Both the position numbers and the translations under genes were made by a program. The notes under the pieces were generated by a model, which saw only the letters and a list, made by a program, of their open reading frames with translations, was not told where the DNA came from and ran no database searches. A DNA stretch of 64,000 nucleotides from Natrialba taiwanensis DSM 12281 (lineage in GTDB: Archaea; Halobacteriota; Halobacteria; Halobacteriales; Natrialbaceae): positions 111,664-175,663 of the forward strand of contig NZ_AOIL01000009.1 of assembly GCF_000337595.1 (NCBI RefSeq). The letters run 5' to 3'. Positions 1 through 64,000 of this stretch are shown piece by piece (within the stretch, counting starts at the first letter, position 1; each line of letters starts with the position of its first letter).

Positions 1-276
1 TAAGTATCCATTGGAGAGTTTAGAGGAAAGTTGCCCCCGTAGTGCGCAAAGAGAGAGAGAAGATGATCTACAGGCGGCGCAGGCCGAGGTATTCGTCCTG
101 TTTTCCTGTGAAAATCGGTGGAAACAACATCCGACCAGCACACGTCGACAGGTGCGGATGGGAAGAAACCGAGTTCCGGCGAGCCCCGACGAGTTCGGCT
201 GAAGTGAAAAAGTGAAGAAGTGAACGACTCGTTAGTGGTTGGGCCACTTACCGCGTTTCAAACACATCATATCGGC
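1..276. other. left-edge region without recognisable gene
   Basis: I see no convincing coding frame here. The short open frame at 11-202 is rich in Arg and Ser and lacks the acidic, codon-position-biased composition of the neighbouring genes. The stretch ends at the stop codon of the dihydropteroate synthase gene, so it is probably the 3' intergenic region of that gene. Confidence 0.5.
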
Positions 277-1119
277 TCAGCGAGTGCGAGGTCGATGCTC
301 CCACAGTGCTTCCGCCGTGCGGAGGGCGGACACTGTTTCCGCGACATCGTGAACGCGAACAATATCAGCACCGTGTTTCGCAGCGACGAGGTGAGCAGCG
401 AGACTCGGTGCAACCCGCTCCTGTGGCGGCTGATCGACGATCTCTTTCGTGAACGACTTGCGTGACGCGCCAACGAGAACCGGATAGCCGAGCGCGCTGA
501 ACTCGTCGGTTCGAGCGATGAGTTCGAGATCGTCACCCGGGCCCGTCGCGAACCCGACACCGGGATCGAGAACGAACTGATCGTCGGAAACACCAGCGTT
601 CCGAGCACGTTCGACGCGTTCCTCCAGCCGCTCGCAAACCGCAGCAACGATATCGGCGGCGGTTGGGGTGAACTCGGGCTCGACGGGGATATTGACCGCA
701 TCCATGAGAATGACCGCACAATCCCGGGACGCGACGAGTGATCGCATATCGGGATCATCGAGTCCGTTCTGGTCGTTGATGATGTCGGCACCGGCGTCGA
801 GGACCGCCTCGGCGACCGCCGGTTTGTACGTATCGACGGAGATCATCGCCTCGATATCGGGATCGTCGGCAATCCGCTCGACGACGGGAACGACGCGCGA
901 GAGTTCCTCGTCAATCGAAACAGGATCGGCACCAGGACGAGTGCTTTCGCCACCGATGTCGATGATAGCTGCTCCCGCTTCGTCGATTTCTCGGGCGCGT
1001 GCGATCGCGTCCGAAACCGCAGTATAGTTGCCTCCATCGGAGAACGAATCCGGCGTTACGTTCAGAATACCCATCACCTGCGTTTTGGGCGTCCGACCCA
1101 CTGCCTGCGTCGAAGTCAT
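277..1119 (-). CDS. folP: dihydropteroate synthase
   Basis: Condenses 6-hydroxymethyl-7,8-dihydropterin diphosphate with p-aminobenzoate in (tetrahydro)folate synthesis, in the cytosol (EC 2.5.1.15). The 280-residue protein shows the DHPS signatures in order: MGILNVTPDSFSDGG (residues 16-30), IDIGGESTRPGA (53-64), VDTYKP (95-100), LDPGVGFATG (184-193), GASRKS (217-222) and RVHDV (255-259). These cover the pterin and substrate loops of the TIM barrel, and the length fits a single-domain enzyme. The bacterial LMHM-x-G-x-P loop is replaced by LMDAVNIP (138-145); from memory haloarchaeal homologues also differ here, so this need not mean loss of activity. It has no functional link to the sugar genes beside it. 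Confidence 0.9.
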   Translation of the reverse strand: MTSTQAVGRTPKTQVMGILNVTPDSFSDGGNYTAVSDAIARAREIDEAGAAIIDIGGESTRPGADPVSIDEELSRVVPVVERIADDPDIEAMISVDTYKPAVAEAVLDAGADIINDQNGLDDPDMRSLVASRDCAVILMDAVNIPVEPEFTPTAADIVAAVCERLEERVERARNAGVSDDQFVLDPGVGFATGPGDDLELIARTDEFSALGYPVLVGASRKSFTKEIVDQPPQERVAPSLAAHLVAAKHGADIVRVHDVAETVSALRTAEALWEHRPRTR

Positions 1120-1600
1120 GTCGATACTGTCCCTCGATGATTGACGTGGATAAGTGCGGTGGATTCGCTCGTATCCGTCGCGATAACAACAAAATTGTCA
1201 GTCCCATATTCATATCGCTGGTAGTACTATTATTGAGAGAAGCGTTCAACCGACGGCTCACTCGCGGCATTCGCCCTCCTTCTCCAGTACGAGTTCAGCT
1301 GTCGATGACCGCTTGCGCCGTGTGCCGGTCGGCGCTTCGCTGCGACGATCCGTCCCGTCACAGGCGATTGCTTCGAGAGCAGCGGCGTGAACTCGTCTCT
1401 GCCTCGGAGTAGATACCGGTTGTCGAAAACGGTCTCGGTCCGGGATGACGAGTGACTTCGGTGTTCACAGTATACGAGAGGCGAAACGAATGGCCATATT
1501 CTCACCGTTGTGTCCGCTATACAAAATATATAAACCACGTAAATATTTTACTTTCAATGGAACAGAAACTGTGAAGTTCGAGATTGTATTGCGATCATCC
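1120..1600. other. intergenic region with promoter of the beta-helix gene
   Basis: Divergent 481-bp gap between folP and the secreted beta-helix gene. Its right part is strikingly AT-rich: TATA-like boxes lie at 1526-1534 and 1541-1550, about 50-75 bp before the start at 1601, so the beta-helix mRNA probably has a short 5' leader. The left part (about 1290-1400) is GC-rich and on the minus strand has a frame ending in AELVLEKEGECRE, which looks like eroded coding sequence, but I cannot assign a family. Confidence 0.45.
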
Positions 1601-3361
1601 ATGGCATCGGAAGACCGCCATCCCGAGAAGTCAGCTCGAAGTACCGTCTCGCGGCGTGGATACCTCCGCCTGGGTGCCGTTGCGACCGTCGGTGTCGGGA
1701 CGCTCACAGCGGTAGACGAGTATACCGATACCGGGTCCGCTGGCGCGGTTTCGACGGCCGATCCATCACCAGCCGACTCGGAAATCGGCGGTGGGGCGGC
1801 GTACTCCACTGATGTTACCGAAAACGATGCGACGACGACGGTCGGCACCGGCTCCGGACTGAAAACCGCGTTGCAGAACGCGAGTGCAGGCGATGTGGTC
1901 TGGGTCGACAGCGGTGCGACGATCGATATGACCGGGGAGTCGAACATCGAGATTCCCTCGGGCGTAACCCTGGCAAGCGGGCGCGGAATCGACGGCTCAC
2001 AGGGGGCGCTCTTGCACGTCGATAGCGGCATGAACGGCGAATCGCTGTTCCGGTGTTCCTACGAAACGGGCGTTCGCGTCACGGGGATACAGCTTCGCGG
2101 CCCGTTCCCCGGCGGTTACTTCGATCCGCCGGAAGATCCGGACGAACCGGGATACACCGAGAAAGAGTCCGCCGGAATCTTCGTGTACAACACCGAATCG
2201 AGCAGGACCGTCGAGATCGACAACTGCCACCTCTGGGGGTGGACGAGCGGTGCGGTTCGTCTCGGCGCGAACGCGAACGGCGGCACGAGTTGCCCGACCG
2301 GGACGCACGTCCACCACTGTTCGATCCACACGAACGCGATGGAACACCTCGGATACGGCGTGGACCTGCTGAACGGCGACCAACACCTGATCGAGTACTG
2401 TTACTTCGACCTCAATCGTCACTGTATCGACGGGTTCGGAAACCCGGAAAACGGCTACGAGGCCCGGTACAACATCGTCGACGACAGGACGGTGAGCCAC
2501 GCCTTCGATATGCACAACTGGGCGACGAATCGCGGCGATCGCAACGTGGCGGGGAGCACGATTTCCATTCACCACAACACGTTCCGGTACGCGAACGAAG
2601 TAGAGGGCGAGCCGGACGAGTATCGCGATGGCGGCCCGCAGGAGTACATCAAGATACGGGAAGCGCCCGACGATCGGTGCGATATCGACAACAACTGGTT
2701 CCAACACAAGGAGAAACCGCCGGCCGGAACCACCGGCGGCGATCAGTACGCGTACACCCAGACGGGTGTCTCCTCGTGGACGAACATGTACGAATCGAAC
2801 AACGCGTTCGGTCCCGAGGAACCGGCCGCGGACATCGGCGCGCCGCGTACTGGGAACGGCGGTGGAGGCGGTGGTGGAACGCCGGACTTCGAGTACAACG
2901 ACGACGTGACCGCCGTCAACGCGCCGGTTGACTCGCACAACGAACGGTCCGGACTGCAACTCAGCGTCACGAACAACTTCGACTCGAAACTGAACATCAC
3001 CGACGTGACGATCGAGCCGGCGAACGCAGCCATCGGTGAACTCTCGGATCACTCGATGGAAGAGGGAATGTGGCAAAGCGAACTGTACGTCGACGCCGAC
3101 ATTCAGGACAGCGCCGCCGATATCAACAACGGCCTTTCGCTTCCCGGCTCGATCGACCTGCGAAACGACGGACACGACGACAGCGACCGCCGGTGGGCCG
3201 TGTTCTCGCCAGGGTCGACAGGCGAACTAAATCTCTACCAGTTCGAAAACGACGGTTCCCCCGTAGACATGGTCGGTGAAACGGTCGCGTTGACGATCGA
3301 CTACTACCTGGATGACGGGAACTCCACAACCGGTTCGAAGACGCTTTCGCTCTCCCCCTGA
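1601..3361 (+). CDS. Tat-exported right-handed beta-helix protein, probable polysaccharide lyase
   Basis: Probable extracellular enzyme of the pectate-lyase-like superfold; substrate unknown. The 586-residue product starts at ATG 1601, which places a twin-arginine motif (SRRGYLRLG) near residue 20 ahead of an Ala/Val-rich hydrophobic stretch and removes an upstream non-halophilic extension. The middle of the protein has repeated short strands with Asn/His turns (HHCSIHTNAMEHLGYG, EYCYFDLNRHCIDG, ISIHHNTF, DNNWFQHKE), typical of parallel beta-helix coils. A Gly-rich linker (GNGGGGGGG) separates this from a C-terminal module of about 160 residues with beta-sandwich-like sequence, possibly carbohydrate binding. 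It fits plant polysaccharide attack, but no conserved pectate lyase active-site motif could be fixed by eye, so a non-catalytic surface role is possible. Confidence 0.72.
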   Translation: MASEDRHPEKSARSTVSRRGYLRLGAVATVGVGTLTAVDEYTDTGSAGAVSTADPSPADSEIGGGAAYSTDVTENDATTTVGTGSGLKTALQNASAGDVVWVDSGATIDMTGESNIEIPSGVTLASGRGIDGSQGALLHVDSGMNGESLFRCSYETGVRVTGIQLRGPFPGGYFDPPEDPDEPGYTEKESAGIFVYNTESSRTVEIDNCHLWGWTSGAVRLGANANGGTSCPTGTHVHHCSIHTNAMEHLGYGVDLLNGDQHLIEYCYFDLNRHCIDGFGNPENGYEARYNIVDDRTVSHAFDMHNWATNRGDRNVAGSTISIHHNTFRYANEVEGEPDEYRDGGPQEYIKIREAPDDRCDIDNNWFQHKEKPPAGTTGGDQYAYTQTGVSSWTNMYESNNAFGPEEPAADIGAPRTGNGGGGGGGTPDFEYNDDVTAVNAPVDSHNERSGLQLSVTNNFDSKLNITDVTIEPANAAIGELSDHSMEEGMWQSELYVDADIQDSAADINNGLSLPGSIDLRNDGHDDSDRRWAVFSPGSTGELNLYQFENDGSPVDMVGETVALTIDYYLDDGNSTTGSKTLSLSP

Positions 3362-3520
3362 GCCGGGCCACAACGGTCCCTGCGTTTCCACCCGGTTTAC
3401 GGGACGATCGGACCCGGTGGTAACCTCGGCCCAGCGACGACTCGTACAGCAGCCGTCAGTCAGTTCCGGCGCACCCGCGACTGTCCGGATCGTGCCGGGA
3501 AATCGGCACGGCAGACCGTA

Positions 3521-4270
3521 TCAGGGACGCAGCGATTCGAGCACTTCCGCACCGCGTTCGAGCGAGGCGACAGGATCCGCGGGCTCGTCGTGCTCGTAGA
3601 TTATCCATTCGGCCCCAGCGTCGCAGGCGGCCGTCACGCACGCTTCGAGGTCGACCTCCCCCTCGCCGAGTTCGACCGGCCGTCCGTCGGCGACGTCCTT
3701 GATATGAACGAGCGGAACACGTCCCGCAAGGCGCTCGAGCAACGCGACCGGGTCGTACCCCGCGGCGACCGCCCACCCCACGTCGAGTTCAATCGAGAGT
3801 GACTCGTCGGTGTGCTCGATCAAGCGTTCGAAGGCGCTTCGACCGTTGTCCGCGCGGCCCTGTCCCGCGACCGTGACGAACTCGTGATCGTGATTGTGGT
3901 AGCCGAGTTCGAAGCCCCGCGTCTCGAGCCTGTCGGCGAGCGTTTCGAGTCGGGTTCCGGTCTCTCGAACCGCGTCCGCCGTCGAGAAGTGTTCCGCGTC
4001 CAGATACGGAACGGTGAGCCGATCGCTTCCGAGCACCGCGTAATCCGAGACGACGGCGTCGAGATCACCCTCAAGTGATTCGATGCCGATGTGAGCCCCA
4101 GCGGCGGTCAGGCCAGTGTCCGCAAGGACTGTAGCCGTTTCCGGTGTGGGGTCGTCCGCGCCGGCGAACTCGACGCCGTCGAAGCTCGTTTGGCCGACGC
4201 GGCGCAACAGCGATGGAAGCGATTCGTCGAGTTCGCGGAGCGTGTATAGCTGAATTGCGGTTTTGACCAT
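3521..4270 (-). CDS. sugar phosphate isomerase/epimerase family TIM barrel
   Basis: Xylose-isomerase-like (AP endonuclease 2 superfamily) enzyme of 249 residues, probably a sugar isomerase, epimerase or keto-sugar dehydratase; exact substrate unknown. Metal-site motifs are visible: VEFAG near residue 35, YHNHDHEF in the middle, ELDVGWA, and VHIKDV followed by a terminal IIYEHDEP, giving the usual Glu/Asp/His/Glu ligands. The start at 4270 (MVKTAIQLYTLRE) matches the family N-terminus; the longer frame upstream has unlike composition. It lies 174 bp downstream of the TRAP transporter genes on the same strand, so it may be the last gene of that sugar-acid operon. No export signal is seen, so it should be cytosolic. 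Confidence 0.8.
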   Translation of the reverse strand: MVKTAIQLYTLRELDESLPSLLRRVGQTSFDGVEFAGADDPTPETATVLADTGLTAAGAHIGIESLEGDLDAVVSDYAVLGSDRLTVPYLDAEHFSTADAVRETGTRLETLADRLETRGFELGYHNHDHEFVTVAGQGRADNGRSAFERLIEHTDESLSIELDVGWAVAAGYDPVALLERLAGRVPLVHIKDVADGRPVELGEGEVDLEACVTAACDAGAEWIIYEHDEPADPVASLERGAEVLESLRP

Positions 4271-4444
4271 TGATCGTCGAATACGACAATGATGATGAAA
4301 GTAGTTTCGTTCGGAACGATCGGTCTCCGGTTGGCAGCTCGATCCGGGAGCGAGACCGTCGTCTCGCACGGGTGACGTCAACATCTCGGTGCCGGGGAGT
4401 ACACCCGAGAAGGTGGAGAAGACGCGCGAAAATTCCTGAGACCG

Positions 4445-5746
4445 CTACCCCATCACGGTATAGGGAACGTACGTGACGAGTTCAGGAACGAAGATCAGGA
4501 TGACGAGTGCCAGCAGGATTGGGATGTAGAACGGGATCACGGAGCGGATGACCTGTTCGAGGGAAGCGTCGGTCACTTTCTCGAGGACGAACAGGAGTGC
4601 GCCGAACGGCGGGGTGAGCGTGCCGACCATCAGCGCGAGGATCATGACGATGCCGAAGTGGACGGGATCGATGCCGACGAGTTCGACGATGGGGATCAGA
4701 ATCGGCGTGAGGATCGTAATCGACGCGGTGACGCTCATGAACGTGCCGATGATAAGAAACATGAGGACGAACAGGACGAGGATCAGCGTCGGGTTCTCGG
4801 TCAGTGCGGTGATCTCTTCGGCCATCAGCGTCGGGAGGCCGAGTTGCAGGGCGACGAGTCCGTAGACGGTCGCAGAGGCGATGATGAACGTCAGCGAGAA
4901 GGTTTCGACGGTCGCGTCCGAGATTTCGTCGGCGAGGTTGCCGACGTTCAGTTGTCCGGAGAGGAAGCCGTAGGCAATAACGTACATGACGGCGACCGCG
5001 CCGGCCTCCGTCGCGGTAAACCAGCCGCCGAGGAGGCCGCCGATGATGATAACGGGGATGAAGAGCGCGATGACGGATGATTTGAGCGTTCGAACGAGAT
5101 AGCGGAGACTGAACGGCTCACCGCTGTCGTAGCCGCGTTTGCGGACGATGAGAAAGACAAACGCGAGCAACATGAGTCCGAGGAGAATTCCGGGGAGGAT
5201 GCCGCCGAGGAATAACTGACCGATCGACTCCTCCGCGAGGACGGCATAGAGGATGACGGGAACGCTCGGCGGGATGATCGGCCCGATAAGCGCCGAGGAG
5301 CCCGTAACGCCGAGTGAGATGTCTCGTTCGTAGCCGTAGTCGCGCATCGCGCTGTACTCGACGCGGCCGAGACCGGCTGCGTCCGCTAGTGCGAGCCCGG
5401 ACATCCCCGAAAAGAGGATGCTCGCGACGACGTTGACGTACGCGATGCCGCCGCGGAATTGTCGAACCGCAGCGTTTGCGACGTCGAAAATATCTCTGGT
5501 CATACCGGTCGCGTTCATCAACCGCCCAAGCAAGACGTAAAACGGAATCGCGAGCAGGACGAAACTGTTGACCCCGTTGAAGAGGCGGCTGTTGATCAAT
5601 CCCGGGTCGAATCCGGTGCCGACGCCGGGGACGAGCATGACGACGATGCTCGTCGAGAGCATCGCGATGGCGACCGGAACGCCGAGGCCGTACAGGAGAA
5701 ACAGCGGCCCCAGAAACAGGATTGCGAGGAGCAAGAGGTCGTTCAT
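4445..5746 (-). CDS. dctM: TRAP transporter large permease subunit (DctM family)
   Basis: Large membrane subunit of a sodium-coupled tripartite ATP-independent periplasmic-type transporter for organic or sugar acids. The 433-residue protein is almost entirely hydrophobic, with about 11-12 predicted membrane segments from the first residues (NDLLLLAILFLGPLFLLYG). It contains the family sequences SSALIGPIIPPSVPVILYA and LTPPFGALLFVL. Length fits DctM. Its start overlaps the end of dctQ by 4 bp (ATGA), showing translational coupling. With DctP and the nearby mannonate dehydratase, a hexuronate or aldonate substrate is the best inference. Confidence 0.93.
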   Translation of the reverse strand: MNDLLLLAILFLGPLFLLYGLGVPVAIAMLSTSIVVMLVPGVGTGFDPGLINSRLFNGVNSFVLLAIPFYVLLGRLMNATGMTRDIFDVANAAVRQFRGGIAYVNVVASILFSGMSGLALADAAGLGRVEYSAMRDYGYERDISLGVTGSSALIGPIIPPSVPVILYAVLAEESIGQLFLGGILPGILLGLMLLAFVFLIVRKRGYDSGEPFSLRYLVRTLKSSVIALFIPVIIIGGLLGGWFTATEAGAVAVMYVIAYGFLSGQLNVGNLADEISDATVETFSLTFIIASATVYGLVALQLGLPTLMAEEITALTENPTLILVLFVLMFLIIGTFMSVTASITILTPILIPIVELVGIDPVHFGIVMILALMVGTLTPPFGALLFVLEKVTDASLEQVIRSVIPFYIPILLALVILIFVPELVTYVPYTVMG

Positions 5747-6291
5747 TCCGATCGGACCTCCCGAAGGCGCTTCCAGATGGTCGTCCCGCGGACCTCATCG
5801 CTGACGAGGTGCCACAGTTTGATCGACTCGTTGACGAGCATCAGCCCGAGCCCGCCGGCGATCAGCAGAAACATCATGCCGAGCGTTGCCCACGAGAGGC
5901 CGACGATTTGGGTATCCAGGTTGCTGATCCCGCCGAGGACGAGGTGGTAGACGACGACCGCGAGCGTCGACACGACCACGAGGAGGACGAACACGTCGGC
6001 GGCGTACTTGACCCGCGGATACCGCTTCCCGACGCGATCGAGCAGGAATTCCAGCTTGATGTTTTCGTTGTTGCGAGAGGCGATCGCCGCGCCGAAGTAC
6101 GTCCCGACGATCAACGCGAACCGACCGACCGGTTCCGTCCAGTACCAGTCCAGTGGCAAGTTCAGAAGTCGAATGGCGACCTGCAATGTTGCCATGAGGA
6201 TGGTCGTCGCGAAGATGAGTCCACCCGCGTAAAGAACGAGCGTATCGTACAGCGTATCCTGTTTCAATCCGAGGCGCTGATCGATCTCCAT
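5743..6291 (-). CDS. dctQ: TRAP transporter small permease subunit (DctQ family)
   Basis: Small four-helix membrane subunit that pairs with DctM. The start at 6291 (MEIDQRLGLKQDTLYDTL) gives 182 residues, the usual DctQ size; a longer frame to 6345 has no family support. Hydrophobic segments are visible around LVLYAGGLIFATTILMATLQ, VGRFALIVGTYFGAAIAS, VFVLLVVVSTLAVVVYHLVLG and ATLGMMFLLIAGGLGLMLV, with the conserved asparagine-rich loop RNNENIKLEF between the second and third. It overlaps dctM by 4 bp and follows dctP by 141 bp, giving the operon order dctP-dctQ-dctM. Confidence 0.9.
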   Translation of the reverse strand: MEIDQRLGLKQDTLYDTLVLYAGGLIFATTILMATLQVAIRLLNLPLDWYWTEPVGRFALIVGTYFGAAIASRNNENIKLEFLLDRVGKRYPRVKYAADVFVLLVVVSTLAVVVYHLVLGGISNLDTQIVGLSWATLGMMFLLIAGGLGLMLVNESIKLWHLVSDEVRGTTIWKRLREVRSE

Positions 6292-6432
6292 ACACCACGT
6301 GTTACCATACCATATATTATGAAAGTACGGGGTCACGTCACGCACTGTATCGCCGGTCGCACCAGTGGCCGAGGCGCGGTTGGGGCGGTGAGACGAGAGC
6401 CGCCACCGGAATCGCTCACGGGAAACGAACCG

Positions 6433-7449
6433 TCAGATCTGTCGCCAATCGTCCCACTCGCCGGCCCAATCTCCGAACATCTCCTCAACGACGGGCTCAG
6501 CGGCGTTCCGGAACGCATCCTGATCGACATCCTCGATAATTTCCATGCCGGCGTCCTCGAGTTCCTGAAACAGCGTCTCTTCGTTTTCCCGCGCATCGGC
6601 GGAAATCTGCTGTGTCGCCTCCACCGATGCCTCGTCGACGAGTTCTTGATGCGCGTCGTCGAGTCCCTGATAGAACTCGTCGTTCATGTACAGGGCACCG
6701 ACCTGGACGTGGTGGCCGGTGAGGCTGAGGTAGTCCTGAACCTCTTGGAGGTTAAACGAATGGATCTGCGGAACGTCGCCCTCGGACGCCTCGACGACAC
6801 CGGTCTGGAGGCCGCTGTACAGTTCGTCCAGTGAGACCGGTGTCGGGTTGGCACCGATTTCGCTCCAGATGTCGACCCACTCGTCGATTTCGGGGAGGCG
6901 CAACTCGATACCGTCGACGTCGCTCGGCTCACGAACCGGCTCGTTCGACGTGAAGTGTCTGAGACCGCGGTAGATCCACTCGCCCATCATGAACTGGTTG
7001 CCGTCCGAGCGCATCTCCTCGTGTGCGGGTTGGAAGTCCTCGTGTTCGGTCACCCGCGTCAGATGCTCGTAGTCCTCGAAGACGATGGGGATGTTGACGA
7101 ACGAGTAGTCCTCGGCGTACATCATGTACGGCCACCGCGAGTCGGCGTGCGCCTCGACCGTCCCCTCCCGACAGAGGTCGGAAATTTCCTCCTCACCGCC
7201 GTAGGCTCCGCCCTCGGATACAGTCACCTCGAGTTCGTCGTCGCTTTCCGCCTCGACGATCGACTTGAACTCCTCGGCCGCGTCGACGACGACGTGACCG
7301 GGTTCGTAGGTGCTCGCGATCGTGATCTCGTTGCCTCCGCTGCCGCCGCCCAGACAGCCCACGACCGCCGTCAGACCGAGTCCGCTCGCACCGACGGCGG
7401 TCCGTTTGAGAACAGTCCGTCTGCTATGGTAATCGCTCCCATGAGCCAT
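6433..7449 (-). CDS. dctP: TRAP transporter substrate-binding lipoprotein (DctP family)
   Basis: Extracytoplasmic solute receptor that delivers substrate to DctQM. The 338-residue protein starts at 7449, giving a Tat lipoprotein signal: SRRTVLKRTAVGASG followed by the lipobox VVGC and a Gly/Ser-rich tether. The mature part has DctP features such as ISDLCREGTVEAHADS, GLRHFTSNEPVREPSDVDGIELRLPE (listed here only as two adjacent stretches around residues 155-180), and a Trp/Asp-rich C-terminus. It is the first gene of the TRAP operon and has its own TATA box 29 bp upstream. The substrate is inferred only from context (sugar acids). Confidence 0.92.
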   Translation of the reverse strand: MAHGSDYHSRRTVLKRTAVGASGLGLTAVVGCLGGGSGGNEITIASTYEPGHVVVDAAEEFKSIVEAESDDELEVTVSEGGAYGGEEEISDLCREGTVEAHADSRWPYMMYAEDYSFVNIPIVFEDYEHLTRVTEHEDFQPAHEEMRSDGNQFMMGEWIYRGLRHFTSNEPVREPSDVDGIELRLPEIDEWVDIWSEIGANPTPVSLDELYSGLQTGVVEASEGDVPQIHSFNLQEVQDYLSLTGHHVQVGALYMNDEFYQGLDDAHQELVDEASVEATQQISADARENEETLFQELEDAGMEIIEDVDQDAFRNAAEPVVEEMFGDWAGEWDDWRQI

Positions 7450-7473
7450 ACGAAGGTGGTCACGATCGGTCGT

Positions 7474-7484
7474 GTTAATACTTT
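7474..7484 (-). promoter_or_regulatory. TATA box of dctPQM operon
   Basis: On the minus strand the sequence AAGTATTAAC is centred about 29 bp before the dctP start codon, the expected spacing for a leaderless haloarchaeal transcript. Confidence 0.55.
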
Positions 7485-7552
7485 GGTTGCTTCTCACGAG
7501 GAGCAACTAGACCGTCGAAAACGGTTCGTGTCGGTCTCGTTATAGCCCGATC

Positions 7553-7747
7553 GTGGCTCACGCACTGGTCGTCGTCATGCCGACAGTTGCCGACCGGGAA
7601 CGCCGCTCGATCGACGCCGACTTCGCTCTCGGAACCGACGCCGAACTCGGTCTGGTCCGTGCCACCGATCGGAGCGCCTTCGAACGAGACCTCCAGCGAA
7701 CGCAGCCATCGATGGAGGGAATCGACAGCATCGACGACCTGCAGTAG
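7553..7747 (+). pseudogene. possible N-terminal remnant of a HTH-10 (Bat-like) regulator
   Basis: This 64-codon frame, inside the 360-bp gap between dctP and the hydroxyacid dehydrogenase, has normal halophile composition and contains DADFALG, RATDRSAFERDL and PSMEGIDSIDDL. From memory these resemble the N-terminal sensor part of bacterio-opsin-activator-like (HTH-10) regulators, but the C-terminal HTH domain is missing and the frame stops early. I infer a truncated relic. It could also be a chance frame; no promoter was seen, although TTATAGCC occurs at 7540-7547. Confidence 0.3.
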
Positions 7748-7809
7748 CCACTGACAGTCATTCCCTCCCTGCCGGCAGGTTTTTGCTGACCGGTATCACA
7801 GCACATTGT

Positions 7810-8775
7810 ATGGCCGAAACAGCGACTACCCTCGTGATGCACGAAGCCCCACACCAGGGATCCGTCGACGAACTCGCGGCCGCGGTCCATGATCGAAATC
7901 CGGAGATCCCGCTCACGAAGGCCTACAGTTACGAGGAGTCGAAACGAGCGCTGCAGGACGAAGACACGGAGATCGTCATCACGCGGGCGCTCCCAGATGA
8001 ACTCCTCGCCGAGGCGGCGTCGATACGCTGGATCCAGGCGCTTAGCGCCGGCGTCGATCACTACGACATCGAACGGCTCCGCGACCGGAACATTCGCCTG
8101 ACGAACGCCTCCGGCGTCCACGCAAATCCCGCTGCGGAGCAAGTTTTCGGGTACATGCTGCAGTTCGAGCGAAACCTCCGACAGGGCTTTCGCCAACAGG
8201 CGCGGCGGGAGTGGCGTCACTTCGGCGGCGGCGAACTCGCCGAGGGAACGCTCGGCGTCGTCGGCGTCGGCGAAATCGGCAGTCGCATCGCCGAACTCGG
8301 GTCGGCGTTCGAGATGACGACCCTCGGCCTCCGGCAGTCGCCGGATCGCGGTCACGACGCTATCGACGAGATGTTCGGACCGGACGAGTTGCACGCGCTC
8401 CTCGCACGCTCCGATTACGTGGCGCTGGCCTGCCCGCTCACTGACGGGACTCGAAACTTGCTGAGCGCTCGCGAGTTCGAGTCGATGCCCCAGCACGGCG
8501 TGGTGCTAAACGTGGCCCGAGGCGAGGTCATCGACGAACCGGCGCTCATCTCCGCCCTCCAGAAGGGGAGGATCGGCGGTGCCGCACTCGACGTGCAACG
8601 CCGGGAGCCGCTGCCGGCGGACTCGCCGTTGTGGGACCTCTCGAACGTCATCATCACGCCGCACATGGCGGGGTCGACGCCGAACTATCTCGATCGCTGT
8701 GCGGACATCTTCGTATCGAACTACGACCGGTACGTGCGCGGCGAGACCGACGAGTTCGAAAATCAGATCGTCTGA
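7810..8775 (+). CDS. D-2-hydroxyacid dehydrogenase (NAD(P)-dependent)
   Basis: Cytosolic reductase/oxidase of 2-keto acids and D-2-hydroxyacids, for example hydroxypyruvate or glyoxylate. The start at 7810 (MAETATTLVMHEAP) gives 321 residues. The Rossmann dinucleotide motif GVGEIGSRI lies at residues 152-160. The catalytic triad is present: Arg237 in NVARG, Glu266 in DVQRREPLP and His285 in ITPHMAGSTP. The protein stands alone on the plus strand, convergent with the mannonate dehydratase homologue, inside the sugar-acid locus. It probably handles a three-carbon acid produced by aldol cleavage there, but specificity cannot be read from sequence. Confidence 0.88.
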   Translation: MAETATTLVMHEAPHQGSVDELAAAVHDRNPEIPLTKAYSYEESKRALQDEDTEIVITRALPDELLAEAASIRWIQALSAGVDHYDIERLRDRNIRLTNASGVHANPAAEQVFGYMLQFERNLRQGFRQQARREWRHFGGGELAEGTLGVVGVGEIGSRIAELGSAFEMTTLGLRQSPDRGHDAIDEMFGPDELHALLARSDYVALACPLTDGTRNLLSAREFESMPQHGVVLNVARGEVIDEPALISALQKGRIGGAALDVQRREPLPADSPLWDLSNVIITPHMAGSTPNYLDRCADIFVSNYDRYVRGETDEFENQIV

Positions 8776-8845
8776 GGACCGGCGCTCATCGAAGCGCCGT
8801 CGAACCGCGATTCCGCGATTCTGCGTTCACGGTTCCGCGATTCGA

Positions 8846-9916
8846 TCACCCGGACCGGATGCTTCGATTGAGACCGTTGAGGTACCCGACCGCCTGTGCG
8901 CGGCCCCGGTGGCCCCAGTCGGTGTCGCCGACCATATCGGGAACGTGGTCGGGAACGACCACGCCCTGGAAGCCGACATCGTGGAGCGTCCGCATGACCG
9001 ATCGCTCGTCGTAATTACTGTGTTCGTCGTCCAAAAACGTCTCTTTGAACGACGGCCAGGTCCCGATGACATCGCGGAAGTGGACGAAGACGATGTCGTC
9101 GCGCTCGCCGAAGGTTCGGACGACCGCCTCGATATCGGTGTCGGGCATCTCCGAAAAACAGCCCAGACACAGCTTCAGGCCGTGATTGTCGCTCGGAACG
9201 GCGTCCATCGCGCGCTCGAACGCCGACACGTCACGAAAGAGCCGCGGAATCCCGCCAAGCTGTTCGACCGTCGGCGGGTCGGCCGGATGTAACGCCATCG
9301 TGACGCCAGCCTCCTCGGCTACCGGGAGGACTTCCTCAAGGAACCGTTCGTAGTTCTCCCAAAGTTCGGCCTCGGTGTACTTCCGATCGAGGCTCTCGAC
9401 AGGTTCGTACGGATCGGCGAGCGCCTCGATATCGAACTCGCTCGAGGCCGCACCGCCGCGAACGGGCGTCGACTCGGACGTGCGCATCGGCACGACGCCC
9501 CGCGGGTTCCACTGGTAGCCGAGGATCGGCACGCCGGCCTCGCCGAGGTTCCGAACGAGTTCAGTAATCGTCTCGAGTTGGGCGTCCTGCCCCGGTTTGC
9601 CGAGCATGATCTTCCCGTAGACGTTGTAGTTCAGCGACTGGATGCCCATGAACCGAAGGCCGTGTTCGGCGGCTCGCTCGCGCGCCTCGACGAGTTCAGA
9701 GACCGACGGGACGACGCCCTCGTCGATCGTGATCGTCGTCTCGTCGTCCGAGCCCTCGTCGGTGAAGATGTCGCCGCGGGGCAGTCGGTGATCGACGAAA
9801 ACGTCGTCGACGCCGATCTGTTTGCAGTACGCGAGCCGGTCGTCCGCGAGCGTCCGCGTCCGTACGCCGACGCGCATCGGCAAGTCGGCCGTCGTCGCAG
9901 GAGTGGGTGCTGTCAT
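8846..9916 (-). CDS. mannonate dehydratase family protein (UxuA-like)
   Basis: Predicted to dehydrate D-mannonate to 2-keto-3-deoxygluconate (EC 4.2.1.8), a step of hexuronate breakdown. The 356-residue protein shows UxuA-type metal-site and substrate motifs: ALHPADPP, LCLGCFSEM, VFVHFRDV and VVPDHVPDM, then HRGRAQAVGYL near the C-terminus, on a xylose-isomerase-like TIM barrel. A few residues differ from Escherichia coli UxuA, so a related aldonate could be the real substrate. It lies upstream of nothing on its strand within 160 bp but close to the Ldh2 and aldolase genes, which run in the same direction. Confidence 0.82.
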   Translation of the reverse strand: MTAPTPATTADLPMRVGVRTRTLADDRLAYCKQIGVDDVFVDHRLPRGDIFTDEGSDDETTITIDEGVVPSVSELVEARERAAEHGLRFMGIQSLNYNVYGKIMLGKPGQDAQLETITELVRNLGEAGVPILGYQWNPRGVVPMRTSESTPVRGGAASSEFDIEALADPYEPVESLDRKYTEAELWENYERFLEEVLPVAEEAGVTMALHPADPPTVEQLGGIPRLFRDVSAFERAMDAVPSDNHGLKLCLGCFSEMPDTDIEAVVRTFGERDDIVFVHFRDVIGTWPSFKETFLDDEHSNYDERSVMRTLHDVGFQGVVVPDHVPDMVGDTDWGHRGRAQAVGYLNGLNRSIRSG

Positions 9917-10084
9917 CTACGGTGAACTCGTCCTCGTATCGGACCAAATAGCTTCCGCCGAGTCACACTGTATCGACAGCGGTGCTCGCGTCGACGGCGC
10001 GGCTCCAGGGACCGGCGCTGGCGATTACGTCCGGTGGCAAGCGAGCACTCGTGCGTACTGCGATTCGATCGGTCGCCGCTTGCA

Positions 10085-11167
10085 CTAGCCACCGTCCTCG
10101 ACGGATTGCCACGGCGGCTCGTCGACGCCGTACGTGTCGGCGAGTTCGGCGAGCGTCGCTCGGACGCCGGTGCCGATCGGAACGCCGTCCCGTTCACGCC
10201 GGTCTTTCGTCCGCGCTTCCGGTTCGCCGGGAAGCAACACCTCGTCGAACTCGGTGCGGGGCGGCGTTGATTTGAGGTCCGTCGCCATGACGGACAAGCG
10301 CTCTTTGAACGCCTCGGGGTCGGTAAATGCGGAGACATCGATTACCCCGATCATGTGTCCCAGGCCGGCCGGCGTCGTCATATCGTCGTACATCGTCGGC
10401 ACATCGTCGCCGAACGCCGTATCCAGGAGGAGGCCGCAGAACGCGTCGACCACCAGGCCGAGGCCGTAGCCCTTCGGCCCGGCCATCGGTCGGAGCGCGT
10501 GGAACTCCTCGGGGTCGGTAATGGGTTCGCCCGCTTCGTCGACGGCCCACTCCGGCTGGATCTCCTCGTCTTCCTCCGCCGCGAGGATGACGTTTCCTTT
10601 CGCGGTGACGCTCGTGGCCATATCGAGCGTGACCGGATAGCCGAGGTTCGACGGGAGTCCGACGGAGATCGGATTCGTCCCGAAGTACGGGTCCGTGCCG
10701 CCGAACGGCGCGACGTTCGGCCCCGCATGGGTCATCCCGATTCCGATGAACTCGTGTTCTGCGGCGACGTTCGTGTAGTAGGAGGCGGTGCCGAAGTGGT
10801 TGCTATTGCGGACGCCGACGAAGGCGCAGCCGGTCTCGGCCGCCAGCTCCATCGCCGTCTCCGTCGCTCGAACGGTACTCACCTGTCCGGCCCCGCCGTC
10901 GGCGTCGAGGATCGCGGTTCCAGCCGCCGTCTCCTCGATCGTCATGTCGGGTTCCGTCTCGATCCCGCCGGATTCGATGCGTTCGACGTAGGGGTCCAGC
11001 CGAACGACGCCGTGCGTGTCGATGCCGCGAAGATTCGCGTCGACGAGTGTCTCGGCAACCGTGGCAGCGTGAGACGCGGAGAGACCGGCCGCTTCCAGCG
11101 TCCGCGCGGCGAACGTTTCGAGGGCGTCTGGATCGGTCCGGACGGCGGCGGACGAGTTCACGGTCAT
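10085..11167 (-). CDS. malate/L-lactate dehydrogenase family (Ldh2) oxidoreductase
   Basis: NAD(P)H-dependent reductase of 2-keto acids or diketo-sugar acids (family of malate, L-sulfolactate and 2,3-diketogulonate reductases). The start at ATG 11167 (MTVNSSAAVRTDPD) gives 360 residues, the usual length, and lies one base after the stop of the upstream aldolase gene, so the two are cotranscribed. Family motifs are present: DTHGV (His52), RNSNHFGTASYY with catalytic His124, FGTNPISVGLP, LDMATS with AKGNV, and GPKGYGLGLVVDAFCG. Given mannonate dehydratase and a KDG-aldolase-type lyase next to it, reduction of a keto-uronate such as fructuronate is an attractive but untested role. Confidence 0.88.
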   Translation of the reverse strand: MTVNSSAAVRTDPDALETFAARTLEAAGLSASHAATVAETLVDANLRGIDTHGVVRLDPYVERIESGGIETEPDMTIEETAAGTAILDADGGAGQVSTVRATETAMELAAETGCAFVGVRNSNHFGTASYYTNVAAEHEFIGIGMTHAGPNVAPFGGTDPYFGTNPISVGLPSNLGYPVTLDMATSVTAKGNVILAAEEDEEIQPEWAVDEAGEPITDPEEFHALRPMAGPKGYGLGLVVDAFCGLLLDTAFGDDVPTMYDDMTTPAGLGHMIGVIDVSAFTDPEAFKERLSVMATDLKSTPPRTEFDEVLLPGEPEARTKDRRERDGVPIGTGVRATLAELADTYGVDEPPWQSVEDGG

Positions 11168-11168
11168 C

Positions 11169-12101
11169 TTACGCGTCCCCGCTGTCGACGATTCGCGTGT
11201 AGTACGTTTCGGCCCGCTCCTTGTCCGAGTCGGAGAGATCGACGAGCGGTTCCCGAACCGGTCCGCCGACGAGGCCGGCGAGGTCCATGCCGTACTTGAC
11301 CGCGGGCACGTTGTTGGCGGCCGCGAACGGATTGTTCGGGCCGGATTCCGCCCGCAGGTTCTCGTAAGGACGGATGCGATTTCGGATACGTCGCGCCCGC
11401 TCGAAGTCCTCAGCCTCGATCGCCTCGTGCAGCGCCATCGAAGCGGCCGGCGCGAAGTTTCCGATGCCGGTCGTGAATCCCTCGGCTCCCTCGAGCGCGA
11501 ACGACGGAGCGAATCGCTCCGCGATGCCGTTGATGCAGACGAACTCGTCGTCGACGCGATCGACGAGGTGGGAAAACGCCTGGATATCGTTGATGGCATA
11601 CTTGACGCCGACGATGTTCTCGACCGTCGAGAGGGAGGCGATGGCGTCGTCGCTGAGTTCGGGGCCGCGCTTGTACATAACCACGCCGAGGTCGGTTCGC
11701 GCCGCGATATCGCGGTAGTACCGCCTGACCCCTTCCTCGTGGAGGTACGTGTGATCCGGGTGCATGATCATGATCCCGTCGACGCCGAGCTCGTCGTAGG
11801 TGCGTGCCAGATCGACGATATTTTTCGTGCTGCCGGCTGCACCGGCGACCACGGTGCTATCCCCGGCGACGGCGTCGACCGTCGATTCGACGACGCCGAT
11901 GCGTTCGTCGCGAGTCAGCGAGTAGTACTCGCCGGTATTCCCGCAGGGGATAAACAGCGAGCCGTTCGCGGCTTCGATCGCCTCGAGGTTGGTTTCGTAC
12001 GCGTCGGACTGTACGGCTCGGCCGTCGTCGCTGAACGGGACGGCCGTGGTAAAGGCGACGCTGCGGAGCCCGGCTTTCAGGCCTGTGTAACTCATCCACA
12101 T
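11169..12101 (-). CDS. dihydrodipicolinate synthase family lyase/aldolase
   Basis: Class I Schiff-base lyase of the DHDPS/N-acetylneuraminate lyase family, here most likely a 2-keto-3-deoxy sugar acid aldolase or 5-dehydro-4-deoxyglucarate dehydratase. With the start at 12101 (MWMSYTG), 24 bp after a TATA box, it has 310 residues. The GxTGE-type loop is CGNTGEYYSLT (53-63), Tyr143 sits in MYKRG and the Schiff-base lysine is Lys167 in VGVKYA. The GNTGEYYSL form is closer to the KDG-processing branch than to lysine synthesis. It is the first gene of a two-gene unit with the Ldh2 oxidoreductase. Confidence 0.85.
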   Translation of the reverse strand: MWMSYTGLKAGLRSVAFTTAVPFSDDGRAVQSDAYETNLEAIEAANGSLFIPCGNTGEYYSLTRDERIGVVESTVDAVAGDSTVVAGAAGSTKNIVDLARTYDELGVDGIMIMHPDHTYLHEEGVRRYYRDIAARTDLGVVMYKRGPELSDDAIASLSTVENIVGVKYAINDIQAFSHLVDRVDDEFVCINGIAERFAPSFALEGAEGFTTGIGNFAPAASMALHEAIEAEDFERARRIRNRIRPYENLRAESGPNNPFAAANNVPAVKYGMDLAGLVGGPVREPLVDLSDSDKERAETYYTRIVDSGDA

Positions 12102-12120
12102 ACGACGTGTCACGACCAGC

Positions 12121-12130
12121 GTAATATGGC
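12121..12130 (-). promoter_or_regulatory. TATA box of the aldolase-Ldh2 unit
   Basis: Minus-strand GCCATATTAC is centred about 24 bp before the ATG at 12101, supporting that start and a leaderless transcript. Confidence 0.5.
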
Positions 12131-12231
12131 TTGTGGCTCGGGCAACCCAGAAACCGTCGTAGGAGATCCGTCGCACCGGTTCACCGGAGAGCCATCGAAC
12201 GGCGAATCGATATGATCGAACGCGATCGCAG

Positions 12232-13002
12232 CTACGAATACTGCGTGTTGAGTTCGATGACTCTCGCGACGTTCGTGACGAGCGTCGGGAGTTCCTCTTC
12301 GAAGTACTCGCCGCTGGCGCGTTTCGTTGGGACCGTCACGCTCAGACTGGCAATCGTCTCGGGACCGCATTCGATCGGGGCGGCGACACAGCAGATGCCT
12401 TCGATCCGTTCCTCCCTGTCGTAGGCGTACCCGCGCTCGCGGATCGTCTCGATGCGCTCCCGGAGTTCATCTCGGTCGACGACGGTGTGTTCCGTTCGCG
12501 GCCGTAACTCGCTGTTCGACAGGATCTCCTCGACGCGGTCGTCGGGGAGGACCGAGAGGATGGTTTTCCCGACCGCCGTAGAGTGAAGCGACACGCTCGT
12601 CCCGAGTTGTGAGTCCGTCTGGACGTATCGGTGACCGCGCGATTGGTAGAAGTAGATGCCCTCGCCCTGGTACTCGACGACGACCTGGGCGCGCTCACCG
12701 GTTTGATCGACGATGTCGTCGATTTCCGCCTTCGCCGCCCGGTAGAGATTCTGGTAGCGATCGGTGCTTCGGGCTGCGCCACCGAGCGTCAGAAACGGCA
12801 GGCCGACGTGATACTCGTCATCGATCCGGAACAGATATCCCATTTCGGTGAGCGTCTGGAGGTGAGCGTGAACCGTACTCTTGGAGCGGCCGAGCGTCTC
12901 CGCGAGTTCGGAGACGGTCGCACCGTCGGTCGACGAAACCCGTTCGATGATCGTGAACGCGGTGCGCGTCGACTTGATCTGCTTTCGGTCTGTCGATCCC
13001 AT
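12232..13002 (-). CDS. IclR family transcriptional regulator
   Basis: DNA-binding regulator with an N-terminal winged helix-turn-helix (residues about 10-60: ATVSELAETLGRSKSTVHAHLQTL) and a C-terminal IclR effector domain (HSTAVGKTILSVLP, YAYDREERIEGICCVAAPI, then a conserved VIELN end). Start 13002 (MGSTDRKQIKST) gives 256 residues and follows a TATA box by 28 bp. It sits just upstream of the aldolase-Ldh2 unit on the same strand and is divergent from a second iclR gene, so regulation of the sugar-acid locus is the likely role. The ligand is unknown. Confidence 0.92.
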   Translation of the reverse strand: MGSTDRKQIKSTRTAFTIIERVSSTDGATVSELAETLGRSKSTVHAHLQTLTEMGYLFRIDDEYHVGLPFLTLGGAARSTDRYQNLYRAAKAEIDDIVDQTGERAQVVVEYQGEGIYFYQSRGHRYVQTDSQLGTSVSLHSTAVGKTILSVLPDDRVEEILSNSELRPRTEHTVVDRDELRERIETIRERGYAYDREERIEGICCVAAPIECGPETIASLSVTVPTKRASGEYFEEELPTLVTNVARVIELNTQYS

Positions 13003-13024
13003 GCGGGTGGCAATAACACCCGCG

Positions 13025-13035
13025 ATAATATAACT
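13025..13035 (-). promoter_or_regulatory. TATA box of iclR (12232-13002)
   Basis: The ATAATATAACT block lies about 28 bp before the start codon at 13002 and reads AGTTATATTAT on the minus strand. Confidence 0.55.
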
Positions 13036-13114
13036 ATCGCAGCAGTTCGACACTGTCGAACGAGGCCGAGCACGGAGTCGAGAGTGCGTGACGAGTACCA
13101 CAATGAATTACAAA

Positions 13115-13128
13115 TGTACAGTTGTAAA
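13115..13128. promoter_or_regulatory. dyad motif TGTACA-GT-TGTAAA, candidate operator
   Basis: Near-palindromic 14-mer whose half-sites are TGTACA and TTTACA. The same 14-mer apart from its two central bases occurs at 30685-30698, also upstream of an iclR gene. It lies 113 bp upstream of the start at 13002. Confidence 0.45.
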
Positions 13129-13450
13129 TAGATTGTCGATCGCGATCGGCGTTCGTTCTATAGATTATGAAACCATCTTGTGGCGGCCAAACAAGACGAG
13201 CTACGGCCACTACTGAATTCGTTCCGACTCGAAAATAGTTCCGCAAGTGCTTCTGCAAGCGCGATATTACTGATATTACTGGCACCACGAACGATCGGTC
13301 CCGCGATAGACGCCAGTCCCGACTGCGAACGCCTCCATCGACGACGTTTCCGACCTAAGCGCCCCGTAAACGGACTGGCCCCGGTAAAATATCCCTCGGA
13401 AACCACGCCCCTCGATCGGACGGCGACCCGGCAAGCGTTCTATGATGCGT

Positions 13451-13460
13451 AGATTTATTT
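13451..13460 (+). promoter_or_regulatory. TATA box of iclR (13484-14248)
   Basis: AGATTTATTT is centred 28 bp before the ATG at 13484, which fixes that start for a leaderless mRNA. Confidence 0.55.
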
Positions 13461-13483
13461 GGTCGGCAGAAGAACGACAACCA

Positions 13484-14248
13484 ATGACCGACAGTCAACT
13501 GCTGACGACGACCGAAACGTCGCTGGCGGTAATCGAAACGATTCAAGAGCGAGACGGGGCGACGCCCGCGGAGTTGGCGGCGACGCTCGATCTCTCAGAG
13601 AGTACAGTGTACAAACACCTCTATACGCTCGGCAAACACGGCTACGTCGTCGCGAACGGCGATACGTACCGACTCGGCGGCCGGTTCTATCATTTCGGGA
13701 TGTACGTCCGAAATCGCAGCAAGATCTACGAACTCGCGGGAAAGTACGTGATCGAACTCGCGGAGCAGTCGAACGAGGAATCCGACTTCGGCATCGAAGA
13801 AAACGGCCGCATCGTCACGCTGTTCGACTCGGTCGGCAGCTCAGCGACTCCGAGTTCGCGACTCAACAACTACGAGTTCATGCACACGACGGCGATCGGA
13901 AAGGCGATCCTCGCTCGCCTTCCGCCGTCTCGCATCGACCAGATCATCGACCGTTGGGGACTCCCCCAGCTCACCGACCGGACGATCACGTCCCGAGAAG
14001 TGCTGGACGATGAACTCGCACGGATTCGAGAGCGAGGCTACGCGATCAACGACCAGGAATCGATCCCCGGAAAGCGCGTCGCCGGCGTCGTCGCCGAAGA
14101 CCCGTCCGGACGTATCATCGGCGGCTTTACCGTCTCCGGACCGGCCTACCGGATCGAAGACGCCGACCTCTACCGGGAGTTTCCCGACATCCTCCAGCGG
14201 GTCGTCCCCGAGTTCGAAGCTGAACTCGACTCGCAGGGACTCGTCTGA
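13484..14248 (+). CDS. IclR family transcriptional regulator
   Basis: A 254-residue IclR regulator: winged helix-turn-helix at about residues 10-60 (ATPAELAATLDLSESTVYKH) and the effector domain from about 75 (YELAGKYVIELAEQSNEESD, MHTTAIGKAILARLPPSR, GYAINDQESIPGKRVAGVV). The start at 13484 (MTDSQLLTTTETS) is supported by the TATA spacing. It is divergent from the other iclR gene and is followed 142 bp later by the nhaC-family transporter gene on the same strand, which it may control. Ligand unknown. Confidence 0.92.
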   Translation: MTDSQLLTTTETSLAVIETIQERDGATPAELAATLDLSESTVYKHLYTLGKHGYVVANGDTYRLGGRFYHFGMYVRNRSKIYELAGKYVIELAEQSNEESDFGIEENGRIVTLFDSVGSSATPSSRLNNYEFMHTTAIGKAILARLPPSRIDQIIDRWGLPQLTDRTITSREVLDDELARIRERGYAINDQESIPGKRVAGVVAEDPSGRIIGGFTVSGPAYRIEDADLYREFPDILQRVVPEFEAELDSQGLV

Positions 14249-14390
14249 GCGGTGGAATCGGGCGCGTCATCGATTTCGGCCCGATCCCCGTAAATATTCG
14301 ATGCGATACCCCACTGACCAATACGGATGACCGCTTTCCAGCCGGTTTCCAAAAGGTTAAAGTAGTATTGCCGATCTCGGTTGTGAGTGT

Positions 14391-16160
14391 ATGTCATATG
14401 AGGCGTTGCCGTACGGAGCGCTGTCACTGGTGCCGCCGCTGCTCGCGATTGCACTCGCGATGTACACGCGGCAGGTACTAGTGTCGCTGTTCGCCGGGGT
14501 CTGGGCCGGTGCGTTGCTGATCGCCGACTGGAACCCGATTGCCGCAACAGCGTTATCGATGGACTGGATCGTCGAAGTGGTCAGATCGCCGTTCGATACG
14601 AAATTCCTCATCCTGATCATGTTCATGGGGGCAGGTGCCGCGTTCATCCACAAATCGGGCGGGATCATCGCGCTCCAGAACTGGATCGGCCACCGGGTGA
14701 ACACCGCCCGCGATTCGCAAATCCTGACGTGGCTCATCGGCATCTTCATCTTCTTCGATTCGTATACGAGCACGATCGTCACCGGAAACGCGACGCGAGA
14801 ACTCTCCGAGGAGAACCACACGTCCCGCGAGATGCACGCGTACGTACTCGACTCGACCACCTCGCCGGTGACGACCTTCGGTCCCGTTTCGAACTGGATC
14901 GGCTACCAGGTGTCGATGATCATCGTCGGCTTCGAGGCCGCCGAGTTCACGGCCGAAGAAGTCGGTCTCACCGCCTTCGGGCTCTTCCTGCAGAGCATTC
15001 CGTGGAACATCTACTGCTTTCTCGCGTTCTTCATGGTCGGCTTCATCTCGATCACCCAGCGGTTCTACGGCCCGATGCTGGACGCCGAATGGCGGTCGCG
15101 CAAGGAGAGAAAGACCAAGCGGGACGACGCGACCCCGCTCTCGGACATCGAAACCGACGTCGGCGAGCCGAGCGAGAAGAACCCGACGCTGGTTAACTTC
15201 TTCGCGCCGATTCTGACGCTGCTGGTCGTCGGACTCGTCTCGATGTGGTGGCTCGGCGGCGGCCACCAACCCGGCGTCGACATCGCGACCGCATTCCAGG
15301 AGACCGACGTCGCACTCGGCCTGCTTTACGGTTCGTTCGCGTTCATGGCCGTCGGCATGCTCGGTGCCGTCGGCTTCCGGACGATGGACCTCGACGAGGC
15401 GGGTGACACCATCATCAGCGGCTTCAAGACGATGATGATCGCCGCCGCGATCATCGTGCTCGCCTGGAGCATCGGCCACGCCGCCGAACAGGTCGGCACC
15501 GCCGAGTTCATCGTCGATGTCATGGTCGACAGCGGCGTGCCCGGTTCGTTCCTGCCGCTGCTCATCTTCGTCGCCGCGATGTTCATCGCGTTTACGACGG
15601 GGACCTCCTGGGGAACGATGGCGATCCTGACGCCGCTCGCGATCCCGCTCGGCTACGAACTCGTCGGCGTGTCGATCCTGCCGGTGCTGATGGGCGTGCT
15701 GTTCGGCGGTGCGATCTGGGGCGACCACGTCTCGCCGATCAGCGATACGACCGTCATGTCATCGATCTTCGCCGGCTCGGATCACATCGACCACGTGTCC
15801 ACGCAGATTCCGTTCGCGATGACCGCAGCCGGCGTCACGGTGTTTGCGCTGTTGTTGTACGCCGCCGGACTCACGTCGGCGCTTGTCTTGCTTCCGCTCT
15901 CGGTCGTCCTCACCGCGGGCGTCGTCGTTGCGCTGAACAAACTGGACGCTCGCCGGAAGAACCTCCCCGAAATCATGCCGACCGCGAAGGCTATCGAGAA
16001 CGGCACGATCGATACCGACGCGATCGAGAACGGAAACCGGTCCGACGCAACCCGGTTTAACGGGACCTACGACTACATCGCATCGATTCCGCTGACCGCG
16101 GTCGGCGTCGTCGCCGTCTATCTCGGCCTCGTCTTCGCGTTCGTCATGATCGGTCTCTGA
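14391..16160 (+). CDS. NhaC family Na+/H+ antiporter-type transporter
   Basis: Polytopic inner-membrane transporter of 589 residues with about 12-13 hydrophobic segments, starting at MSYEALPYGALSLVPPLLAI. The family signature WGDHVSPISDTT lies near residue 450, and GTSWGTMAILTPLAIPL precedes it. NhaC proteins exchange sodium for protons, or in some branches sodium or protons coupled to organic anions such as malate/lactate. A long cytosolic loop rich in Asp/Glu/Lys lies near residues 225-265, with another near the C-terminus. A TATA-like AGTAGTATTG is 26 bp before the ATG. Its position beside iclR suggests a regulated organic acid exchange role rather than housekeeping pH control, but that is inference. 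Confidence 0.85.
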   Translation: MSYEALPYGALSLVPPLLAIALAMYTRQVLVSLFAGVWAGALLIADWNPIAATALSMDWIVEVVRSPFDTKFLILIMFMGAGAAFIHKSGGIIALQNWIGHRVNTARDSQILTWLIGIFIFFDSYTSTIVTGNATRELSEENHTSREMHAYVLDSTTSPVTTFGPVSNWIGYQVSMIIVGFEAAEFTAEEVGLTAFGLFLQSIPWNIYCFLAFFMVGFISITQRFYGPMLDAEWRSRKERKTKRDDATPLSDIETDVGEPSEKNPTLVNFFAPILTLLVVGLVSMWWLGGGHQPGVDIATAFQETDVALGLLYGSFAFMAVGMLGAVGFRTMDLDEAGDTIISGFKTMMIAAAIIVLAWSIGHAAEQVGTAEFIVDVMVDSGVPGSFLPLLIFVAAMFIAFTTGTSWGTMAILTPLAIPLGYELVGVSILPVLMGVLFGGAIWGDHVSPISDTTVMSSIFAGSDHIDHVSTQIPFAMTAAGVTVFALLLYAAGLTSALVLLPLSVVLTAGVVVALNKLDARRKNLPEIMPTAKAIENGTIDTDAIENGNRSDATRFNGTYDYIASIPLTAVGVVAVYLGLVFAFVMIGL

Positions 16161-16304
16161 ACGTAACTCCCTCCCGGCCGTATCCAATCTTCTACGAGTT
16201 CAGTTTCAGTAGCCGACGAGAGACGAGCCATCGGTATCGAACGCGAGGACTGGGAGGAGCGACCGATCACAACTACTATACGGTCCGTTCGTCCAGTACG
16301 ACGT

Positions 16305-17327
16305 ATGGCAACGGTCCACGTCATAGCGACCGGTGGGACGATTGCGGGGACGACGAGTGAGACCGGCACGGTTCCGACCGAATCCGGACGCGACCTGCTG
16401 GAGGCATATCCCGAGAGCGTCGAGCGCATCGATGTCGATATCGAACTCGAGCAACTCACGCAGACGCCGAGTTCGGAACTGGCGTTCGATCACTTAGTGG
16501 AACTGGCCGCACGCGTTCGCGCCGTCGCTTCCGACGTCGACGGCGTCGTAATCCTCCACGGAACCGATACGATCGAAGAGACCGCCTATTATCTGGACCT
16601 CGTCCTCGATGTGAACTCGCCGGTCGTCTGTACCGGTGCACAACGGCCACACGACGCGATCAGTCCGGACGGGCCGGCGAACGTTCGCGGCGCGCTCGCT
16701 GCGGCGAGCCACGAGCACGTCCGATCGGGAAGTTACGTTTTCTTTAACGATCGACTGCACGCGGCGCGACCGGTGACCAAGCGCCACAGCAGCAACCTCG
16801 CGGCGTACGACTCGGGTAATTACGGCCCGGTCGCCGAACGGACGCCGGAGGGACTCTGGTTCTATCGCCGTCCCGAGAGTCTGTCGACGATGATTCCCGT
16901 CCGAGACGTGACGGCGACCGTCGAAATCGTCGCGACATCGACGGACACGACCGGATCGCAGATCGTTGCTGCCGTCGATCGCGGCGTCGATGGACTCGTC
17001 GTCGACGGACTCGGACTCGGAAACGTTCCCGGCGCTGTCGCCGACGCAATTCGTACTGCGGTCGGCGACGGAGTTGACGTGGTCATCACGACACGCTGTC
17101 GAGATGGGGTCGTCTCGCCAGTGTACGGAGCCGACGGCGGTGCTGCAGTGCTCGAGGAAGCTGGTGCGATGTTCGCGTCGAACCTCTCCGCACAAAAGGC
17201 CCGAATCAAACTCCTCGCTGCGCTGTCGACCCGACCGGACCGACCGATCCGACCGCTGTTCGACGCCGCTCGATACGACGGGCACGGATACGTCCGTTCG
17301 ACCACTGGCTGCGGCGATACCTGTTAA
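16305..17327 (+). CDS. L-asparaginase (type I/II family)
   Basis: Hydrolyses asparagine to aspartate and ammonia. The 340-residue protein has both catalytic blocks: TGGTIAGT with nucleophile Thr12, and HGTDT at 85-89 with Thr87/Asp88; the substrate loop TGAQRP followed by SPDGPANVRGAL and a Lys in VTKRHSS are also present. There is no signal peptide, so it should be cytosolic. TATA (CTACTATA, about 16273-16280) lies 28 bp upstream. It follows the nhaC gene by 144 bp on the same strand with its own promoter, so a functional link is not clear. Confidence 0.9.
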   Translation: MATVHVIATGGTIAGTTSETGTVPTESGRDLLEAYPESVERIDVDIELEQLTQTPSSELAFDHLVELAARVRAVASDVDGVVILHGTDTIEETAYYLDLVLDVNSPVVCTGAQRPHDAISPDGPANVRGALAAASHEHVRSGSYVFFNDRLHAARPVTKRHSSNLAAYDSGNYGPVAERTPEGLWFYRRPESLSTMIPVRDVTATVEIVATSTDTTGSQIVAAVDRGVDGLVVDGLGLGNVPGAVADAIRTAVGDGVDVVITTRCRDGVVSPVYGADGGAAVLEEAGAMFASNLSAQKARIKLLAALSTRPDRPIRPLFDAARYDGHGYVRSTTGCGDTC

Positions 17328-17526
17328 TCCCAGTCGTTGACTACCCATCAATCGTCCCGCCGACAAGACAGAAGCGAAACCTCGAACGCGAGGCTGAACT
17401 CGTGTCTCCCGACCGCTTCGATTCGCGTCCGAGGAAAATATTAGCGGGTCCGAAACCAATAGTACCAGGGATCGGTATCTCTTGGGCTGTAGCTATTGGT
17501 CTATAGTGATCACAATACCAGTACTG

Positions 17527-17547
17527 ATCCTGTGTCGTATACAGGAT
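17527..17547. promoter_or_regulatory. 7-bp inverted repeat upstream of fba, candidate operator
   Basis: ATCCTGT and ACAGGAT form perfect arms around a 7-bp spacer, 57-77 bp upstream of the aldolase start at 17604. The region downstream is AT-rich and has a TATA-like TACTACTTA at 17585-17593. The dyad is a good candidate for a sugar-responsive regulator such as the neighbouring GlpR. Confidence 0.45.
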
Positions 17548-17603
17548 AATATCCCCAGATTGTGGTGAAAACAAACACGTTCAGTACTACTTAGTTCCCA
17601 TAC

Positions 17604-18410
17604 GTGAGCACTTCTGATGGAATGCGATCACTACTCGAGACACCCCTCGTTCGAGACGGCAAATCGATCATTCTTGCGCACGACCACGGGTTAGAACACG
17701 GGCCGACCGCCTTCTCCGAAGTGCCGGAACGACTCGATCCGGAGACCGTCTTCGAGATGGCAACCCACGACGCCGTAACCGGATTCGCGGTGCAGAAAGG
17801 GCTCGCAGAAACATACTATCCCTCCTACGAAGACGACGTGAACCTGCTGGCGAAACTCAACGGTACCAGCAGCCTCTGGATGGGTGAACCGTACTCGCCC
17901 CAGACGTGCTCGGTCGAGTACGCGCTCGAACTCGGTGCCGACGCCGTCGGCTACACGGTATACCCCGGCACCAACCGCGAACCGGAGATGTTCGAAGAGT
18001 TCCGAACCGTACAAGAGCAGGCACGCAAGCAAGACGTTCCGGTCGCGATGTGGTCGTATCCGCGCGGGCAGGCGCTGAAAGAACACCGCAAGCCCGACGT
18101 GATCTCGTATGCGACCCGAATCGCGCTCGAACTCGGCGCGGACATTGCGAAGGTAAAGTATCCCCGCAGCGGCGACGCAATGGCCACGGCGGTGGACGCG
18201 GCGGGTGACGTAAACGTCGTGCTCAGCGGCGGCTCGAAAACCTCGGACTACGAGTTCCTCTCGCTAGTCGAGACAGCGATGAACGCCGGTGCGAGTGGGC
18301 TGGCCGTCGGTCGAAACGTGTGGCAACGCGACAATCCCGAACGAATTCTCGACGCACTCGAAGCGGTCGTTTTCGACGGTGCAACCGCAGACGAGGCGCT
18401 CCCCGAGTAA
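17604..18410 (+). CDS. fba: class I fructose-bisphosphate aldolase (DhnA/archaeal type)
   Basis: Cleaves fructose 1,6-bisphosphate to dihydroxyacetone phosphate and glyceraldehyde 3-phosphate (EC 4.1.2.13) after fructose 1-phosphate has been phosphorylated. Of 268 residues, with motifs ILAHDHGLEHGP, VQKGLAETYY, MWSYPRGQ, the Schiff-base lysine Lys185 in KVKYPRSGD, SGGSKTSDYEFL and GASGLAVGRNVWQ. A GTG at 17604 is taken as start; ATG 17622 (MRSLLETPLVRDGK) is an equally plausible start given the TATA position. It heads the fructose locus. In Haloferax volcanii, as far as I recall, the aldolase used with the fructose PTS is class II, so a class I enzyme here is a notable substitution. Confidence 0.9.
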   Translation: MSTSDGMRSLLETPLVRDGKSIILAHDHGLEHGPTAFSEVPERLDPETVFEMATHDAVTGFAVQKGLAETYYPSYEDDVNLLAKLNGTSSLWMGEPYSPQTCSVEYALELGADAVGYTVYPGTNREPEMFEEFRTVQEQARKQDVPVAMWSYPRGQALKEHRKPDVISYATRIALELGADIAKVKYPRSGDAMATAVDAAGDVNVVLSGGSKTSDYEFLSLVETAMNAGASGLAVGRNVWQRDNPERILDALEAVVFDGATADEALPE

Positions 18411-18572
18411 CGATCCTCGGGACCCGAGTCTCGACTCGGTCGGCACGCGACAGCAACGGAGTGCAGTCGACCTGCCGGCTCCGCTGATTAGTACATAAAT
18501 TTCGTGCAGAAACAATCAATACCAGATACAAATATGAATGCCACCGTGCAAGTATCCGTCGAACACACAGCT

Positions 18573-19340
18573 ATGTTACCGGCAATGCGAAAGCGCGATA
18601 TCGTCGAGGTGGTCTCCGAGCGTGGCGAGTGTTCCGTCGCCGAACTCGCCGAGGAGATGGACTGCTCGAAGGCGACGATCCGTCGGGATCTCAGCGATCT
18701 CGAGGAACGACAGTTGATCGAGCGGTCACACGGCGGTGCCGTCCCGGCGACGACCGTCGGAAGCGAACAGACCTACGGCCAAAAGGAGGTACAAAACCTC
18801 AACAGCAAGATGGTCATCGCCGAGCGAGCGGTCGAGGAAATCGCCGAGAATCAAGTCGTCTTCTTCGACTCGGGCTCGACGACGATGCAAGTCGCCAAGA
18901 ACGTCCCGACTGACCGATCGTTCCTGTCAGTGACGAACTCGCCGGTAGTAGCGATAGAACTCGGAGAGAAAGACAACGATGTGAAACTGACCGGCGGCAC
19001 GCTTCGCCACGAGACGCGAGCGCTCACCGGGCCAAGCGCAGAGCGGTTCATGGAGCGAACGAACTTCGACTTGCTGTTTCTCGGGACGAACGCAATTGAT
19101 CCGTCAGAAGGGCTCATGACGCCGAACGAAGACGAGGCCCGCCTGAAATCGCTCATGATCGAAAACGCAGCGCGCGTCGTCCTCGTTTCCGATGGTACCA
19201 AGCTAGACAAGCAGAGCTTCGTCAAATTCGCGTCTGTTGAAGACGTAGACGTGTTCATCACCGACGTAACGCTCTCTGAGCGTCAGCGCGAGCCGTTTGA
19301 CGCCGCCGGCGTCGAACTCACCGAGGGGGTCGGCCAGTGA
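18573..19340 (+). CDS. glpR: DeoR-family transcriptional regulator GlpR
   Basis: Repressor-type regulator of fructose (and glucose/glycerol) genes in haloarchaea. The N-terminal DeoR HTH is at residues about 5-57 (CSVAELAEEMDCSKATIRRDL, then IERSHGGAV); the sugar-phosphate-sensing DeoR C-terminal domain follows, with DSGSTTMQVAK, TGGTLRHETRALTGP and VSDGTKLDKQSF. ATG 18573 (MLPAMRKRDIVEVV) matches known GlpR N-termini; an in-frame ATG at 18534 would add 13 residues. A TATA-like ACATAAATT lies at 18493-18501. It overlaps pfkB by 4 bp, so the two are translated together, as in the glpR-pfkB pair of Haloferax. Confidence 0.9.
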   Translation: MLPAMRKRDIVEVVSERGECSVAELAEEMDCSKATIRRDLSDLEERQLIERSHGGAVPATTVGSEQTYGQKEVQNLNSKMVIAERAVEEIAENQVVFFDSGSTTMQVAKNVPTDRSFLSVTNSPVVAIELGEKDNDVKLTGGTLRHETRALTGPSAERFMERTNFDLLFLGTNAIDPSEGLMTPNEDEARLKSLMIENAARVVLVSDGTKLDKQSFVKFASVEDVDVFITDVTLSERQREPFDAAGVELTEGVGQ

Positions 19341-20260
19341 TCGTCACCGTCACGCTCAACCCCGCAGTCGACCACACGCTCGCGATTCCCGACCTTCCCG
19401 AGGACGGCGAAATCGCACGCACCGACGACGCGCGCGTCGACCCCGGCGGAAAGGGCATCAACGTCTCGAAGTACCTCGTCGAACTCGGCACCGAAACGAC
19501 CGCAACCGGAATCACCGGTGACTTTCTCGGCCAGTTCGTTCGAGACAGTCTGACTGAAAAAGGGATCGATAACGACTTCGTCGACATCGAGGGTCGGACG
19601 CGGCTCAATACCACGATTTTGACCGCGGATTCGGAGTACAAGATCAATCACGACGGACCCGCGGTCAACGGCCACGCGATCGAAACGCTCCTCGAAACTA
19701 TCGAGCGCAACGACCCGGACACCGTCGTCGTCGGCGGCAGTCTCCCGCCCGGACTTGGTCCCGACGCTATCGACCGAATCGCTCGGGCGGGCGACTGGCA
19801 AACGGCGGTCGACGTCGGTGGAGATGTACTCCGCGACTTGGACGCCTCCTATACGCTCTGTAAACCGAACCGAGAAGAACTCGCAGTAGCGACGGACCGC
19901 CCGATCGACTCGCTCGAGGACTGTTACGACGCAGTCGAACGGCTGCAAACGATGGGCTACGACCGCGTTGTTGCATCGCTTGGAGCCGACGGTGCAATCA
20001 TGGCAACACCGGACGGTCTGTTGCATGCAGCGGCGCTGGAGACGACTGTCGTCGACACGGTTGGAGCTGGCGACTCGTTGCTCGCAGGGGTACTGGCCGC
20101 GCTCGAACGCGGTGCAACGGACGAAGAAGCGCTTCGGTCGGGCGTCGCGGTTGCCGCACAGGTGGTCTCGGTACCGGGGACGACCGTCCCACCGCTCGAC
20201 GACGTACCAACGCGACTCGAATCTGTACCAGTCTCATCGCCGGAGCCCTTCTCACGGTGA
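19337..20260 (+). CDS. pfkB: 1-phosphofructokinase (PfkB family)
   Basis: Phosphorylates fructose 1-phosphate, made by the PTS, to fructose 1,6-bisphosphate (EC 2.7.1.56). The 307-residue ribokinase-fold protein starts at GTG 19337 inside the glpR stop. Visible motifs: NPAVDHTL at the start, GGKGINVSKYL near residue 35, GGSLPPG, CKPNREEL, and the ATP/anion-hole and catalytic-base motif DTVGAGDSLLAG near residue 240. The genes fba, glpR and pfkB stand directly before the PTS operon on the same strand, which makes the 1-phosphate specificity likely. Confidence 0.93.
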   Translation: MIVTVTLNPAVDHTLAIPDLPEDGEIARTDDARVDPGGKGINVSKYLVELGTETTATGITGDFLGQFVRDSLTEKGIDNDFVDIEGRTRLNTTILTADSEYKINHDGPAVNGHAIETLLETIERNDPDTVVVGGSLPPGLGPDAIDRIARAGDWQTAVDVGGDVLRDLDASYTLCKPNREELAVATDRPIDSLEDCYDAVERLQTMGYDRVVASLGADGAIMATPDGLLHAAALETTVVDTVGAGDSLLAGVLAALERGATDEEALRSGVAVAAQVVSVPGTTVPPLDDVPTRLESVPVSSPEPFSR

Positions 20261-20458
20261 CTACATCTGACTATTTGGAATCCATTCACCGTCATGTGTT
20301 CATTCCTGAACGGTCGCTGTCCGATACAGAAGACGGGGATCAATTGTGTCTCAAATCAGCAACAGCTAGCGAACTTGAATCGGTTTGCGAGTTCTATCTG
20401 CGTGATTAGATTTTTATTTCGAAAATTATAGACAGTAACAATCATACTCGAAAATTCT

Positions 20459-20470
20459 TTTGAATAATAG
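20459..20470 (+). promoter_or_regulatory. TATA box of the fructose PTS operon
   Basis: TTTGAATAATAG is centred about 28 bp before the ptfC start at 20492. The upstream 200 bp are AT-rich, unlike the flanking genes, and give this operon a promoter separate from glpR-pfkB. Confidence 0.5.
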
Positions 20471-20491
20471 GTAGGAACTTCAGAGCGAAGC

Positions 20492-21670
20492 ATGGCATTG
20501 ACAGACAGTGCGGAGAACGCGCTCCGGTCGCACGTTACGTCCGTAAAGGAGGACGTGATGACCGGCGTGTCGTTCATGATTCCGTTCGTCACGATCGGGG
20601 GGATCTTCCTTGCAGTGGCGTACATGGTCGCCGAGCTCCCGTTTACAGCCGGTAACACCGAGAACGTGTTCGAAGCGACCGGGACGCTCGCCTGGTACCT
20701 GGCCGAGATCGGTAACCTGGGACTGACGATTATGATCCCCGTTCTGGGGGCGTACATCAGCTACGGTATCGCGGACAAACCCGGATTGGCTCCGGGGTTC
20801 ATCCTCTCGTGGACGATCCAGCAAGAGCGGATCATCGAAGCTGCGGGGACGATCGTCGGGTTCCAAGCCGACGGTGCCGTTGCCGGGTTCCTCGGCGCGC
20901 TCGTGGCCGGTCTGCTCGCCGGCTACGTCGCTCGGTGGATGAAGGGATGGGCTGTTCCATCCTTCATCAAGCCGATGATGCCGGTGTTGATTATCCCCGT
21001 CTTCACGACGGCGCTGCTGACCCCGCTCGTGATCGTCGGGCTCGGCGTTCCGATCGCCATCGTCGACGACGCGCTGACGACGTTCCTCCAGAACATGGAG
21101 GGCGCAAACGCCCTGCTCCTGGGCGCGATCCTCGGCGCGATGATGGCCCTCGACGTGGGCGGCCCAGTCAACAAGGTTGCGTACGTCTTCGCGGTCGCGC
21201 TCGTCGGCGACCAGATCCACGGACCGATGGCCGCGGTAATGATCGCGGGCATGACGCCGCCGCTCGGATTGGCGCTCTCGAACTTCATCGCTCCCCAGAA
21301 ATACTCCGCCGAAATGTACGAGAACGCCAAGGCCGCGATCCCGCTCGGGCTGGCGTTCGTCACCGAGGGAGCAATCCCCTACGCGGCGGCCGATCCGCTT
21401 CGGGTTATTCCGAGCGCCGTGATCGGGAGTTCGACGGCCGCGGCGACGGCGATGTGGCTCGGCGTGACGATGCCGGCCCCGCACGGCGGTGTCTTCGTGA
21501 TCATCCTCTCGAATAGCGCGCTCGCGTTCCTCGGCTGTATCGCGCTCGGAACCGCGGTGACCGCGGCCGTTGCGACGGCGATCAAACCCGACTTCGAACA
21601 GACGGTCGCCGATGTCGAAACGAATACCGGGGGAACGAGTTCACAGCCAGCGGCACAAACTAACGATTAA
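20492..21670 (+). CDS. ptfC: fructose PTS permease, EIIC component
   Basis: Membrane channel subunit of the phosphoenolpyruvate-dependent fructose phosphotransferase system. Of 392 residues with about 9-10 hydrophobic segments; the fructose EIIC sequence ADKPGLAPGF occurs near residue 98, followed by a VGFQADGAVAGFLGALVAGLLAGY-like stretch (around 128-150) and MALDVGGPVNKVAY. The C-terminal tail is cytosolic and polar. It stands alone as EIIC; the B and A domains are separate genes in the same operon. Gene order ptfC-ptfA-ptsH-ptsI-ptfB is the mirror of what is known in Haloferax volcanii. Confidence 0.95.
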   Translation: MALTDSAENALRSHVTSVKEDVMTGVSFMIPFVTIGGIFLAVAYMVAELPFTAGNTENVFEATGTLAWYLAEIGNLGLTIMIPVLGAYISYGIADKPGLAPGFILSWTIQQERIIEAAGTIVGFQADGAVAGFLGALVAGLLAGYVARWMKGWAVPSFIKPMMPVLIIPVFTTALLTPLVIVGLGVPIAIVDDALTTFLQNMEGANALLLGAILGAMMALDVGGPVNKVAYVFAVALVGDQIHGPMAAVMIAGMTPPLGLALSNFIAPQKYSAEMYENAKAAIPLGLAFVTEGAIPYAAADPLRVIPSAVIGSSTAAATAMWLGVTMPAPHGGVFVIILSNSALAFLGCIALGTAVTAAVATAIKPDFEQTVADVETNTGGTSSQPAAQTND

Positions 21671-21714
21671 GACAAGCTTGTTACCGACCGCTCTATACTC
21701 ACGGATTACAACCG

Positions 21715-22191
21715 ATGACTGACACACTCACTCAAAATCGAATCGAGACGCTCGCGCCGACCGAACACATCTCACTCGAACCGCCGACCACCGACAAGCG
21801 GGGCTACATCGAATTCCTCCTGGATCTGCTCGTCGACGCAGGGCGTGTCGACGACCGTGAAACCGCGCTGCAGGCATTGCTCGCACGGGAGGAGGAGACG
21901 ACGACCGGTGTCGGCATGGGTATCGGGATTCCCCACGCCCAGACCGACGCGGTAACCGAACCGTCGGTGGCGTTTACCCGCTCGGACGACGGCGTCGACT
22001 TCGGGGCGATGGACGACGAGCCCGCACGGCTCCTCTTTATGATTCTCGTCCCCGAGTCAGGAGCCGACGACCACCTCGCGATCCTGAGTACGCTGTCGCG
22101 TGCGCTCATGCACGACGAGGTCCGCGAGGAGCTGTACGATGCGGAAACGCCCGCCGACGTTCAGACAGTTCTCAAGGAGGCGGTAGCATGA
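21715..22191 (+). CDS. ptfA: fructose PTS EIIA component
   Basis: Cytosolic phosphocarrier that accepts phosphate from HPr and passes it to EIIB. Of 158 residues; the phospho-histidine is His74 in GVGMGIGIPHAQTDAV, a typical EIIA-fructose/mannitol site, followed by ARLLFMILVPES and HLAILSTLSRAL. It lies 44 bp after ptfC and overlaps ptsH by 4 bp (ATGA), indicating coupled translation. Confidence 0.95.
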   Translation: MTDTLTQNRIETLAPTEHISLEPPTTDKRGYIEFLLDLLVDAGRVDDRETALQALLAREEETTTGVGMGIGIPHAQTDAVTEPSVAFTRSDDGVDFGAMDDEPARLLFMILVPESGADDHLAILSTLSRALMHDEVREELYDAETPADVQTVLKEAVA

Positions 22192-22541
22192 GTTCCGAAC
22201 TCGAACGGGTCGTTACAGTCGTTCCCGAAGCGGGCCTGCACGCTCGTCCCGCCGCCGCGTTCGTCGAAACGGTCAATGACTCGGACTCCGATATCCAGAT
22301 CGCGCACGCGACCGACGACGATGACGATACCGACCTCACGCCCGCAGCCAGCATGATCGCCGTCACGAGCCTCGGCGTCGAACACGGCGAAGAGATCCGG
22401 ATCGTTGCCGACGGCCCGAATGCGGAGGCGACGCTCGACGAACTCGAACGCGTGCTTACGACTCCCGAAGACGAACTCGACGGAGAGAACGCAACAGCCA
22501 CAGACACAGACGCAGACGCGACCACAGACACGAATGCCTGA
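22188..22541 (+). CDS. ptsH: phosphocarrier protein HPr
   Basis: Relays phosphate from EI to EIIA. The HPr fold covers about residues 1-92, with the active-site His18 in PEAGLHARPAA and the helix-2 region SMIAVTSLGVEHGEEI. There is no regulatory serine-kinase consensus that I can confirm. The protein is longer than usual (117 residues) because of a C-terminal tail of about 25 residues rich in Thr/Asp/Ala. The start overlaps ptfA by 4 bp and the end overlaps ptsI by 8 bp. Confidence 0.94.
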   Translation: MSSELERVVTVVPEAGLHARPAAAFVETVNDSDSDIQIAHATDDDDDTDLTPAASMIAVTSLGVEHGEEIRIVADGPNAEATLDELERVLTTPEDELDGENATATDTDADATTDTNA

Positions 22542-24231
22542 GCAGATGTCCCGCCGAACACTCACCGGAACCGGTGCGACGCCACGCGCTGCCGTCGGCA
22601 CGGTCGTCTGGTACGATCGAGACAGCGACCTCGGAGACCCCGACGAGACGAGCGTCGATCCGCCAACTGAACTCGAACGATTCGAAGACGCGCGCGAAGC
22701 CGCCCGCGCGGAACTCGAAGCCGAGCGCGAGCGCACCGCCGAGCGGGTCGGCGAACAGGAGGCCGGCGTGTTCGACGCGCACCTGCAGTTCCTCGACGAC
22801 CCGCAGATCGAATCCGGCGTCACAAGTGCCGTCGAGAACGACCTGCCAGCCGAACACGCCGTCAAACGAGCCTTTGCGGACCCGATCGAGCAGTTCCAGG
22901 AGATGGACGGTCGGATGGCCGAGCGGGCCGACGACCTCCGCGACGTTCGCGACCGCCTGATTCGGCTGCTCACCGGCAGCGAACGGGTCGATCTCGGCGA
23001 CCTCCCGAACGGAGCCGTCGTCCTCGCCGAGCGACTGACTCCCAGCGATACGGCACAACTCGATCCGGACCGGGTTGCCGGGTTCGCGACCGTTACCGGC
23101 GGCCGAACCTCCCACGCGGCGATCTTCGCTCGATCACTGGCACTCCCGGCCGTCGTCGGCATCGGCGACGAACTACGCGAGGTCGAGGAAGACGCGACCG
23201 TCGTCGTCGACGGAGAGACCGGCGAACTCTGTCTCGATCCGACCGACGAGCGCCGCGAAGAGGCGGCCACCGCCAGCGAGGTCGACGTTCGAACCGACCC
23301 CGTGAGCACGGTCGACGGAACGACCGTCGAGGTGGCCGCAAACGTCGGCCAACCCGCCGAACTCGACGGCGTCCGAGCACAGGGCGCGGACGGAATCGGC
23401 CTCTACCGCACGGAGTTTCTGTTTCTCGACCGCCAGTCACCACCCGACGAGGACGAACAGTACGACGCGTACACGACCGCGCTCGATACGTTCCCGGATG
23501 GACGCGTAATCGTCCGCACGCTCGACATCGGCGGCGACAAGCCGATCCCCTACCTCAACCTTCCCGACGAGGAGAATCCGTTCCTCGGCGAACGCGGGAT
23601 CCGTCGCTCGCTCGACTCCGACACCGAACTCTTCGAAACCCAACTGCGCGCGCTGCTCCGCGCAGCCGCCGATGGCGACGGAGAACTCGCCATCATGTTC
23701 CCGCTCGTCACGACAGTCGATGAACTCGACGCCGCACTCGAAACCGTCGACGCAGTTGCAACGCAACTGGACGCGGAAAACGTCACCCACGCTGTCCCCG
23801 AACTCGGCGTGATGATCGAAACCCCGAGCGCCGTGTTCGCCGCGCCCGAACTCGCCGAGCGGGTCGACTTCCTCAGCGTCGGTACGAACGATCTCACCCA
23901 GTACACGATGGCCGCCGCACGCGGCAACGAAAACGTCGAAGCGCTCAGAGATCCGACACAGCCGGCCGTTCTTCGTGCCATCGCACGAACCGTCGAGGCA
24001 GCCCACGAAAACGATGCGTGGGTCGGCATGTGCGGCGAAATGGCCGGCGACCCCGACCTAACCGAACTCCTCGTCGGACTCGGATTCGATGAACTGAGCA
24101 TGAGCGCCGTCACCATTCCGGACGTGAAAGCAGCCGTCCAGTCGGTCCACACCGACGAGGCGTCCGCGCACGCAACACACGCACTCGACGCAGCCACCAG
24201 AGAGCAGATACGTACACAGCTCGACGAGTAA
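22534..24231 (+). CDS. ptsI: PTS enzyme I (phosphoenolpyruvate-protein phosphotransferase)
   Basis: Autophosphorylates with phosphoenolpyruvate and phosphorylates HPr (EC 2.7.3.9). With start 22534 (MPEQMSRRTLTG) it has 565 residues, standard for EI. The phospho-histidine is His194 in TGGRTSHAAIFAR; the C-terminal PEP-binding barrel has GIGLYRTEFLFL, RTLDIGGDKPIPYL, FLSVGTNDLTQYT and the active-site Cys in GMCGEMAGD. An alternative start is ATG 22546. The 8-bp overlap with ptsH shows tight operon organisation. Confidence 0.95.
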   Translation: MPEQMSRRTLTGTGATPRAAVGTVVWYDRDSDLGDPDETSVDPPTELERFEDAREAARAELEAERERTAERVGEQEAGVFDAHLQFLDDPQIESGVTSAVENDLPAEHAVKRAFADPIEQFQEMDGRMAERADDLRDVRDRLIRLLTGSERVDLGDLPNGAVVLAERLTPSDTAQLDPDRVAGFATVTGGRTSHAAIFARSLALPAVVGIGDELREVEEDATVVVDGETGELCLDPTDERREEAATASEVDVRTDPVSTVDGTTVEVAANVGQPAELDGVRAQGADGIGLYRTEFLFLDRQSPPDEDEQYDAYTTALDTFPDGRVIVRTLDIGGDKPIPYLNLPDEENPFLGERGIRRSLDSDTELFETQLRALLRAAADGDGELAIMFPLVTTVDELDAALETVDAVATQLDAENVTHAVPELGVMIETPSAVFAAPELAERVDFLSVGTNDLTQYTMAAARGNENVEALRDPTQPAVLRAIARTVEAAHENDAWVGMCGEMAGDPDLTELLVGLGFDELSMSAVTIPDVKAAVQSVHTDEASAHATHALDAATREQIRTQLDE

Positions 24232-24265
24232 CTCGCCTACTGCAACCACACAACACCACACAGCC

Positions 24266-24733
24266 ATGAAACTCATCGCAGTCACGTCATGTCCAACCGG
24301 TATCGCACACAGCCAGATGGCAGCGGAAAATCTCGAGACAACCGCCGAAGACCGCGGCCACGACATCAAAGTCGAGGTCCAGGGCGCAATGGGTGCCGAA
24401 AACGAACTGACCGAGACCGACATCCAGACCGCTGACGCAGCGATCATCGCCGCAGATACGGCGGTCAGCCAGGACCGCTTTACGGACATCGTGCTGATCA
24501 AAAGCACCGTCAAAGAAGCCGTCAACGACGCCGGCGGACTCATCGATCAAGCGGTGCACCAAGCCGAAGCCGGCGAAACAGGCGTTACCGCCGTCGGGTC
24601 CGAGGGCGGAGCGACCGCCGAATCCGAACCCGAACAGGAAAGCGCTACCTCGGCAACCGCCGAATCCACGGAACAGCTCGGCGGCGACCCCTCCAAAGGC
24701 CTCTTCGCCCGCCTCAAGCGGTTATTCTCCTGA
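24266..24733 (+). CDS. ptfB: fructose PTS EIIB component with extended C-terminus
   Basis: Transfers phosphate from EIIA to the incoming fructose. The EIIB-fructose domain covers residues 1 to about 100, with phospho-cysteine Cys9 in TSCPTGIAHSQMA. Beyond it is an unusual tail of about 55 residues: an Ala/Glu/Ser/Thr-rich linker and a final basic-hydrophobic stretch GLFARLKRLFS, which could form an amphipathic helix. I infer that the tail tethers free-standing EIIB to the membrane near EIIC. It closes the PTS gene block, 34 bp after ptsI. Confidence 0.93.
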   Translation: MKLIAVTSCPTGIAHSQMAAENLETTAEDRGHDIKVEVQGAMGAENELTETDIQTADAAIIAADTAVSQDRFTDIVLIKSTVKEAVNDAGGLIDQAVHQAEAGETGVTAVGSEGGATAESEPEQESATSATAESTEQLGGDPSKGLFARLKRLFS

Positions 24734-24809
24734 TGGGACGGGCTCGACTCGATCCGACGAGGAGCACGGACACCACACCCACACCTCCCGCGAACACCCG
24801 ACGAAACCG

Positions 24810-25679
24810 ATGACACTAACCGACGTACGCACACTCCTCGATGAACTCGCGGCGATCACGCCCGCCGTCAGGACAGAGTTACGATCGGCCGCCAATCAGG
24901 GAAAAACGGCGACAGAGAACTCGAGCGGCGACGACCAATCAGTCGCGGATCTGGCCATCAACCGCCTGTTTCGCGAGCAACTGAGCCCGCTCAACGCCGT
25001 CGGTGCGTTCGCCAGCGAAGAGTGTGAGAGCGTCGAAGAAACCGGCGAAGGATACAGTGTCGCCATCGATCCGCTCGACGGATCGTCGAATCTGCAGTCG
25101 AACAATACCGTCGGAACGGTCATCGGCGTATACGACGCACCGCTTCCGGCCAGCGGACGGAATCTGATCGCCAGCGTCGTCCTCCTGTACGGGCCGATAA
25201 CGACGATGACGGCCGCCGTCGACGGAACTGTAACGCGGTATACGATCGACTGCGGCGATATCGTCGATTCCAGTTCGGTGACTATTCCCGATGCGAAGCA
25301 GGTGTGTGGATTCGCCGGAACGACGAGCGAGTGGTCGGCACCGGTCCGGTCGTTCTGGCGGGAGCTAACCGACGGGTGCAAACTGCGGTACACCGGTGCG
25401 ATGGTCGGCGATATCGCGCACCTCCTCGTCGACGGCGGGCTGCTCGGATATCCCGAACGAACGTCCAGTCCGGGCGGGGACCTTCGGCTCCAGTACGAGG
25501 TGAATCCGATCGCCCACCACGTCGAAACCGCCGGCGGACGGTCGTCGACCGGTCGCGGGTCACCGCTCGATATCCAACCCGACGGATTGCATCAGCACGT
25601 TCCGGCGTACTTCGGGACACCAGCCGCGATAGACGCGTTGGAGGCACATATCGAGAGTGCCAATCAAACAGAAAAATAA
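24810..25679 (+). CDS. fbp: class I-type fructose-1,6-bisphosphatase
   Basis: Hydrolyses fructose 1,6-bisphosphate to fructose 6-phosphate (EC 3.1.3.11). The 289-residue protein has the Li+-sensitive phosphatase metal motifs: Glu70/Glu71 in ASEECE, DPLDGSSN at residues 87-94, and a GDIAHLL region near 205. The following YPERTSSPGGDLRLQYEVNP has the substrate-Tyr and C-terminal FBPase pattern (described by its position, about 217-235). Placed 76 bp after ptfB, it would let carbon from fructose flow to hexose 6-phosphate, because the PTS/PfkB route produces the bisphosphate directly. Confidence 0.9.
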   Translation: MTLTDVRTLLDELAAITPAVRTELRSAANQGKTATENSSGDDQSVADLAINRLFREQLSPLNAVGAFASEECESVEETGEGYSVAIDPLDGSSNLQSNNTVGTVIGVYDAPLPASGRNLIASVVLLYGPITTMTAAVDGTVTRYTIDCGDIVDSSSVTIPDAKQVCGFAGTTSEWSAPVRSFWRELTDGCKLRYTGAMVGDIAHLLVDGGLLGYPERTSSPGGDLRLQYEVNPIAHHVETAGGRSSTGRGSPLDIQPDGLHQHVPAYFGTPAAIDALEAHIESANQTEK

Positions 25680-25855
25680 GATACCGCCGCGAGCGTAGAC
25701 GAACACATCCGCCGACCGTAACTTACTGAAGGAGCGGGTGGTGGAACAATATTTCACGTGCTGTTTCGGTCGCCGTTTTATGAAAAAAGAAAGACGCAAC
25801 TGATGACCTGTCAAACTACCCCTAGATTTATGCCTTATGGAAATGACCATCGGAT

Positions 25856-26305
25856 ATGGAAGGAAAATTCTACGAAGATTTTGTCGTCGGCGATACGCAA
25901 GAGTTTGGTAACTATACCGTCGAAAAAGAGGAGATTATCGAATATGGAGAGAAATACGACCCCCAACCGTTTCATACGGACGAGGATGCCGCCGAAGAGT
26001 CAGCCTTCGGCGGACTAATCGCAAGTGGACTCCTCACGGTGGGAATCGGGCAGCGAATGCTCGTCAAGAATTTCATTCAGGGAACTCGTGCGAAAGGGTC
26101 GCCCGGTATCGATAACTTGCGGTGGCGACAACCCGTTAGGCCCGGGGATACGCTTTCGATGAAGACGGAGATAGTTGAGAAGGAAATCTGGGACGATGGC
26201 TTCGGCGTTGTCAGCGTTGGTATCGAGATACACAACCAACAGGATGAGATAGTCGCGTCGCTAATCGGATTGGTTAGATACGAAAGAAGGGTAGAACGAG
26301 AGTGA
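25856..26305 (+). CDS. MaoC-like hotdog-fold dehydratase
   Basis: A 149-residue single-hotdog protein related to (R)-enoyl-CoA hydratases. The hydratase-type motif YDPQPFHTDEDAAEESAFGG (residues about 35-54) supplies the Asp/His catalytic pair, and ASGLLT follows. Its acyl-CoA substrate is unknown. The gene is clearly AT-richer than the neighbours and uses AT-ending codons, as does the next gene, which suggests recent acquisition. It stands alone between fbp and the hydrolase gene, with the AT-rich stretch TTATGAAAAAAG upstream at about 25779. Confidence 0.82.
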   Translation: MEGKFYEDFVVGDTQEFGNYTVEKEEIIEYGEKYDPQPFHTDEDAAEESAFGGLIASGLLTVGIGQRMLVKNFIQGTRAKGSPGIDNLRWRQPVRPGDTLSMKTEIVEKEIWDDGFGVVSVGIEIHNQQDEIVASLIGLVRYERRVERE

Positions 26306-26490
26306 GAGGGCACTTTCCTTTCGAAAACGGATAAGGAAACGAAAAATATAGTGCAATACACTCAGCATTAGGCTGTGAAATTAGCTATTGGGGAAAATTC
26401 AGCGATGGACCCACCATATATTTATCCATCTATTTAATATGTTTGGGTGGATTGATATATAGTATACTGTTGACTCTGGATACGATACAT

Positions 26491-27306
26491 ATGAAAAAAG
26501 AGAATCCCACAGTAGCGAGATACCGAGAGCGGACATCTACCGTGATAACAGACGCTGGCGATGGCCCGCCGATCGTATTTGCTCACGGCATGCTAATGGA
26601 TCGGACGTTATTCAACCCTCAGCTCGCAGCGTTATCGGATAACTATCGAACGATCTCCTACGACTTGCGAGCACGAACCGACCGGTACAATGAATCCTAC
26701 AACCTTGAGGATCTCGCCGCCGATCTCAACGCATTACTCGACGCGCTACACATCGAGTCGGTTGTATTAGCCGGGATTTCCATGGGCGGGTTTATGGCGC
26801 TACGCTTTGCGGAACACTATCCGCAACGAGTAAACGGCCTCGTTCTCATCAACAGTATGGCCGAACCGCACACGGAGGCCGAACGAGAAGAATACAGCGC
26901 CCTTGCAAAACGAGTTCTCGACGAAGGCGTACAATCCGAACGCGTCCGCCACATCGCTCGGACCAAAATGTTCGGTGAGACAACACTAGAAGATAACCAT
27001 ACTATTGTTGATCATTGGGAAAAGCGATGGGCGACCTATCCTCCCGAGTCAGTGTATCACGCTATGCACTCGTGGATTGATCGGTCTGATTACACGCATA
27101 AACTCCCAAATATCGAAATTCCAGTATTATCTATCCACGGAAAAGAAAACACCGTTCTTGCTCTGAAACGTACAGAATCAATGCTAAATACTCTTCCTGA
27201 CGCGCGTCAAACGGTAGTATCTGCAGCGGGACATAGCGCCCCGGTGGAACAACCAGACGAGGTAACCGACGCTATTCGCGAATTCTTATCAGAAGTCGCA
27301 TTATAG
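26491..27306 (+). CDS. alpha/beta hydrolase (enol-lactonase/peroxidase-like)
   Basis: Soluble 271-residue alpha/beta hydrolase. Oxyanion loop HGMLMD after VFAH, nucleophile Ser in GISMGGF, acid in the region of LSIHGKENTV and His in AAGHSAPVEQP. It resembles 3-oxoadipate enol-lactonases and haloperoxidase-like esterases; in this setting a sugar lactone or ester substrate is possible, but unproven. ATG 26491 (MKKENPTVARY) lies about 30 bp after the TATA-like GATATATAGT at 26453-26462. Its AT-rich codon use matches the MaoC gene and contrasts with both flanks. Confidence 0.82.
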   Translation: MKKENPTVARYRERTSTVITDAGDGPPIVFAHGMLMDRTLFNPQLAALSDNYRTISYDLRARTDRYNESYNLEDLAADLNALLDALHIESVVLAGISMGGFMALRFAEHYPQRVNGLVLINSMAEPHTEAEREEYSALAKRVLDEGVQSERVRHIARTKMFGETTLEDNHTIVDHWEKRWATYPPESVYHAMHSWIDRSDYTHKLPNIEIPVLSIHGKENTVLALKRTESMLNTLPDARQTVVSAAGHSAPVEQPDEVTDAIREFLSEVAL

Positions 27307-27473
27307 TATCTATATTTGGTTAGACAGTACTGACGTAGTTCCATCTCTGCTGAGTAGAGTGTGCATAGAGAAGATATCTAATATAACATACTATCCTAAA
27401 AATATGATACATAGAACTCTCGAGAGAAGCAACTCGTAGGACAACCGCACATGAAAGGGACGGATTCACCATA

Positions 27474-27481
27474 GATTTAAT
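27474..27481 (+). promoter_or_regulatory. TATA box of the SMP-30 gene
   Basis: GATTTAAT is centred about 28 bp before the ATG at 27505. About 60-90 bp farther up, 27413-27428 carries AGAACTCT followed by GAGAGAA, partly resembling one half of the AGAA-N5-TTCT operators described elsewhere in this window. Confidence 0.5.
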
Positions 27482-27504
27482 GTACTATTGTTCAAGCATA
27501 GCAT

Positions 27505-28374
27505 ATGGCACGACCAGAACGTATTGTCGATATCCACGCCCACACCGGCGAGGGTCCGATCTGGCACCCGGACAAGCGCCGACTCTACTGGGTCGACATT
27601 CCGGCTGGACGGCTATACGGATACGATCCGGCAGCCGGCGATTACGAACTCGTCTACGAAACGTCTGGGCGACCGCTCGGCGGGACCACGGTCGAAGCCG
27701 ACGGCGCGTTGCTCCTGTTCACCCACGGAACCGTTCTCCGATTCGAGCCGACGACAACTGCCGTAACCACGGTCGCCGAACTCGAAACGGAGACGCGATT
27801 CAACGACGTCATCACCGACCCCGAAGGGCGCGTCTTCTGCGGGACGATGCCCGGTGAGAACGAACTCGGGGATCTCTACCGGCTTGACCCGGACGGCACG
27901 ACGACCGTCGTCGTCGAAAACGTCGATATCGCCAACGGAATGGGATTCGCCCCCGACGGCGAGACCTTCTACTTCACCGAATCCGAAGCACAGCAGATCT
28001 ACGCGTTCGACTACGACAGAGCCACCGGAGAACTCTCGAACCGCCGCATCCTCCTCGAGACACCGCCGGATGATGGAATTCCGGACGGTATGACCGTCGA
28101 TGAAGACGGATACATCTGGTCCGCCCGATGGAACGGCGGCTGCGTCGTCAAATACGCGCCGGACGGAACCGCGGTCGATGAACTCGATCTTCCCGCGCGA
28201 AAAGTATCCTCGGTTACTCTGGGCGGCCCGTCGTACGACGAGTTGTATCTCACGACTGCGCTCACCGACGGCGAGCGCGCTACCGAGGGCGACGGGGCAG
28301 GAGCGCTCTTTCGCGTTCCCGATATCGATACCGGTGGCGTTCCCGAGTTCCGCTCGCGGATTGCAAGCGAGTGA
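27505..28374 (+). CDS. SMP-30/gluconolactonase family lactonase, candidate xylono/arabinolactonase
   Basis: Six-bladed beta-propeller lactonase of 289 residues. The divalent-metal ligands of the family are present: Glu16 in GEGPIW, Asn100 in TRFNDVITD, Asn144 in DIANGMGF and Asp194 in IPDGMTVDEDG. It would open an aldonolactone to the aldonate. With a XacA-type xylose dehydrogenase nearby (31092-32174) and XacD elsewhere in the window, a XacC-like role hydrolysing xylonolactone is the likeliest, but gluconolactone cannot be excluded. There is no signal peptide. Confidence 0.85.
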   Translation: MARPERIVDIHAHTGEGPIWHPDKRRLYWVDIPAGRLYGYDPAAGDYELVYETSGRPLGGTTVEADGALLLFTHGTVLRFEPTTTAVTTVAELETETRFNDVITDPEGRVFCGTMPGENELGDLYRLDPDGTTTVVVENVDIANGMGFAPDGETFYFTESEAQQIYAFDYDRATGELSNRRILLETPPDDGIPDGMTVDEDGYIWSARWNGGCVVKYAPDGTAVDELDLPARKVSSVTLGGPSYDELYLTTALTDGERATEGDGAGALFRVPDIDTGGVPEFRSRIASE

Positions 28375-28452
28375 TCAGAACGCAGTAATGTGCGGCCGGA
28401 ACCGGGAAGAGGCGAGATACCGGTATGACTCGAGTTCGTCTCGGCGCGGTAT

Positions 28453-29232
28453 TCAGAGGGCGCTCGTCGCGAAGCCGCCGTCGACGGTCAGCACTTCGCC
28501 GGTCACGAACGAGGCAGCGTTGCTGGAGAGGTAGATCGCCGCGCCGATCAACTCCTCGCGCTCGCCGACGCGACTGAGCGGGGTTCGCTCGTCGATCCGG
28601 TTTCGCTTCTCGGTTCCTTCGGCGTAGGTGTCCGCGTTCTGCGGTGTGATGAAGAATCCGGGAGCAATCGCATTGACCCGAACGTCGGGAGCGAGTTCTT
28701 TTGCGGAGGCGCGGGTGAACGCCTCGACGCCGCCCTTCGCGGCAGAGTAGGCCGGCAAATTCGCCATCGAGAGTCGCGCCGAAAGCGAGGAGATGTTGAT
28801 GATGCTTCCGCCGCCGTCTTCGGCCATCGTAGGTGCGAACGTCTGTGTCACGCGCCGAACGCCGTCGAGTGCGACGTCGGTGACGAACTCCCAGTCGTCG
28901 TCGTCGACGCCGAGAACGGTCTCGCGGGAGATTGCGCCTTGCGATGCGACGACGATGTCGATGCCGCCGAACAGTTCTTCGGCGCGTTCACGGACGAGTT
29001 CAAGTGAGTCTCGGTCAGTGACGTCGCAGGTGATGCGGGCGGTTTCGGCACCACGATCTTCGAGGAGGGTCGCAGTTTCGTCGACTTTGTCCTCGCTTCG
29101 GCTGGTTGCAATGACATCGGCACCGTCGGCGGCAAATCCGAGGGCGAGTGCCTGTCCAATACCGCTGGTGCCACCGACGACGACGGCGCGCTTTCCCGAA
29201 ACGGTAACCGGAGTGTGCGAATAGTCCTCCAT
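28453..29232 (-). CDS. short-chain dehydrogenase/reductase
   Basis: NAD(P)-dependent classical SDR of 259 residues. Cofactor motif VGGTSGIG (19-26), VASQGA in place of NNAG, catalytic Ser in NISSLSA (148-149), Tyr162 and Lys166 in YSAAK. It resembles sugar-acid SDRs such as gluconate 5-dehydrogenase and 2-keto-3-deoxygluconate dehydrogenase. The start at 29232 (MEDYSHTPVTVSGKRAV) fits the fold; two more ATGs lie further upstream. Downstream of the lactonase gene and convergent with it, it may oxidise an aldonate or uronate intermediate. Confidence 0.86.
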   Translation of the reverse strand: MEDYSHTPVTVSGKRAVVVGGTSGIGQALALGFAADGADVIATSRSEDKVDETATLLEDRGAETARITCDVTDRDSLELVRERAEELFGGIDIVVASQGAISRETVLGVDDDDWEFVTDVALDGVRRVTQTFAPTMAEDGGGSIINISSLSARLSMANLPAYSAAKGGVEAFTRASAKELAPDVRVNAIAPGFFITPQNADTYAEGTEKRNRIDERTPLSRVGEREELIGAAIYLSSNAASFVTGEVLTVDGGFATSAL

Positions 29233-29344
29233 ACGAAGGGAACTCTCGTCGGGAATCATGAACGTTTTCATCGGCACGATCGCAGGGTCTCGCAAAACCT
29301 CGCTGAGGCGAGGGGTGGTCAGGGAGAGTGGGCTGGGGAAGAGA

Positions 29345-29459
29345 GGATGAGAAAGAAGGTGAGAAGTGGAGGGTGAGAAAGAAGATGAGAAGTGGAGGGT
29401 GAGAAAGAAGATGAGAAGTGGAGGGTGAGAAAGAAGATGAGAAGTGGAGGGTGAGGAAG
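29345..29459. repeat. 26-bp polypurine tandem repeat, about 4.4 copies
   Basis: The unit GTGAGAAAGAAG + ATGAGAAGTGGAGG is repeated about four and a half times, nearly without change, the first copy having GGTGAG in place of AGATGAG. The plus strand is almost only purines, with one or two T per unit. It lies between the stop of iclR (29486) and the start of the SDR gene (29232), so it is upstream of the SDR promoter on the minus strand. Confidence 0.85.
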
Positions 29460-29485
29460 ACTGTGGGAAAGGGAGAGAGGCGATG

Positions 29486-30247
29486 TCAGGAGTAATTGTA
29501 CTCGAGTTCGATCACGTTTGCAGCGCCGAGTACCGCCTCTGGCAAGTCCTCGTAGAATCGGTCGTCATCGACACGGTGGACCGGACAGGCCACGCTGATG
29601 GCGGCGATACTGCGGTCCGAATCGTCGGTGATCGGCGCGGCGATACAGCGGAGTCCGTTGAGGCGCTCTTCTCGGTCGACCGCGTATCGCTGGTCGCGGA
29701 TCTCCTCGAGTTCAGCGTCGAACGCGTCGCGGTCGGTGATCGTCTGCGGGGTAAGTTCGGGGAGTCCCTGGTCGGCGATGATTTCGTCGACCGTTTCGTC
29801 GGAACGGAACGCGAGGATCGCTTTGCCGAGGCCCGTACAGTGGAGGCGAACGCGTTTTCCTTCGTGGGTGTCGAGTTCGACCGCGTTTTCGCCTTTCGAC
29901 TGGTAGAGGTAGATACCCTTGCCGTTCTTTTCGACGAGGAGGTTGACGAGTTCTCCCGTTTCGTCGGCGAGTTCGTCGACTTGCGACTGGGCGGTGTCGT
30001 AGATCGGCGTCCGATTGCGGGCGTACGCGCCGAGGCCGAGAAACGAGAGGCCGATGTGGTATTCGTCGCCGTCCTTGTCGACGTACTCGTAGTTCTCGAG
30101 CGTCGTCAGATGGTTGTGAACGGCGCTCTTGCCGATGTCGACGCGGGCTGCGATCTCGGAGACGCCGGCCCCGTCGAGTTCTTGAATGATCTCGAGGATT
30201 TCGAACGTCCGCCCGACAGTTCGTACGGGGTATTTCGGGTCCGCCAT
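29486..30247 (-). CDS. IclR family regulator, candidate pentose-catabolism regulator (XacR-like)
   Basis: A 253-residue IclR protein: N-terminal HTH (GVSEIAARVDIGKSAVHNHL) and effector domain (LHCTGLGKAILAFRS, YAVDREERLNGLRCIAAPI, with a final VIELEYNYS). An ATG at 30247 (MADPKYPVRTVGRT) fits the TATA at 30271-30280; an in-frame GTG is at 30256. It lies between the SDR/lactonase genes and the XacA gene, so it could be the counterpart of XacR of Haloferax, the IclR-type activator of the xac genes. This assignment rests on family and position only. Confidence 0.88.
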   Translation of the reverse strand: MADPKYPVRTVGRTFEILEIIQELDGAGVSEIAARVDIGKSAVHNHLTTLENYEYVDKDGDEYHIGLSFLGLGAYARNRTPIYDTAQSQVDELADETGELVNLLVEKNGKGIYLYQSKGENAVELDTHEGKRVRLHCTGLGKAILAFRSDETVDEIIADQGLPELTPQTITDRDAFDAELEEIRDQRYAVDREERLNGLRCIAAPITDDSDRSIAAISVACPVHRVDDDRFYEDLPEAVLGAANVIELEYNYS

Positions 30248-30270
30248 ATGCGCCACATGATCGACGATAA

Positions 30271-30280
30271 CATATAAATT
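30271..30280 (-). promoter_or_regulatory. TATA box of iclR (29486-30247)
   Basis: Minus-strand AATTTATATG is centred 28 bp before the ATG at 30247, favouring this start over the GTG at 30256. Confidence 0.55.
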
Positions 30281-30684
30281 ATTCTGATACGCAAAACGAG
30301 GTTTCGAGGCACAGAATGAAAAAAGAGTGATACAGAACGATTAGCCGGGTGTGATCGGCGGGTCTTCGCCCGCTCGAGACGATCGGATCCCGGGTGTGGA
30401 GAGAACGCCGTCAAATCACCAGCCTCCGTTTTCGAGTTCGACCGCGAACACCGTACTGTTCATTCTCGATGGGGGTGGGCCTGTAGAGGTGAATAGTATT
30501 CAGTTATAAAGAACGAAGAGTGACACACAGAGAACTCATGTGTGACAAGGTACCAACCGCGAGGAGACGAGAGAAACCGGATATCGAGGGACTTCATCCC
30601 CTATATCGGCGATTTCCGGGAAAAGATAGAATGTCCGTGCGAAGACAGGGAGTCCCGAAAGCACCACTGGCAGAGCCTTACGAG

Positions 30685-30698
30685 TGTACAACTGTAAA
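30685..30698. promoter_or_regulatory. dyad motif TGTACA-AC-TGTAAA, second copy
   Basis: Matches the 14-mer at 13115-13128 on the same strand at 12 of 14 positions, differing only in the two central bases. Both copies lie in long gaps upstream of an iclR gene. Confidence 0.45.
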
Positions 30699-30703
30699 CA
30701 GAG

Positions 30704-30722
30704 AACGGGCGTTTGGCCCGTT
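30704..30722. other. 7-bp perfect hairpin
   Basis: AACGGGC and GCCCGTT are separated by GTTTG, giving a GC-rich stem-loop immediately after the TGTACA motif. It could be an RNA structure in a transcript from either side; there is no T-tract, so a classical terminator is unlikely. Confidence 0.4.
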
Positions 30723-30815
30723 GTATCGCGCGGTTCGTTCACAAACGCGGCACCAGTCGGCCAGTTCCGTCCGGGAGGCCACCGTTCAATGAGACGGTCG
30801 ATAATGAGTGAGTGC

Positions 30816-30851
30816 TACAGAATAGAGTTCTGTATGAAAGAATAGCATTCT
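30816..30851. promoter_or_regulatory. paired operator-like dyads AGAA-N5-TTCT
   Basis: First dyad: TACAGAA and TTCTGTA around TAGAG (30816-30834), perfect over 7 bp per arm. Second dyad: AGAAT and ATTCT around AGC (30839-30851). Centres are at 30825 and 30845, 20 bp apart, so both dyads face the same side of the helix. Similar paired half-sites occur upstream of the alcohol dehydrogenase (58156-58188) and GH43 (58454-58477) genes. Confidence 0.6.
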
Positions 30852-31091
30852 GAAAGACAGTCGGTCAATGACGTGCAATCGGAACAACTGCAACGATTCA
30901 CACTGCTCACACCGTCGTCGTTCGATCGGGTGTGCAGTGACGCAGCGGCTACTGGAGACAGTCGACGGGCAGGAGGAGACAGGAAAGAATCGCAGGAGGA
31001 CCGGATGCCATCGAATACGCTCCGGCAGCCGGGCGAAACGGGCCGAAGCGATGGATCGTTCGACGCTGGACGGGAGCGGACTACTTCGGTG

Positions 31092-32174
31092 TTACAGATC
31101 GAGAGTGACCACATCCTCGCGGTCGGCGGATTCGTGAATCGCTTCGATGATCCGCATATCACCCAACCCGTGACGCCCGTCCGGGTAAATCTCGCGGTCA
31201 CCCAGGAGTCGGTCGGCAAAGTAGTCGAACTCCTCTCTCATCTCCGCTTCGGCGTCGAACGTCTCGTGTTCGACCGAAACCGAGACGTCACCCCGCGAGA
31301 GGTCCATCGAACACTCCCCGTGGAACGCCGGTTGGAGCGTGATTTGGCCCTCCGTTCCCGTAATCTTGAGCTCCGTATCCTCGTGAGCGTGCTGACTGGC
31401 TGTCGAGATCATCTGGATGTCGTCTTCGAAGACGAACAGCGACGAGGCGCGTTCGTCCGGGACGGCGTCGAACGCCTCGTGCGCCGAGATCATATTCGAG
31501 CGGACCGACACGGGCTCGCGCTGGAGGAGGTACCGCGTCGTATTGATCGAGTAGATTCCCAGATCCATCACCGACGTTCCGTACCCGCTCAGATCGGGAT
31601 CGAGTCGCCACTGATCCGGATCGGGGATCATCTCGAGCAGCGGCTGACTGTTGTGGCCGTAGACCGACACCGGCTCGCCGATGAAGCCGTCTTCGATCAA
31701 CTCCCGCGCTCGCTGGACGGCCGGCTCGGTGTGCATCCGATACGCGATCATCAACGGTACGTCGGCTCGCTCGCAGGTCTCGACGAGTTCAGTGGCGCGT
31801 TCGACGGTGGCCTCCATCGGCTTTTCACAGAGCACCGCCTTGTCCAGGCTGGCCGCGGTTGCAGCGTACTCCAGGTGGTAGGCGTTCGGCGTGCCGATGT
31901 AGACGGCGTCGTACCGGTCGGCTGCGTCGCCGTTGTGGAACTCGTCGTAGCTGAGTCCGCGTGAAACGTCGTTCTCGGCGGCCAGACGGTCCGCCTTCTC
32001 GCTCGAACTGCTGACCAGGACGGTAACCTCGCCGAGTTCCGAGGATTCGATCGCCGGCAGCGCAACGTCGATGGTCCACCACCCGAGGCCGATCAGGGCG
32101 TATCGAACGGTCCCCGATTCTTCGTCGGTCGTTTGCCAGGTTCGCTCGTCGTAGGTATCGATCCACTCGCGCAT
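31092..32174 (-). CDS. xacA: D-xylose 1-dehydrogenase (NADP+), XacA/Gfo6 type
   Basis: First step of oxidative pentose breakdown: oxidises D-xylose to xylonolactone in the cytosol. The 360-residue Gfo/Idh/MocA-family protein starts at 32174 (MREWIDTYDERTWQ). The Rossmann motif GLGWWT is at residues 29-34, then VLVSSSSEKADRLA, the catalytic lysine motif CEKPMEATVERA, IAYRMHTEPAV, DQWRLDPDLSG and DLGIYSINTTRYLL. From memory these follow the characterised haloarchaeal xylose dehydrogenase of Haloarcula marismortui closely. TATA is 27 bp upstream. The other xac genes lie 14-26 kb away in this window, so the pathway is split between loci. Confidence 0.9.
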   Translation of the reverse strand: MREWIDTYDERTWQTTDEESGTVRYALIGLGWWTIDVALPAIESSELGEVTVLVSSSSEKADRLAAENDVSRGLSYDEFHNGDAADRYDAVYIGTPNAYHLEYAATAASLDKAVLCEKPMEATVERATELVETCERADVPLMIAYRMHTEPAVQRARELIEDGFIGEPVSVYGHNSQPLLEMIPDPDQWRLDPDLSGYGTSVMDLGIYSINTTRYLLQREPVSVRSNMISAHEAFDAVPDERASSLFVFEDDIQMISTASQHAHEDTELKITGTEGQITLQPAFHGECSMDLSRGDVSVSVEHETFDAEAEMREEFDYFADRLLGDREIYPDGRHGLGDMRIIEAIHESADREDVVTLDL

Positions 32175-32196
32175 ACAGCGTGATATCTCCTCAGTT

Positions 32197-32206
32197 GATA
32201 AAAAAC
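32197..32206 (-). promoter_or_regulatory. TATA box of xacA
   Basis: Minus-strand GTTTTTTATC is centred 27 bp before the start codon at 32174; a GAGGAG stretch lies between them. Confidence 0.5.
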
Positions 32207-32237
32207 GATCGATGACAGTGTGTCCCAATAACAGGGG

Positions 32238-32738
32238 TTACGAGTGCTGTGCTGCTGTCTCGGTGTCCTCGTCGAGGGAGACGGTGACGAGGCCGTCGAA
32301 ATTCAAAAGGACGCGCTGGATCCAGTCGCCGAAGATCGCCTTGCCGGTCGGCGAGCGCTTGCGGCCGGCGATAAAGATCGTATCGCAGTCGAACTCGTCG
32401 GCGGCGTTGAGCGTCCCCATGCCGTATCCCTGCGAGAGAACGCGGACGGTTGCGGTGTAGTCGATTCCGGGGTCGTCGAGGGTTCGCTGGACGAATTGTT
32501 CGAGTTCAGTTTCGGCGGCATCGATGATCGCTGCTTCGTCGGTGGTGCTGTCGGAGACGCCCTCGATCTCGCCGATCGAGTCGAGCTTGCGGACGCCCGG
32601 ACCGATCTCTTCGGGGGTTGCAAAGGCCAGGACGATCAGGGTCGTCTCCTCGTCGCCACCGCGGGCGGACTGGGCGGCTTCGCTGAGCAGCGCGGCGTGA
32701 TGGGCAGTGTCTTCAACGACGACAAGTCCGGTTTCCAT
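32238..32738 (-). CDS. universal stress protein (UspA family)
   Basis: A 166-residue single Usp domain: N-terminal GLVVVEDTAHHAALLSEA and C-terminal nucleotide-binding motif AGRKRSPTGKAIFGDWIQRV, which keeps the G-x2-G-x9-G-like pattern of ATP-binding Usp proteins. It lies 75 bp downstream of the GntP permease gene on the same strand. Usp proteins commonly accompany transporter genes in haloarchaea, often as regulators of transport; that is the inferred role here. Confidence 0.88.
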   Translation of the reverse strand: METGLVVVEDTAHHAALLSEAAQSARGGDEETTLIVLAFATPEEIGPGVRKLDSIGEIEGVSDSTTDEAAIIDAAETELEQFVQRTLDDPGIDYTATVRVLSQGYGMGTLNAADEFDCDTIFIAGRKRSPTGKAIFGDWIQRVLLNFDGLVTVSLDEDTETAAQHS

Positions 32739-32813
32739 ACAGCGCCCTACTGGACGGTGGATTAAATAAGCTGTCCCGAGAGCGGGTGCTGGGTCGGAAA
32801 ACGGAACCGACGG

Positions 32814-34238
32814 TTACACGAACCCGAACGGGTCCGGGAGCAGCGTCGAGTAGACGAGAATCATGACGAGACTCGAAAACGAGAGCACTGTCGTGAGCGT
32901 CGTCCACGTTTTCAACGTCTCCGCCTTCGTCAGTCCGCCGATTTCTTTGACGATCCAGAATCCGGAATCGTTGAACCACGAGCAGATGACGGCTCCGGAG
33001 CCGATCGCCATCACGAGATACGCCGGATGAACGCTCATCGAGGAGACCTGCGGTGCCATAATCCCCCCGGTCGTCAACATTGCAACCGTGACCGACCCCT
33101 GTGCGACGCGGATGATCGCGGCGATGAGCCAGGCGGTCACGAGTATGCCGATACCGAAGTTCTGCAGCGTCGATGCGACCACATCACCGATACCGGCTTC
33201 CGCGAGCATGGCACCGAACGCACCGCCTGCGGCGGTGATCGCCGCGATGTTGCCACCGTTTCGCAGGGCGTCGGTGAGCTCGTCCTCCCAGACCGACCGC
33301 GGAAAGTCGTCCATGCGCAGGTAGGTGAGCGCGGCAATGACCGCGGCGAGGGTCAGCGAGAGATTGACGTTGCCCATGTAGTCGGTGACCGGTTGCACGG
33401 TTTCTAACGCGGATATCGAGTACGCCGCCGTGAGCGTGTTGACCGCAGTACTGGCGGCGATGAATGCGACTGCGACGACGACCGGCAGAACCGACTCCGC
33501 GAACGACGGCAGGTTCGAATCCGATTTTGCCACCTGTTCCTCGAGATCCTCGACGGTCGTTCCCATCGCGTCGCGAAGCGGGATATCGATGTACTGATTG
33601 ATGAACCGACCGAAAAGAATCCCGCTGATGAGCGCGGCCGGAATCGCAACCGCCAGCCCGATGAGGATCGTCGGCCCGAGAATCGAACTCGTCTGATCGG
33701 GGACGATCTCTTGGGCGACCGCAAGCGGACCCGGGGTCGGCGGGACGAACGCGTGCATCGCGACGCCACCGCCGCCGACGACGACGATGTACAGCGTGTA
33801 GTTATCCCCAATCCGGGCGCGCATCGCACGGGCCAGCGGGGCCATAAGATAGAATACGTTGTCGAAAAACACAGGAATGGAAAGCAGCGAACTGCTCACC
33901 CAGAGTGAAATGTCGGCGTTGCGGTCGCTGACGAACGATTGGAAGGTTCGGACGATGCGGTTTGCCGCGCCGGAGTCGGTCATCGACTTCCCGATCACCG
34001 CTGCCATCAGGATCGGAATCCCAACACTGGCCATGTTGTCACCGAACGCCGTCGCGACAGAGTCGGGGATTTCACCGGCAGTGATCCCCGGAAAGAGCAG
34101 AGCATTAACCGTTCCAACGAGCAGTGCCGAGAGCGTCAATCCGATGAACGTCGGGACATCCCAGACGACCAGAAACAGGACGACGGCGACGATCCCAATA
34201 CCGAAGGCTACCAGTGGTGCCGTTGCTACCATGTGCAT
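32814..34238 (-). CDS. gntP: gluconate:H+ symporter family permease (GntP)
   Basis: Inner-membrane permease for gluconate or a related aldonate/hydroxyacid. Of 474 residues with about 13 hydrophobic segments; GntP signatures include FFDNVFYLMAPLAR, HAFVPPTPGPLAVA, AAGGAFGAMLAEAGIG, VAQGSVTVAML and SWFNDSGFWIVKEIGGL. The start is GTG/ATG ambiguous: ATG 34238 or 34232, both within leaderless distance of TATA at 34259-34266. It is followed by uspA. It fits import of aldonates released by sugar oxidation or from the medium. Confidence 0.93.
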   Translation of the reverse strand: MHMVATAPLVAFGIGIVAVVLFLVVWDVPTFIGLTLSALLVGTVNALLFPGITAGEIPDSVATAFGDNMASVGIPILMAAVIGKSMTDSGAANRIVRTFQSFVSDRNADISLWVSSSLLSIPVFFDNVFYLMAPLARAMRARIGDNYTLYIVVVGGGGVAMHAFVPPTPGPLAVAQEIVPDQTSSILGPTILIGLAVAIPAALISGILFGRFINQYIDIPLRDAMGTTVEDLEEQVAKSDSNLPSFAESVLPVVVAVAFIAASTAVNTLTAAYSISALETVQPVTDYMGNVNLSLTLAAVIAALTYLRMDDFPRSVWEDELTDALRNGGNIAAITAAGGAFGAMLAEAGIGDVVASTLQNFGIGILVTAWLIAAIIRVAQGSVTVAMLTTGGIMAPQVSSMSVHPAYLVMAIGSGAVICSWFNDSGFWIVKEIGGLTKAETLKTWTTLTTVLSFSSLVMILVYSTLLPDPFGFV

Positions 34239-34592
34239 TCGTCACAACCAAGGACGGACATAAAAAACCATGTGTTTATTATTGTTCGCCTCACAAACAT
34301 GATTGTTGCACATAACGACGGAATAGCGGACGAATGTCCACCCGTTTTCGGTAAGCGAGAACAGCGTTTAGCAAAATCGGATTCCAGTTCACTAGCAATG
34401 AACGGATCGGACGCCTCTCGTTCGAGACCGTAGGTTGGCGACGGAACGCCCGAGGATCGTGCCGATCCGAAGGAGAAGGAAACGGAAACGGAGAGTCCGA
34501 ACCGGTTTAGCTGTCAGCAACCTGTAGACGAGTATCTATCCGTGTCGGGCCGCAGGCGCACGAAGCGATCATCCAGCAGACGAGTTCGCGTC
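34239..34592. other. intergenic region with gntP promoter
   Basis: TATA of gntP at 34259-34266 (minus strand TTTTTTATG). Upstream of it the hexamer ATTGTT occurs at 34281-34286 and 34302-34307, 21 bp apart, the second within the dyad AACA-TGAT-TGTT (34296-34307): a plausible activator site. The rest, to the stop of the ABC ATPase gene, is GC-rich without a convincing frame. Confidence 0.45.
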
Positions 34593-36821
34593 TCAATCTC
34601 CCGCGAACTCTTCTGGCTGCTCGACGGCTCCGTCCAGTGGATCGCTGTCCCAATACTCGTGATTCGGATCCTCCCGGAAGCACGCAGCTTTCCCGTCACC
34701 CTCATCGATCCGCCGGAGATTCGGACGCTGTTCACGGCACGCCTCGCGAGCGACGGGACATCTCGTGTGGAACCGACAGCCGGATGGCGGATCGATCGGA
34801 TCGGGAACGTCGACCTCCCTGAGCGGCGGGTCACCAGCACCCATCGAATCGAGTTCTAGATCCGGCGTCGCCCACCGGAGCACTTCGGTGTACGGATGCC
34901 GGGGATCGTGGATGAGCCGCTCGGCGGAGCCGATCTCGACGATCTCGCCGAGGTACATGACGGCGATTCGTCCGTCGCCGTGTTCGGCGAAGTAGCGTGC
35001 GTTCGAGAGATCGTGGGAGACGAAGAGGAACGAAGTTTCGAACTCTGACTGGAGCTCCAACATCAGATCCATGATCTCGATACGCAACGAGACATCGACC
35101 GCACTGATGGCCTCGTCGGCGAGGATCGCATCCGGATTCATCAGTAGGGCGCGAGCGAGCGCGACGCGCTGTTTCTCCCCGCCCGATAGTTGGTGGGGAT
35201 ACCGATCAAGGAACTCGTCCGCCGGCGCCATACCGATCCGTTCGAGCAGCGAATGCATTCGTCGCCGCCGCTCGTTCCGACCGATGTTTGGATGAGTGTG
35301 TCTGAGCGACTCCGAGAGAATATCGGCGATACGTCGGTTGGGATTGAGCGCGCTTCCCGGGTCCTGATGGATGATCTGCAGCGCCGACCGTATTTCGTCG
35401 TACGGTATCTCACCGTCGCCGTCCTTCGCCTCCCAGATATCCTGCCCGCGATACTCGATCGAGCCGTCGGTCGGTCGCTGAAGTCCGATCAACGTCTTCC
35501 CCAGCGTCGTCTTGCCGCAGCCGCTCTCACCGAGAAGACAGACGAGGTCCTGCTCGTGAATATCGAGCGAGACGCCGTCGACCGCACGGACGACCGTCGG
35601 GTCTTTCGTGAACCGTTCGGTCAGCCCCTGTTCCTCGGTGAAATGGACCGCAACGTCGTCGAGCGAGAGTAGCGGCGTCTCGCTCGTCTGTTCGGCCCGC
35701 GTTTCGACTGCCGATTCCGACGGCTCGACGGGGGAAGCCGACTCGAGTTCATCGTTCGCCTCGTCGAAATTGAGGCGGATCTCCTCGCGGGCGGTCGCCG
35801 GATGGTGGCACGCGGATCGATGGCTGGTTCGGTCCCGATCGACCGCAGCTAACGGCGGATCGGTTGTCCGACATTCCTCGGTCGCGAGCGGACACCGCGG
35901 TTCGAACCGGCATCCCGACGGAACGCTCACCGGGGCCGGACCCTCGCCCTCGATGGGTTGCATCTCGTCCAGCGGCGCATCGACGTTCGGCGTCGCGTTC
36001 AACAACGCCCGGGTGTACGGGTGGGCGGCGTTACCGATGATCTCGTCGCGCGGCCCGATCTCGGCGAACTGGAACGCGTAGATGATGGCCATCCGATCGG
36101 CGAGCGAGGCGACCAGCGGCAGGTCGTGGGTGATGAAGACGATCGTCAAATCGTACGTGCGCTGCAAGCGGTCGAGCAGCGTCAAGATCGATCGCTGCAT
36201 CAGCAAATCGAGTGCGGCCGTCGGTTCGTCCATCACCAGCACTGCCGGATCGAGGACCATACTCAGCGCGATCAGTGCCCGCTGTTGCATCCCGCCCGAG
36301 AGTTCGTGCGGATACGCGTCGAGCACCCGCTCGGGTTCGAGATACAGGTTCTCGAGGAGTTCGCGGGCGAACTCGAGTCCCTCCGAGACGTGCTTGTCGT
36401 GGGCCTTGAGCGTCTCCTCGAAGTGGGCGCCGATCTTCATCGTCGGGTTGAACGAACTCATCGCGCCCTGGAACACCATCGACACTTCCTCCCAGCGGAA
36501 CTGTCTGCGTTCCTCGTCGGTCAACTCGAGGAGATCCACCGGCGGTCCGTCCGGTGGATGGTATCGGATATCGCCACTCAGGACGCCGGGATCGGGGATA
36601 GCGTCGAGCAATGCAGAGGCGAACATCGACTTCCCGCTGCCGCTCTCGCCGACGATGCCGAGAATCTCGTGCCGATCGATGCTGACGGTGACGTCCTCGA
36701 GGACGCAGGTTTCGCCGTCGTCGTACGTGACGCTCGTTTCGGTGATCTCGAAGATCGGATCTTCGACGGTTCCTCGCGAGACGATGCGATCGCTGACTGA
36801 GCTTGAACTATCGGTAGCCAT
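34593..36821 (-). CDS. fused oligopeptide/oligosaccharide ABC transporter ATPase (DppD-DppF type)
   Basis: Two complete Opp/Dpp-family ATPases in one 742-residue chain. Domain 1: Walker A GESGSGKS (58-65), signature LSGGMQQR (174-181), Walker B VLVMDEP, and the Opp-type C-terminal Cys cluster GCRFEPRCPLATEEC with Cys304/310/317. Linker about 345-385 is acidic. Domain 2: Walker A GESGCGKT (431-438), signature LSGGEKQR, Walker B AILADEA, and a second Cys cluster GCRFHTRCPVAREAC. It energises the DppBC channel encoded immediately upstream. In bacteria these are usually two proteins. Divergence from GH67 suggests the substrate is an aldouronic oligosaccharide. Confidence 0.93.
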   Translation of the reverse strand: MATDSSSSVSDRIVSRGTVEDPIFEITETSVTYDDGETCVLEDVTVSIDRHEILGIVGESGSGKSMFASALLDAIPDPGVLSGDIRYHPPDGPPVDLLELTDEERRQFRWEEVSMVFQGAMSSFNPTMKIGAHFEETLKAHDKHVSEGLEFARELLENLYLEPERVLDAYPHELSGGMQQRALIALSMVLDPAVLVMDEPTAALDLLMQRSILTLLDRLQRTYDLTIVFITHDLPLVASLADRMAIIYAFQFAEIGPRDEIIGNAAHPYTRALLNATPNVDAPLDEMQPIEGEGPAPVSVPSGCRFEPRCPLATEECRTTDPPLAAVDRDRTSHRSACHHPATAREEIRLNFDEANDELESASPVEPSESAVETRAEQTSETPLLSLDDVAVHFTEEQGLTERFTKDPTVVRAVDGVSLDIHEQDLVCLLGESGCGKTTLGKTLIGLQRPTDGSIEYRGQDIWEAKDGDGEIPYDEIRSALQIIHQDPGSALNPNRRIADILSESLRHTHPNIGRNERRRRMHSLLERIGMAPADEFLDRYPHQLSGGEKQRVALARALLMNPDAILADEAISAVDVSLRIEIMDLMLELQSEFETSFLFVSHDLSNARYFAEHGDGRIAVMYLGEIVEIGSAERLIHDPRHPYTEVLRWATPDLELDSMGAGDPPLREVDVPDPIDPPSGCRFHTRCPVAREACREQRPNLRRIDEGDGKAACFREDPNHEYWDSDPLDGAVEQPEEFAGD

Positions 36822-36822
36822 A

Positions 36823-37839
36823 TTATATCATCTCCGTTGTCGACGTGTCGGTATCCTCCGTGACGGACTCGGATTCGCCGGTGAGCCGCGTTCGAACTCG
36901 CGGGTTGAAGATGCGGTCCATGCCCTGGCTCAGCAGGATAAGCCCGAAGGCGAGCCCGACGATGGCGATAATCGGAACGAGGAGCCAGTGGAGCGCCTGC
37001 ATCGAGAACAGGCCGCCCTGATAGTACGCGTTGCTCAGCGTCACGCCCCAGTTCTGCCCCGAGTACGGCAGCACGCCGATGAAGTACAGCCCGACGGCCG
37101 CGAAGATCGTGTAGCGTGCGGCGAGCACGAAGTTGACCATCACGTACGGCATGATGTTCGGCAGCACGTCCTTGGTAATGATGCGGGGCGTACTCGTTCC
37201 CATCGTTCGGGACGCCTCGACGTAGCTCGCTTCCCGTATCGAGAGGACCTGCGACCGTATCGAACGGCCCAGACCCGCCCAGTAGTTGATCGTCAGGACG
37301 ACGCCGAGGAGAATCGGGTTCTCGGGACTGAGTGCGATTGCCAGGACGATGACGAGCGGCAGCCCCGGAATCGCCATGAAGAAGTCCGAGATCGCCGTGA
37401 TGACGGTATCGACCGTTCCGCCCTTGTACCCCGAGAGAGTGCCGACAGCGACCGCGAGTGTGGTCGCCCACACGCCGCCCGCGAGCACCATCAGCAGGAT
37501 GAACGGCGTCGAGTCGATGATCAGCGCGAGCAGATCGACTCCCGAATTGGTCGTCCCGAGTGGATACTGCATGTTCTCGAACGGCCCGAGGAAGCGCTCC
37601 GCCTGGTTCGGACTGGGATCGCGCCAGAGACCGAGCACGTCTACCAACGCCATGAAGAGGTACACGCTGATGATGAGGAGACCCAGACGAGTTCGGCTGT
37701 CCGACCACGCGACGGCGGCGGGTACGCGGATCTTCTGCTCGTACAGTTCGCTCAGTTGGTCGCGACGACTCATTTCGACGTTCGAGGCCTCCGAACGCCA
37801 GTCGATCCCTTCGGCGGCGGAGTCCGGTTCAGTACTCAT
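36823..37839 (-). CDS. ABC transporter permease (DppC family)
   Basis: Membrane subunit of the Opp/Dpp-type importer, 338 residues, with a long polar N-terminus (about 55 residues) and six hydrophobic segments. The EAA loop that contacts the ATPase is EASRTMGTSTPRIITKDVLPN (about residues 205-225, given as motif EAS...G...I...LP). The start chosen is ATG 37839 (MSTEPDSAAEG); GTG 37848 is possible. It overlaps dppB by 11 bp and is one base from the ATPase gene, so all are cotranscribed. Confidence 0.93.
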   Translation of the reverse strand: MSTEPDSAAEGIDWRSEASNVEMSRRDQLSELYEQKIRVPAAVAWSDSRTRLGLLIISVYLFMALVDVLGLWRDPSPNQAERFLGPFENMQYPLGTTNSGVDLLALIIDSTPFILLMVLAGGVWATTLAVAVGTLSGYKGGTVDTVITAISDFFMAIPGLPLVIVLAIALSPENPILLGVVLTINYWAGLGRSIRSQVLSIREASYVEASRTMGTSTPRIITKDVLPNIMPYVMVNFVLAARYTIFAAVGLYFIGVLPYSGQNWGVTLSNAYYQGGLFSMQALHWLLVPIIAIVGLAFGLILLSQGMDRIFNPRVRTRLTGESESVTEDTDTSTTEMI

Positions 37840-38827
37840 CGGAATCACCTGCTGAGATGCGCGGGTCGATGAGCCCGTAGGTCAGGTCGGCGATGTAGAC
37901 GCCGACGACGAGCGTGACCGTGATGACGAGGAAACAGCCCATCATGAGCGGGTAATCGTTCGCGTTCACCGCCTGGATCATGTAGTATCCGAGGCCGGGA
38001 TACGAGAAGATCTCTTCGAGCACGACGGTGCCCCCGAGGCGGAACCCGATGAGGAGAAGCAGTCCCGTGTACATCGGCAGGATGGCGTTTCTGGCGACGT
38101 ATCGGGTGGCGATACGATTATTGGAGAGTCCCCGCAGTCTGGCGACCTCGACGTACTCCTTGCCGAGCACCTGGATCCCGTTGCCGCGCATGTTGAGCGC
38201 CGTCGATCCGATGCCGCTGATAGTAAACGCGAGAATGGGTAAGGCGGCGTGGTGGAGGACGCTCGAGAAATACGCAAGGCTGAGCGAGGCGTCGACGCCT
38301 CGGTCGACCGCGTTCCCGGTCGGAAACAGCTGGAGCTGGAACGCCAGGATAAACAGGAAGATCACCGCGAAGATGTAGTACGGAACCGACATCAGAAAGA
38401 TCGACCCGCCGGACGTGAGCCGGTCGAATCGCGAGCCCTCCCAGTACGCCTGCAGCGCGCCGATCACCACGCCGACGACGAACATCAGTATCGTCGATGT
38501 CACAACCAGGAAGACGGTCCAGGGAAGCGAGCGAGCGAGAACGTCAATGACGGGTTCGTTGAGGGAGATCGACTGCCCGAGATCCAACTGGGCGACTCCG
38601 ATCAGGTAGTCCAGGTACTGTTGCCAAAGCGGTGCGTCCGGTCTGATGTTCTGCAGCGCTTCGATGCGCGTGTCGACCTGTTCGGCGGGAACCCCCTGCT
38701 GTAGCAGTTCGAGCCGGAGTTGCGTGAACGGACCCCCGGGAAGCAGTCGGATCAGACCGAACGTGAGCGTCGCCACTGCGAGGATCGTCAGCGGGATTTG
38801 CGCCGTCCGTTTGAGGTAGTAGTTCAT
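37829..38827 (-). CDS. ABC transporter permease (DppB family)
   Basis: First membrane subunit of the importer, 332 residues: MNYYLKRTAQIPLTILAVA start, then the family N-terminal LIRLLPGGPF, a periplasmic loop and five further membrane segments. The EAA-type loop is EVARLRGLSNNRIATRYVARN. It follows the binding-protein gene by 43 bp on the same strand. Confidence 0.93.
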   Translation of the reverse strand: MNYYLKRTAQIPLTILAVATLTFGLIRLLPGGPFTQLRLELLQQGVPAEQVDTRIEALQNIRPDAPLWQQYLDYLIGVAQLDLGQSISLNEPVIDVLARSLPWTVFLVVTSTILMFVVGVVIGALQAYWEGSRFDRLTSGGSIFLMSVPYYIFAVIFLFILAFQLQLFPTGNAVDRGVDASLSLAYFSSVLHHAALPILAFTISGIGSTALNMRGNGIQVLGKEYVEVARLRGLSNNRIATRYVARNAILPMYTGLLLLIGFRLGGTVVLEEIFSYPGLGYYMIQAVNANDYPLMMGCFLVITVTLVVGVYIADLTYGLIDPRISAGDSDEY

Positions 38828-38870
38828 GGTTGGGTTTCCGTGTAGCTGAGTGATGGACGGTGAGTCACCG

Positions 38871-40598
38871 TTAGGTTCGAGGCTGCAACGCTCCCTCGTG
38901 GACCCACCAGAACTGCGGCCACTTGACCTGGCGGTTGGGGCTGTCCTCGGCGGCGACCGTCCACTCGTCGTCGGTCACCCAGGACTGCTCGTACTTGGAC
39001 ACCAAGCCGAGGAACGGCAGTTCGATATGGTTGTGCCACGCCGCCTGCTGGACGTACGGCCGCGCCTCCTCGTCACTGGATTGTCGCGCTATTTCCTCGG
39101 TTACCTCGAGCGGAGTGAGCGTCATCTCGCCGCCGTCCCTGTCGGGGATCGTCTGTTCTGAGTCCGCCTTCTCCCGGTAGTTGTGTCCGCCGCCGATCTC
39201 CTCCTCCCACAACTGGTAGTACAGCGGGAAGTACGGGAACGACGACCGCGAGCCGCCGGGCAGCCAGTAGAGACTCCCCATCGCAAAGTTGCTGTTGGAG
39301 TACTGGCTGAACCAGTCGTTCGTCGGCTTCGTGCTGACCGAGAAATCGAACCCGAACTCGTTCAGTTGACTGACGACCGTCTGGGACATCGTCGTCCAGT
39401 CCGTCCAGCCCGCGGGCGAGTAGTACTCCCCGCCGATCGTGTTCCCGTCGGAATCTTCCCACGTCTCTCCCTCCCGAGTGTATCCGGCGTCCTCGAGCAA
39501 CTGGGTTGCTTGGTCCGTTTGACTGGAACCGGCACCGTAGGTTTCGAAGTCGTCGTACCAGTCGTCCAGCCAGTACTCCTGATCACGGGGCGCGATACCG
39601 CACGGAGTCGGCGTCACGAACTTCGAGCGCGGCCCCGCGTTCTCGACGATCGACTCGCGATCGATAACGTGTGCGACCGCCTGCCGGACTTCCCGCTGCC
39701 CGAAATGGGGATCGTCGTGATTAAACACGATTCCGTACCCCCACTTGGCCGGGATCTGAATCTCGACAACGTGATCCGGGAACTGATCGACGATCTCCGG
39801 CGGAGCGAACAGACTCAGCGCCGCATCGGCTTCCGTCCCCGACATCAATGCCTGGTGCTGTGCGGTATTTCCGCCGTAGCTATCGATCAGGAACGTGTCG
39901 ATATCGACGTTGTCTGCGTTGTAGAACTCGGGGTTGGGTTCGAACTCGAACGCCTGGCGATCCTTGCTCACGAACGAGAACATCCCGCTGGCGACGGGAT
40001 CCTCCCACTCCCACCGAAGGAACTCCGACTCGTCCGCATCCAACCACTGCTCGTGAGTTTCCGCTTTCGTATCGACGAGGAAGTTCGTGAGTTCGAACCG
40101 GACGATCTGCGGGTTCGTCGGCCCGGAGAGCAAGAGGCGGGCGGTCTTATCGTCGACGATCTCGTAGTCGTCGAGATACCCCCAGAGCGAACTCCCGCTT
40201 TTCTCCGCCAGTTGCAGTTGCACGTCGAGATCCTCGGTCGTCCACTCGTCGCCGTCGTCCCACGCCAGGTCGTCGCGGAAGGTGAGCGTCACTTCCTCGC
40301 CGTCGATTTCAAGGTCGTCGAGCGCTCCGAGCAGAAACTCGTTCTCAGTGAACGAATACTTCATAAACGGGGCGAACACCGCCCGCCCCGCGGGCCACCT
40401 GTAATTCTGGATCGCCGACGTGTTGAAATGGAGGTCGGCCGGATTGCCGGTGTACGCATTGACGAACGTGCCGCTATCCGACCCACTGCCACCAACGCAA
40501 CCGGCGAGCGCGGCCGCACCCGACACCCCAGCTATCGTTAACATATCCCGACGACTGATTACATCGCTGTAATCGTCCGGGATGCTATCAGATCCCAT
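38871..40598 (-). CDS. Opp/Dpp-family substrate-binding lipoprotein
   Basis: Captures the substrate for the DppBC-ATPase importer at the outer face of the membrane. Start ATG 40598 (MGSDSIPDDYSDV) gives 575 residues with a Tat lipoprotein signal: SRRDMLTIAGVSGAAALAGC and a Gly/Ser/Asp tether. The mature part has SBP family 5 features (DDLAWDDGDEWTTEDL, REVRQAVAHVIDRE, PSDEEARPYVQQA-like C-terminal helix). It is divergent from GH67 across only 172 bp, so oligosaccharides carrying glucuronate are a more likely cargo than peptides. Confidence 0.92.
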   Translation of the reverse strand: MGSDSIPDDYSDVISRRDMLTIAGVSGAAALAGCVGGSGSDSGTFVNAYTGNPADLHFNTSAIQNYRWPAGRAVFAPFMKYSFTENEFLLGALDDLEIDGEEVTLTFRDDLAWDDGDEWTTEDLDVQLQLAEKSGSSLWGYLDDYEIVDDKTARLLLSGPTNPQIVRFELTNFLVDTKAETHEQWLDADESEFLRWEWEDPVASGMFSFVSKDRQAFEFEPNPEFYNADNVDIDTFLIDSYGGNTAQHQALMSGTEADAALSLFAPPEIVDQFPDHVVEIQIPAKWGYGIVFNHDDPHFGQREVRQAVAHVIDRESIVENAGPRSKFVTPTPCGIAPRDQEYWLDDWYDDFETYGAGSSQTDQATQLLEDAGYTREGETWEDSDGNTIGGEYYSPAGWTDWTTMSQTVVSQLNEFGFDFSVSTKPTNDWFSQYSNSNFAMGSLYWLPGGSRSSFPYFPLYYQLWEEEIGGGHNYREKADSEQTIPDRDGGEMTLTPLEVTEEIARQSSDEEARPYVQQAAWHNHIELPFLGLVSKYEQSWVTDDEWTVAAEDSPNRQVKWPQFWWVHEGALQPRT

Positions 40599-40770
40599 GT
40601 ATTGGTATGACACCACATAGTCGGTAATAAATATTATGATTATTATTTCCCCTGTGCAGCGATGGAGTGGTGGACGGATGAGCCGTGACGTGCAATCGGC
40701 GCTCGAACCGACTGTGGCGGCGACCAGTACCATTTTTACCGATCGCCAATGACTGCACTACCGTATCTCG
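40599..40770. promoter_or_regulatory. divergent promoter region, ABC importer / GH67
   Basis: A 172-bp region shared by two operons. On the minus strand the TATA ATATTTATTAC at 40624-40634 is about 31 bp before the binding-protein start; on the plus strand TTTTTA at 40733-40738 is about 35 bp before the GH67 start. An AT-rich stretch at 40621-40650 contrasts with GC-rich flanks. No AGAA-N5-TTCT dyad is present here. Confidence 0.6.
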
Positions 40771-42840
40771 ATGACCTCGTACGACGATTGCTGGCTCCGG
40801 TACGACCGCATCACGGCGGACGACGTACGCGCCTCGTACCGCCGGCAGTGTAGACACGCGTACGTCTCGGAAAAATCGCCGGAGTGCAGCGCGATTCGAG
40901 ACGAACTCCGGCAAGCACTGCCCGAGCTGCTAGGCGCGAAGCCCCACTTCTGGCAACACCCGCCGACGACTGTCGACGGGTTCCTGGCCATCGGCACGCC
41001 GGACGATATGGCGCTGATCGCCGAGTCGGTCCCGGTCGATGATGTCGCTGCACTCGACGACGGCGGCTTTCTCATCCGGGCGGTCACCTGGAACGGAGCG
41101 GACTGTCTCGTCGTGACCGCACCCACCGATCGGGGACTGATGTACGGCACCTTCCACCTCCTTCGCCTCCTCCAACTCCGCGAACCGATCGACGAACTCG
41201 AGATCCGCGAGGAGCCGACGTACGCGAATCGATTGCTCAACCAGTGGGATACGCCCTTCCGCCGGTCGGTCGAGCGCGGCTACGGTGGCGAATCGATCTT
41301 CGACTGGGAACGGTTGCCCGATCTCCGGCCGCGGTACGAGGATTACGCGCGGCTATTGGCGTCCGTCGGGATCAACGGGATCGTTCTCAACAACGTCAAC
41401 ACCACGAAACCGCCGCGAAAGAGCGCAAACGACGCCGTCGACGCGTTCGAGGGCTGGCAACTGCTCGAATCGCGACGGCTCGAGGATTTCACCGGACTCG
41501 CGTCGCTGTTTCGCCGATACGGGATCCGACCGTACCTGTCGGTCAACTTCGCAGCACCGATGCTCGTCGGCGATCTCGATACCGCCGACCCGCTCGATAA
41601 CGACGTTCGAGAGTGGTGGGCAGCGAAAGCCGACGAGATCTACGGCCTCGTACCGGATCTCGGCGGGTTCCTGATCAAGGCGGACTCGGAGGGACAACCC
41701 GGACCCTACGACTACGACCGGAATCACGTGGACGGCGCGAACGCGATCGCACGGGCGCTCGAACCCCACGGCGGGCGCGTCTGGTGGCGAGCCTTCGTCT
41801 ACGGCTCACACGAAGATCGGGCGGTACAGGCCTACGACACGTTCGAACCCCTGGACGGCGAGTTCAGCGACAACGTCACCGTACAGATCAAGAACGGCCC
41901 GATCGACTTCCAGCCCCGCGAGCCGGCGTCGACGCTCTTCGGTGCGATGCCGGAGACGGACCTCGGATTGGAGGTGCAACTCACCCAGGAGTACACCGGG
42001 CAGGGCGTCCACGCGACCTATCACCTCCCGCTGTGGAAGGAGGTCTTCGAGTTCGAGACGCGCGCCGACGGCGAGGCGACGCCGGTGAAGTCGCTCCTGC
42101 GAGGAGCGGGACAGGGCGTCGCCGGTGTCGCCAACATCGGCGAAGACGATACCTGGACGGGCCACTACCTGTCCCAGGCGAACCTCTACGCGTTCGGGCG
42201 TATGGCCTGGAATCCCGATCTGTCCGTCGAAACGATCACCGAGGAGTGGGTCCGACAGACGTTCGGCGCTGACGAGGTCGTCGTCGAGACGATCACCGAA
42301 CTCCTCCGCGACCCGTGGGAGGCGTGCATCAACTACGAAACCGGCGGCCTCGGACTCGTGCACATGATGCACAACGGCGAGGAGTTTCTCGAGAACCACT
42401 ACTACCCGTCACCCGAAGAATGGCCCGGCTATCACGGCGCGAGTGAGGACGGAATCGGCGTCGATCGAACCGAACGCGGCAGCGGCTACACCGCGCAGTA
42501 TCCGGCCCCGATCGCCGAGCGGTACGAGTCCGTCGAAACGTGCCCCGACGAACTCCTCCTGTTCTTCCATCACCTCCCCTGGGACTACGAACTCGACGAC
42601 GGGACGACCATCGTCCAGCGACTCTACGACAATTGCTTCGATGGCGTCGAGGAAGTCGAGCGCCTTCGAGACCGGTGGCACACGCTCGAAGGAAGGATAG
42701 ACGAGCGGCGATACCGCCACGTCGCCGAGCGGTTCGACGAACAGGTTGCACAGGCCGAGCGGTGGCGGGACGTTCTCACGTCGTACTTCCGCGAGTACTC
42801 CGGCATCCCGGATGAACGAGGTCGCGTTCGCCGTGACTAG
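40771..42840 (+). CDS. alpha-glucuronidase, glycoside hydrolase family 67
   Basis: Removes (4-O-methyl)glucuronic acid from the non-reducing end of xylo-oligosaccharides. The 689-residue protein has the full GH67 architecture: N-terminal beta domain to about 150, catalytic (beta/alpha)8 barrel about 150-470, and C-terminal helical domain. Catalytic residues are recognisable: general acid Glu307 in KADSEGQPGP, and the inverting base pair Asp379 in NGPIDFQPREP and Glu407 in LTQEYTGQG. No signal peptide is seen, so it acts inside the cell on imported aldouronates. The importer is divergently transcribed. Confidence 0.95.
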   Translation: MTSYDDCWLRYDRITADDVRASYRRQCRHAYVSEKSPECSAIRDELRQALPELLGAKPHFWQHPPTTVDGFLAIGTPDDMALIAESVPVDDVAALDDGGFLIRAVTWNGADCLVVTAPTDRGLMYGTFHLLRLLQLREPIDELEIREEPTYANRLLNQWDTPFRRSVERGYGGESIFDWERLPDLRPRYEDYARLLASVGINGIVLNNVNTTKPPRKSANDAVDAFEGWQLLESRRLEDFTGLASLFRRYGIRPYLSVNFAAPMLVGDLDTADPLDNDVREWWAAKADEIYGLVPDLGGFLIKADSEGQPGPYDYDRNHVDGANAIARALEPHGGRVWWRAFVYGSHEDRAVQAYDTFEPLDGEFSDNVTVQIKNGPIDFQPREPASTLFGAMPETDLGLEVQLTQEYTGQGVHATYHLPLWKEVFEFETRADGEATPVKSLLRGAGQGVAGVANIGEDDTWTGHYLSQANLYAFGRMAWNPDLSVETITEEWVRQTFGADEVVVETITELLRDPWEACINYETGGLGLVHMMHNGEEFLENHYYPSPEEWPGYHGASEDGIGVDRTERGSGYTAQYPAPIAERYESVETCPDELLLFFHHLPWDYELDDGTTIVQRLYDNCFDGVEEVERLRDRWHTLEGRIDERRYRHVAERFDEQVAQAERWRDVLTSYFREYSGIPDERGRVRRD

Positions 42841-42965
42841 TCCCAGCCCGCGACGAACTCCGTTGCCGACCGCCGAATCGCGACTGCAGAGTCCGTCGAA
42901 AGAGTAGTGGCACGGCGATCGAAACCATCGGTAGATTTTTACTGTGTGTTGTGTACCCACATACC

Positions 42966-43199
42966 ATGTCGAAATCGTCGACGCTGCTCGATCTCGTCGC
43001 TGCGCAGCGCGCGCAGCTGCGGGTCATTATCGCCCTGTTGATCGCGTCAGGTCTCCTCCTCGCGCTCTCGATTCCGTTCGTCGAGCCGGGTGACAGGGCC
43101 TTTCCGATCCTCGTCATCGATGTTGTTCTCGTGGTCGGGTCGCTCGGCTTCTTCAGCACAACGTACTGGTACTGCACGAAACGCGCGATGGACGACTGA
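42966..43199 (+). CDS. small two-helix membrane protein, unknown function
   Basis: A 77-residue protein starting at ATG 42966 (MSKSSTLLDLVAAQRAQL), 26 bp after TATA-like TTTTACT. Two hydrophobic helices: VIIALLIASGLLLALSIPF and FPILVIDVVLVVGSLGFF, with short polar ends and a C-terminal CTKRAMDD. I recognise no family. Convergent with the HEAT-repeat gene; no functional hint from context. Confidence 0.65.
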   Translation: MSKSSTLLDLVAAQRAQLRVIIALLIASGLLLALSIPFVEPGDRAFPILVIDVVLVVGSLGFFSTTYWYCTKRAMDD

Positions 43200-43222
43200 C
43201 CCCAATGTCGGCGGTTCGTAAA

Positions 43223-44137
43223 TTACGACGCGTCCGCGATGTAATTCGCGGTCTCGGCCGCGAGTTCGCGAACGTCCGCATCGGGGTCGTCCGCGGCCGC
43301 CGTTCGAAGGTGCGAGACGGTGGCGGCGTCCCCGAGATGTCCGAGCGCCCGAACGGTACGTGCACGAACGACGGCGCTATCGCGGTCGAGACAATCGACC
43401 AGGCGGTCGGTCGCGGGGGCGACGGCAGTCGGATTCGCCGCCGCCAGTTCGTCGAGCGCATCGACGGCACCGCCGACAACGGCCGGATCCTCGTCGTCCA
43501 GCAGCGCGACGAGGTCGGGGACAGCGTCGACCATCGACTGGGGCTTCGCCTCGGCGATGGCGACCACGACGTTCCCAAGCGTGCGCCGGGCGCTGATTCG
43601 TCGTTTTCGTTCCTCCTCCTCGTGATCTCGGAGCGTCCGTCGGGTCACCGCATCGGCGACCGCGTCGCCGAAATCCTCCGGTTCCGTATCGAGTTCAGTA
43701 GCTCGAATGGCGTCGATCATCGCCGGGGAATGCGGTGCGACGAGAGCGGGACGGGAAACGGCGAGTTTCCCGAGGACGGTCGCGCCGGTCAGTTGCACGT
43801 CCGCGATCTCGCTGTCGACGGCACCGACGAGAGCCGCCGTGTGTCCCTCGAGCGCCGCCGGATCGCTCTCGGCGACGGTGTCGAGGACGGAAATCGCACG
43901 CAGCGCAACCGGGGCGTTGTCGTCGGCAGCGGCCGACGCGACCGCATCGAGGAGCGGTCGGACGGCGTCGGCGTTCGCTTCGACTCGGGCCTCACAGGCC
44001 GCGATACCCCGCCGTCGAACCAGCGGCTCCGACGACGAGAGGGCGGCACGAATCTCCGCGTCGTCGATTTCGCCAAGCGATACCGATTTCGAGTCGAGGG
44101 AAAGACCGTCGGGAGGCTCCGATGAATCCGTCGGCAT
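43223..44137 (-). CDS. HEAT-repeat protein
   Basis: A 304-residue all-helical repeat protein, with at least six HEAT/PBS-lyase-type units such as VALRAISVLDTVAESDP, VQLTGATVLGKLAVSRP, AVVGGAVDALDELAAANP, VRARTVRALGHLGDA and VRELAAETANYIADAS. Such proteins usually scaffold protein complexes. The start at 44137 (MPTDSSEPPDG) lies 29 bp after TATA at 44161-44170. It has no signal peptide. Its neighbours are glycosidase genes, but no specific partner can be named. Confidence 0.82.
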   Translation of the reverse strand: MPTDSSEPPDGLSLDSKSVSLGEIDDAEIRAALSSSEPLVRRRGIAACEARVEANADAVRPLLDAVASAAADDNAPVALRAISVLDTVAESDPAALEGHTAALVGAVDSEIADVQLTGATVLGKLAVSRPALVAPHSPAMIDAIRATELDTEPEDFGDAVADAVTRRTLRDHEEEERKRRISARRTLGNVVVAIAEAKPQSMVDAVPDLVALLDDEDPAVVGGAVDALDELAAANPTAVAPATDRLVDCLDRDSAVVRARTVRALGHLGDAATVSHLRTAAADDPDADVRELAAETANYIADAS

Positions 44138-44283
44138 GGCTGAGTGATACGTATCGAGAAGTAAATACGTGAGGGATTGTTTACCGCGTTTGTTGCCCAC
44201 ATTCGCGAACCGTGGGCGACCGGCTTCGACGACAGCCGCCCGATGCCCTCGAGCGATGCCGAGCAACACTGTGACCGGAGCGT

Positions 44284-46617
44284 TCACTCGTCTCCGCCCG
44301 TCACGTCCGTCTCGGTGAAATACGTTCGACCGGTCCGCGGGACTTCCTTCGTCCCGGTTACCTCGAACGGTGCGGTCGCGACCACGTCGGCGGCCGAGTG
44401 GCCGACGCGGAACTCGTAGGGGCCCTCCTCGACGACCAAGTTGAAATCCCGGTCGTGATAGGCGAGTTGCGAAGCGTCGACCGCGAAACTAACGCGCTTC
44501 GTCTCGCCCGGATCGAGGGAGACGCGCTCGAACCCGACGAGTTCCTGAACCGGGCGGGCCAGATCGGGGTTCTCGGCGCTCGCGTACAGTTGGATTACAT
44601 CGTCTCCCGCGGCGTCGCCGACGTTTTCGACGGTCACGTCCGCGACGATCGTGCCAGCCGGGGGGAGGGAGTCCGTCGACAGCGAGAGATCACCATAGGT
44701 GAACTCGGTGTAGGAAAGCCCGTGTCCGAAGGGATAGAGCGGGTCGCTCTCCGTGTAGACGTACTCCTCGGTCGCGGTGTTCGGTTTTCGGTTGTAGTGG
44801 ACGGGCAGTTGCCCGACGGTACGCGGAACGGAGACGGGAAGGTGGCCGGCGGGGTTGTGCTCGCCGAACAGGACGGCGGCGATCCCCTCGCCGCCGCGTT
44901 CGCCGGGAAGCCACGCCTGCACGACCGCCGGAACGGTCGCCGCGATCCGCTCCATCGCGTGGGGGCGGCCGCTGACGACGACGACTGCGACCGGCGTCCC
45001 GGTCTCGTGAACTCGTTCGACGAGTTCGCGCTGCATGCCGGGCAGTCCCAGGTCGACCACGTCACACCCCTCGCCGCTCGTGGCGACACTCGGCTTGTTG
45101 ATCCGGTCTCTGTCCGAGTCCGAGAAATCGACGGCGGAGCGTGCGCCGACGAACGCGAGGGCGACGTCGGCGTCCGCGGCGGCGTTTGCGGCCGCGTCGA
45201 ACCCTGCCGTGTCGGGTCCGGTCGTTGTACAGCCCCGCTCGTGGCGCACTTCGAATCCGTACTCCTCTCCCCGTGTACGGACGGCATCGAGCGGTGTCGT
45301 CGCGTCGAACTCGATCTCTTCTTCGGGGTAGTGGGCGGGATAGGCGTAATCGCCGAGCAGTTCCTGGGCGTCGTCGGCTTTCGGGCCGACGACCGCGACG
45401 GAGCCCGTTTCCTCGCCGACGAGCGGAAGCAGGTCGCCGTCGTTTTGCAGGAGGGTCATCGATTCGCGGGCGGCGCGCTCGGTGAGTGCCCTCGCCTCGT
45501 CGGTGCCGAACGGCTCCGTCGCTGCGTCGGGGTCCACCGTCGGGTCGTCGAGCAACCCCTTCCGAGCCTTCGCGCGGAGGACGCGACGAACGGCTTCGTC
45601 GATCGTCTCCTCGGCGAGTTCACCGGCGTCGACGGCGTCGACGAGGTGGTCGCCGTAGCAGTCCGTGGCGGGGAGTTCGATGTCGATGCCGGCTTCGACG
45701 GCCATGACGCCCGCTTCCCGTTCGTCTGCGGCGACGCCGTGTTCGCTGCGGAGGTACTCGACGCTGTAGTAGTCCGAGACCACCGTCCCGTCGAATCCCC
45801 ACTCTCCTCGAAGGATGTCAGTCAACAGCCACTCGTCGCTGGCACACGGGATTCCGTCGATGTCGTGATAGGCGTTCATGACCGACTCGGCGTTCGCCGT
45901 GCGGACAGCCGCTTCGAAGGGAAACATGTGCGTTTCGCGGAGTTCGCGCCGCCCGAGGGAGACCGAACTCCGATTCTTTCCGCCCGTTCCGGCCGCGTGG
46001 CCGGCGAAGTGCTTGAGCGTCGCGGCGACGCCGTCGCCGTCATCCTGGAGCCCGTCGACGTATCCACACGCCATCGCCGCGACCAGATAGGGGTCTTCGC
46101 CGAAGGTCTCCTCGACGCGTCCCCACCGGAGATCGCGGGCGACGTCGAGGACAGGAGACAGCGCGTGTGCGGTCCCGATGGCCGCCAACTGACCACGGAT
46201 CGTCTCGGTGACCGTTTCGAGGAGGGCGGGCGACCACGTGCTCGCCATCCCGATCATTTGCGGGAAGGTCGTCCCCTCGGGACCCATGTATCCGCTCAGA
46301 CACTCCTCGTGGGGAATTGCGGGGACGCCGAGGCGCGTCTCCTCCCGGAGGTACGTCTGCAGTTCGTTCGTCCGTTCGGCCGCCTCGGACGGAGGTAAGC
46401 TCCCCTCCCCGCCGATTCGGGTCAGATGACCGATACCGTTCGAGAGGTGGTCGCTGACGGCTTCCTCGTCGAGTTCACCTGTCTCGTCCAGGAGTTCGTC
46501 GGCGTTGACGGACCCGAGTTGTGCCGCCTTCTCGGCGAGCGTCAGTTCCTGGATGAGAGAGTCGATGCGCTGCTCGGCCGGCGCTTCGCTAACGCCGCTG
46601 TCTGAACTCGGCTGCAT
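44284..46617 (-). CDS. glycoside hydrolase family 3 (beta-xylosidase/beta-glucosidase)
   Basis: Retaining glycosidase of 777 residues. N-terminal TIM barrel with the family marker KHFAGHAAGTGGKNRSSV (about 202-219) and the nucleophile Asp282 in TVVSDYYSVEYL; the alpha/beta sandwich domain (LLQNDGDLLPL, VVVVSGRPHAMERI, WLPGERGGEGIAAVLFGEHNPAG) and a C-terminal fibronectin-III-like domain follow. There is no signal peptide, so it would act in the cytosol on oligosaccharides imported by the ABC systems. beta-Xylosidase is favoured by context, beta-glucosidase cannot be excluded. Confidence 0.92.
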   Translation of the reverse strand: MQPSSDSGVSEAPAEQRIDSLIQELTLAEKAAQLGSVNADELLDETGELDEEAVSDHLSNGIGHLTRIGGEGSLPPSEAAERTNELQTYLREETRLGVPAIPHEECLSGYMGPEGTTFPQMIGMASTWSPALLETVTETIRGQLAAIGTAHALSPVLDVARDLRWGRVEETFGEDPYLVAAMACGYVDGLQDDGDGVAATLKHFAGHAAGTGGKNRSSVSLGRRELRETHMFPFEAAVRTANAESVMNAYHDIDGIPCASDEWLLTDILRGEWGFDGTVVSDYYSVEYLRSEHGVAADEREAGVMAVEAGIDIELPATDCYGDHLVDAVDAGELAEETIDEAVRRVLRAKARKGLLDDPTVDPDAATEPFGTDEARALTERAARESMTLLQNDGDLLPLVGEETGSVAVVGPKADDAQELLGDYAYPAHYPEEEIEFDATTPLDAVRTRGEEYGFEVRHERGCTTTGPDTAGFDAAANAAADADVALAFVGARSAVDFSDSDRDRINKPSVATSGEGCDVVDLGLPGMQRELVERVHETGTPVAVVVVSGRPHAMERIAATVPAVVQAWLPGERGGEGIAAVLFGEHNPAGHLPVSVPRTVGQLPVHYNRKPNTATEEYVYTESDPLYPFGHGLSYTEFTYGDLSLSTDSLPPAGTIVADVTVENVGDAAGDDVIQLYASAENPDLARPVQELVGFERVSLDPGETKRVSFAVDASQLAYHDRDFNLVVEEGPYEFRVGHSAADVVATAPFEVTGTKEVPRTGRTYFTETDVTGGDE

Positions 46618-46640
46618 TATCCATCCCTCACCGCCGAGAC

Positions 46641-46650
46641 GCTTAATAAT
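46641..46650 (-). promoter_or_regulatory. TATA box of the GH3 gene
   Basis: Minus-strand ATTATTAAGC is centred 29 bp before the GH3 start at 46617, the spacing of a leaderless transcript. Confidence 0.5.
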
Positions 46651-46733
46651 TCGGACCGGTACGTGATCGCGTCTCGTCGGATCGGGGCCAAAAATAGCGT
46701 CAATTCCGAACCACCTCGAGCGGCGAGGAGCGG

Positions 46734-48173
46734 TCAGTAGTTGTCGTAGACCGTCTTGCTGATCGTGTAGAAGTCGAGGCCAGCGTCGCCCTGTTCGCGG
46801 TAGGTTTCGCTCGAGGAGTCCTTCATGCCGCCGAAGGGAACGTGGAGTTCAAGGCCGGTCGTCTTTTCGTTGATCTTCACGACGCCGGCTTCGATCTCGT
46901 CGACGAAGCGGTTCGCCTCGGTGTGGTCGTCGGTGACGACACTGGCCGAGAGCCCGTAGTCGACATCGTTTGCGACGTAGATCGCCTCGTCGAAGTCGCT
47001 CACCGGAATTACTGCAAGTACCGGCCCGAAGACCTCTTCCTGGGCGAGGCGCATCTCGGTGTCGACATCGGAGAAGACCGCCGGTTCGACGTAGTATCCC
47101 TCGCGATCGAGTTCCGAGCCGCCGTACTCGAGGGTCGCCCCCTCGTCCTGGGCGATCTCGACGTACTCGAGCGTGCTCTCGAGTTCGGATTCGCTGACGT
47201 GCGGGCCCATCCCCGGATCGTCGAGGCCGTGGCCGTGGTCGATCGCCGCGGCGCGGTCGACAACGGCGTCGACGAACTCGTCGTAGACGTCCTCGTGGAC
47301 GATCGCGCGGGAGGCGGCGGTACACGCCTGGCCGGTGACGCCGAACGCACCGTCGGCGACGATGTCGGCCGCCTGTTCGACATCTGCACTATCGCTGACG
47401 ATCGTCGGATTCTTGCCGCCCATCTCGAGCTGGACGCGCTTGCCGTCCTCGGTTGCGGTGTCGTAGACGGTGTTGCCGACCGCGGTACTCCCGGTGAAGG
47501 AAACGGCATCGACGGCCTCGTGGCCCGCGATCGTACTACCGACCTCGCTACCGGGGCCGGTGACGACGTTGAGGACGCCGTCCGGGAGGCCGGCCTCGTC
47601 GAGCGCCTCGGCCATCTCGTGGACGACGCCCGGCGCGAGCGTCGCGGGTTTGATGACGACGGTGTTGCCCGCAGCGAGTGCGGGTGCGATCTTCCAAGCC
47701 GGAATCGCGATGGGGTAGTTCCACGGCGTGATTAACCCGGCGACGCCGAGCGGCTCGACCGTCGTGTAGAGATTCGTATCTCGGGCGCTCGAACTCTTGA
47801 CCGTGCCGCCGAGGTCGCTGGCCTTCGAGCCGAAGTAGTGGAAGATGTCGATGGCCCGCTGTACCTCGCCGCCGGCCTCGCTCCAGGTCTTGCCTTCCTC
47901 TCGGACGAGCAGTTCGGTCAGTTCGTCCGTTCGCTGATCGAGGAGCGACCCGGCCGCGGTGAGGATCCGTCCGCGTTCCGGGCCCGGCGTCTCGGCCCAC
48001 TCGTCGCTGGCCTCGTTTGCCGCTTCGATCGCCCGTTCGGTATCCTCGGCATCGGACTGGGGATAGGTCGCGACGACCTCGTCCGGATTCGCCGGATCGG
48101 TCGTCTCGAAGGTCTCACCGGTGTTCGATGCAGTCCACTCGCCGCTCACGTAGTTCAACTGCTGGTCAGGCAT
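46734..48173 (-). CDS. xacF: 2-oxoglutarate semialdehyde dehydrogenase (XacF)
   Basis: Last step of the oxidative pentose pathway: oxidises 2,5-dioxopentanoate to 2-oxoglutarate (EC 1.2.1.26). Aldehyde dehydrogenase superfamily, 479 residues from ATG 48173 (MPDQQLNYVSGEW). ALDH marks: TPWNYPIAIP (149-158), Glu250 in LEMGGKNP, catalytic Cys284 in GQACTAASR, and EEVFGPVLAVIP. The gene is divergent from xacE across 112 bp, so the last two steps share a promoter region. Confidence 0.92.
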   Translation of the reverse strand: MPDQQLNYVSGEWTASNTGETFETTDPANPDEVVATYPQSDAEDTERAIEAANEASDEWAETPGPERGRILTAAGSLLDQRTDELTELLVREEGKTWSEAGGEVQRAIDIFHYFGSKASDLGGTVKSSSARDTNLYTTVEPLGVAGLITPWNYPIAIPAWKIAPALAAGNTVVIKPATLAPGVVHEMAEALDEAGLPDGVLNVVTGPGSEVGSTIAGHEAVDAVSFTGSTAVGNTVYDTATEDGKRVQLEMGGKNPTIVSDSADVEQAADIVADGAFGVTGQACTAASRAIVHEDVYDEFVDAVVDRAAAIDHGHGLDDPGMGPHVSESELESTLEYVEIAQDEGATLEYGGSELDREGYYVEPAVFSDVDTEMRLAQEEVFGPVLAVIPVSDFDEAIYVANDVDYGLSASVVTDDHTEANRFVDEIEAGVVKINEKTTGLELHVPFGGMKDSSSETYREQGDAGLDFYTISKTVYDNY

Positions 48174-48285
48174 ACACTCTCTCGGACGTTCCGTTCGCCC
48201 ATAATTCTTGCCGTTTGGCAGCTTTCGCTTGCTCGACCGGTTCGCGGACGGGACATTTATAGTGGGGTAGAGTGTTGCACTCACC
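48174..48285. promoter_or_regulatory. divergent promoter region xacF / xacE
   Basis: The plus-strand TATA CATTTATAG at 48254-48262 is 28 bp before xacE. The minus-strand TATA within CAAGAATTATGG (48200-48208) is about 31 bp before xacF. A small dyad TGCC-GTTT-GGCA (48209-48220) lies between the boxes, next to the xacF TATA. Confidence 0.55.
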
Positions 48286-49152
48286 ATGCGGTATCAGCGC
48301 CTATCCAGTGGCGACCAGTACAGACTCATCGCCGTCGATTCGGGAACGGCATACGACCTTACAGCCGTCAAGCCCCGTCTGAACGGCTTTGGCGACCTCG
48401 CAGCAACGGCAGACATCGCCGGCGTCTCCGTCGACGAAATTGCGAGCGATATCGCAGCCGATGCCCCGACGATCGCGCGCGACTCCCTCGCCACTGCCAC
48501 GCTCCCCCTCGTCCCGGACGAGGTGTGGGCGGCGGGAGTCACCTACGAGATTAGCGAGGAAGCCCGCGAAAGCGAGAGCGGCATGCCGGAGATGTACCTG
48601 CATGCCTACGAGGCCGACCGCCCCGAAATCTTCTTCAAAGCGACATCCAGCCGCACGGTCGGTCCGAACGAAGCGATCGGTATCCGCGCGGACTCGACGT
48701 GGGACGTGCCCGAACCCGAACTCGGGATCGTCCTCTACGACGGCTCGATCGTCGGCTACACGATCGGCAACGACGTGAGTAGCCGCGAAATCGAAGGCGA
48801 AAACCCGCTCTATCTGCCCCAGGCCAAGACCTACGACCGCTGCTGTTCGATCGGTCCCGCAATCGTCTCCGCTAACAGCGTCACAGACCCCCACGAGCTA
48901 ACGATGTCCATGGAGATCAGCCGCGACGGCGAACTCCGATACGAGGGCGAAACCTCGACCGGGAACATGGCCCGCACCTGCGACGAACTGGCCGAGTTCT
49001 GGCGAAACCACGACACCATTCCCGAACTCGGCGTGTTGCTCACCGGCACCTCGCTGGTCCCCGACGACGGGTTCACACTCCAGCCCGACGACGAAGTCCG
49101 TATTACAATCGACGAGATCGGCGAACTCTCGAATCCGGTCATCGAAGTATAA
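48286..49152 (+). CDS. xacE: 2-keto-3-deoxypentonate dehydratase (XacE), fumarylacetoacetase family
   Basis: Dehydrates 2-keto-3-deoxy-xylonate/arabinonate to 2,5-dioxopentanoate. The 288-residue protein has an N-terminal cap (to about 80) and a FAH catalytic domain with EIFFKATSSRTVGP, EPELGIVLYDG, GYTIGNDVSSREIEGENPLY and the substrate loop KTYDRCCSIGP. Metal ligands are the usual Glu/Glu/Asp of this fold (around EPELG). Identification rests on the family plus its divergence from xacF; the combination is diagnostic of the haloarchaeal xac pathway. Confidence 0.9.
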   Translation: MRYQRLSSGDQYRLIAVDSGTAYDLTAVKPRLNGFGDLAATADIAGVSVDEIASDIAADAPTIARDSLATATLPLVPDEVWAAGVTYEISEEARESESGMPEMYLHAYEADRPEIFFKATSSRTVGPNEAIGIRADSTWDVPEPELGIVLYDGSIVGYTIGNDVSSREIEGENPLYLPQAKTYDRCCSIGPAIVSANSVTDPHELTMSMEISRDGELRYEGETSTGNMARTCDELAEFWRNHDTIPELGVLLTGTSLVPDDGFTLQPDDEVRITIDEIGELSNPVIEV

Positions 49153-49589
49153 CCGTCGAATCCGAGCGTCAACGTGAACTCGAACGGAGATCGGTGATCG
49201 AAAGGCGGGATGAATCGCGTCAGCATGAGAGACTCACCGTTGTCCGTCTGAGAGAGACAGGATGGCATTATGGAGTCGCCGTTTATCGTTCTGCTGTCAC
49301 TCCGAGTACTGGCGAGTGCCTTCGCATGTCCGAGTTCTATTCGTCCAGCCGATCCGCTATCACGTCTAGTATCTCTCCCCCTCTTCACGCGTTACTCGCG
49401 GCTCATCGCTCAGTCGCGGTCTCACGACTCACCGCTCGCCACTCGACACCCACTACTCACCACTCACCACTGGAGGAGCCACGACCGTGTCACACCCACC
49501 AGACACAAGATCTGTACCTGTACGCTGGACAACTACCGGTCGAAAAACAGCCCCGCTCGACTACTGAAGCTACTGCAGCCTACTGCAGC
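49153..49589. other. intergenic region between convergent xacE and xacK
   Basis: A 437-bp gap between the stop codons of two converging genes. It has a low-complexity stretch of ACTC/CACC-type direct repeats at about 49425-49475 and ends in a 10-bp tandem repeat beside the xacK stop codon (49561-49600). No convincing frame; the plus-strand frame from 49194 is Ser/His-rich and contains the repeats. Confidence 0.5.
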
Positions 49590-49600
49590 CTATTGCAGCA
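49561..49600. repeat. 10-bp tandem repeat TACTGCAGCC carrying successive stop codons
   Basis: Roughly four copies: TACTGAAGC, TACTGCAGCC, TACTGCAGCC and TATTGCAGC. On the minus strand, in which xacK is read, each copy supplies a TAG (49590-49592, 49580-49582, 49570-49572, 49561-49563); the 10-bp period puts stops in all three frames just after the xacK coding end. Confidence 0.75.
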
Positions 49601-50747
49601 TCTCTGCTGGCGTCCCGGTAAACGACAGTTGTCGGTTCTTCACCGCTTTACCGGTATCCGCCTCGAAGAGATGAATCGCCGCTTCGGGGAATACAACGCC
49701 GACACGATCGCCGCTACTCACACTCGGAACCCCCTCAGTCGTCGCGATGAACTCGTCGTCAGTCGGCGTGTCGTCGAACTGAAGATGGACGATATTCTCG
49801 TTCCCCATCGGTTCGACGACCACCACTTCAGCCTCGAACCGGTTCTCGTCCGTCGAGTGTTCACCGAGTTCAATATCCTCCGGACGGATACCGAGGACGA
49901 GTTCACTGTCGTCCTCGAGGTCGAGATCGCTGACTGACTCGGCGGAGAACGAGTAGGTGAACGAATCCGTCACGAGTTCAGTTGTCTGGAGGTGACCGTC
50001 GAAGACGTTCATCGATGGCTCGCCGATGAAGCCGGCGACGAACAGGTTATTCGGCTGGTGATAACACTCGAGCGGCGTGCCGACCTGCTGGAGTTCCCCC
50101 TGATCGAGCACGGCGATTCGGTCGCCCATCGTCATCGCTTCCGTCTGATCGTGGGTGACGTAGACGGTGGTCACGCCCAACTGCTCCTGGAGGTGCTGGA
50201 GTTCCGTGCGCATCTCCGCGCGGAGTTTCGCGTCCAAATTTGACAGCGGTTCGTCCATCAGGAAGGCATCGGGATCGCGGACGATCGCGCGGCCGAGTGC
50301 GACCCGCTGTTGCTGGCCGCCCGAGAGTTCACCCGGCTTGCGGTCGAGCAGGTCGTCAATTCCCATTAATTCAGTGACTTCTTCGACGGCCGAAGCGATT
50401 TCGCCGTCGGAGCGGTCCGTCGATTCTTCGAGTCCGAAGGCAATATTGTCTCGAACAGTCTTGTGCGGGTAGAGCGCGTAGGATTGGAACACCATCGCGA
50501 TATCGCGCTCCTGCGCCGAGACATCGTTGATCGTTCGGTCGCCGAGTGTAACCTCGCCCGCAGTCACGGTTTCGAGGCCGGCGATCATCCGCAGCGTCGT
50601 CGACTTGCCACAGCCCGAGGGACCGACCAGGACGAGGAAGTCCCCGTCCGGAACCTCGACCGAGACATCGTCGACCGCAACAACACCCGCCTCATCGTCA
50701 TCGCCCCGATACACCTTGGTTACGTCGTCGAGTTCTAAGCGCGCCAT
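49590..50747 (-). CDS. xacK: sugar ABC transporter ATPase (XacK)
   Basis: Second ATPase of the xylose/arabinose importer, 385 residues from ATG 50747 (MARLELDDVTKVY). Walker A GPSGCGKS (43-50 region), LSGGQQQR signature, Walker B FLMDEPLSNLDA, H-loop VTHDQTEAM, then the C-terminal MalK-type regulatory/TOBE domain (FIGEPSMNVFDG, LVLGIRPEDIELG). A short acidic insertion (RGDDDEAG) follows the first strand. It lies 7 bp after xacJ in the order xacG-H-I-J-K. The two ATPases probably form a heterodimer. Confidence 0.9.
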   Translation of the reverse strand: MARLELDDVTKVYRGDDDEAGVVAVDDVSVEVPDGDFLVLVGPSGCGKSTTLRMIAGLETVTAGEVTLGDRTINDVSAQERDIAMVFQSYALYPHKTVRDNIAFGLEESTDRSDGEIASAVEEVTELMGIDDLLDRKPGELSGGQQQRVALGRAIVRDPDAFLMDEPLSNLDAKLRAEMRTELQHLQEQLGVTTVYVTHDQTEAMTMGDRIAVLDQGELQQVGTPLECYHQPNNLFVAGFIGEPSMNVFDGHLQTTELVTDSFTYSFSAESVSDLDLEDDSELVLGIRPEDIELGEHSTDENRFEAEVVVVEPMGNENIVHLQFDDTPTDDEFIATTEGVPSVSSGDRVGVVFPEAAIHLFEADTGKAVKNRQLSFTGTPAEMLQ

Positions 50748-50754
50748 AGTACGA

Positions 50755-51915
50755 CTAGTTTGATGATACCGCCGCGAGTTCGGGTTCCGTTTCGAGCAGC
50801 CGGTTGCACAGCGTCTCACCGGTCTCGCCGTCGAAGACGTGGACCGTATCCGGGTCGATGGTGACGACGACGGAATCGCCCTGGGTGACGACGTGCATCC
50901 CATCGGTCACGGCTCGCAGGGAATCGTGGTCGGTTTCCTCGTCGTCGACCGTCATCGATACCACGTTCTGGTCGCCGTGCGTCTCGCTGACCGCCACCTG
51001 CAACCTGAACTCGTGAGGCCCGCGCTCGCGCTCTCCTGTGGCCTCGTCGGCCCGGCGCACGTCGATCGCCTCTGGGCGAACGCCGAGGACGAGTTCATCG
51101 GTGTCGCCGACGGCATCGGCGAGGCGGTCGTCGAGCGGGTACTCGAGTCCGGAACCGGTGAACGTCTCGTCGTCGGCGTGCCCGTGGAGGAAGTTCATCA
51201 TCGGTTCGCCGATAAAGCCCGCGACGAACTGGTTTGCGGGCTCGTGGTAGAGGGTCAGGGGTTCGCCGACCTGCTGGAGGCGGCCGTCGTTTAGCACTGC
51301 GAGCCGGTCGCCCATGGTCATTGCCTCGGTCTGGTTGTGCGTGACGTAGACGGTCGTCACGTCGAGATCCGCCTGGAGTTGCTGGAGTTCGGTTCGCATC
51401 TGGGACCGAAGCTTGGCATCTAAGTTGGCGAGCGGTTCGTCCATCAGGAAGACTTCTGGATCGCGGACGATGGCGCGGCCGAGCGCGACTCGTTGTTGCT
51501 GGCCGCCCGAGAGTTCGCCCGGCTTGCGGTCGAACAGATCGACGATACCGAGGTCAGCGGCGGTTGCTTCGACCTGCTCGTCCATCTCCGCAGCGGTGTA
51601 GCCGGCTTCCTCTTCGAGACCGAACCGGATGTTCTCCCGAACGGTCATGTGCGGGTACAGCGCGTAGTCCTGGAAGACCATCGCGATATCCCGGTTCTGG
51701 GGCACGCGATAGTTCATGTGATCCCCGTCGATGTAGAGGTTCCCGTCGGTCGGCCGCTCCAGGCCGGCGATCATCCGCAGCGTCGTCGACTTGCCACAGC
51801 CCGAGGGACCGACGAGTATGAGGAACTCGCCGTCCTCGGTGTCGAGGGTCACGTCCTCGACGGCGACCGTCTCTCCGAATCGTTTCGTCAGGTGATCGAG
51901 TTGAATTCGTCCCAT
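50755..51915 (-). CDS. xacJ: sugar ABC transporter ATPase (XacJ)
   Basis: MalK/MsmX-type ATPase of 386 residues: Walker A GPSGCGKS (36-43), LSGGQQQR, Walker B FLMDEPLANLDA, H-loop VTHNQTEAM, and a C-terminal regulatory domain with FIGEPMMNFLHGH and LVLGVRPEAID. The H-loop keeps the His (THNQ rather than THDQ). It lies 3 bp after xacI. Close similarity to XacK indicates an ancient tandem duplication. Confidence 0.9.
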   Translation of the reverse strand: MGRIQLDHLTKRFGETVAVEDVTLDTEDGEFLILVGPSGCGKSTTLRMIAGLERPTDGNLYIDGDHMNYRVPQNRDIAMVFQDYALYPHMTVRENIRFGLEEEAGYTAAEMDEQVEATAADLGIVDLFDRKPGELSGGQQQRVALGRAIVRDPEVFLMDEPLANLDAKLRSQMRTELQQLQADLDVTTVYVTHNQTEAMTMGDRLAVLNDGRLQQVGEPLTLYHEPANQFVAGFIGEPMMNFLHGHADDETFTGSGLEYPLDDRLADAVGDTDELVLGVRPEAIDVRRADEATGERERGPHEFRLQVAVSETHGDQNVVSMTVDDEETDHDSLRAVTDGMHVVTQGDSVVVTIDPDTVHVFDGETGETLCNRLLETEPELAAVSSN

Positions 51916-51918
51916 CGG

Positions 51919-52851
51919 TTATCCACTCTCCGTGCGCAGTCCCTTTGCAAACTGTTCGGCGAACGCGACGTACAGGATGATCGTCGGCAGTGCCGCGAGG
52001 AACGCCGCCGACATCCGGATGCCGAAGTCGATACCCTCGGTCGAGGAGCCGATCGCCGGCAGGATCAACGTCACCGGCGCTGCCGGATGATTCGACCCCG
52101 TAATGAGGGTGAACGAGAACAAGAACTCGTTGTAAATCTGCGTGAACTGGTAGATGAACACGACGCCGAACATCGGGAGCGAGAGCGGGAGGACGATGCG
52201 GCGGTAGATCTTCGTGATGCTCGCGCCGTCGATCTTCGCGGCCTCCACCAGGGAGTTGGGGAGGCTCTTGTAGTACGATCGAAAGAGGACCGTACAGATC
52301 GGAATCCCGTAGGCGACGTGAGTGATGGTCAGCGGAACGAGCCGTGAGTGGCCCCCTTGTAAGAACGGGATCGCCGCGAACAGCGGCTCCAACATCTGCG
52401 CCAGCGGGAACATGTTGTTCCAGAACTGCGACAACGGGACCAGTACGGCCTGGTAGGGAACGAACACACCGACCAGGAACAGTGCGAAGACAGCGATCTG
52501 TCCCCGCCAGGAAACCATCGTCAGTCCGTAGGCGGCCATACTGGCCAGCAGGACGTTGAGGAGCGTCGCCGGCACCGCCATCAGCAACGAGTTCACGAAC
52601 GAGTTCGTCAGCTGACTGAAGGCGTACTCGAGATTCGACAGCGTGAACCCTTCGCCGGCCGGCGGTGCGAACGGCAGCGAGCGAGCGATAGCGGAGTTCG
52701 TCTTGAGGGCGGTCATGATCCCCGTCTCGAGCGGGACGAGGAAAAAGCCCAGGAAGAGCACGACCAGCGCGTACTTCCCGACCCGCCTGTAGTTGAAGTT
52801 CTCGACGAGCGATTCGACGTCGATGGGTGATCTGGAGGTTGACTGTGACAT
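51919..52851 (-). CDS. xacI: sugar ABC transporter permease (XacI)
   Basis: MalG-like membrane subunit, 310 residues, six hydrophobic segments starting at YALVVLFLGFFLVPLETG. The EAA loop is EAAKIDGASITKIYRRIVLP, followed by FQFTQIYNEF, here FIYQFTQIYNEFLFS. It lies one base after xacH. Together with XacH it forms the channel for xylose/arabinose. Confidence 0.93.
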   Translation of the reverse strand: MSQSTSRSPIDVESLVENFNYRRVGKYALVVLFLGFFLVPLETGIMTALKTNSAIARSLPFAPPAGEGFTLSNLEYAFSQLTNSFVNSLLMAVPATLLNVLLASMAAYGLTMVSWRGQIAVFALFLVGVFVPYQAVLVPLSQFWNNMFPLAQMLEPLFAAIPFLQGGHSRLVPLTITHVAYGIPICTVLFRSYYKSLPNSLVEAAKIDGASITKIYRRIVLPLSLPMFGVVFIYQFTQIYNEFLFSFTLITGSNHPAAPVTLILPAIGSSTEGIDFGIRMSAAFLAALPTIILYVAFAEQFAKGLRTESG

Positions 52852-52852
52852 G

Positions 52853-53815
52853 TTAGAGACTCCCCTGTCGGTACTGGTATGCCAGGTACGGTGCGATGAC
52901 GCTGAGCGCGAGCAACAAGAGCATCGTCGCGATGGCAGCCCCGTAGGCCCATTTGCCGAACTTGAACGCCTGACGGACCATCAGCGTCGCCAGAATGTCG
53001 GTTCCGTTCGGCGGCCGGTACTGGCCGACGAGCGAGTAGAGGAACGTGAAGGCCTTGAGCGCGAACACCATCAAGACGACGGCCGCGCTGACCGATGATT
53101 CCTTGAGTTGCGGGACGATGATGCGGAGGTACGTTCGAATCGTGCTCGCCCCGTCGACTTTCGCGGCCTCGAACTGGTCGTCGGGGATCGACTGGAGACC
53201 GGCGAGGTAGACGACCATCGCGTAGCCGCTGAACTGCCAGACCAGCGCGAAGATAACCGCCGGCAGTGCGAGTCGCGGATTGCCGAGCCAGTCGATCGGA
53301 TCGAAGCCGAACGTCGTCACGATGACCGTCAGGACCCCGCTGTCGGGGTTGAACATCCACAGCCAAAGCTGTGCCGTCACGACGAACGACAGCGCCATCG
53401 GCAGGAGGTAAATCGTCTGTACCTTGTTTTTGTACCGGATACCGTGGTCGAGCAAAATAGCGAGGAAGAGCCCGAGTATCAACGATATCGACGTGAACGA
53501 GACGAGCAGCACGAAGTTGTTGATCGCAGCTTCGCGAAACGCCTCGCTCGCGAGGGCAGTTCGATACATCTCGAGGTCGAGACCGGAGAACGACGGCGGC
53601 TGAAGGCCGCTGTAATCCGTAAACGAAATCGCGATATTGTAGCCGATGCCGCCGTAGACGGCGATTCCCATGAGGATGAACGGAATCCCCCAGTACGGCG
53701 ACGACCGGACGAAATCACTGTTGAGGAAATATCGGAGTTTCGTCTTCCAATCGACGACCTCATCGGTCGATACTACCGATTGGTTTGTCGGTTCTGTTGT
53801 GTCACGCGTTGCCAT
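52853..53815 (-). CDS. xacH: sugar ABC transporter permease (XacH)
   Basis: MalF-like membrane subunit, 320 residues with six hydrophobic segments after a polar N-terminus (SSPYWGIPFILMGIAVYGGI is the first). EAA loop: EAAKVDGASTIRTYLRIIVP. It follows xacG by 99 bp and precedes xacI by one base. Confidence 0.93.
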   Translation of the reverse strand: MATRDTTEPTNQSVVSTDEVVDWKTKLRYFLNSDFVRSSPYWGIPFILMGIAVYGGIGYNIAISFTDYSGLQPPSFSGLDLEMYRTALASEAFREAAINNFVLLVSFTSISLILGLFLAILLDHGIRYKNKVQTIYLLPMALSFVVTAQLWLWMFNPDSGVLTVIVTTFGFDPIDWLGNPRLALPAVIFALVWQFSGYAMVVYLAGLQSIPDDQFEAAKVDGASTIRTYLRIIVPQLKESSVSAAVVLMVFALKAFTFLYSLVGQYRPPNGTDILATLMVRQAFKFGKWAYGAAIATMLLLLALSVIAPYLAYQYRQGSL

Positions 53816-53914
53816 CTAACTCACCATTCTGGGCTATCATAATAAAAAATTTATTACTTCCAGTGTGTCGATGACGGTCACGCCAGTGTCTCGAAGTACG
53901 CTTCATCAGACGAT

Positions 53915-55228
53915 TTATTCGTTACCGGAGACAGCCTCGAGTAGCCCGTCCGCCGCCGCCTCAGCGTCGTACGGACCAGAGAAGTTGTTTCCGATCGCAC
54001 TCTTACAGTCGTTCATCGCCTCCGGTTCGACGGCGAGTCCGTGCGCAATCGTCGGCGGGTACGCTTCGGAGTCAGTCAGATCCTCGTAGTTCATCGCCAG
54101 GAAGTCCGACAACTCCGAGGGGTCGATATCCGTCCGCAGCGGGACCGACCCCTTGAGATTATTAAACGCGATCTGTGCCTCCTTCGTCCCGACGAACTTC
54201 TGCCAGGCAATCGTCTGTTCCCGACTCGGATTTTCGGCCGGCGCGACGAACGCGTCAACGTGATAGAAGTAAATCCCCTCGGTCCCCGGGAACGGCACCC
54301 AGTCCCACTCCTCGCCGTAGTTGAACTCGTCGTCGGAGCGGAACATGCCATAGAGCCAGTTGCCGCCGTGGATACACGCGGCTTCGCTCGGATCCTCCTC
54401 GTCGCCGATGATCTTCTGTGCCGCCGTCGTGTAGCCGATCGAAGACGCATCAGTGTTGATGTAGTTCTCCTGGATCTCCTGAAGCGTTTCTAACGCTTCG
54501 ATCATCGCATCCTTGTCTCCGTCGCCGTCAATAAAGTTCGTGTACGCATCGACGCCACTCTGACTCGTCAGAATTTGCGCCCACGTCTGGAGTCCGAGGA
54601 ACGGCGCGCGCATTCCGTGTGCGAAGGGAATGTAGTCGGTCTCCGAATCGATCGTTTCGAGCGCATCGAGAAAGTCCGGAACGCTGTTGAGGCTCTCGGC
54701 ATCGACACCGGCCTCATCGAACGCAGCCGTATTGTAGAAGAGATTGTTCATCCGGTGGGATCCGATCGGAACCGCCGGCATCTTGTCGTTAAACGTGCAG
54801 ATGTCAACAACCCGATCCTGCATGGTCTCTTTGTATCCTTCAGCCTCCCAGACGTCCGATTCGAGGTCCATCAGGCTCCCGCTGTATCGCTCGAGGTTGT
54901 TCCCCGGCCAGTTGGCGAACGAACTCATCGGGTTCGAGTTCACCAATCGTTGCAGAATCTTCGTGTTCAACTCGACGTTCCCGTCGCCGCCGACCGGCTG
55001 GAAGTTCGTCTCGACGTCCGAATGTGCCTCCTCGAACGCGCTGGTAAGCGCGTCGACGGCGTCCGCGCCGTCCCCCCCGGTCCAGCCGTGAAGCACCTCG
55101 AGTTCACCGGAATCGCTCCCACTCCCACCGCCGACGCAGCCGGCGATACCGAGTGTCGCGCTCGCAGCGGCCCCGGCGAGATAGGCTCGTCGCTTCATAC
55201 CGGCATCCCGCTTGGCATTGGTAACCAT
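53915..55228 (-). CDS. xacG: sugar ABC transporter substrate-binding lipoprotein (XacG)
   Basis: Binds xylose/arabinose outside the cell. The start at 55228 (MVTNAKRDAGMKRR) is placed by TATA spacing (29 bp); a shorter start, ATG 55198, would still keep the Tat signal. KRRAYLAGAAASATLGIAGC supplies the twin arginines (13-14) and lipobox Cys31, followed by a GGGSGSDSG tether. SBP family 1 features follow: LHGWTGGDGADAVDALTSAFEE, FIDGDGDKDAMIEALE and EWDWVPFPGTEGI. Of 437 residues. First gene of the xacGHIJK operon. Confidence 0.92.
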   Translation of the reverse strand: MVTNAKRDAGMKRRAYLAGAAASATLGIAGCVGGGSGSDSGELEVLHGWTGGDGADAVDALTSAFEEAHSDVETNFQPVGGDGNVELNTKILQRLVNSNPMSSFANWPGNNLERYSGSLMDLESDVWEAEGYKETMQDRVVDICTFNDKMPAVPIGSHRMNNLFYNTAAFDEAGVDAESLNSVPDFLDALETIDSETDYIPFAHGMRAPFLGLQTWAQILTSQSGVDAYTNFIDGDGDKDAMIEALETLQEIQENYINTDASSIGYTTAAQKIIGDEEDPSEAACIHGGNWLYGMFRSDDEFNYGEEWDWVPFPGTEGIYFYHVDAFVAPAENPSREQTIAWQKFVGTKEAQIAFNNLKGSVPLRTDIDPSELSDFLAMNYEDLTDSEAYPPTIAHGLAVEPEAMNDCKSAIGNNFSGPYDAEAAADGLLEAVSGNE

Positions 55229-55571
55229 ACTACCTGATGAATAATAGTACACAATTATAAAACTGACGGTAGGGGTTAGAGATCAAATACGAACGGCCGT
55301 CAGTCGAAGTGGCGTCGAGGATCGGGATATGGATGTCAGCGTACGTGCGGGCGCATCGAAGAAGGGGTTCGGAGTGGGAGAGTTCCGAGGAACGCGGGAC
55401 GGAGACTCTCGAAACCGGTCTGTGGTTCGGTCGAGAGACTACCGACGGAACTGCCCGTGCTATGGGTCGATCAGCCTAGTCGGGCCGTATCAGGCGCGCC
55501 GGAGTCGGGTCTGCATCGGAACGGAGCCGGATCGGGAACGCGCGGGATACCGCTCTCGAGTCGCAAGGCCG
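55229..55571. other. intergenic region, xacG promoter
   Basis: Holds the xacG TATA at its left end. The remaining 300 bp up to the xacD stop codon are GC-rich; frames there have no recognisable product and I see no repeat. Confidence 0.45.
55253..55262 (-). promoter_or_regulatory. TATA box of the xacGHIJK operon
   Basis: Minus-strand TTTTATAATT, centred 29 bp before the ATG at 55228, in a clearly AT-rich block (55229-55265). Confidence 0.6.
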
Positions 55572-56801
55572 TCAGGCCTCGTCGAACAGCGTCTCGCCCT
55601 CCGCCAGGTGATCGGAGACGGCGTCGAGGTCGAGCGTCACGCCGAGTCCCGGTTTTTCGGGCACCTCGGCGTAGCCCTCGTGGATGATGTCCTCCTCGAC
55701 GAGGTCGCTCCACCAGCCGAGTTCGTAGGAATGGTACTCGACGGCAAGCGCGTTCGGGATGGCGGCACCGACGTGAATACTTGCCATCGTGCCGATCGGC
55801 GAGGAGACGTTGTGCATCGCGACCGGGATATAGTAGAGGTCCGCCAGATCCGCGATCTTCCGCGACTGGCGCATCCCGCCGACGCGGGGAACGTCGGGGG
55901 CGATGATGTCGACGGCTTGCTCCTGGAGGAGTCGGCGATTGCCGTGATCGCGGTAGACGTTCTCGCCGGCGGTGATCGGCGTCGTCGTCCGCTGGGTGAC
56001 CTCGCGCTGTACGTCGTGGTTCTCCGGCGGAACCGGGTCTTCGAGCCACCAGACGTCGTACTCCTCGAGTCGTTCGGCCAGGCGGTGTGCGCTTCCGGTG
56101 CTGAACGACCAGTGACAATCGAACGCGGCGTCGGCGCGGTCGCCCACCCGCTCGGTGACTTTCTCGACGATTTCCGCCTTGTGCTCGATCTCCGGGCCGC
56201 GGAGATGGCGGTTCGCGCGGTCTTTCTCGTGACCGCTTGGCACGTCGAGGTCGAACTTCAGTGCGTCGTAGCCCAGTTCCTCGACGACGCGCTCGGCTTC
56301 GTCGGCGCAGGCATCGGGATCTGCCTCGTCTTCGGTGTGGCAGTCGCAGTAGATCCGCATTTCGTCGCGGTACTTGCCGCCGAGTAACTGGTAGGCTGGC
56401 ACCTCAAGGATCTTTCCGGCAACGTCGTGCAAGGCGAGTTCGATTCCGGAGATGGCCGAGATCGCTTTCCCGGAGATCGATCCCTCTCCGGAAAGCTTCT
56501 GGACCAGGTGCTCGTAGAGCCGGTCGATATCGAGCGGGTTCTCCCCCTCGATGAACGGGGCGACGCGCTCGATGATTTCCTGTTCGCCGGCTCCCCAGTA
56601 GGATTCGCCGTTCCCGACGAGTCCGGCGTCGGTGTAGACGCGGACCAGCGTCCAGGGGTAGTTCCCCTCGACGACCGTCGTCTGGACGTCGGTGATCTCG
56701 ACATCGCGCGGCCCGCGGGAGGCGGAAAGCCCCATCGTCTCCGCGGAGAGGTCGCGCATCGTATACTCTGCGTTCGGGTCTGACAGCTGTCTGTAGTCCA
56801 T
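55572..56801 (-). CDS. xacD: xylonate/arabinonate dehydratase (XacD), enolase superfamily
   Basis: Dehydrates D-xylonate (and L-arabinonate) to the 2-keto-3-deoxypentonate used by XacE. The 409-residue protein starts at 56801 (MDYRQLSDPNAEYT), 30 bp after a TATA box. Mandelate-racemase-type active site: KxD base Lys182 in LKFDLD, metal ligands Asp228 (FDCHW), Glu254 (WWLEDPVPPEN) and Glu280 (ITAGEN), and the His330 of VAMHNVSSP. N-terminal capping domain residues about 35-150. It is separately transcribed between xacG and the alcohol dehydrogenase gene on the same strand. Confidence 0.92.
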   Translation of the reverse strand: MDYRQLSDPNAEYTMRDLSAETMGLSASRGPRDVEITDVQTTVVEGNYPWTLVRVYTDAGLVGNGESYWGAGEQEIIERVAPFIEGENPLDIDRLYEHLVQKLSGEGSISGKAISAISGIELALHDVAGKILEVPAYQLLGGKYRDEMRIYCDCHTEDEADPDACADEAERVVEELGYDALKFDLDVPSGHEKDRANRHLRGPEIEHKAEIVEKVTERVGDRADAAFDCHWSFSTGSAHRLAERLEEYDVWWLEDPVPPENHDVQREVTQRTTTPITAGENVYRDHGNRRLLQEQAVDIIAPDVPRVGGMRQSRKIADLADLYYIPVAMHNVSSPIGTMASIHVGAAIPNALAVEYHSYELGWWSDLVEEDIIHEGYAEVPEKPGLGVTLDLDAVSDHLAEGETLFDEA

Positions 56802-56826
56802 CGACGTTCGTGGATTACGACAGCCG

Positions 56827-56836
56827 CTACTAAAAC
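56827..56836 (-). promoter_or_regulatory. TATA box of xacD
   Basis: Minus-strand GTTTTAGTAG centred 30 bp before the start at 56801, which supports that start over the much longer upstream frame. Confidence 0.5.
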
Positions 56837-56941
56837 TTCCGTCTGTCCACCGAGATAATCGGCGGGGCGCTATGGCTGGTGACCGGGCGAGAGCGGCGGG
56901 ACAACGACAACGGCGAAAAGACGGGTACGGAGAGTCCGCAA

Positions 56942-57985
56942 TCAATCCCGCAGCACCGACGCGTCGAAGACGGGTTTGCAGGTCCCGCCGTCGACGAACG
57001 TTTCGAACGCCTCGTCGGCTTCGAGCAGGCTGAACCGATCGTCGAGGAAGGTCGCGTGGTCGACGTCGCCGGACGCGATCAGCCGGAGCGACCGCTCGAA
57101 GTCCTCGTACATCGACGCATACGAGCACTGCAGGTCGATCTCCGCGCGGACGAGCGGCGAGTACGGCATCGTCGTCTCGCCGGTCTGGCCGACGAGGACG
57201 ATCTGCCCGCCCTTGCGGACTTCGTCGACCGCCATCGGTAATCCAGACGGGTGGCCGGTCGTATCGAAGACCACGTCGTAGCCGACGCCGTCAGTGAGTT
57301 CGTCTCGGCGCGCGTCGAGATCGTCGGCCTCGATGTTGATCGTCTCGAAGCCGAGTTCCTCGGCCAGTGGGAGGCGATACTCGGCGTCTTGGCCGACGCC
57401 GGCGAGGACGACCTCGCCGCCCTGAGCCCGCGCGATCTGGGCCGTGAGCTGCCCGATCGGACCCGGTCCAGCGACCATAACGCGGTCGCCGGGGCTCACG
57501 CGGGAGTTCTCGATGACCGCACGCGCGCCGATGCTCGTCGGTTCGACGAGCGCGGCGTGTTTCGGTTCGACGTCGTCAGGGACGGGATGGAGCGCCGTCT
57601 CGGGAACGGAAACGTAGCCCGCGTACGCGCCGTCGTGGTCGACGCCCGTGATAACCGCGTTTTGGCAGACGTTCTCCTCGCCGATCTTACACTGGTAACA
57701 CTCGCCGCAGCCCCGAATCGGGCGCTCGACGACCCGATCGCCGACCGCAAAGTTCGTCACGTCGTCGCCGGTCTCGATAATCCGACCGGTGTACTCGTGT
57801 CCGATGACGGTCGGGAGCTCCATCCGTTCGAACGCCGACTCGAACTCGTAGATCCCTGCGTCGCTTCCGCACAGACCCGCATAGTCGACTTCGATCAGTG
57901 CTTCGTCCGGTCCGGGTGAAGGGCGTTCGAGATCAACGAGTTCCATCGCTCCCTGCTGTCGGCTGGTTTTGGCTAGTCCACGCAT
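56942..57985 (-). CDS. zinc-dependent alcohol/sugar dehydrogenase (MDR family)
   Basis: Medium-chain NAD(P)-dependent dehydrogenase of 347 residues (start 57985, MRGLAKTSRQQGAM; ATG 58003 also possible). Catalytic zinc ligands Cys39 and His63-Glu64 (GLCGSD, IGHEYTG); structural zinc cysteines 93, 96, 99 and 107 in GCGECYQCKIGEENVC; Rossmann motif GPGPIGQL. It resembles threonine/sorbitol dehydrogenases. In a pentose cluster without a recognised arabinose dehydrogenase it may oxidise L-arabinose, a pentitol or a uronate; substrate unknown. Candidate operators lie about 170-200 bp upstream. Confidence 0.87.
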   Translation of the reverse strand: MRGLAKTSRQQGAMELVDLERPSPGPDEALIEVDYAGLCGSDAGIYEFESAFERMELPTVIGHEYTGRIIETGDDVTNFAVGDRVVERPIRGCGECYQCKIGEENVCQNAVITGVDHDGAYAGYVSVPETALHPVPDDVEPKHAALVEPTSIGARAVIENSRVSPGDRVMVAGPGPIGQLTAQIARAQGGEVVLAGVGQDAEYRLPLAEELGFETINIEADDLDARRDELTDGVGYDVVFDTTGHPSGLPMAVDEVRKGGQIVLVGQTGETTMPYSPLVRAEIDLQCSYASMYEDFERSLRLIASGDVDHATFLDDRFSLLEADEAFETFVDGGTCKPVFDASVLRD

Positions 57986-58008
57986 AGTTGCCAGTACGTT
58001 CATCGGGC

Positions 58009-58018
58009 GTTATAGTTC
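58009..58018 (-). promoter_or_regulatory. TATA box of adh
   Basis: Minus-strand GAACTATAAC centred 28 bp before the ATG at 57985, favouring that start over 58003. Confidence 0.5.
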
Positions 58019-58155
58019 TGTGGGATTGCGCGATTCGGATGCGACTCGCCGCCGGGCGTTGCCGTCTCACTCACGACGGCTCGGAGCTGGCCCGGAAAGT
58101 CAGGTCGGAAACGAAAACCGAAGCGACGCACGGCGACATCTGCGTTCATTCTCCG

Positions 58156-58188
58156 AAAACAAGATTCTATATGAAAGAACAAAGCTAG
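58156..58188. promoter_or_regulatory. degenerate paired AGAA-N5-TTCT operator upstream of adh
   Basis: Two half-matching dyads with centres at 58162 (AAAA-N5-TTCT) and 58182 (AGAA-N5-CTAG), again 20 bp apart. The central 15 bases TTCTATATGAAAGAA differ from the site at 30828-30842 at only one position. Confidence 0.5.
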
Positions 58189-58453
58189 CTGAATGAAGAA
58201 CGGTGGTCCGTCCTTATGCGGGGCTGGAACTCGGGATCCGCAGCGAGTTCATCCCGAATAGAGTGGAGAGATTACAACAGTACGCTCGTAATCTATAGCG
58301 GCCGGACGAGACGGCAACATCGACTCTGGAGCACGGGCGCTGCAACTGAAACGCGACACTATCGGGTCGAGACTCGGTATCTCGGGTGAACCGCCCCGCG
58401 GAACGAGCGAGTGACTGGTCGCGGCCGAGTTCAATACGTCGTCTCACTCTGCA

Positions 58454-58477
58454 TTCTGCTTTAGAGAACTCTATTCT
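58454..58477. promoter_or_regulatory. paired AGAA-N5-TTCT operator upstream of GH43
   Basis: A perfect AGAA-N5-TTCT at 58465-58477 (centre 58471) plus a TTCT half-site at 58454-58457 whose dyad centre would be 58451, 20 bp away. Its reverse complement shares the 15-mer ACAGAATAGAGTTCT with 30817-30831. Confidence 0.55.
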
Positions 58478-58644
58478 GTTATACCGAAACTCGTTCGGTA
58501 TACGTCGCCGCGCAGCGCGCGATCGTGCACCGGCCGATGGCGAACGAACGCAACTGAACTCGACCGAGCGCGAGCCGGCACCGCTGATGGCGATAGTGGC
58601 GTCGTTCGTCGGATCGATTACGGATGCAAAACCGACTGACACAC

Positions 58645-58654
58645 ATATTTATAT
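58645..58654 (+). promoter_or_regulatory. TATA box of GH43 gene
   Basis: ATATTTATAT centred 31 bp before the ATG at 58680, which fits a leaderless mRNA starting at that codon. Confidence 0.55.
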
Positions 58655-58679
58655 GAATAGTTGGAATAATGAGGGCCGC

Positions 58680-59768
58680 ATGGTGCTTAATAGCAATAGC
58701 CACAAGCGGCGCAACGTTCTCGCGGCAATCGGTGCAGGAGCAGTCGGCGCACTCGGATATCCGGGCGGAGGAACGCATACAGCGAGGGCTGACAACGACG
58801 GGGATCACTATCACAACCCGGTCTATGCTGATCGCGTGTTTCCTGACCCGACCGTGGTCCGCGTCGATGATATGTACTACGCGTACGCATCGAACATGGA
58901 GAAAGACGACGAGGATCAGGAGGAGATGGTTCCGATCGTGAAATCGCCGAATCTCCACGACTGGACGTACGTCGGGGAAGCCTTCGAGAGTTATCCGGAC
59001 TGGCGCGACGACGATGCGTCGCTGTGGGCACCCGACATCAACTACTACAACGACACGTATCACCTGTACTACTCCTACTCGACGTGGGGAAGTAGCGATA
59101 ACCCGGGAATCGGCCTGGCGACCGCGGACACACCGGAGGGTCCGTTCACCGATCAGGGACCGGTGTTCCGGGAGGACGAGTTGTCGATGACGAACGCCAT
59201 CGACTCGGACTTTTTCGTCGTCGACGGAACGCCGTACATGGTTTGGGGAAGTTTCTACGGAATCTACGGCGTCGAGTTGACGCCGGACGGAACGGATTAC
59301 GTGAACGGGACGACGGTCCACCTCGCGGGCGATAATCGCGAGGCGGCGAAGATCGTCGAAGCGAACGGCTACTACTACCTGTTTTACTCGACCGGCTACT
59401 GCTGTGAGGGCTACGACAGCACCTACGAGATCGAGGTCGGCCGATCGGCGAACGCCCTCGGGCCGTACACCAACCAGAACGGCACCGACCTGCGAAATCT
59501 GAACGATCACAACAGCGGAGTGGCCATCGTAAGCGGCAACAGTCGGTTCCCGGGAACCGGCCACAACACGGCGATCCGCGACGATACCGACGGCCTGTGG
59601 CTCCTGTACCACGCCTACGATCGACGGGAACCGGAGTACGTCGACGGGACGTGGAACCGGATCATGCTAGCCGATCGAATCAGGTGGGACGACGACGGCT
59701 GGCCGGTACTCGGGTGTGACGGAACGCCGACCGCCCAGCACCCGCGATCTCGACCCCCCGTTCGTTGA
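58680..59768 (+). CDS. Tat-exported glycoside hydrolase family 43 (arabinanase-like)
   Basis: Secreted five-bladed beta-propeller glycosidase acting on arabinan or arabinoxylan. From ATG 58680, 362 residues: a twin-arginine signal (SHKRRNVLAAIGAGAVGALG) then the propeller. The GH43 triad is visible: base Asp56 in FPDPTVVRVDD, pKa-modulating Asp175 in NAIDSDFFVVDGTP and acid Glu227 in KIVEANGYYYLFYS. The region WAPDINYYNDTYHLYYS and a later FPGTGHNTAI with YHAYDRRE are typical of the endo-1,5-alpha-arabinanase-like branch. No lipobox, so probably fully released. Divergent from the alcohol dehydrogenase gene. Confidence 0.93.
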   Translation: MVLNSNSHKRRNVLAAIGAGAVGALGYPGGGTHTARADNDGDHYHNPVYADRVFPDPTVVRVDDMYYAYASNMEKDDEDQEEMVPIVKSPNLHDWTYVGEAFESYPDWRDDDASLWAPDINYYNDTYHLYYSYSTWGSSDNPGIGLATADTPEGPFTDQGPVFREDELSMTNAIDSDFFVVDGTPYMVWGSFYGIYGVELTPDGTDYVNGTTVHLAGDNREAAKIVEANGYYYLFYSTGYCCEGYDSTYEIEVGRSANALGPYTNQNGTDLRNLNDHNSGVAIVSGNSRFPGTGHNTAIRDDTDGLWLLYHAYDRREPEYVDGTWNRIMLADRIRWDDDGWPVLGCDGTPTAQHPRSRPPVR

Positions 59769-60303
59769 TCGGGACAAGTCATGACCACCGGATTTCACGC
59801 TAGTAACAACTGAAACTATTTACAGACTGATCGCATCGCCATCGTGCGATCAGGTGTGTACTGACTTGCAGTGACTACCATAGCATACTGCTTGCTAGCC
59901 GAGAAGACGATACACTTCAGGACGAGTTCACGAACGCCGAACTCGGCTTCGATTCGGTAAGAAAGATGAACTCGCAGTGAGGGCCCATCGACTGGTTCAC
60001 CACCAGTGGAAAAGTACAGTATGTACAAGTCCTCTGGAGAGAGAAGAGTTGTGAATATAGAGCGCTGATATCGGCTACTATGCGGTGAAAAACCATTTAA
60101 GGGAATGATTCTGCGTTTTGTATCGGGGATCTCCTAGACGATGTGAGAAAAATAAAACCAGACATAATTCCCCAAATCATCCCGGTAAAGGAGCTATCTT
60201 CCGGATATCCCATCAATCCAATAGCCATGCTAATTTCACACCACCATCATCGGTATTGAAAGTATTTTACAATAGTGTTCCCTCTCGGGAGCACCGATTC
60301 TGA
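59769..60303. other. AT-richer intergenic region without recognised gene
   Basis: A 535-bp stretch between GH43 and the tnpB remnant. Short frames of about 45-70 codons occur on both strands (for example minus 59816-60028, plus about 59829-59976) but none shows family motifs. The part 60080-60290 is AT-rich. It may be a decayed insertion site. Confidence 0.4.
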
Positions 60304-60597
60304 GGGTGGGCGAATCCAGCGTCGCCGATCATGGAGAACAGAACTCTCCAAGCGACTGCGAAAATCATCGTTGCGTCTCGAACGCCTGTGGAGACTGCGC
60401 TCCCTACAGGAACCACGTCGGTTCCTGCAAAGCGCGTTCGCCGGATGTCGTCTGGTGGGCTATCAGACGCAATCAGACAACGTCGTGGAAGCAAGAAGCC
60501 GGCTGCTCACCGGCGGTTTTGCCGCCGTTCGCGTGGTCCGTGAGACGAAGATCTCACGCTACCCTCAAGGAGCGAGCACGAGCGAGAGGATGGGAGG
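60304..60597 (+). pseudogene. 3' remnant of an IS200/IS605-type tnpB with right-end hairpins
   Basis: A plus-strand frame contains ENRTLQATAKIIVASRTPVE, then TALPTGT..VPAKRV, a tail that from memory is typical of haloarchaeal IS1341-type TnpB C-termini; the frame is broken after AKRV, and a later frame resumes with NVVEARS. Downstream are hairpins: CGGCGG-TTTTG-CCGCCG (60511-60527) and CGTGAG-N8-CTCACG (60539-60558), and a CTACCCTCAAGGAGCGAG block (60558-60575) like the usual element end. Nothing of the catalytic part remains. The remnant ends at the uppP stop codon. Confidence 0.55.
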
Positions 60598-61419
60598 TCA
60601 CACGAGTATCGAAACGGCACCGCCACCGACGATAGCGAGTCCACCCAATCCGAAGCAGACGGTCGAAAAGGAGATGCGATCGACGACGCGAACGAGCGCA
60701 TCGATCATGGCGTATCCGACGACCGCGCTGACGAGGAGCGCTGTCGCCGCTGCGCCAGGACTGATTCCCGGGAGACCACCGGCACCGACAACGGTGAGTG
60801 CTGCCCCGCCGAGACTGGCCGGAATCGAAAGGAGAAAGGAAAGCCGAAACGCGTCCGGGGGGTTGTAGCGTCGAAACAGAAGGGCACTGGTCGTCACCCC
60901 AGAGCGGGAAATTCCGGGAAGGATAGCAACACCCTGAACGGCACCGACCAGCAGCGAGTCACGTAGTGTCGGGGTCTCGCGAACTCCCATTGAGACGGAC
61001 TCCGAAGTGTACTGGATACCCCCCGTAAGGAGGAGAAGGACACCGATGATTGTAATGAAGGCACCGCCGGTAAGTTGGCCCGCGAGATCAACGGCAAAGA
61101 GATAAAGCGGGATTCCGACGATGCCAGTCATCAGGCATGCAATACCGAGATAGGACGTAATCGCATTGTCCCCGTGGTAGGCGGCGTCGGGACGCCAACC
61201 CGAGAGTGAGTGGAACGCCGTTTCGAGATCGTCACGATAATAACTGGCTGCAGAAACCGTCGTCCCGAGCTGGAAGAAGAGTGCGAGTTGGAGCGCCGTA
61301 TCTGGATCAACGTCCATCAGCGTCAGAACCAACGCCAGATTCCCCTGGCTCGAAACGGGGAGCCACTCGACGATTCCCTGCACGATACCGGCAACGATGG
61401 CGACAATGAATTCCCTCAT
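60598..61419 (-). CDS. uppP: undecaprenyl-diphosphatase family protein (UppP/BacA)
   Basis: Integral-membrane polyprenyl-diphosphate phosphatase that recycles the lipid carrier (in archaea probably dolichyl/polyprenyl) used for glycan export. Of 273 residues with about eight hydrophobic segments. Both BacA motifs are present: GIVQGIVEWLPVSSQGN (residues 11-27) and LPGISRSGVTTSALLFRR near residue 165, which carry the catalytic Glu/Ser/Arg. Divergent from a uspA gene 206 bp away. Confidence 0.93.
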   Translation of the reverse strand: MREFIVAIVAGIVQGIVEWLPVSSQGNLALVLTLMDVDPDTALQLALFFQLGTTVSAASYYRDDLETAFHSLSGWRPDAAYHGDNAITSYLGIACLMTGIVGIPLYLFAVDLAGQLTGGAFITIIGVLLLLTGGIQYTSESVSMGVRETPTLRDSLLVGAVQGVAILPGISRSGVTTSALLFRRYNPPDAFRLSFLLSIPASLGGAALTVVGAGGLPGISPGAAATALLVSAVVGYAMIDALVRVVDRISFSTVCFGLGGLAIVGGGAVSILV

Positions 61420-61625
61420 GCTGATCGAGTTCTGAAAGCGTCCGACTGTCCGGCTTGTTCTCGTGCGGATCTATGAGAACAGTGCTATTAGTGGTGCCGA
61501 TCCGGACTATCGGTATCGGGAGAGCAGTATCGATACGCCATCCAACTCCGACCGACGATAGAGCTACTCGAAATAGAGTAAATATATGAAAAGGCATTTG
61601 CATCCACTGTCCTTTGGCTAGGTAA

Positions 61626-62093
61626 ATGGGTGCAGCGTCGATGAATCCGACCCTCGATACTATCGTTCTTGGAGTTGGTGAAGCCGATAGTTCCAGAAGC
61701 GAGACGCTCGTTGACGCCGTCGAAGAACTGGCGCGTCCGACCGATGCCCGCGTCATCTTTGTTCATATTTTCGATATGAAGTCCTACAAGGAGACGGTCG
61801 AACACGTACTCGATCATGAGACAGGTCGTGTCGATCCGAACGAATTGGCCGACCAAATGTCCGTGGTTCGTGATATGAGAGACCAACTGTCGGACGAAAT
61901 TCAGCATGAGACCCGGGCTGCAACGCGGAAGAAGGGCGACGGGATCGTCGCGATCGCCGAAGACGTCGACGCCGACCGCGTCGTTGTCGGCGGACACCGA
62001 CGGTCGCCGTCCAGCAAGGCTATCCTCGGAAGTACGGTCCAGACGGTCCTGCTGAACGCGCCATGTCCCGTTACGTTCGTCCGTGACACCTGA
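61626..62093 (+). CDS. universal stress protein (UspA family)
   Basis: A 155-residue Usp domain: N-terminal TIVLGVGEADSSRSETLVDA and C-terminal ATP-type motif VVGGHRRSPSSKAILGSTVQTVLL. The start is ATG 61626 or the in-frame ATG 61641 (MNPTLDTIVLG), with a TATA-like TAAATATATG at 61578-61587. Divergent from uppP; target unknown. Confidence 0.88.
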   Translation: MGAASMNPTLDTIVLGVGEADSSRSETLVDAVEELARPTDARVIFVHIFDMKSYKETVEHVLDHETGRVDPNELADQMSVVRDMRDQLSDEIQHETRAATRKKGDGIVAIAEDVDADRVVVGGHRRSPSSKAILGSTVQTVLLNAPCPVTFVRDT

Positions 62094-62229
62094 GCTCTCG
62101 AGCGAACTGAACTCGTCGGTCGCGACGGTCTCCGGAGGCGATCCGTAACCGAGTTCAGTTCGGGTCGGCCCGTTACCTGAGTCCACCATAATCACTATAG
62201 TATATAGATGGAGACTATTCGCGTAAGCC

Positions 62230-62895
62230 ATGGTGCAGGAATTGGTCCCGCTCGCTCGCGAGTTGTCGTTGCCCTACTACGAATCGGCGCTGCCAGCGCA
62301 CGATCGGTACCACGCGAATCGAGTTCGAACCCTCTCGCTTCGGTTAGCAGACGAGTGTGAGGAACCCGTCGATAGGGCGGTCCTCGCCGCGGCGGCGTGG
62401 TTACACGATATCGGTCGCCCACGCGAACGAACGGGCGAAATCGACGATCACGACGAGTGGGCCGCAACGGAGGCGGCGACGCTTCTCGGGTCCGAATCGG
62501 TTTCGGCCGAGCGAACCGAGGCGATCACACACTGTATCCGCACCCACAGTATCCGAGCGAGTTCACCGACGCCGGAGACGATCGAAGCGAAACTGCTCTT
62601 CGATGCGGACAAGTTGGAGGCGACCGGCGCGCGCGGTCTCGTGCGGTTGGCCTGTATCGTCGGGGAGAGATCGGGGAGAGCGGGCGAAAAATACGCGGTG
62701 ATCGAGAACGCGTCGGTTTCGGGACTGGAGAGGCCAGATTGTCCGGACGTAACGCTCCTTCGGGAGTGGGCAAGAGAACGGCTGGATAGATTGTACACAT
62801 CGGCCGGCCGGTCCCTTGGACGGTCCCGCTGGCAGTTTATGACCGAGTTCTTCACGCAGTTCGAGCGCGAGATGGGTATCGAGGGTGAAGCGTAA
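62230..62895 (+). CDS. HD-domain metal-dependent phosphohydrolase
   Basis: A 221-residue HD-superfamily protein: His28 in DRYHANRV, His59-Asp60 in AAWLHDIGRP, a His pair in HCIRTHSI and a final Asp in LFDADKLEATG, the complete HD metal-binding set. It probably hydrolyses a nucleotide or cyclic nucleotide; substrate unknown. TATA at 62198-62207 is about 28 bp before the ATG. Convergent with the ABC ATPase gene, 26 bp apart. Confidence 0.85.
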   Translation: MVQELVPLARELSLPYYESALPAHDRYHANRVRTLSLRLADECEEPVDRAVLAAAAWLHDIGRPRERTGEIDDHDEWAATEAATLLGSESVSAERTEAITHCIRTHSIRASSPTPETIEAKLLFDADKLEATGARGLVRLACIVGERSGRAGEKYAVIENASVSGLERPDCPDVTLLREWARERLDRLYTSAGRSLGRSRWQFMTEFFTQFEREMGIEGEA

Positions 62896-62921
62896 GGGAA
62901 GCCACGAAACCGACCCCGAGG

Positions 62922-63938
62922 TCACTCGAGAACGTGAACGCTGGTATCGTCGATCGAGAGCGAGACCGTCTCTCCGGTCCGGTACGTTTCGGCGGCATCA
63001 GCGTGCAACGCCACCGTTGTTTCGTCGGGGAGCGTTGCCGTCAGTTGCGTTCGATCGCCGAGGTACGTCGCGCTCGACACCTCCGCACTGATCGGCCCCT
63101 CGCGCTCGAACTCGAACGCCTCGGGCCGCACCGCGACCGTAACTGTACCGTTCGTCGCGGCCGCGACCTCGAGTTCGGCGAATCCGAGGTCGACGCGGCC
63201 GTCTGCGGCAACCCCAGTGAGCAGGGTCGAGTTCCCGATGAAGTTTGCAACGAAGGCGTTTGCGGGGCGGCGGTAGATCGCCGACGGTGTCCCGACCTGT
63301 TCGACCGTCCCCGCGTTCAACACGGCGATCCGATCGCACATTGCCATCGCTTCCTCCTGGTCGTGGGTTACGTAGATCGCGGTGACGCCGAGGTCGGCGA
63401 GGAGGTCGCGGATTTCCGTTTGAAGCCGTGTCTTGAGCGCTGCGTCGAGCCCGGTCATCGGCTCGTCGAGCAAGAGGACGTGGGGTTCGATCGCGAGTGC
63501 TCGAGCAAGCCCGACGCGTTGCTGTTGCCCGCCTGATAGCGTCGTCGGCCGGCGATCAGCCAGTGTGGCAATATCGAGCATCTCAAGCAACGCGCCCGCT
63601 CTTTCGCGGCGCTCGCGCTGGGGAACATCGCGCATTTTCAGTCCGAACGCGACGTTTTCGCGAACGGTCATGGTATCGAAGAGCGCGTACGACTGGAACA
63701 CGAGGCCGACGTGTCGCTCTTCCGGCGGGACGTGTGTTACATCGACGCCGTCGAAGCGAACTCGGCCGCGCGTCGGCGTCTCGAAGCCCGCGATGGTCCG
63801 TAGCGTCGTCGTCTTCCCACAGCCCGACGGGCCGACGATCCCGAGGATCTCGCCGTCGCGAATCGTCAGGTCGATGCCGTCGACGGCCAGCTCGTCGCCG
63901 TACCGTTTGGTCAGCGACTCGAGCGTGACCTCGCTCAT
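62922..63938 (-). CDS. ABC transporter ATPase (Fbp/Pot/thiamine-type)
   Basis: ATPase of 338 residues: Walker A GPSGCGKT (35-42 region), Q-loop FQSYALF, signature LSGGQQQR, Walker B LLLDEPMTGLDA, H-loop VTHDQEEAM and a C-terminal TOBE domain (FIGNSTLL, VAVRPEAFEFE). The TOBE type fits iron(III), polyamine, thiamine or molybdate importers. Its ATG overlaps the stop codon of an upstream permease gene that extends beyond the right edge, so the substrate lies with genes outside this window. Confidence 0.9.
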   Translation of the reverse strand: MSEVTLESLTKRYGDELAVDGIDLTIRDGEILGIVGPSGCGKTTTLRTIAGFETPTRGRVRFDGVDVTHVPPEERHVGLVFQSYALFDTMTVRENVAFGLKMRDVPQRERRERAGALLEMLDIATLADRRPTTLSGGQQQRVGLARALAIEPHVLLLDEPMTGLDAALKTRLQTEIRDLLADLGVTAIYVTHDQEEAMAMCDRIAVLNAGTVEQVGTPSAIYRRPANAFVANFIGNSTLLTGVAADGRVDLGFAELEVAAATNGTVTVAVRPEAFEFEREGPISAEVSSATYLGDRTQLTATLPDETTVALHADAAETYRTGETVSLSIDDTSVHVLE

Positions 63939-64000
63939 ACGGTATCACCGCCGACACGGCCGGGTTCCGAAAACGGTCGGTGAACGGTTCGGTTGAAATA
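63935..64000 (-). CDS. C-terminal end of an ABC transporter permease (partial)
   Basis: Open to the window edge, 21 residues ending in FSEPGRVGGDTV with TGA at 63937-63935 overlapping the ATPase ATG by 4 bp (ATGA). The overlap and strand show it belongs to the ATPase operon; identity as the permease is inferred from usual gene order. Confidence 0.55.
   Translation of the reverse strand, partial: YFNRTVHRPFSEPGRVGGDTV

Follow-up and report, generated by a model that had tools for sequence, protein, structure and literature searches.

A candidate distal operator of an XacR-like IclR regulator in the pentose gene region of Natrialba taiwanensis

XacR (HVO_B0040) of Haloferax volcanii has been described as an IclR-type pentose regulator (Johnsen et al. 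2015, as cited in PMC10448506, PMC6995148, and PMC6085418), and a negative semi-palindrome is attributed to the xacR promoter in PMC6085418, again with reference to Johnsen et al. 2015. In the same organism, a xacEA promoter limited to its first 250 bp (P250) is constitutive, whereas the 750 bp intergenic fragment (P750) is repressed without xylose and induced by xylose (PMC10448506). One subgroup of bacterial IclR operators consists of GTT-11-AAC palindromes; tandems 18 to 22 bp apart are taken to suit tetramers, and three-box sites join two arrangements of one half-site (PMC8222616).

Here we describe a site of this kind in a 64,000-nucleotide stretch of the Natrialba taiwanensis DSM 12281 genome (the window), where a tandem of AGAA-N5-TTCT dyads at 30816 lies between an iclR gene (R1) and gfo6. 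A sequence-only reading of the window had known of no haloarchaeal motif of this form; the system itself does have precedent, in XacR as a described IclR pentose regulator and also in the bacterial GTT-11-AAC tandems. The 30816 pattern adds a new case to a known type of switch and is almost certainly where an IclR-type regulator akin to XacR would dock; in palindrome, boxes, and tandem it fits the description of bacterial IclR sites. With a probability of about 0.82, we read it as a distal operator with several boxes, belonging to a pentose regulator of the IclR family, most likely R1, which would also have adh and GH43 under its control.

The four-box site and its conserved unit

Positions 30816 to 30851 read TACAGAATAGAGTTCTGTATGAAAGAATAGCATTCT. 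The pattern is present there as had been claimed, and all four boxes are perfect:

30819-30851, no strand: four-box operator AGAA-N5-TTCT-N7-AGAA-N5-TTCT, perfect (16/16), arms conserved in both N. aegyptia and N. asiatica

Five of the six substitutions that N. aegyptia and N. asiatica carry within these 33 bp fall in the N5 spacers. A genome search with mismatches allowed, which the sequence-only reading had proposed, found just one perfect copy in the whole Natrialba genome (4.64 Mb), the one at 30819-30851, and 13 places with up to three mismatches, compared with none for a reversed control. At this threshold the window contains two matches versus 0.09 expected from shuffles. The second-best place lies at GH43 (58465-58497, 14/16), with CGAA-N5-TTCG as its second dyad. 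Two recurrences with 20-bp phasing had also been reported near adh and GH43. In both, the central TTCT-N7-AGAA is kept (58156-58188 and 58445-58477), but the copies are inexact, at 12/16 each. The last three boxes are perfect in the GH43 copy, and the 20-bp phasing is exact at 58453/58473; the outer boxes of 58156-58188 are AAAA and CTAG.

The idea that the N5 dyads form the core was not borne out. Taken singly, the dyad AGAA-N5-TTCT shows no enrichment in the window (14 copies with up to one mismatch versus 12.1 expected) and is weaker than the N7 core; it was therefore rejected as the motif. Nine pentose loci (the window and loci of Haloterrigena turkmenica, Halopiger, Natrinema, Halobacterium, Haloprofundus, Halosolutus, Halostagnicola, and Halomontanus) were scanned for TTCT and AGAA at each spacing from 0 to 20, across 52.8 kb of intergenic and 264 kb of coding DNA. 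TTCT-N7-AGAA has 16 exact intergenic copies, versus 0 to 3 for the other spacings, and 2 copies in coding DNA; AGAA-N5-TTCT has 6 intergenic copies in the same scan. The conserved unit is TTCT-N7-AGAA, centered at 30835 between the dyads as drawn, and its copies extend into the palindrome GTTCTGTA-N-TACAGAAC. Since the N7 unit is what is conserved, the dyads resolve into one good core, the 17-mer at 30827-30843 (GTTCTGTATGAAAGAAT, 13/16 to the consensus GTTCTGTANTACAGAAC), and half-conserved copies 20 bp to either side, at 30807 and 30847. Phasing was assessed on 106 strong sites whose loci had been retrieved without the four-box pattern, with Natrialba orthologues of the window left out; over offsets of 15 to 59, a second copy scores highest at exactly 20 bp (z 6.6; next best 3.3).

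Across 125 Natrialbaceae genomes, the 17-mer palindrome has 66 matches with up to two mismatches, versus 7 for a reversed control; 24 of these occur in the 24 genomes with an R1 orthologue and 42 in the other 101. The genomic company of the best matches was read by comparing their flanks with a small reference set of annotated pentose loci, and the annotated flanks are mostly gfo6, xylonate dehydratase (MR_MLE), GH3, arabinofuranosidase, M24, KGSA dehydrogenase, R1, or xacR-like iclR genes. As several of the family-wide matches have no annotated flanks, some may not adjoin pentose genes. The window itself has six sites of at least 12/16, a modest count when permuted palindromes give a mean of 0.97 and a maximum of 8.

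A genome-wide regulon defined by the 17-mer with up to three mismatches was considered and rejected: there are 11 places versus 1 for the control, and outside contig C9 only the one on contig C66 (arabinofuranosidase) is tied to pentose genes. A universal 200-bp spacing between paired sites was also rejected. Pairs span about 130 to 400 bp and cluster at 197 to 206 bp in only about five independent loci; the spacing is not general, and so is kept as a lead only. The best 17-mer of this genome (GTTCAGTATTAGAGAAC, 14/16) lies outside the window, at C9:96973-96989 (L084/L195), just upstream of genes for a second enolase-superfamily protein (MR_MLE) and an aldehyde dehydrogenase.

R1 and its upstream region

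The following features lie in and around the gap between gfo6 and R1:

29486-30256, minus strand: R1, XacR-like IclR regulator gene; likely start ATG 30247; Pfam HTH_IclR and IclR_C; recognition helix GKSAVHNHLTTL
30271-30279, minus strand: TATA box of R1, TTTATATG, 24-31 bp before the likely leaderless ATG 30247; kept in orthologues
30281-30338, no strand: promoter-proximal array of R1, weak 17-mers at 30281-30297, 30301-30317, and 30322-30338, 10/16 each
30498-30514, no strand: middle operator of the R1 upstream region, ATTCAGTTATAAAGAAC, 12/16; kept in N. aegyptia and N. asiatica
30807-30863, no strand: distal operator cluster, 17-mers at exact 20-bp steps (30807-30823, 10/16; 30827-30843, 13/16; 30847-30863, 10/16)
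31092-32228, minus strand: gfo6, D-xylose 1-dehydrogenase (XacA) gene; NCBIfam NF041392 equivalog, 596 bits versus a cut-off of 350

No NCBIfam equivalog names R1 above its cut-off. Orthologues with 61% to 99% identity are present in 24 of the 125 Natrialbaceae genomes. In the 900 bp upstream of 36 R1 orthologues there are 26 sites of at least 12/16, whereas 200 permuted palindromes give 0.9 on average and never more than 6. In most orthologues one copy sits near -50 relative to the likely start, immediately ahead of the TATA box. The proximal 17-mers of the window, about 20 bp apart, likewise abut the R1 TATA box. Middle sites are present upstream of the R1 orthologues in genomes G016 and G067 too.

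The distal cluster lies downstream of gfo6, 241 bp from its stop, with R1 about 570 bp further on, and since no TATA-bearing gene stands beside it, its target was assigned by synteny. Genome G016, from another genus, has the same gene order (gfo6-gap-R1) with a gap only 47% identical to that of the window. At -590 this gap has a site scoring 14/16, and at -249/-229 a tandem with 20-bp spacing; the counterparts in the window are at -596/-576 and -267. Because the distal site is kept at a matching place in G016 and substitutions fall mostly in the spacers, the distal cluster looks like part of the predicted control region of R1, with a mode of action that we can only propose (see below). Lacking a TATA-bearing neighbor and lying behind gfo6, the 30816 copy might instead be idle or left over, as a decoy or the relic of a lost promoter, with the motif real elsewhere. 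We consider this unlikely, given that the arms are conserved above the spacers in two sister species, that the distal site is at equal distance in another genus despite the divergence of the gap, and that Haloferax xac loci also have operators in convergent 3' gaps.

A small gene promoted from the site was also considered and rejected, as the frames of at least 20 aa in the 836-bp gap are without homology evidence and the gap is poorly conserved. On the other side of R1, between its 3' end and the start of an SDR gene, there is a purine-rich tandem repeat (29343-29460; period 26, 4.5 copies, 96% match).

In the alignment, the recognition helix GKSAVHNHLTTL is identical in R1 and XacR, and the two belong to a supported clade in the tree (97/92). 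Strict orthology does not hold, as R1 forms a sister clade about 50% identical to XacR, and the closest XacR relative in this genome is the paralogue L059 (contig C9:30349-31089; 57% identical to XacR), which is placed with XacR in the tree. We therefore call R1 XacR-like only. Among the 25 other IclR paralogues of the genome, L059 is the only one with a near-identical helix (GKSAVHNHLSTL), and its own promoter has a strong operator (12/16), so L059 could bind such sites too. That it is the main protein on the 30816 operator, with R1 secondary or in cross-talk, is nevertheless quite improbable: the island around L059 contains CoA-transferase, TPP-enzyme, and HpcH genes and no pentose genes, whereas R1 adjoins the site, and the sites track R1 orthologues across many genera. 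The adjacent R1 is most likely the cognate regulator. A palindrome resembling GTTC-N9-GAAC lies a short distance upstream of the start in several IclR paralogues of this genome (L059, L064, L065, L073, L074, and L077), in some cases immediately ahead of a TATA-like box, a hint that haloarchaeal members of the family may share an autoregulatory arrangement.

That the dyads work at the RNA level, by forming a terminator or a processing hairpin downstream of gfo6, is highly improbable and was rejected: the inverted repeats could pair and the site follows gfo6 on its coding strand, but the fold is no better than that of shuffles (z -1.49, 21/200 as good), the motif recurs upstream of TATA boxes, and the arms are without compensating changes, substitutions falling mostly in the spacers.

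Sites at adh, GH43, and the xac genes

The second group of sites in the window lies around adh and GH43:

56942-58003, minus strand: adh, zinc alcohol/polyol dehydrogenase gene of the pentose cluster; likely start ATG 57985; Pfam ADH_N and ADH_zinc_N
58015-58031, minus strand: half-operator, CCACAGAAC on this strand, abutting the adh TATA-like CTATAA; 10/16, weak alone
58164-58180, no strand: operator upstream of adh, ATTCTATATGAAAGAAC, 12/16, about 180 bp before the likely adh start
58386-59768, plus strand: GH43 glycosidase, open frame; Pfam Glyco_hydro_43 from residue 142 of the frame; true start somewhere downstream of the operators
58453-58489, no strand: tandem operator upstream of GH43, 17-mers at 58453-58469 and 58473-58489, 20 bp apart, 12/16 each

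The TATA-like CTATAA of adh (58010-58015) is about 28 bp before ATG 57985, and an adh adjoins gfo6 or the xac cluster in the Haloprofundus (L054) and Halostagnicola (L056) loci, in L192, and in Haloferax. A tetramer-type IclR site common to the iclR/xacA region and to adh/GH43, as the sequence-only reading had suggested, is supported by the TATA-fixed sites, the pentose-gene flanks, and the 20-bp tandem; binding is predicted. Sites at oxidative pentose genes of the window are limited to the R1/gfo6 gap and adh/GH43. Before the ALDH/FAA, GH67/SBP5, GH3, and CUT1 operons of the window, the main ABC transporter included, there are no sites of at least 12/16, so the regulator may not act directly on the greater part of the cluster. 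Elsewhere in the window, 17604-25679 is a likely fructose phosphotransferase cluster with genes for a DeoC/LacD-family aldolase, a DeoR-type regulator, PTS EIIC, a PEP-utilizing enzyme I, and FBPase.

All 30 XacR orthologues examined, which come from several families, have the palindrome next to the TATA box, between -39 and -52. Other genomes have sites at the gfo6, xylonate dehydratase, and xacE promoters. The Haloferax-like comparison set comprises three genomes of one genus with a gene order matching the published xac cluster. Each has three sites about 200 bp apart in the gap of about 740 bp before xacE, at -620/-417/-220 in one genome and at about -675/-473/-272 in two (nine sites of at least 12/16 versus 0.11 for permuted motifs). 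By analogy, a 250-bp fragment would contain at most one of the three xacE operators, and the spacing of operators in these genomes could explain why P250 is constitutive and P750 xylose-controlled in H. volcanii. A further operator copy (12-14/16) is conserved in Haloferax-like genomes where xacR and the KGSA dehydrogenase gene xacF converge, in the 3' gap between the two and with no start codon nearby (L184:1114, L186:1082, L187:19323, and L190:131).

A proposed mechanism and comparison with known IclR systems

What the comparisons show is the motif with its phasing, conserved position, and genomic company, together with the recognition helix common to R1 and XacR; from there we infer R1 binding, its oligomeric state, its sugar ligand, the sign of regulation, and looping along the following lines. 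R1 dimers would recognize the GTTCTGTA-N-TACAGAAC half-sites, and since adjacent copies are exactly 20 bp apart, two dimers (a tetramer) could occupy one face of the DNA. Autorepression of R1 is predicted because an operator abuts the TATA/BRE elements at its promoter. The distal cluster (30807-30863) and the middle copy at 30498 may strengthen this control or make it sugar-switched, possibly via looping, and the copies at adh/GH43 would place both of these genes under the same regulator. As a tentative and rather doubtful generalization, XacR-type IclR proteins might govern haloarchaeal pentose genes by long-range arrays, in which an operator abutting the TATA box and 20-bp-phased distal clusters are bridged by tetramers into repression loops. 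The distal clusters would then lie 200-600 bp upstream, or downstream in 3' gaps, much as in lac or ara, in an archaeon.

These results supply a specific operator sequence, open to experimental test, for XacR/R1-group IclR regulators of haloarchaea in several Halobacteriales families, and a candidate mechanism for the contrast between the 250-bp constitutive and 750-bp xylose-induced xacEA promoters of H. volcanii (PMC10448506). With its operators 200-600 bp away from promoters, the system would offer an archaeal example of long-range repression that can be tested.

Compared with bacterial IclR operators (PMC8222616), the haloarchaeal sites share an odd, 17-bp palindrome of the GTT-11-AAC type (GTTCTGTANTACAGAAC), tandem centers within the 18-22 bp range (here 20 bp), alternating boxes of both arrangements, and a site at the regulator's own promoter, of which the window copy is weak (10/16). 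They differ in the fifth base, which is T rather than C (GTTCT, not GTTYC), in having four boxes here, in their archaeal TATA/BRE context, and in reaching 600 bp upstream, whereas the bacterial study searched only 400 bp. The Pxyl study (P750/P250; PMC10448506) mapped no sites; common to both cases is a long upstream region that carries control, with three operators in the corresponding gap of Haloferax-like genomes. The XacR regulon is also among the closest described systems. R1 differs from XacR in being a sister-clade protein of about 50% identity rather than a strict orthologue, but in both cases an IclR regulator with the identical recognition helix adjoins gfo6/xac genes, and XacR orthologues carry the same palindrome next to their TATA box, with three copies upstream of xacE in Haloferax-like genomes.
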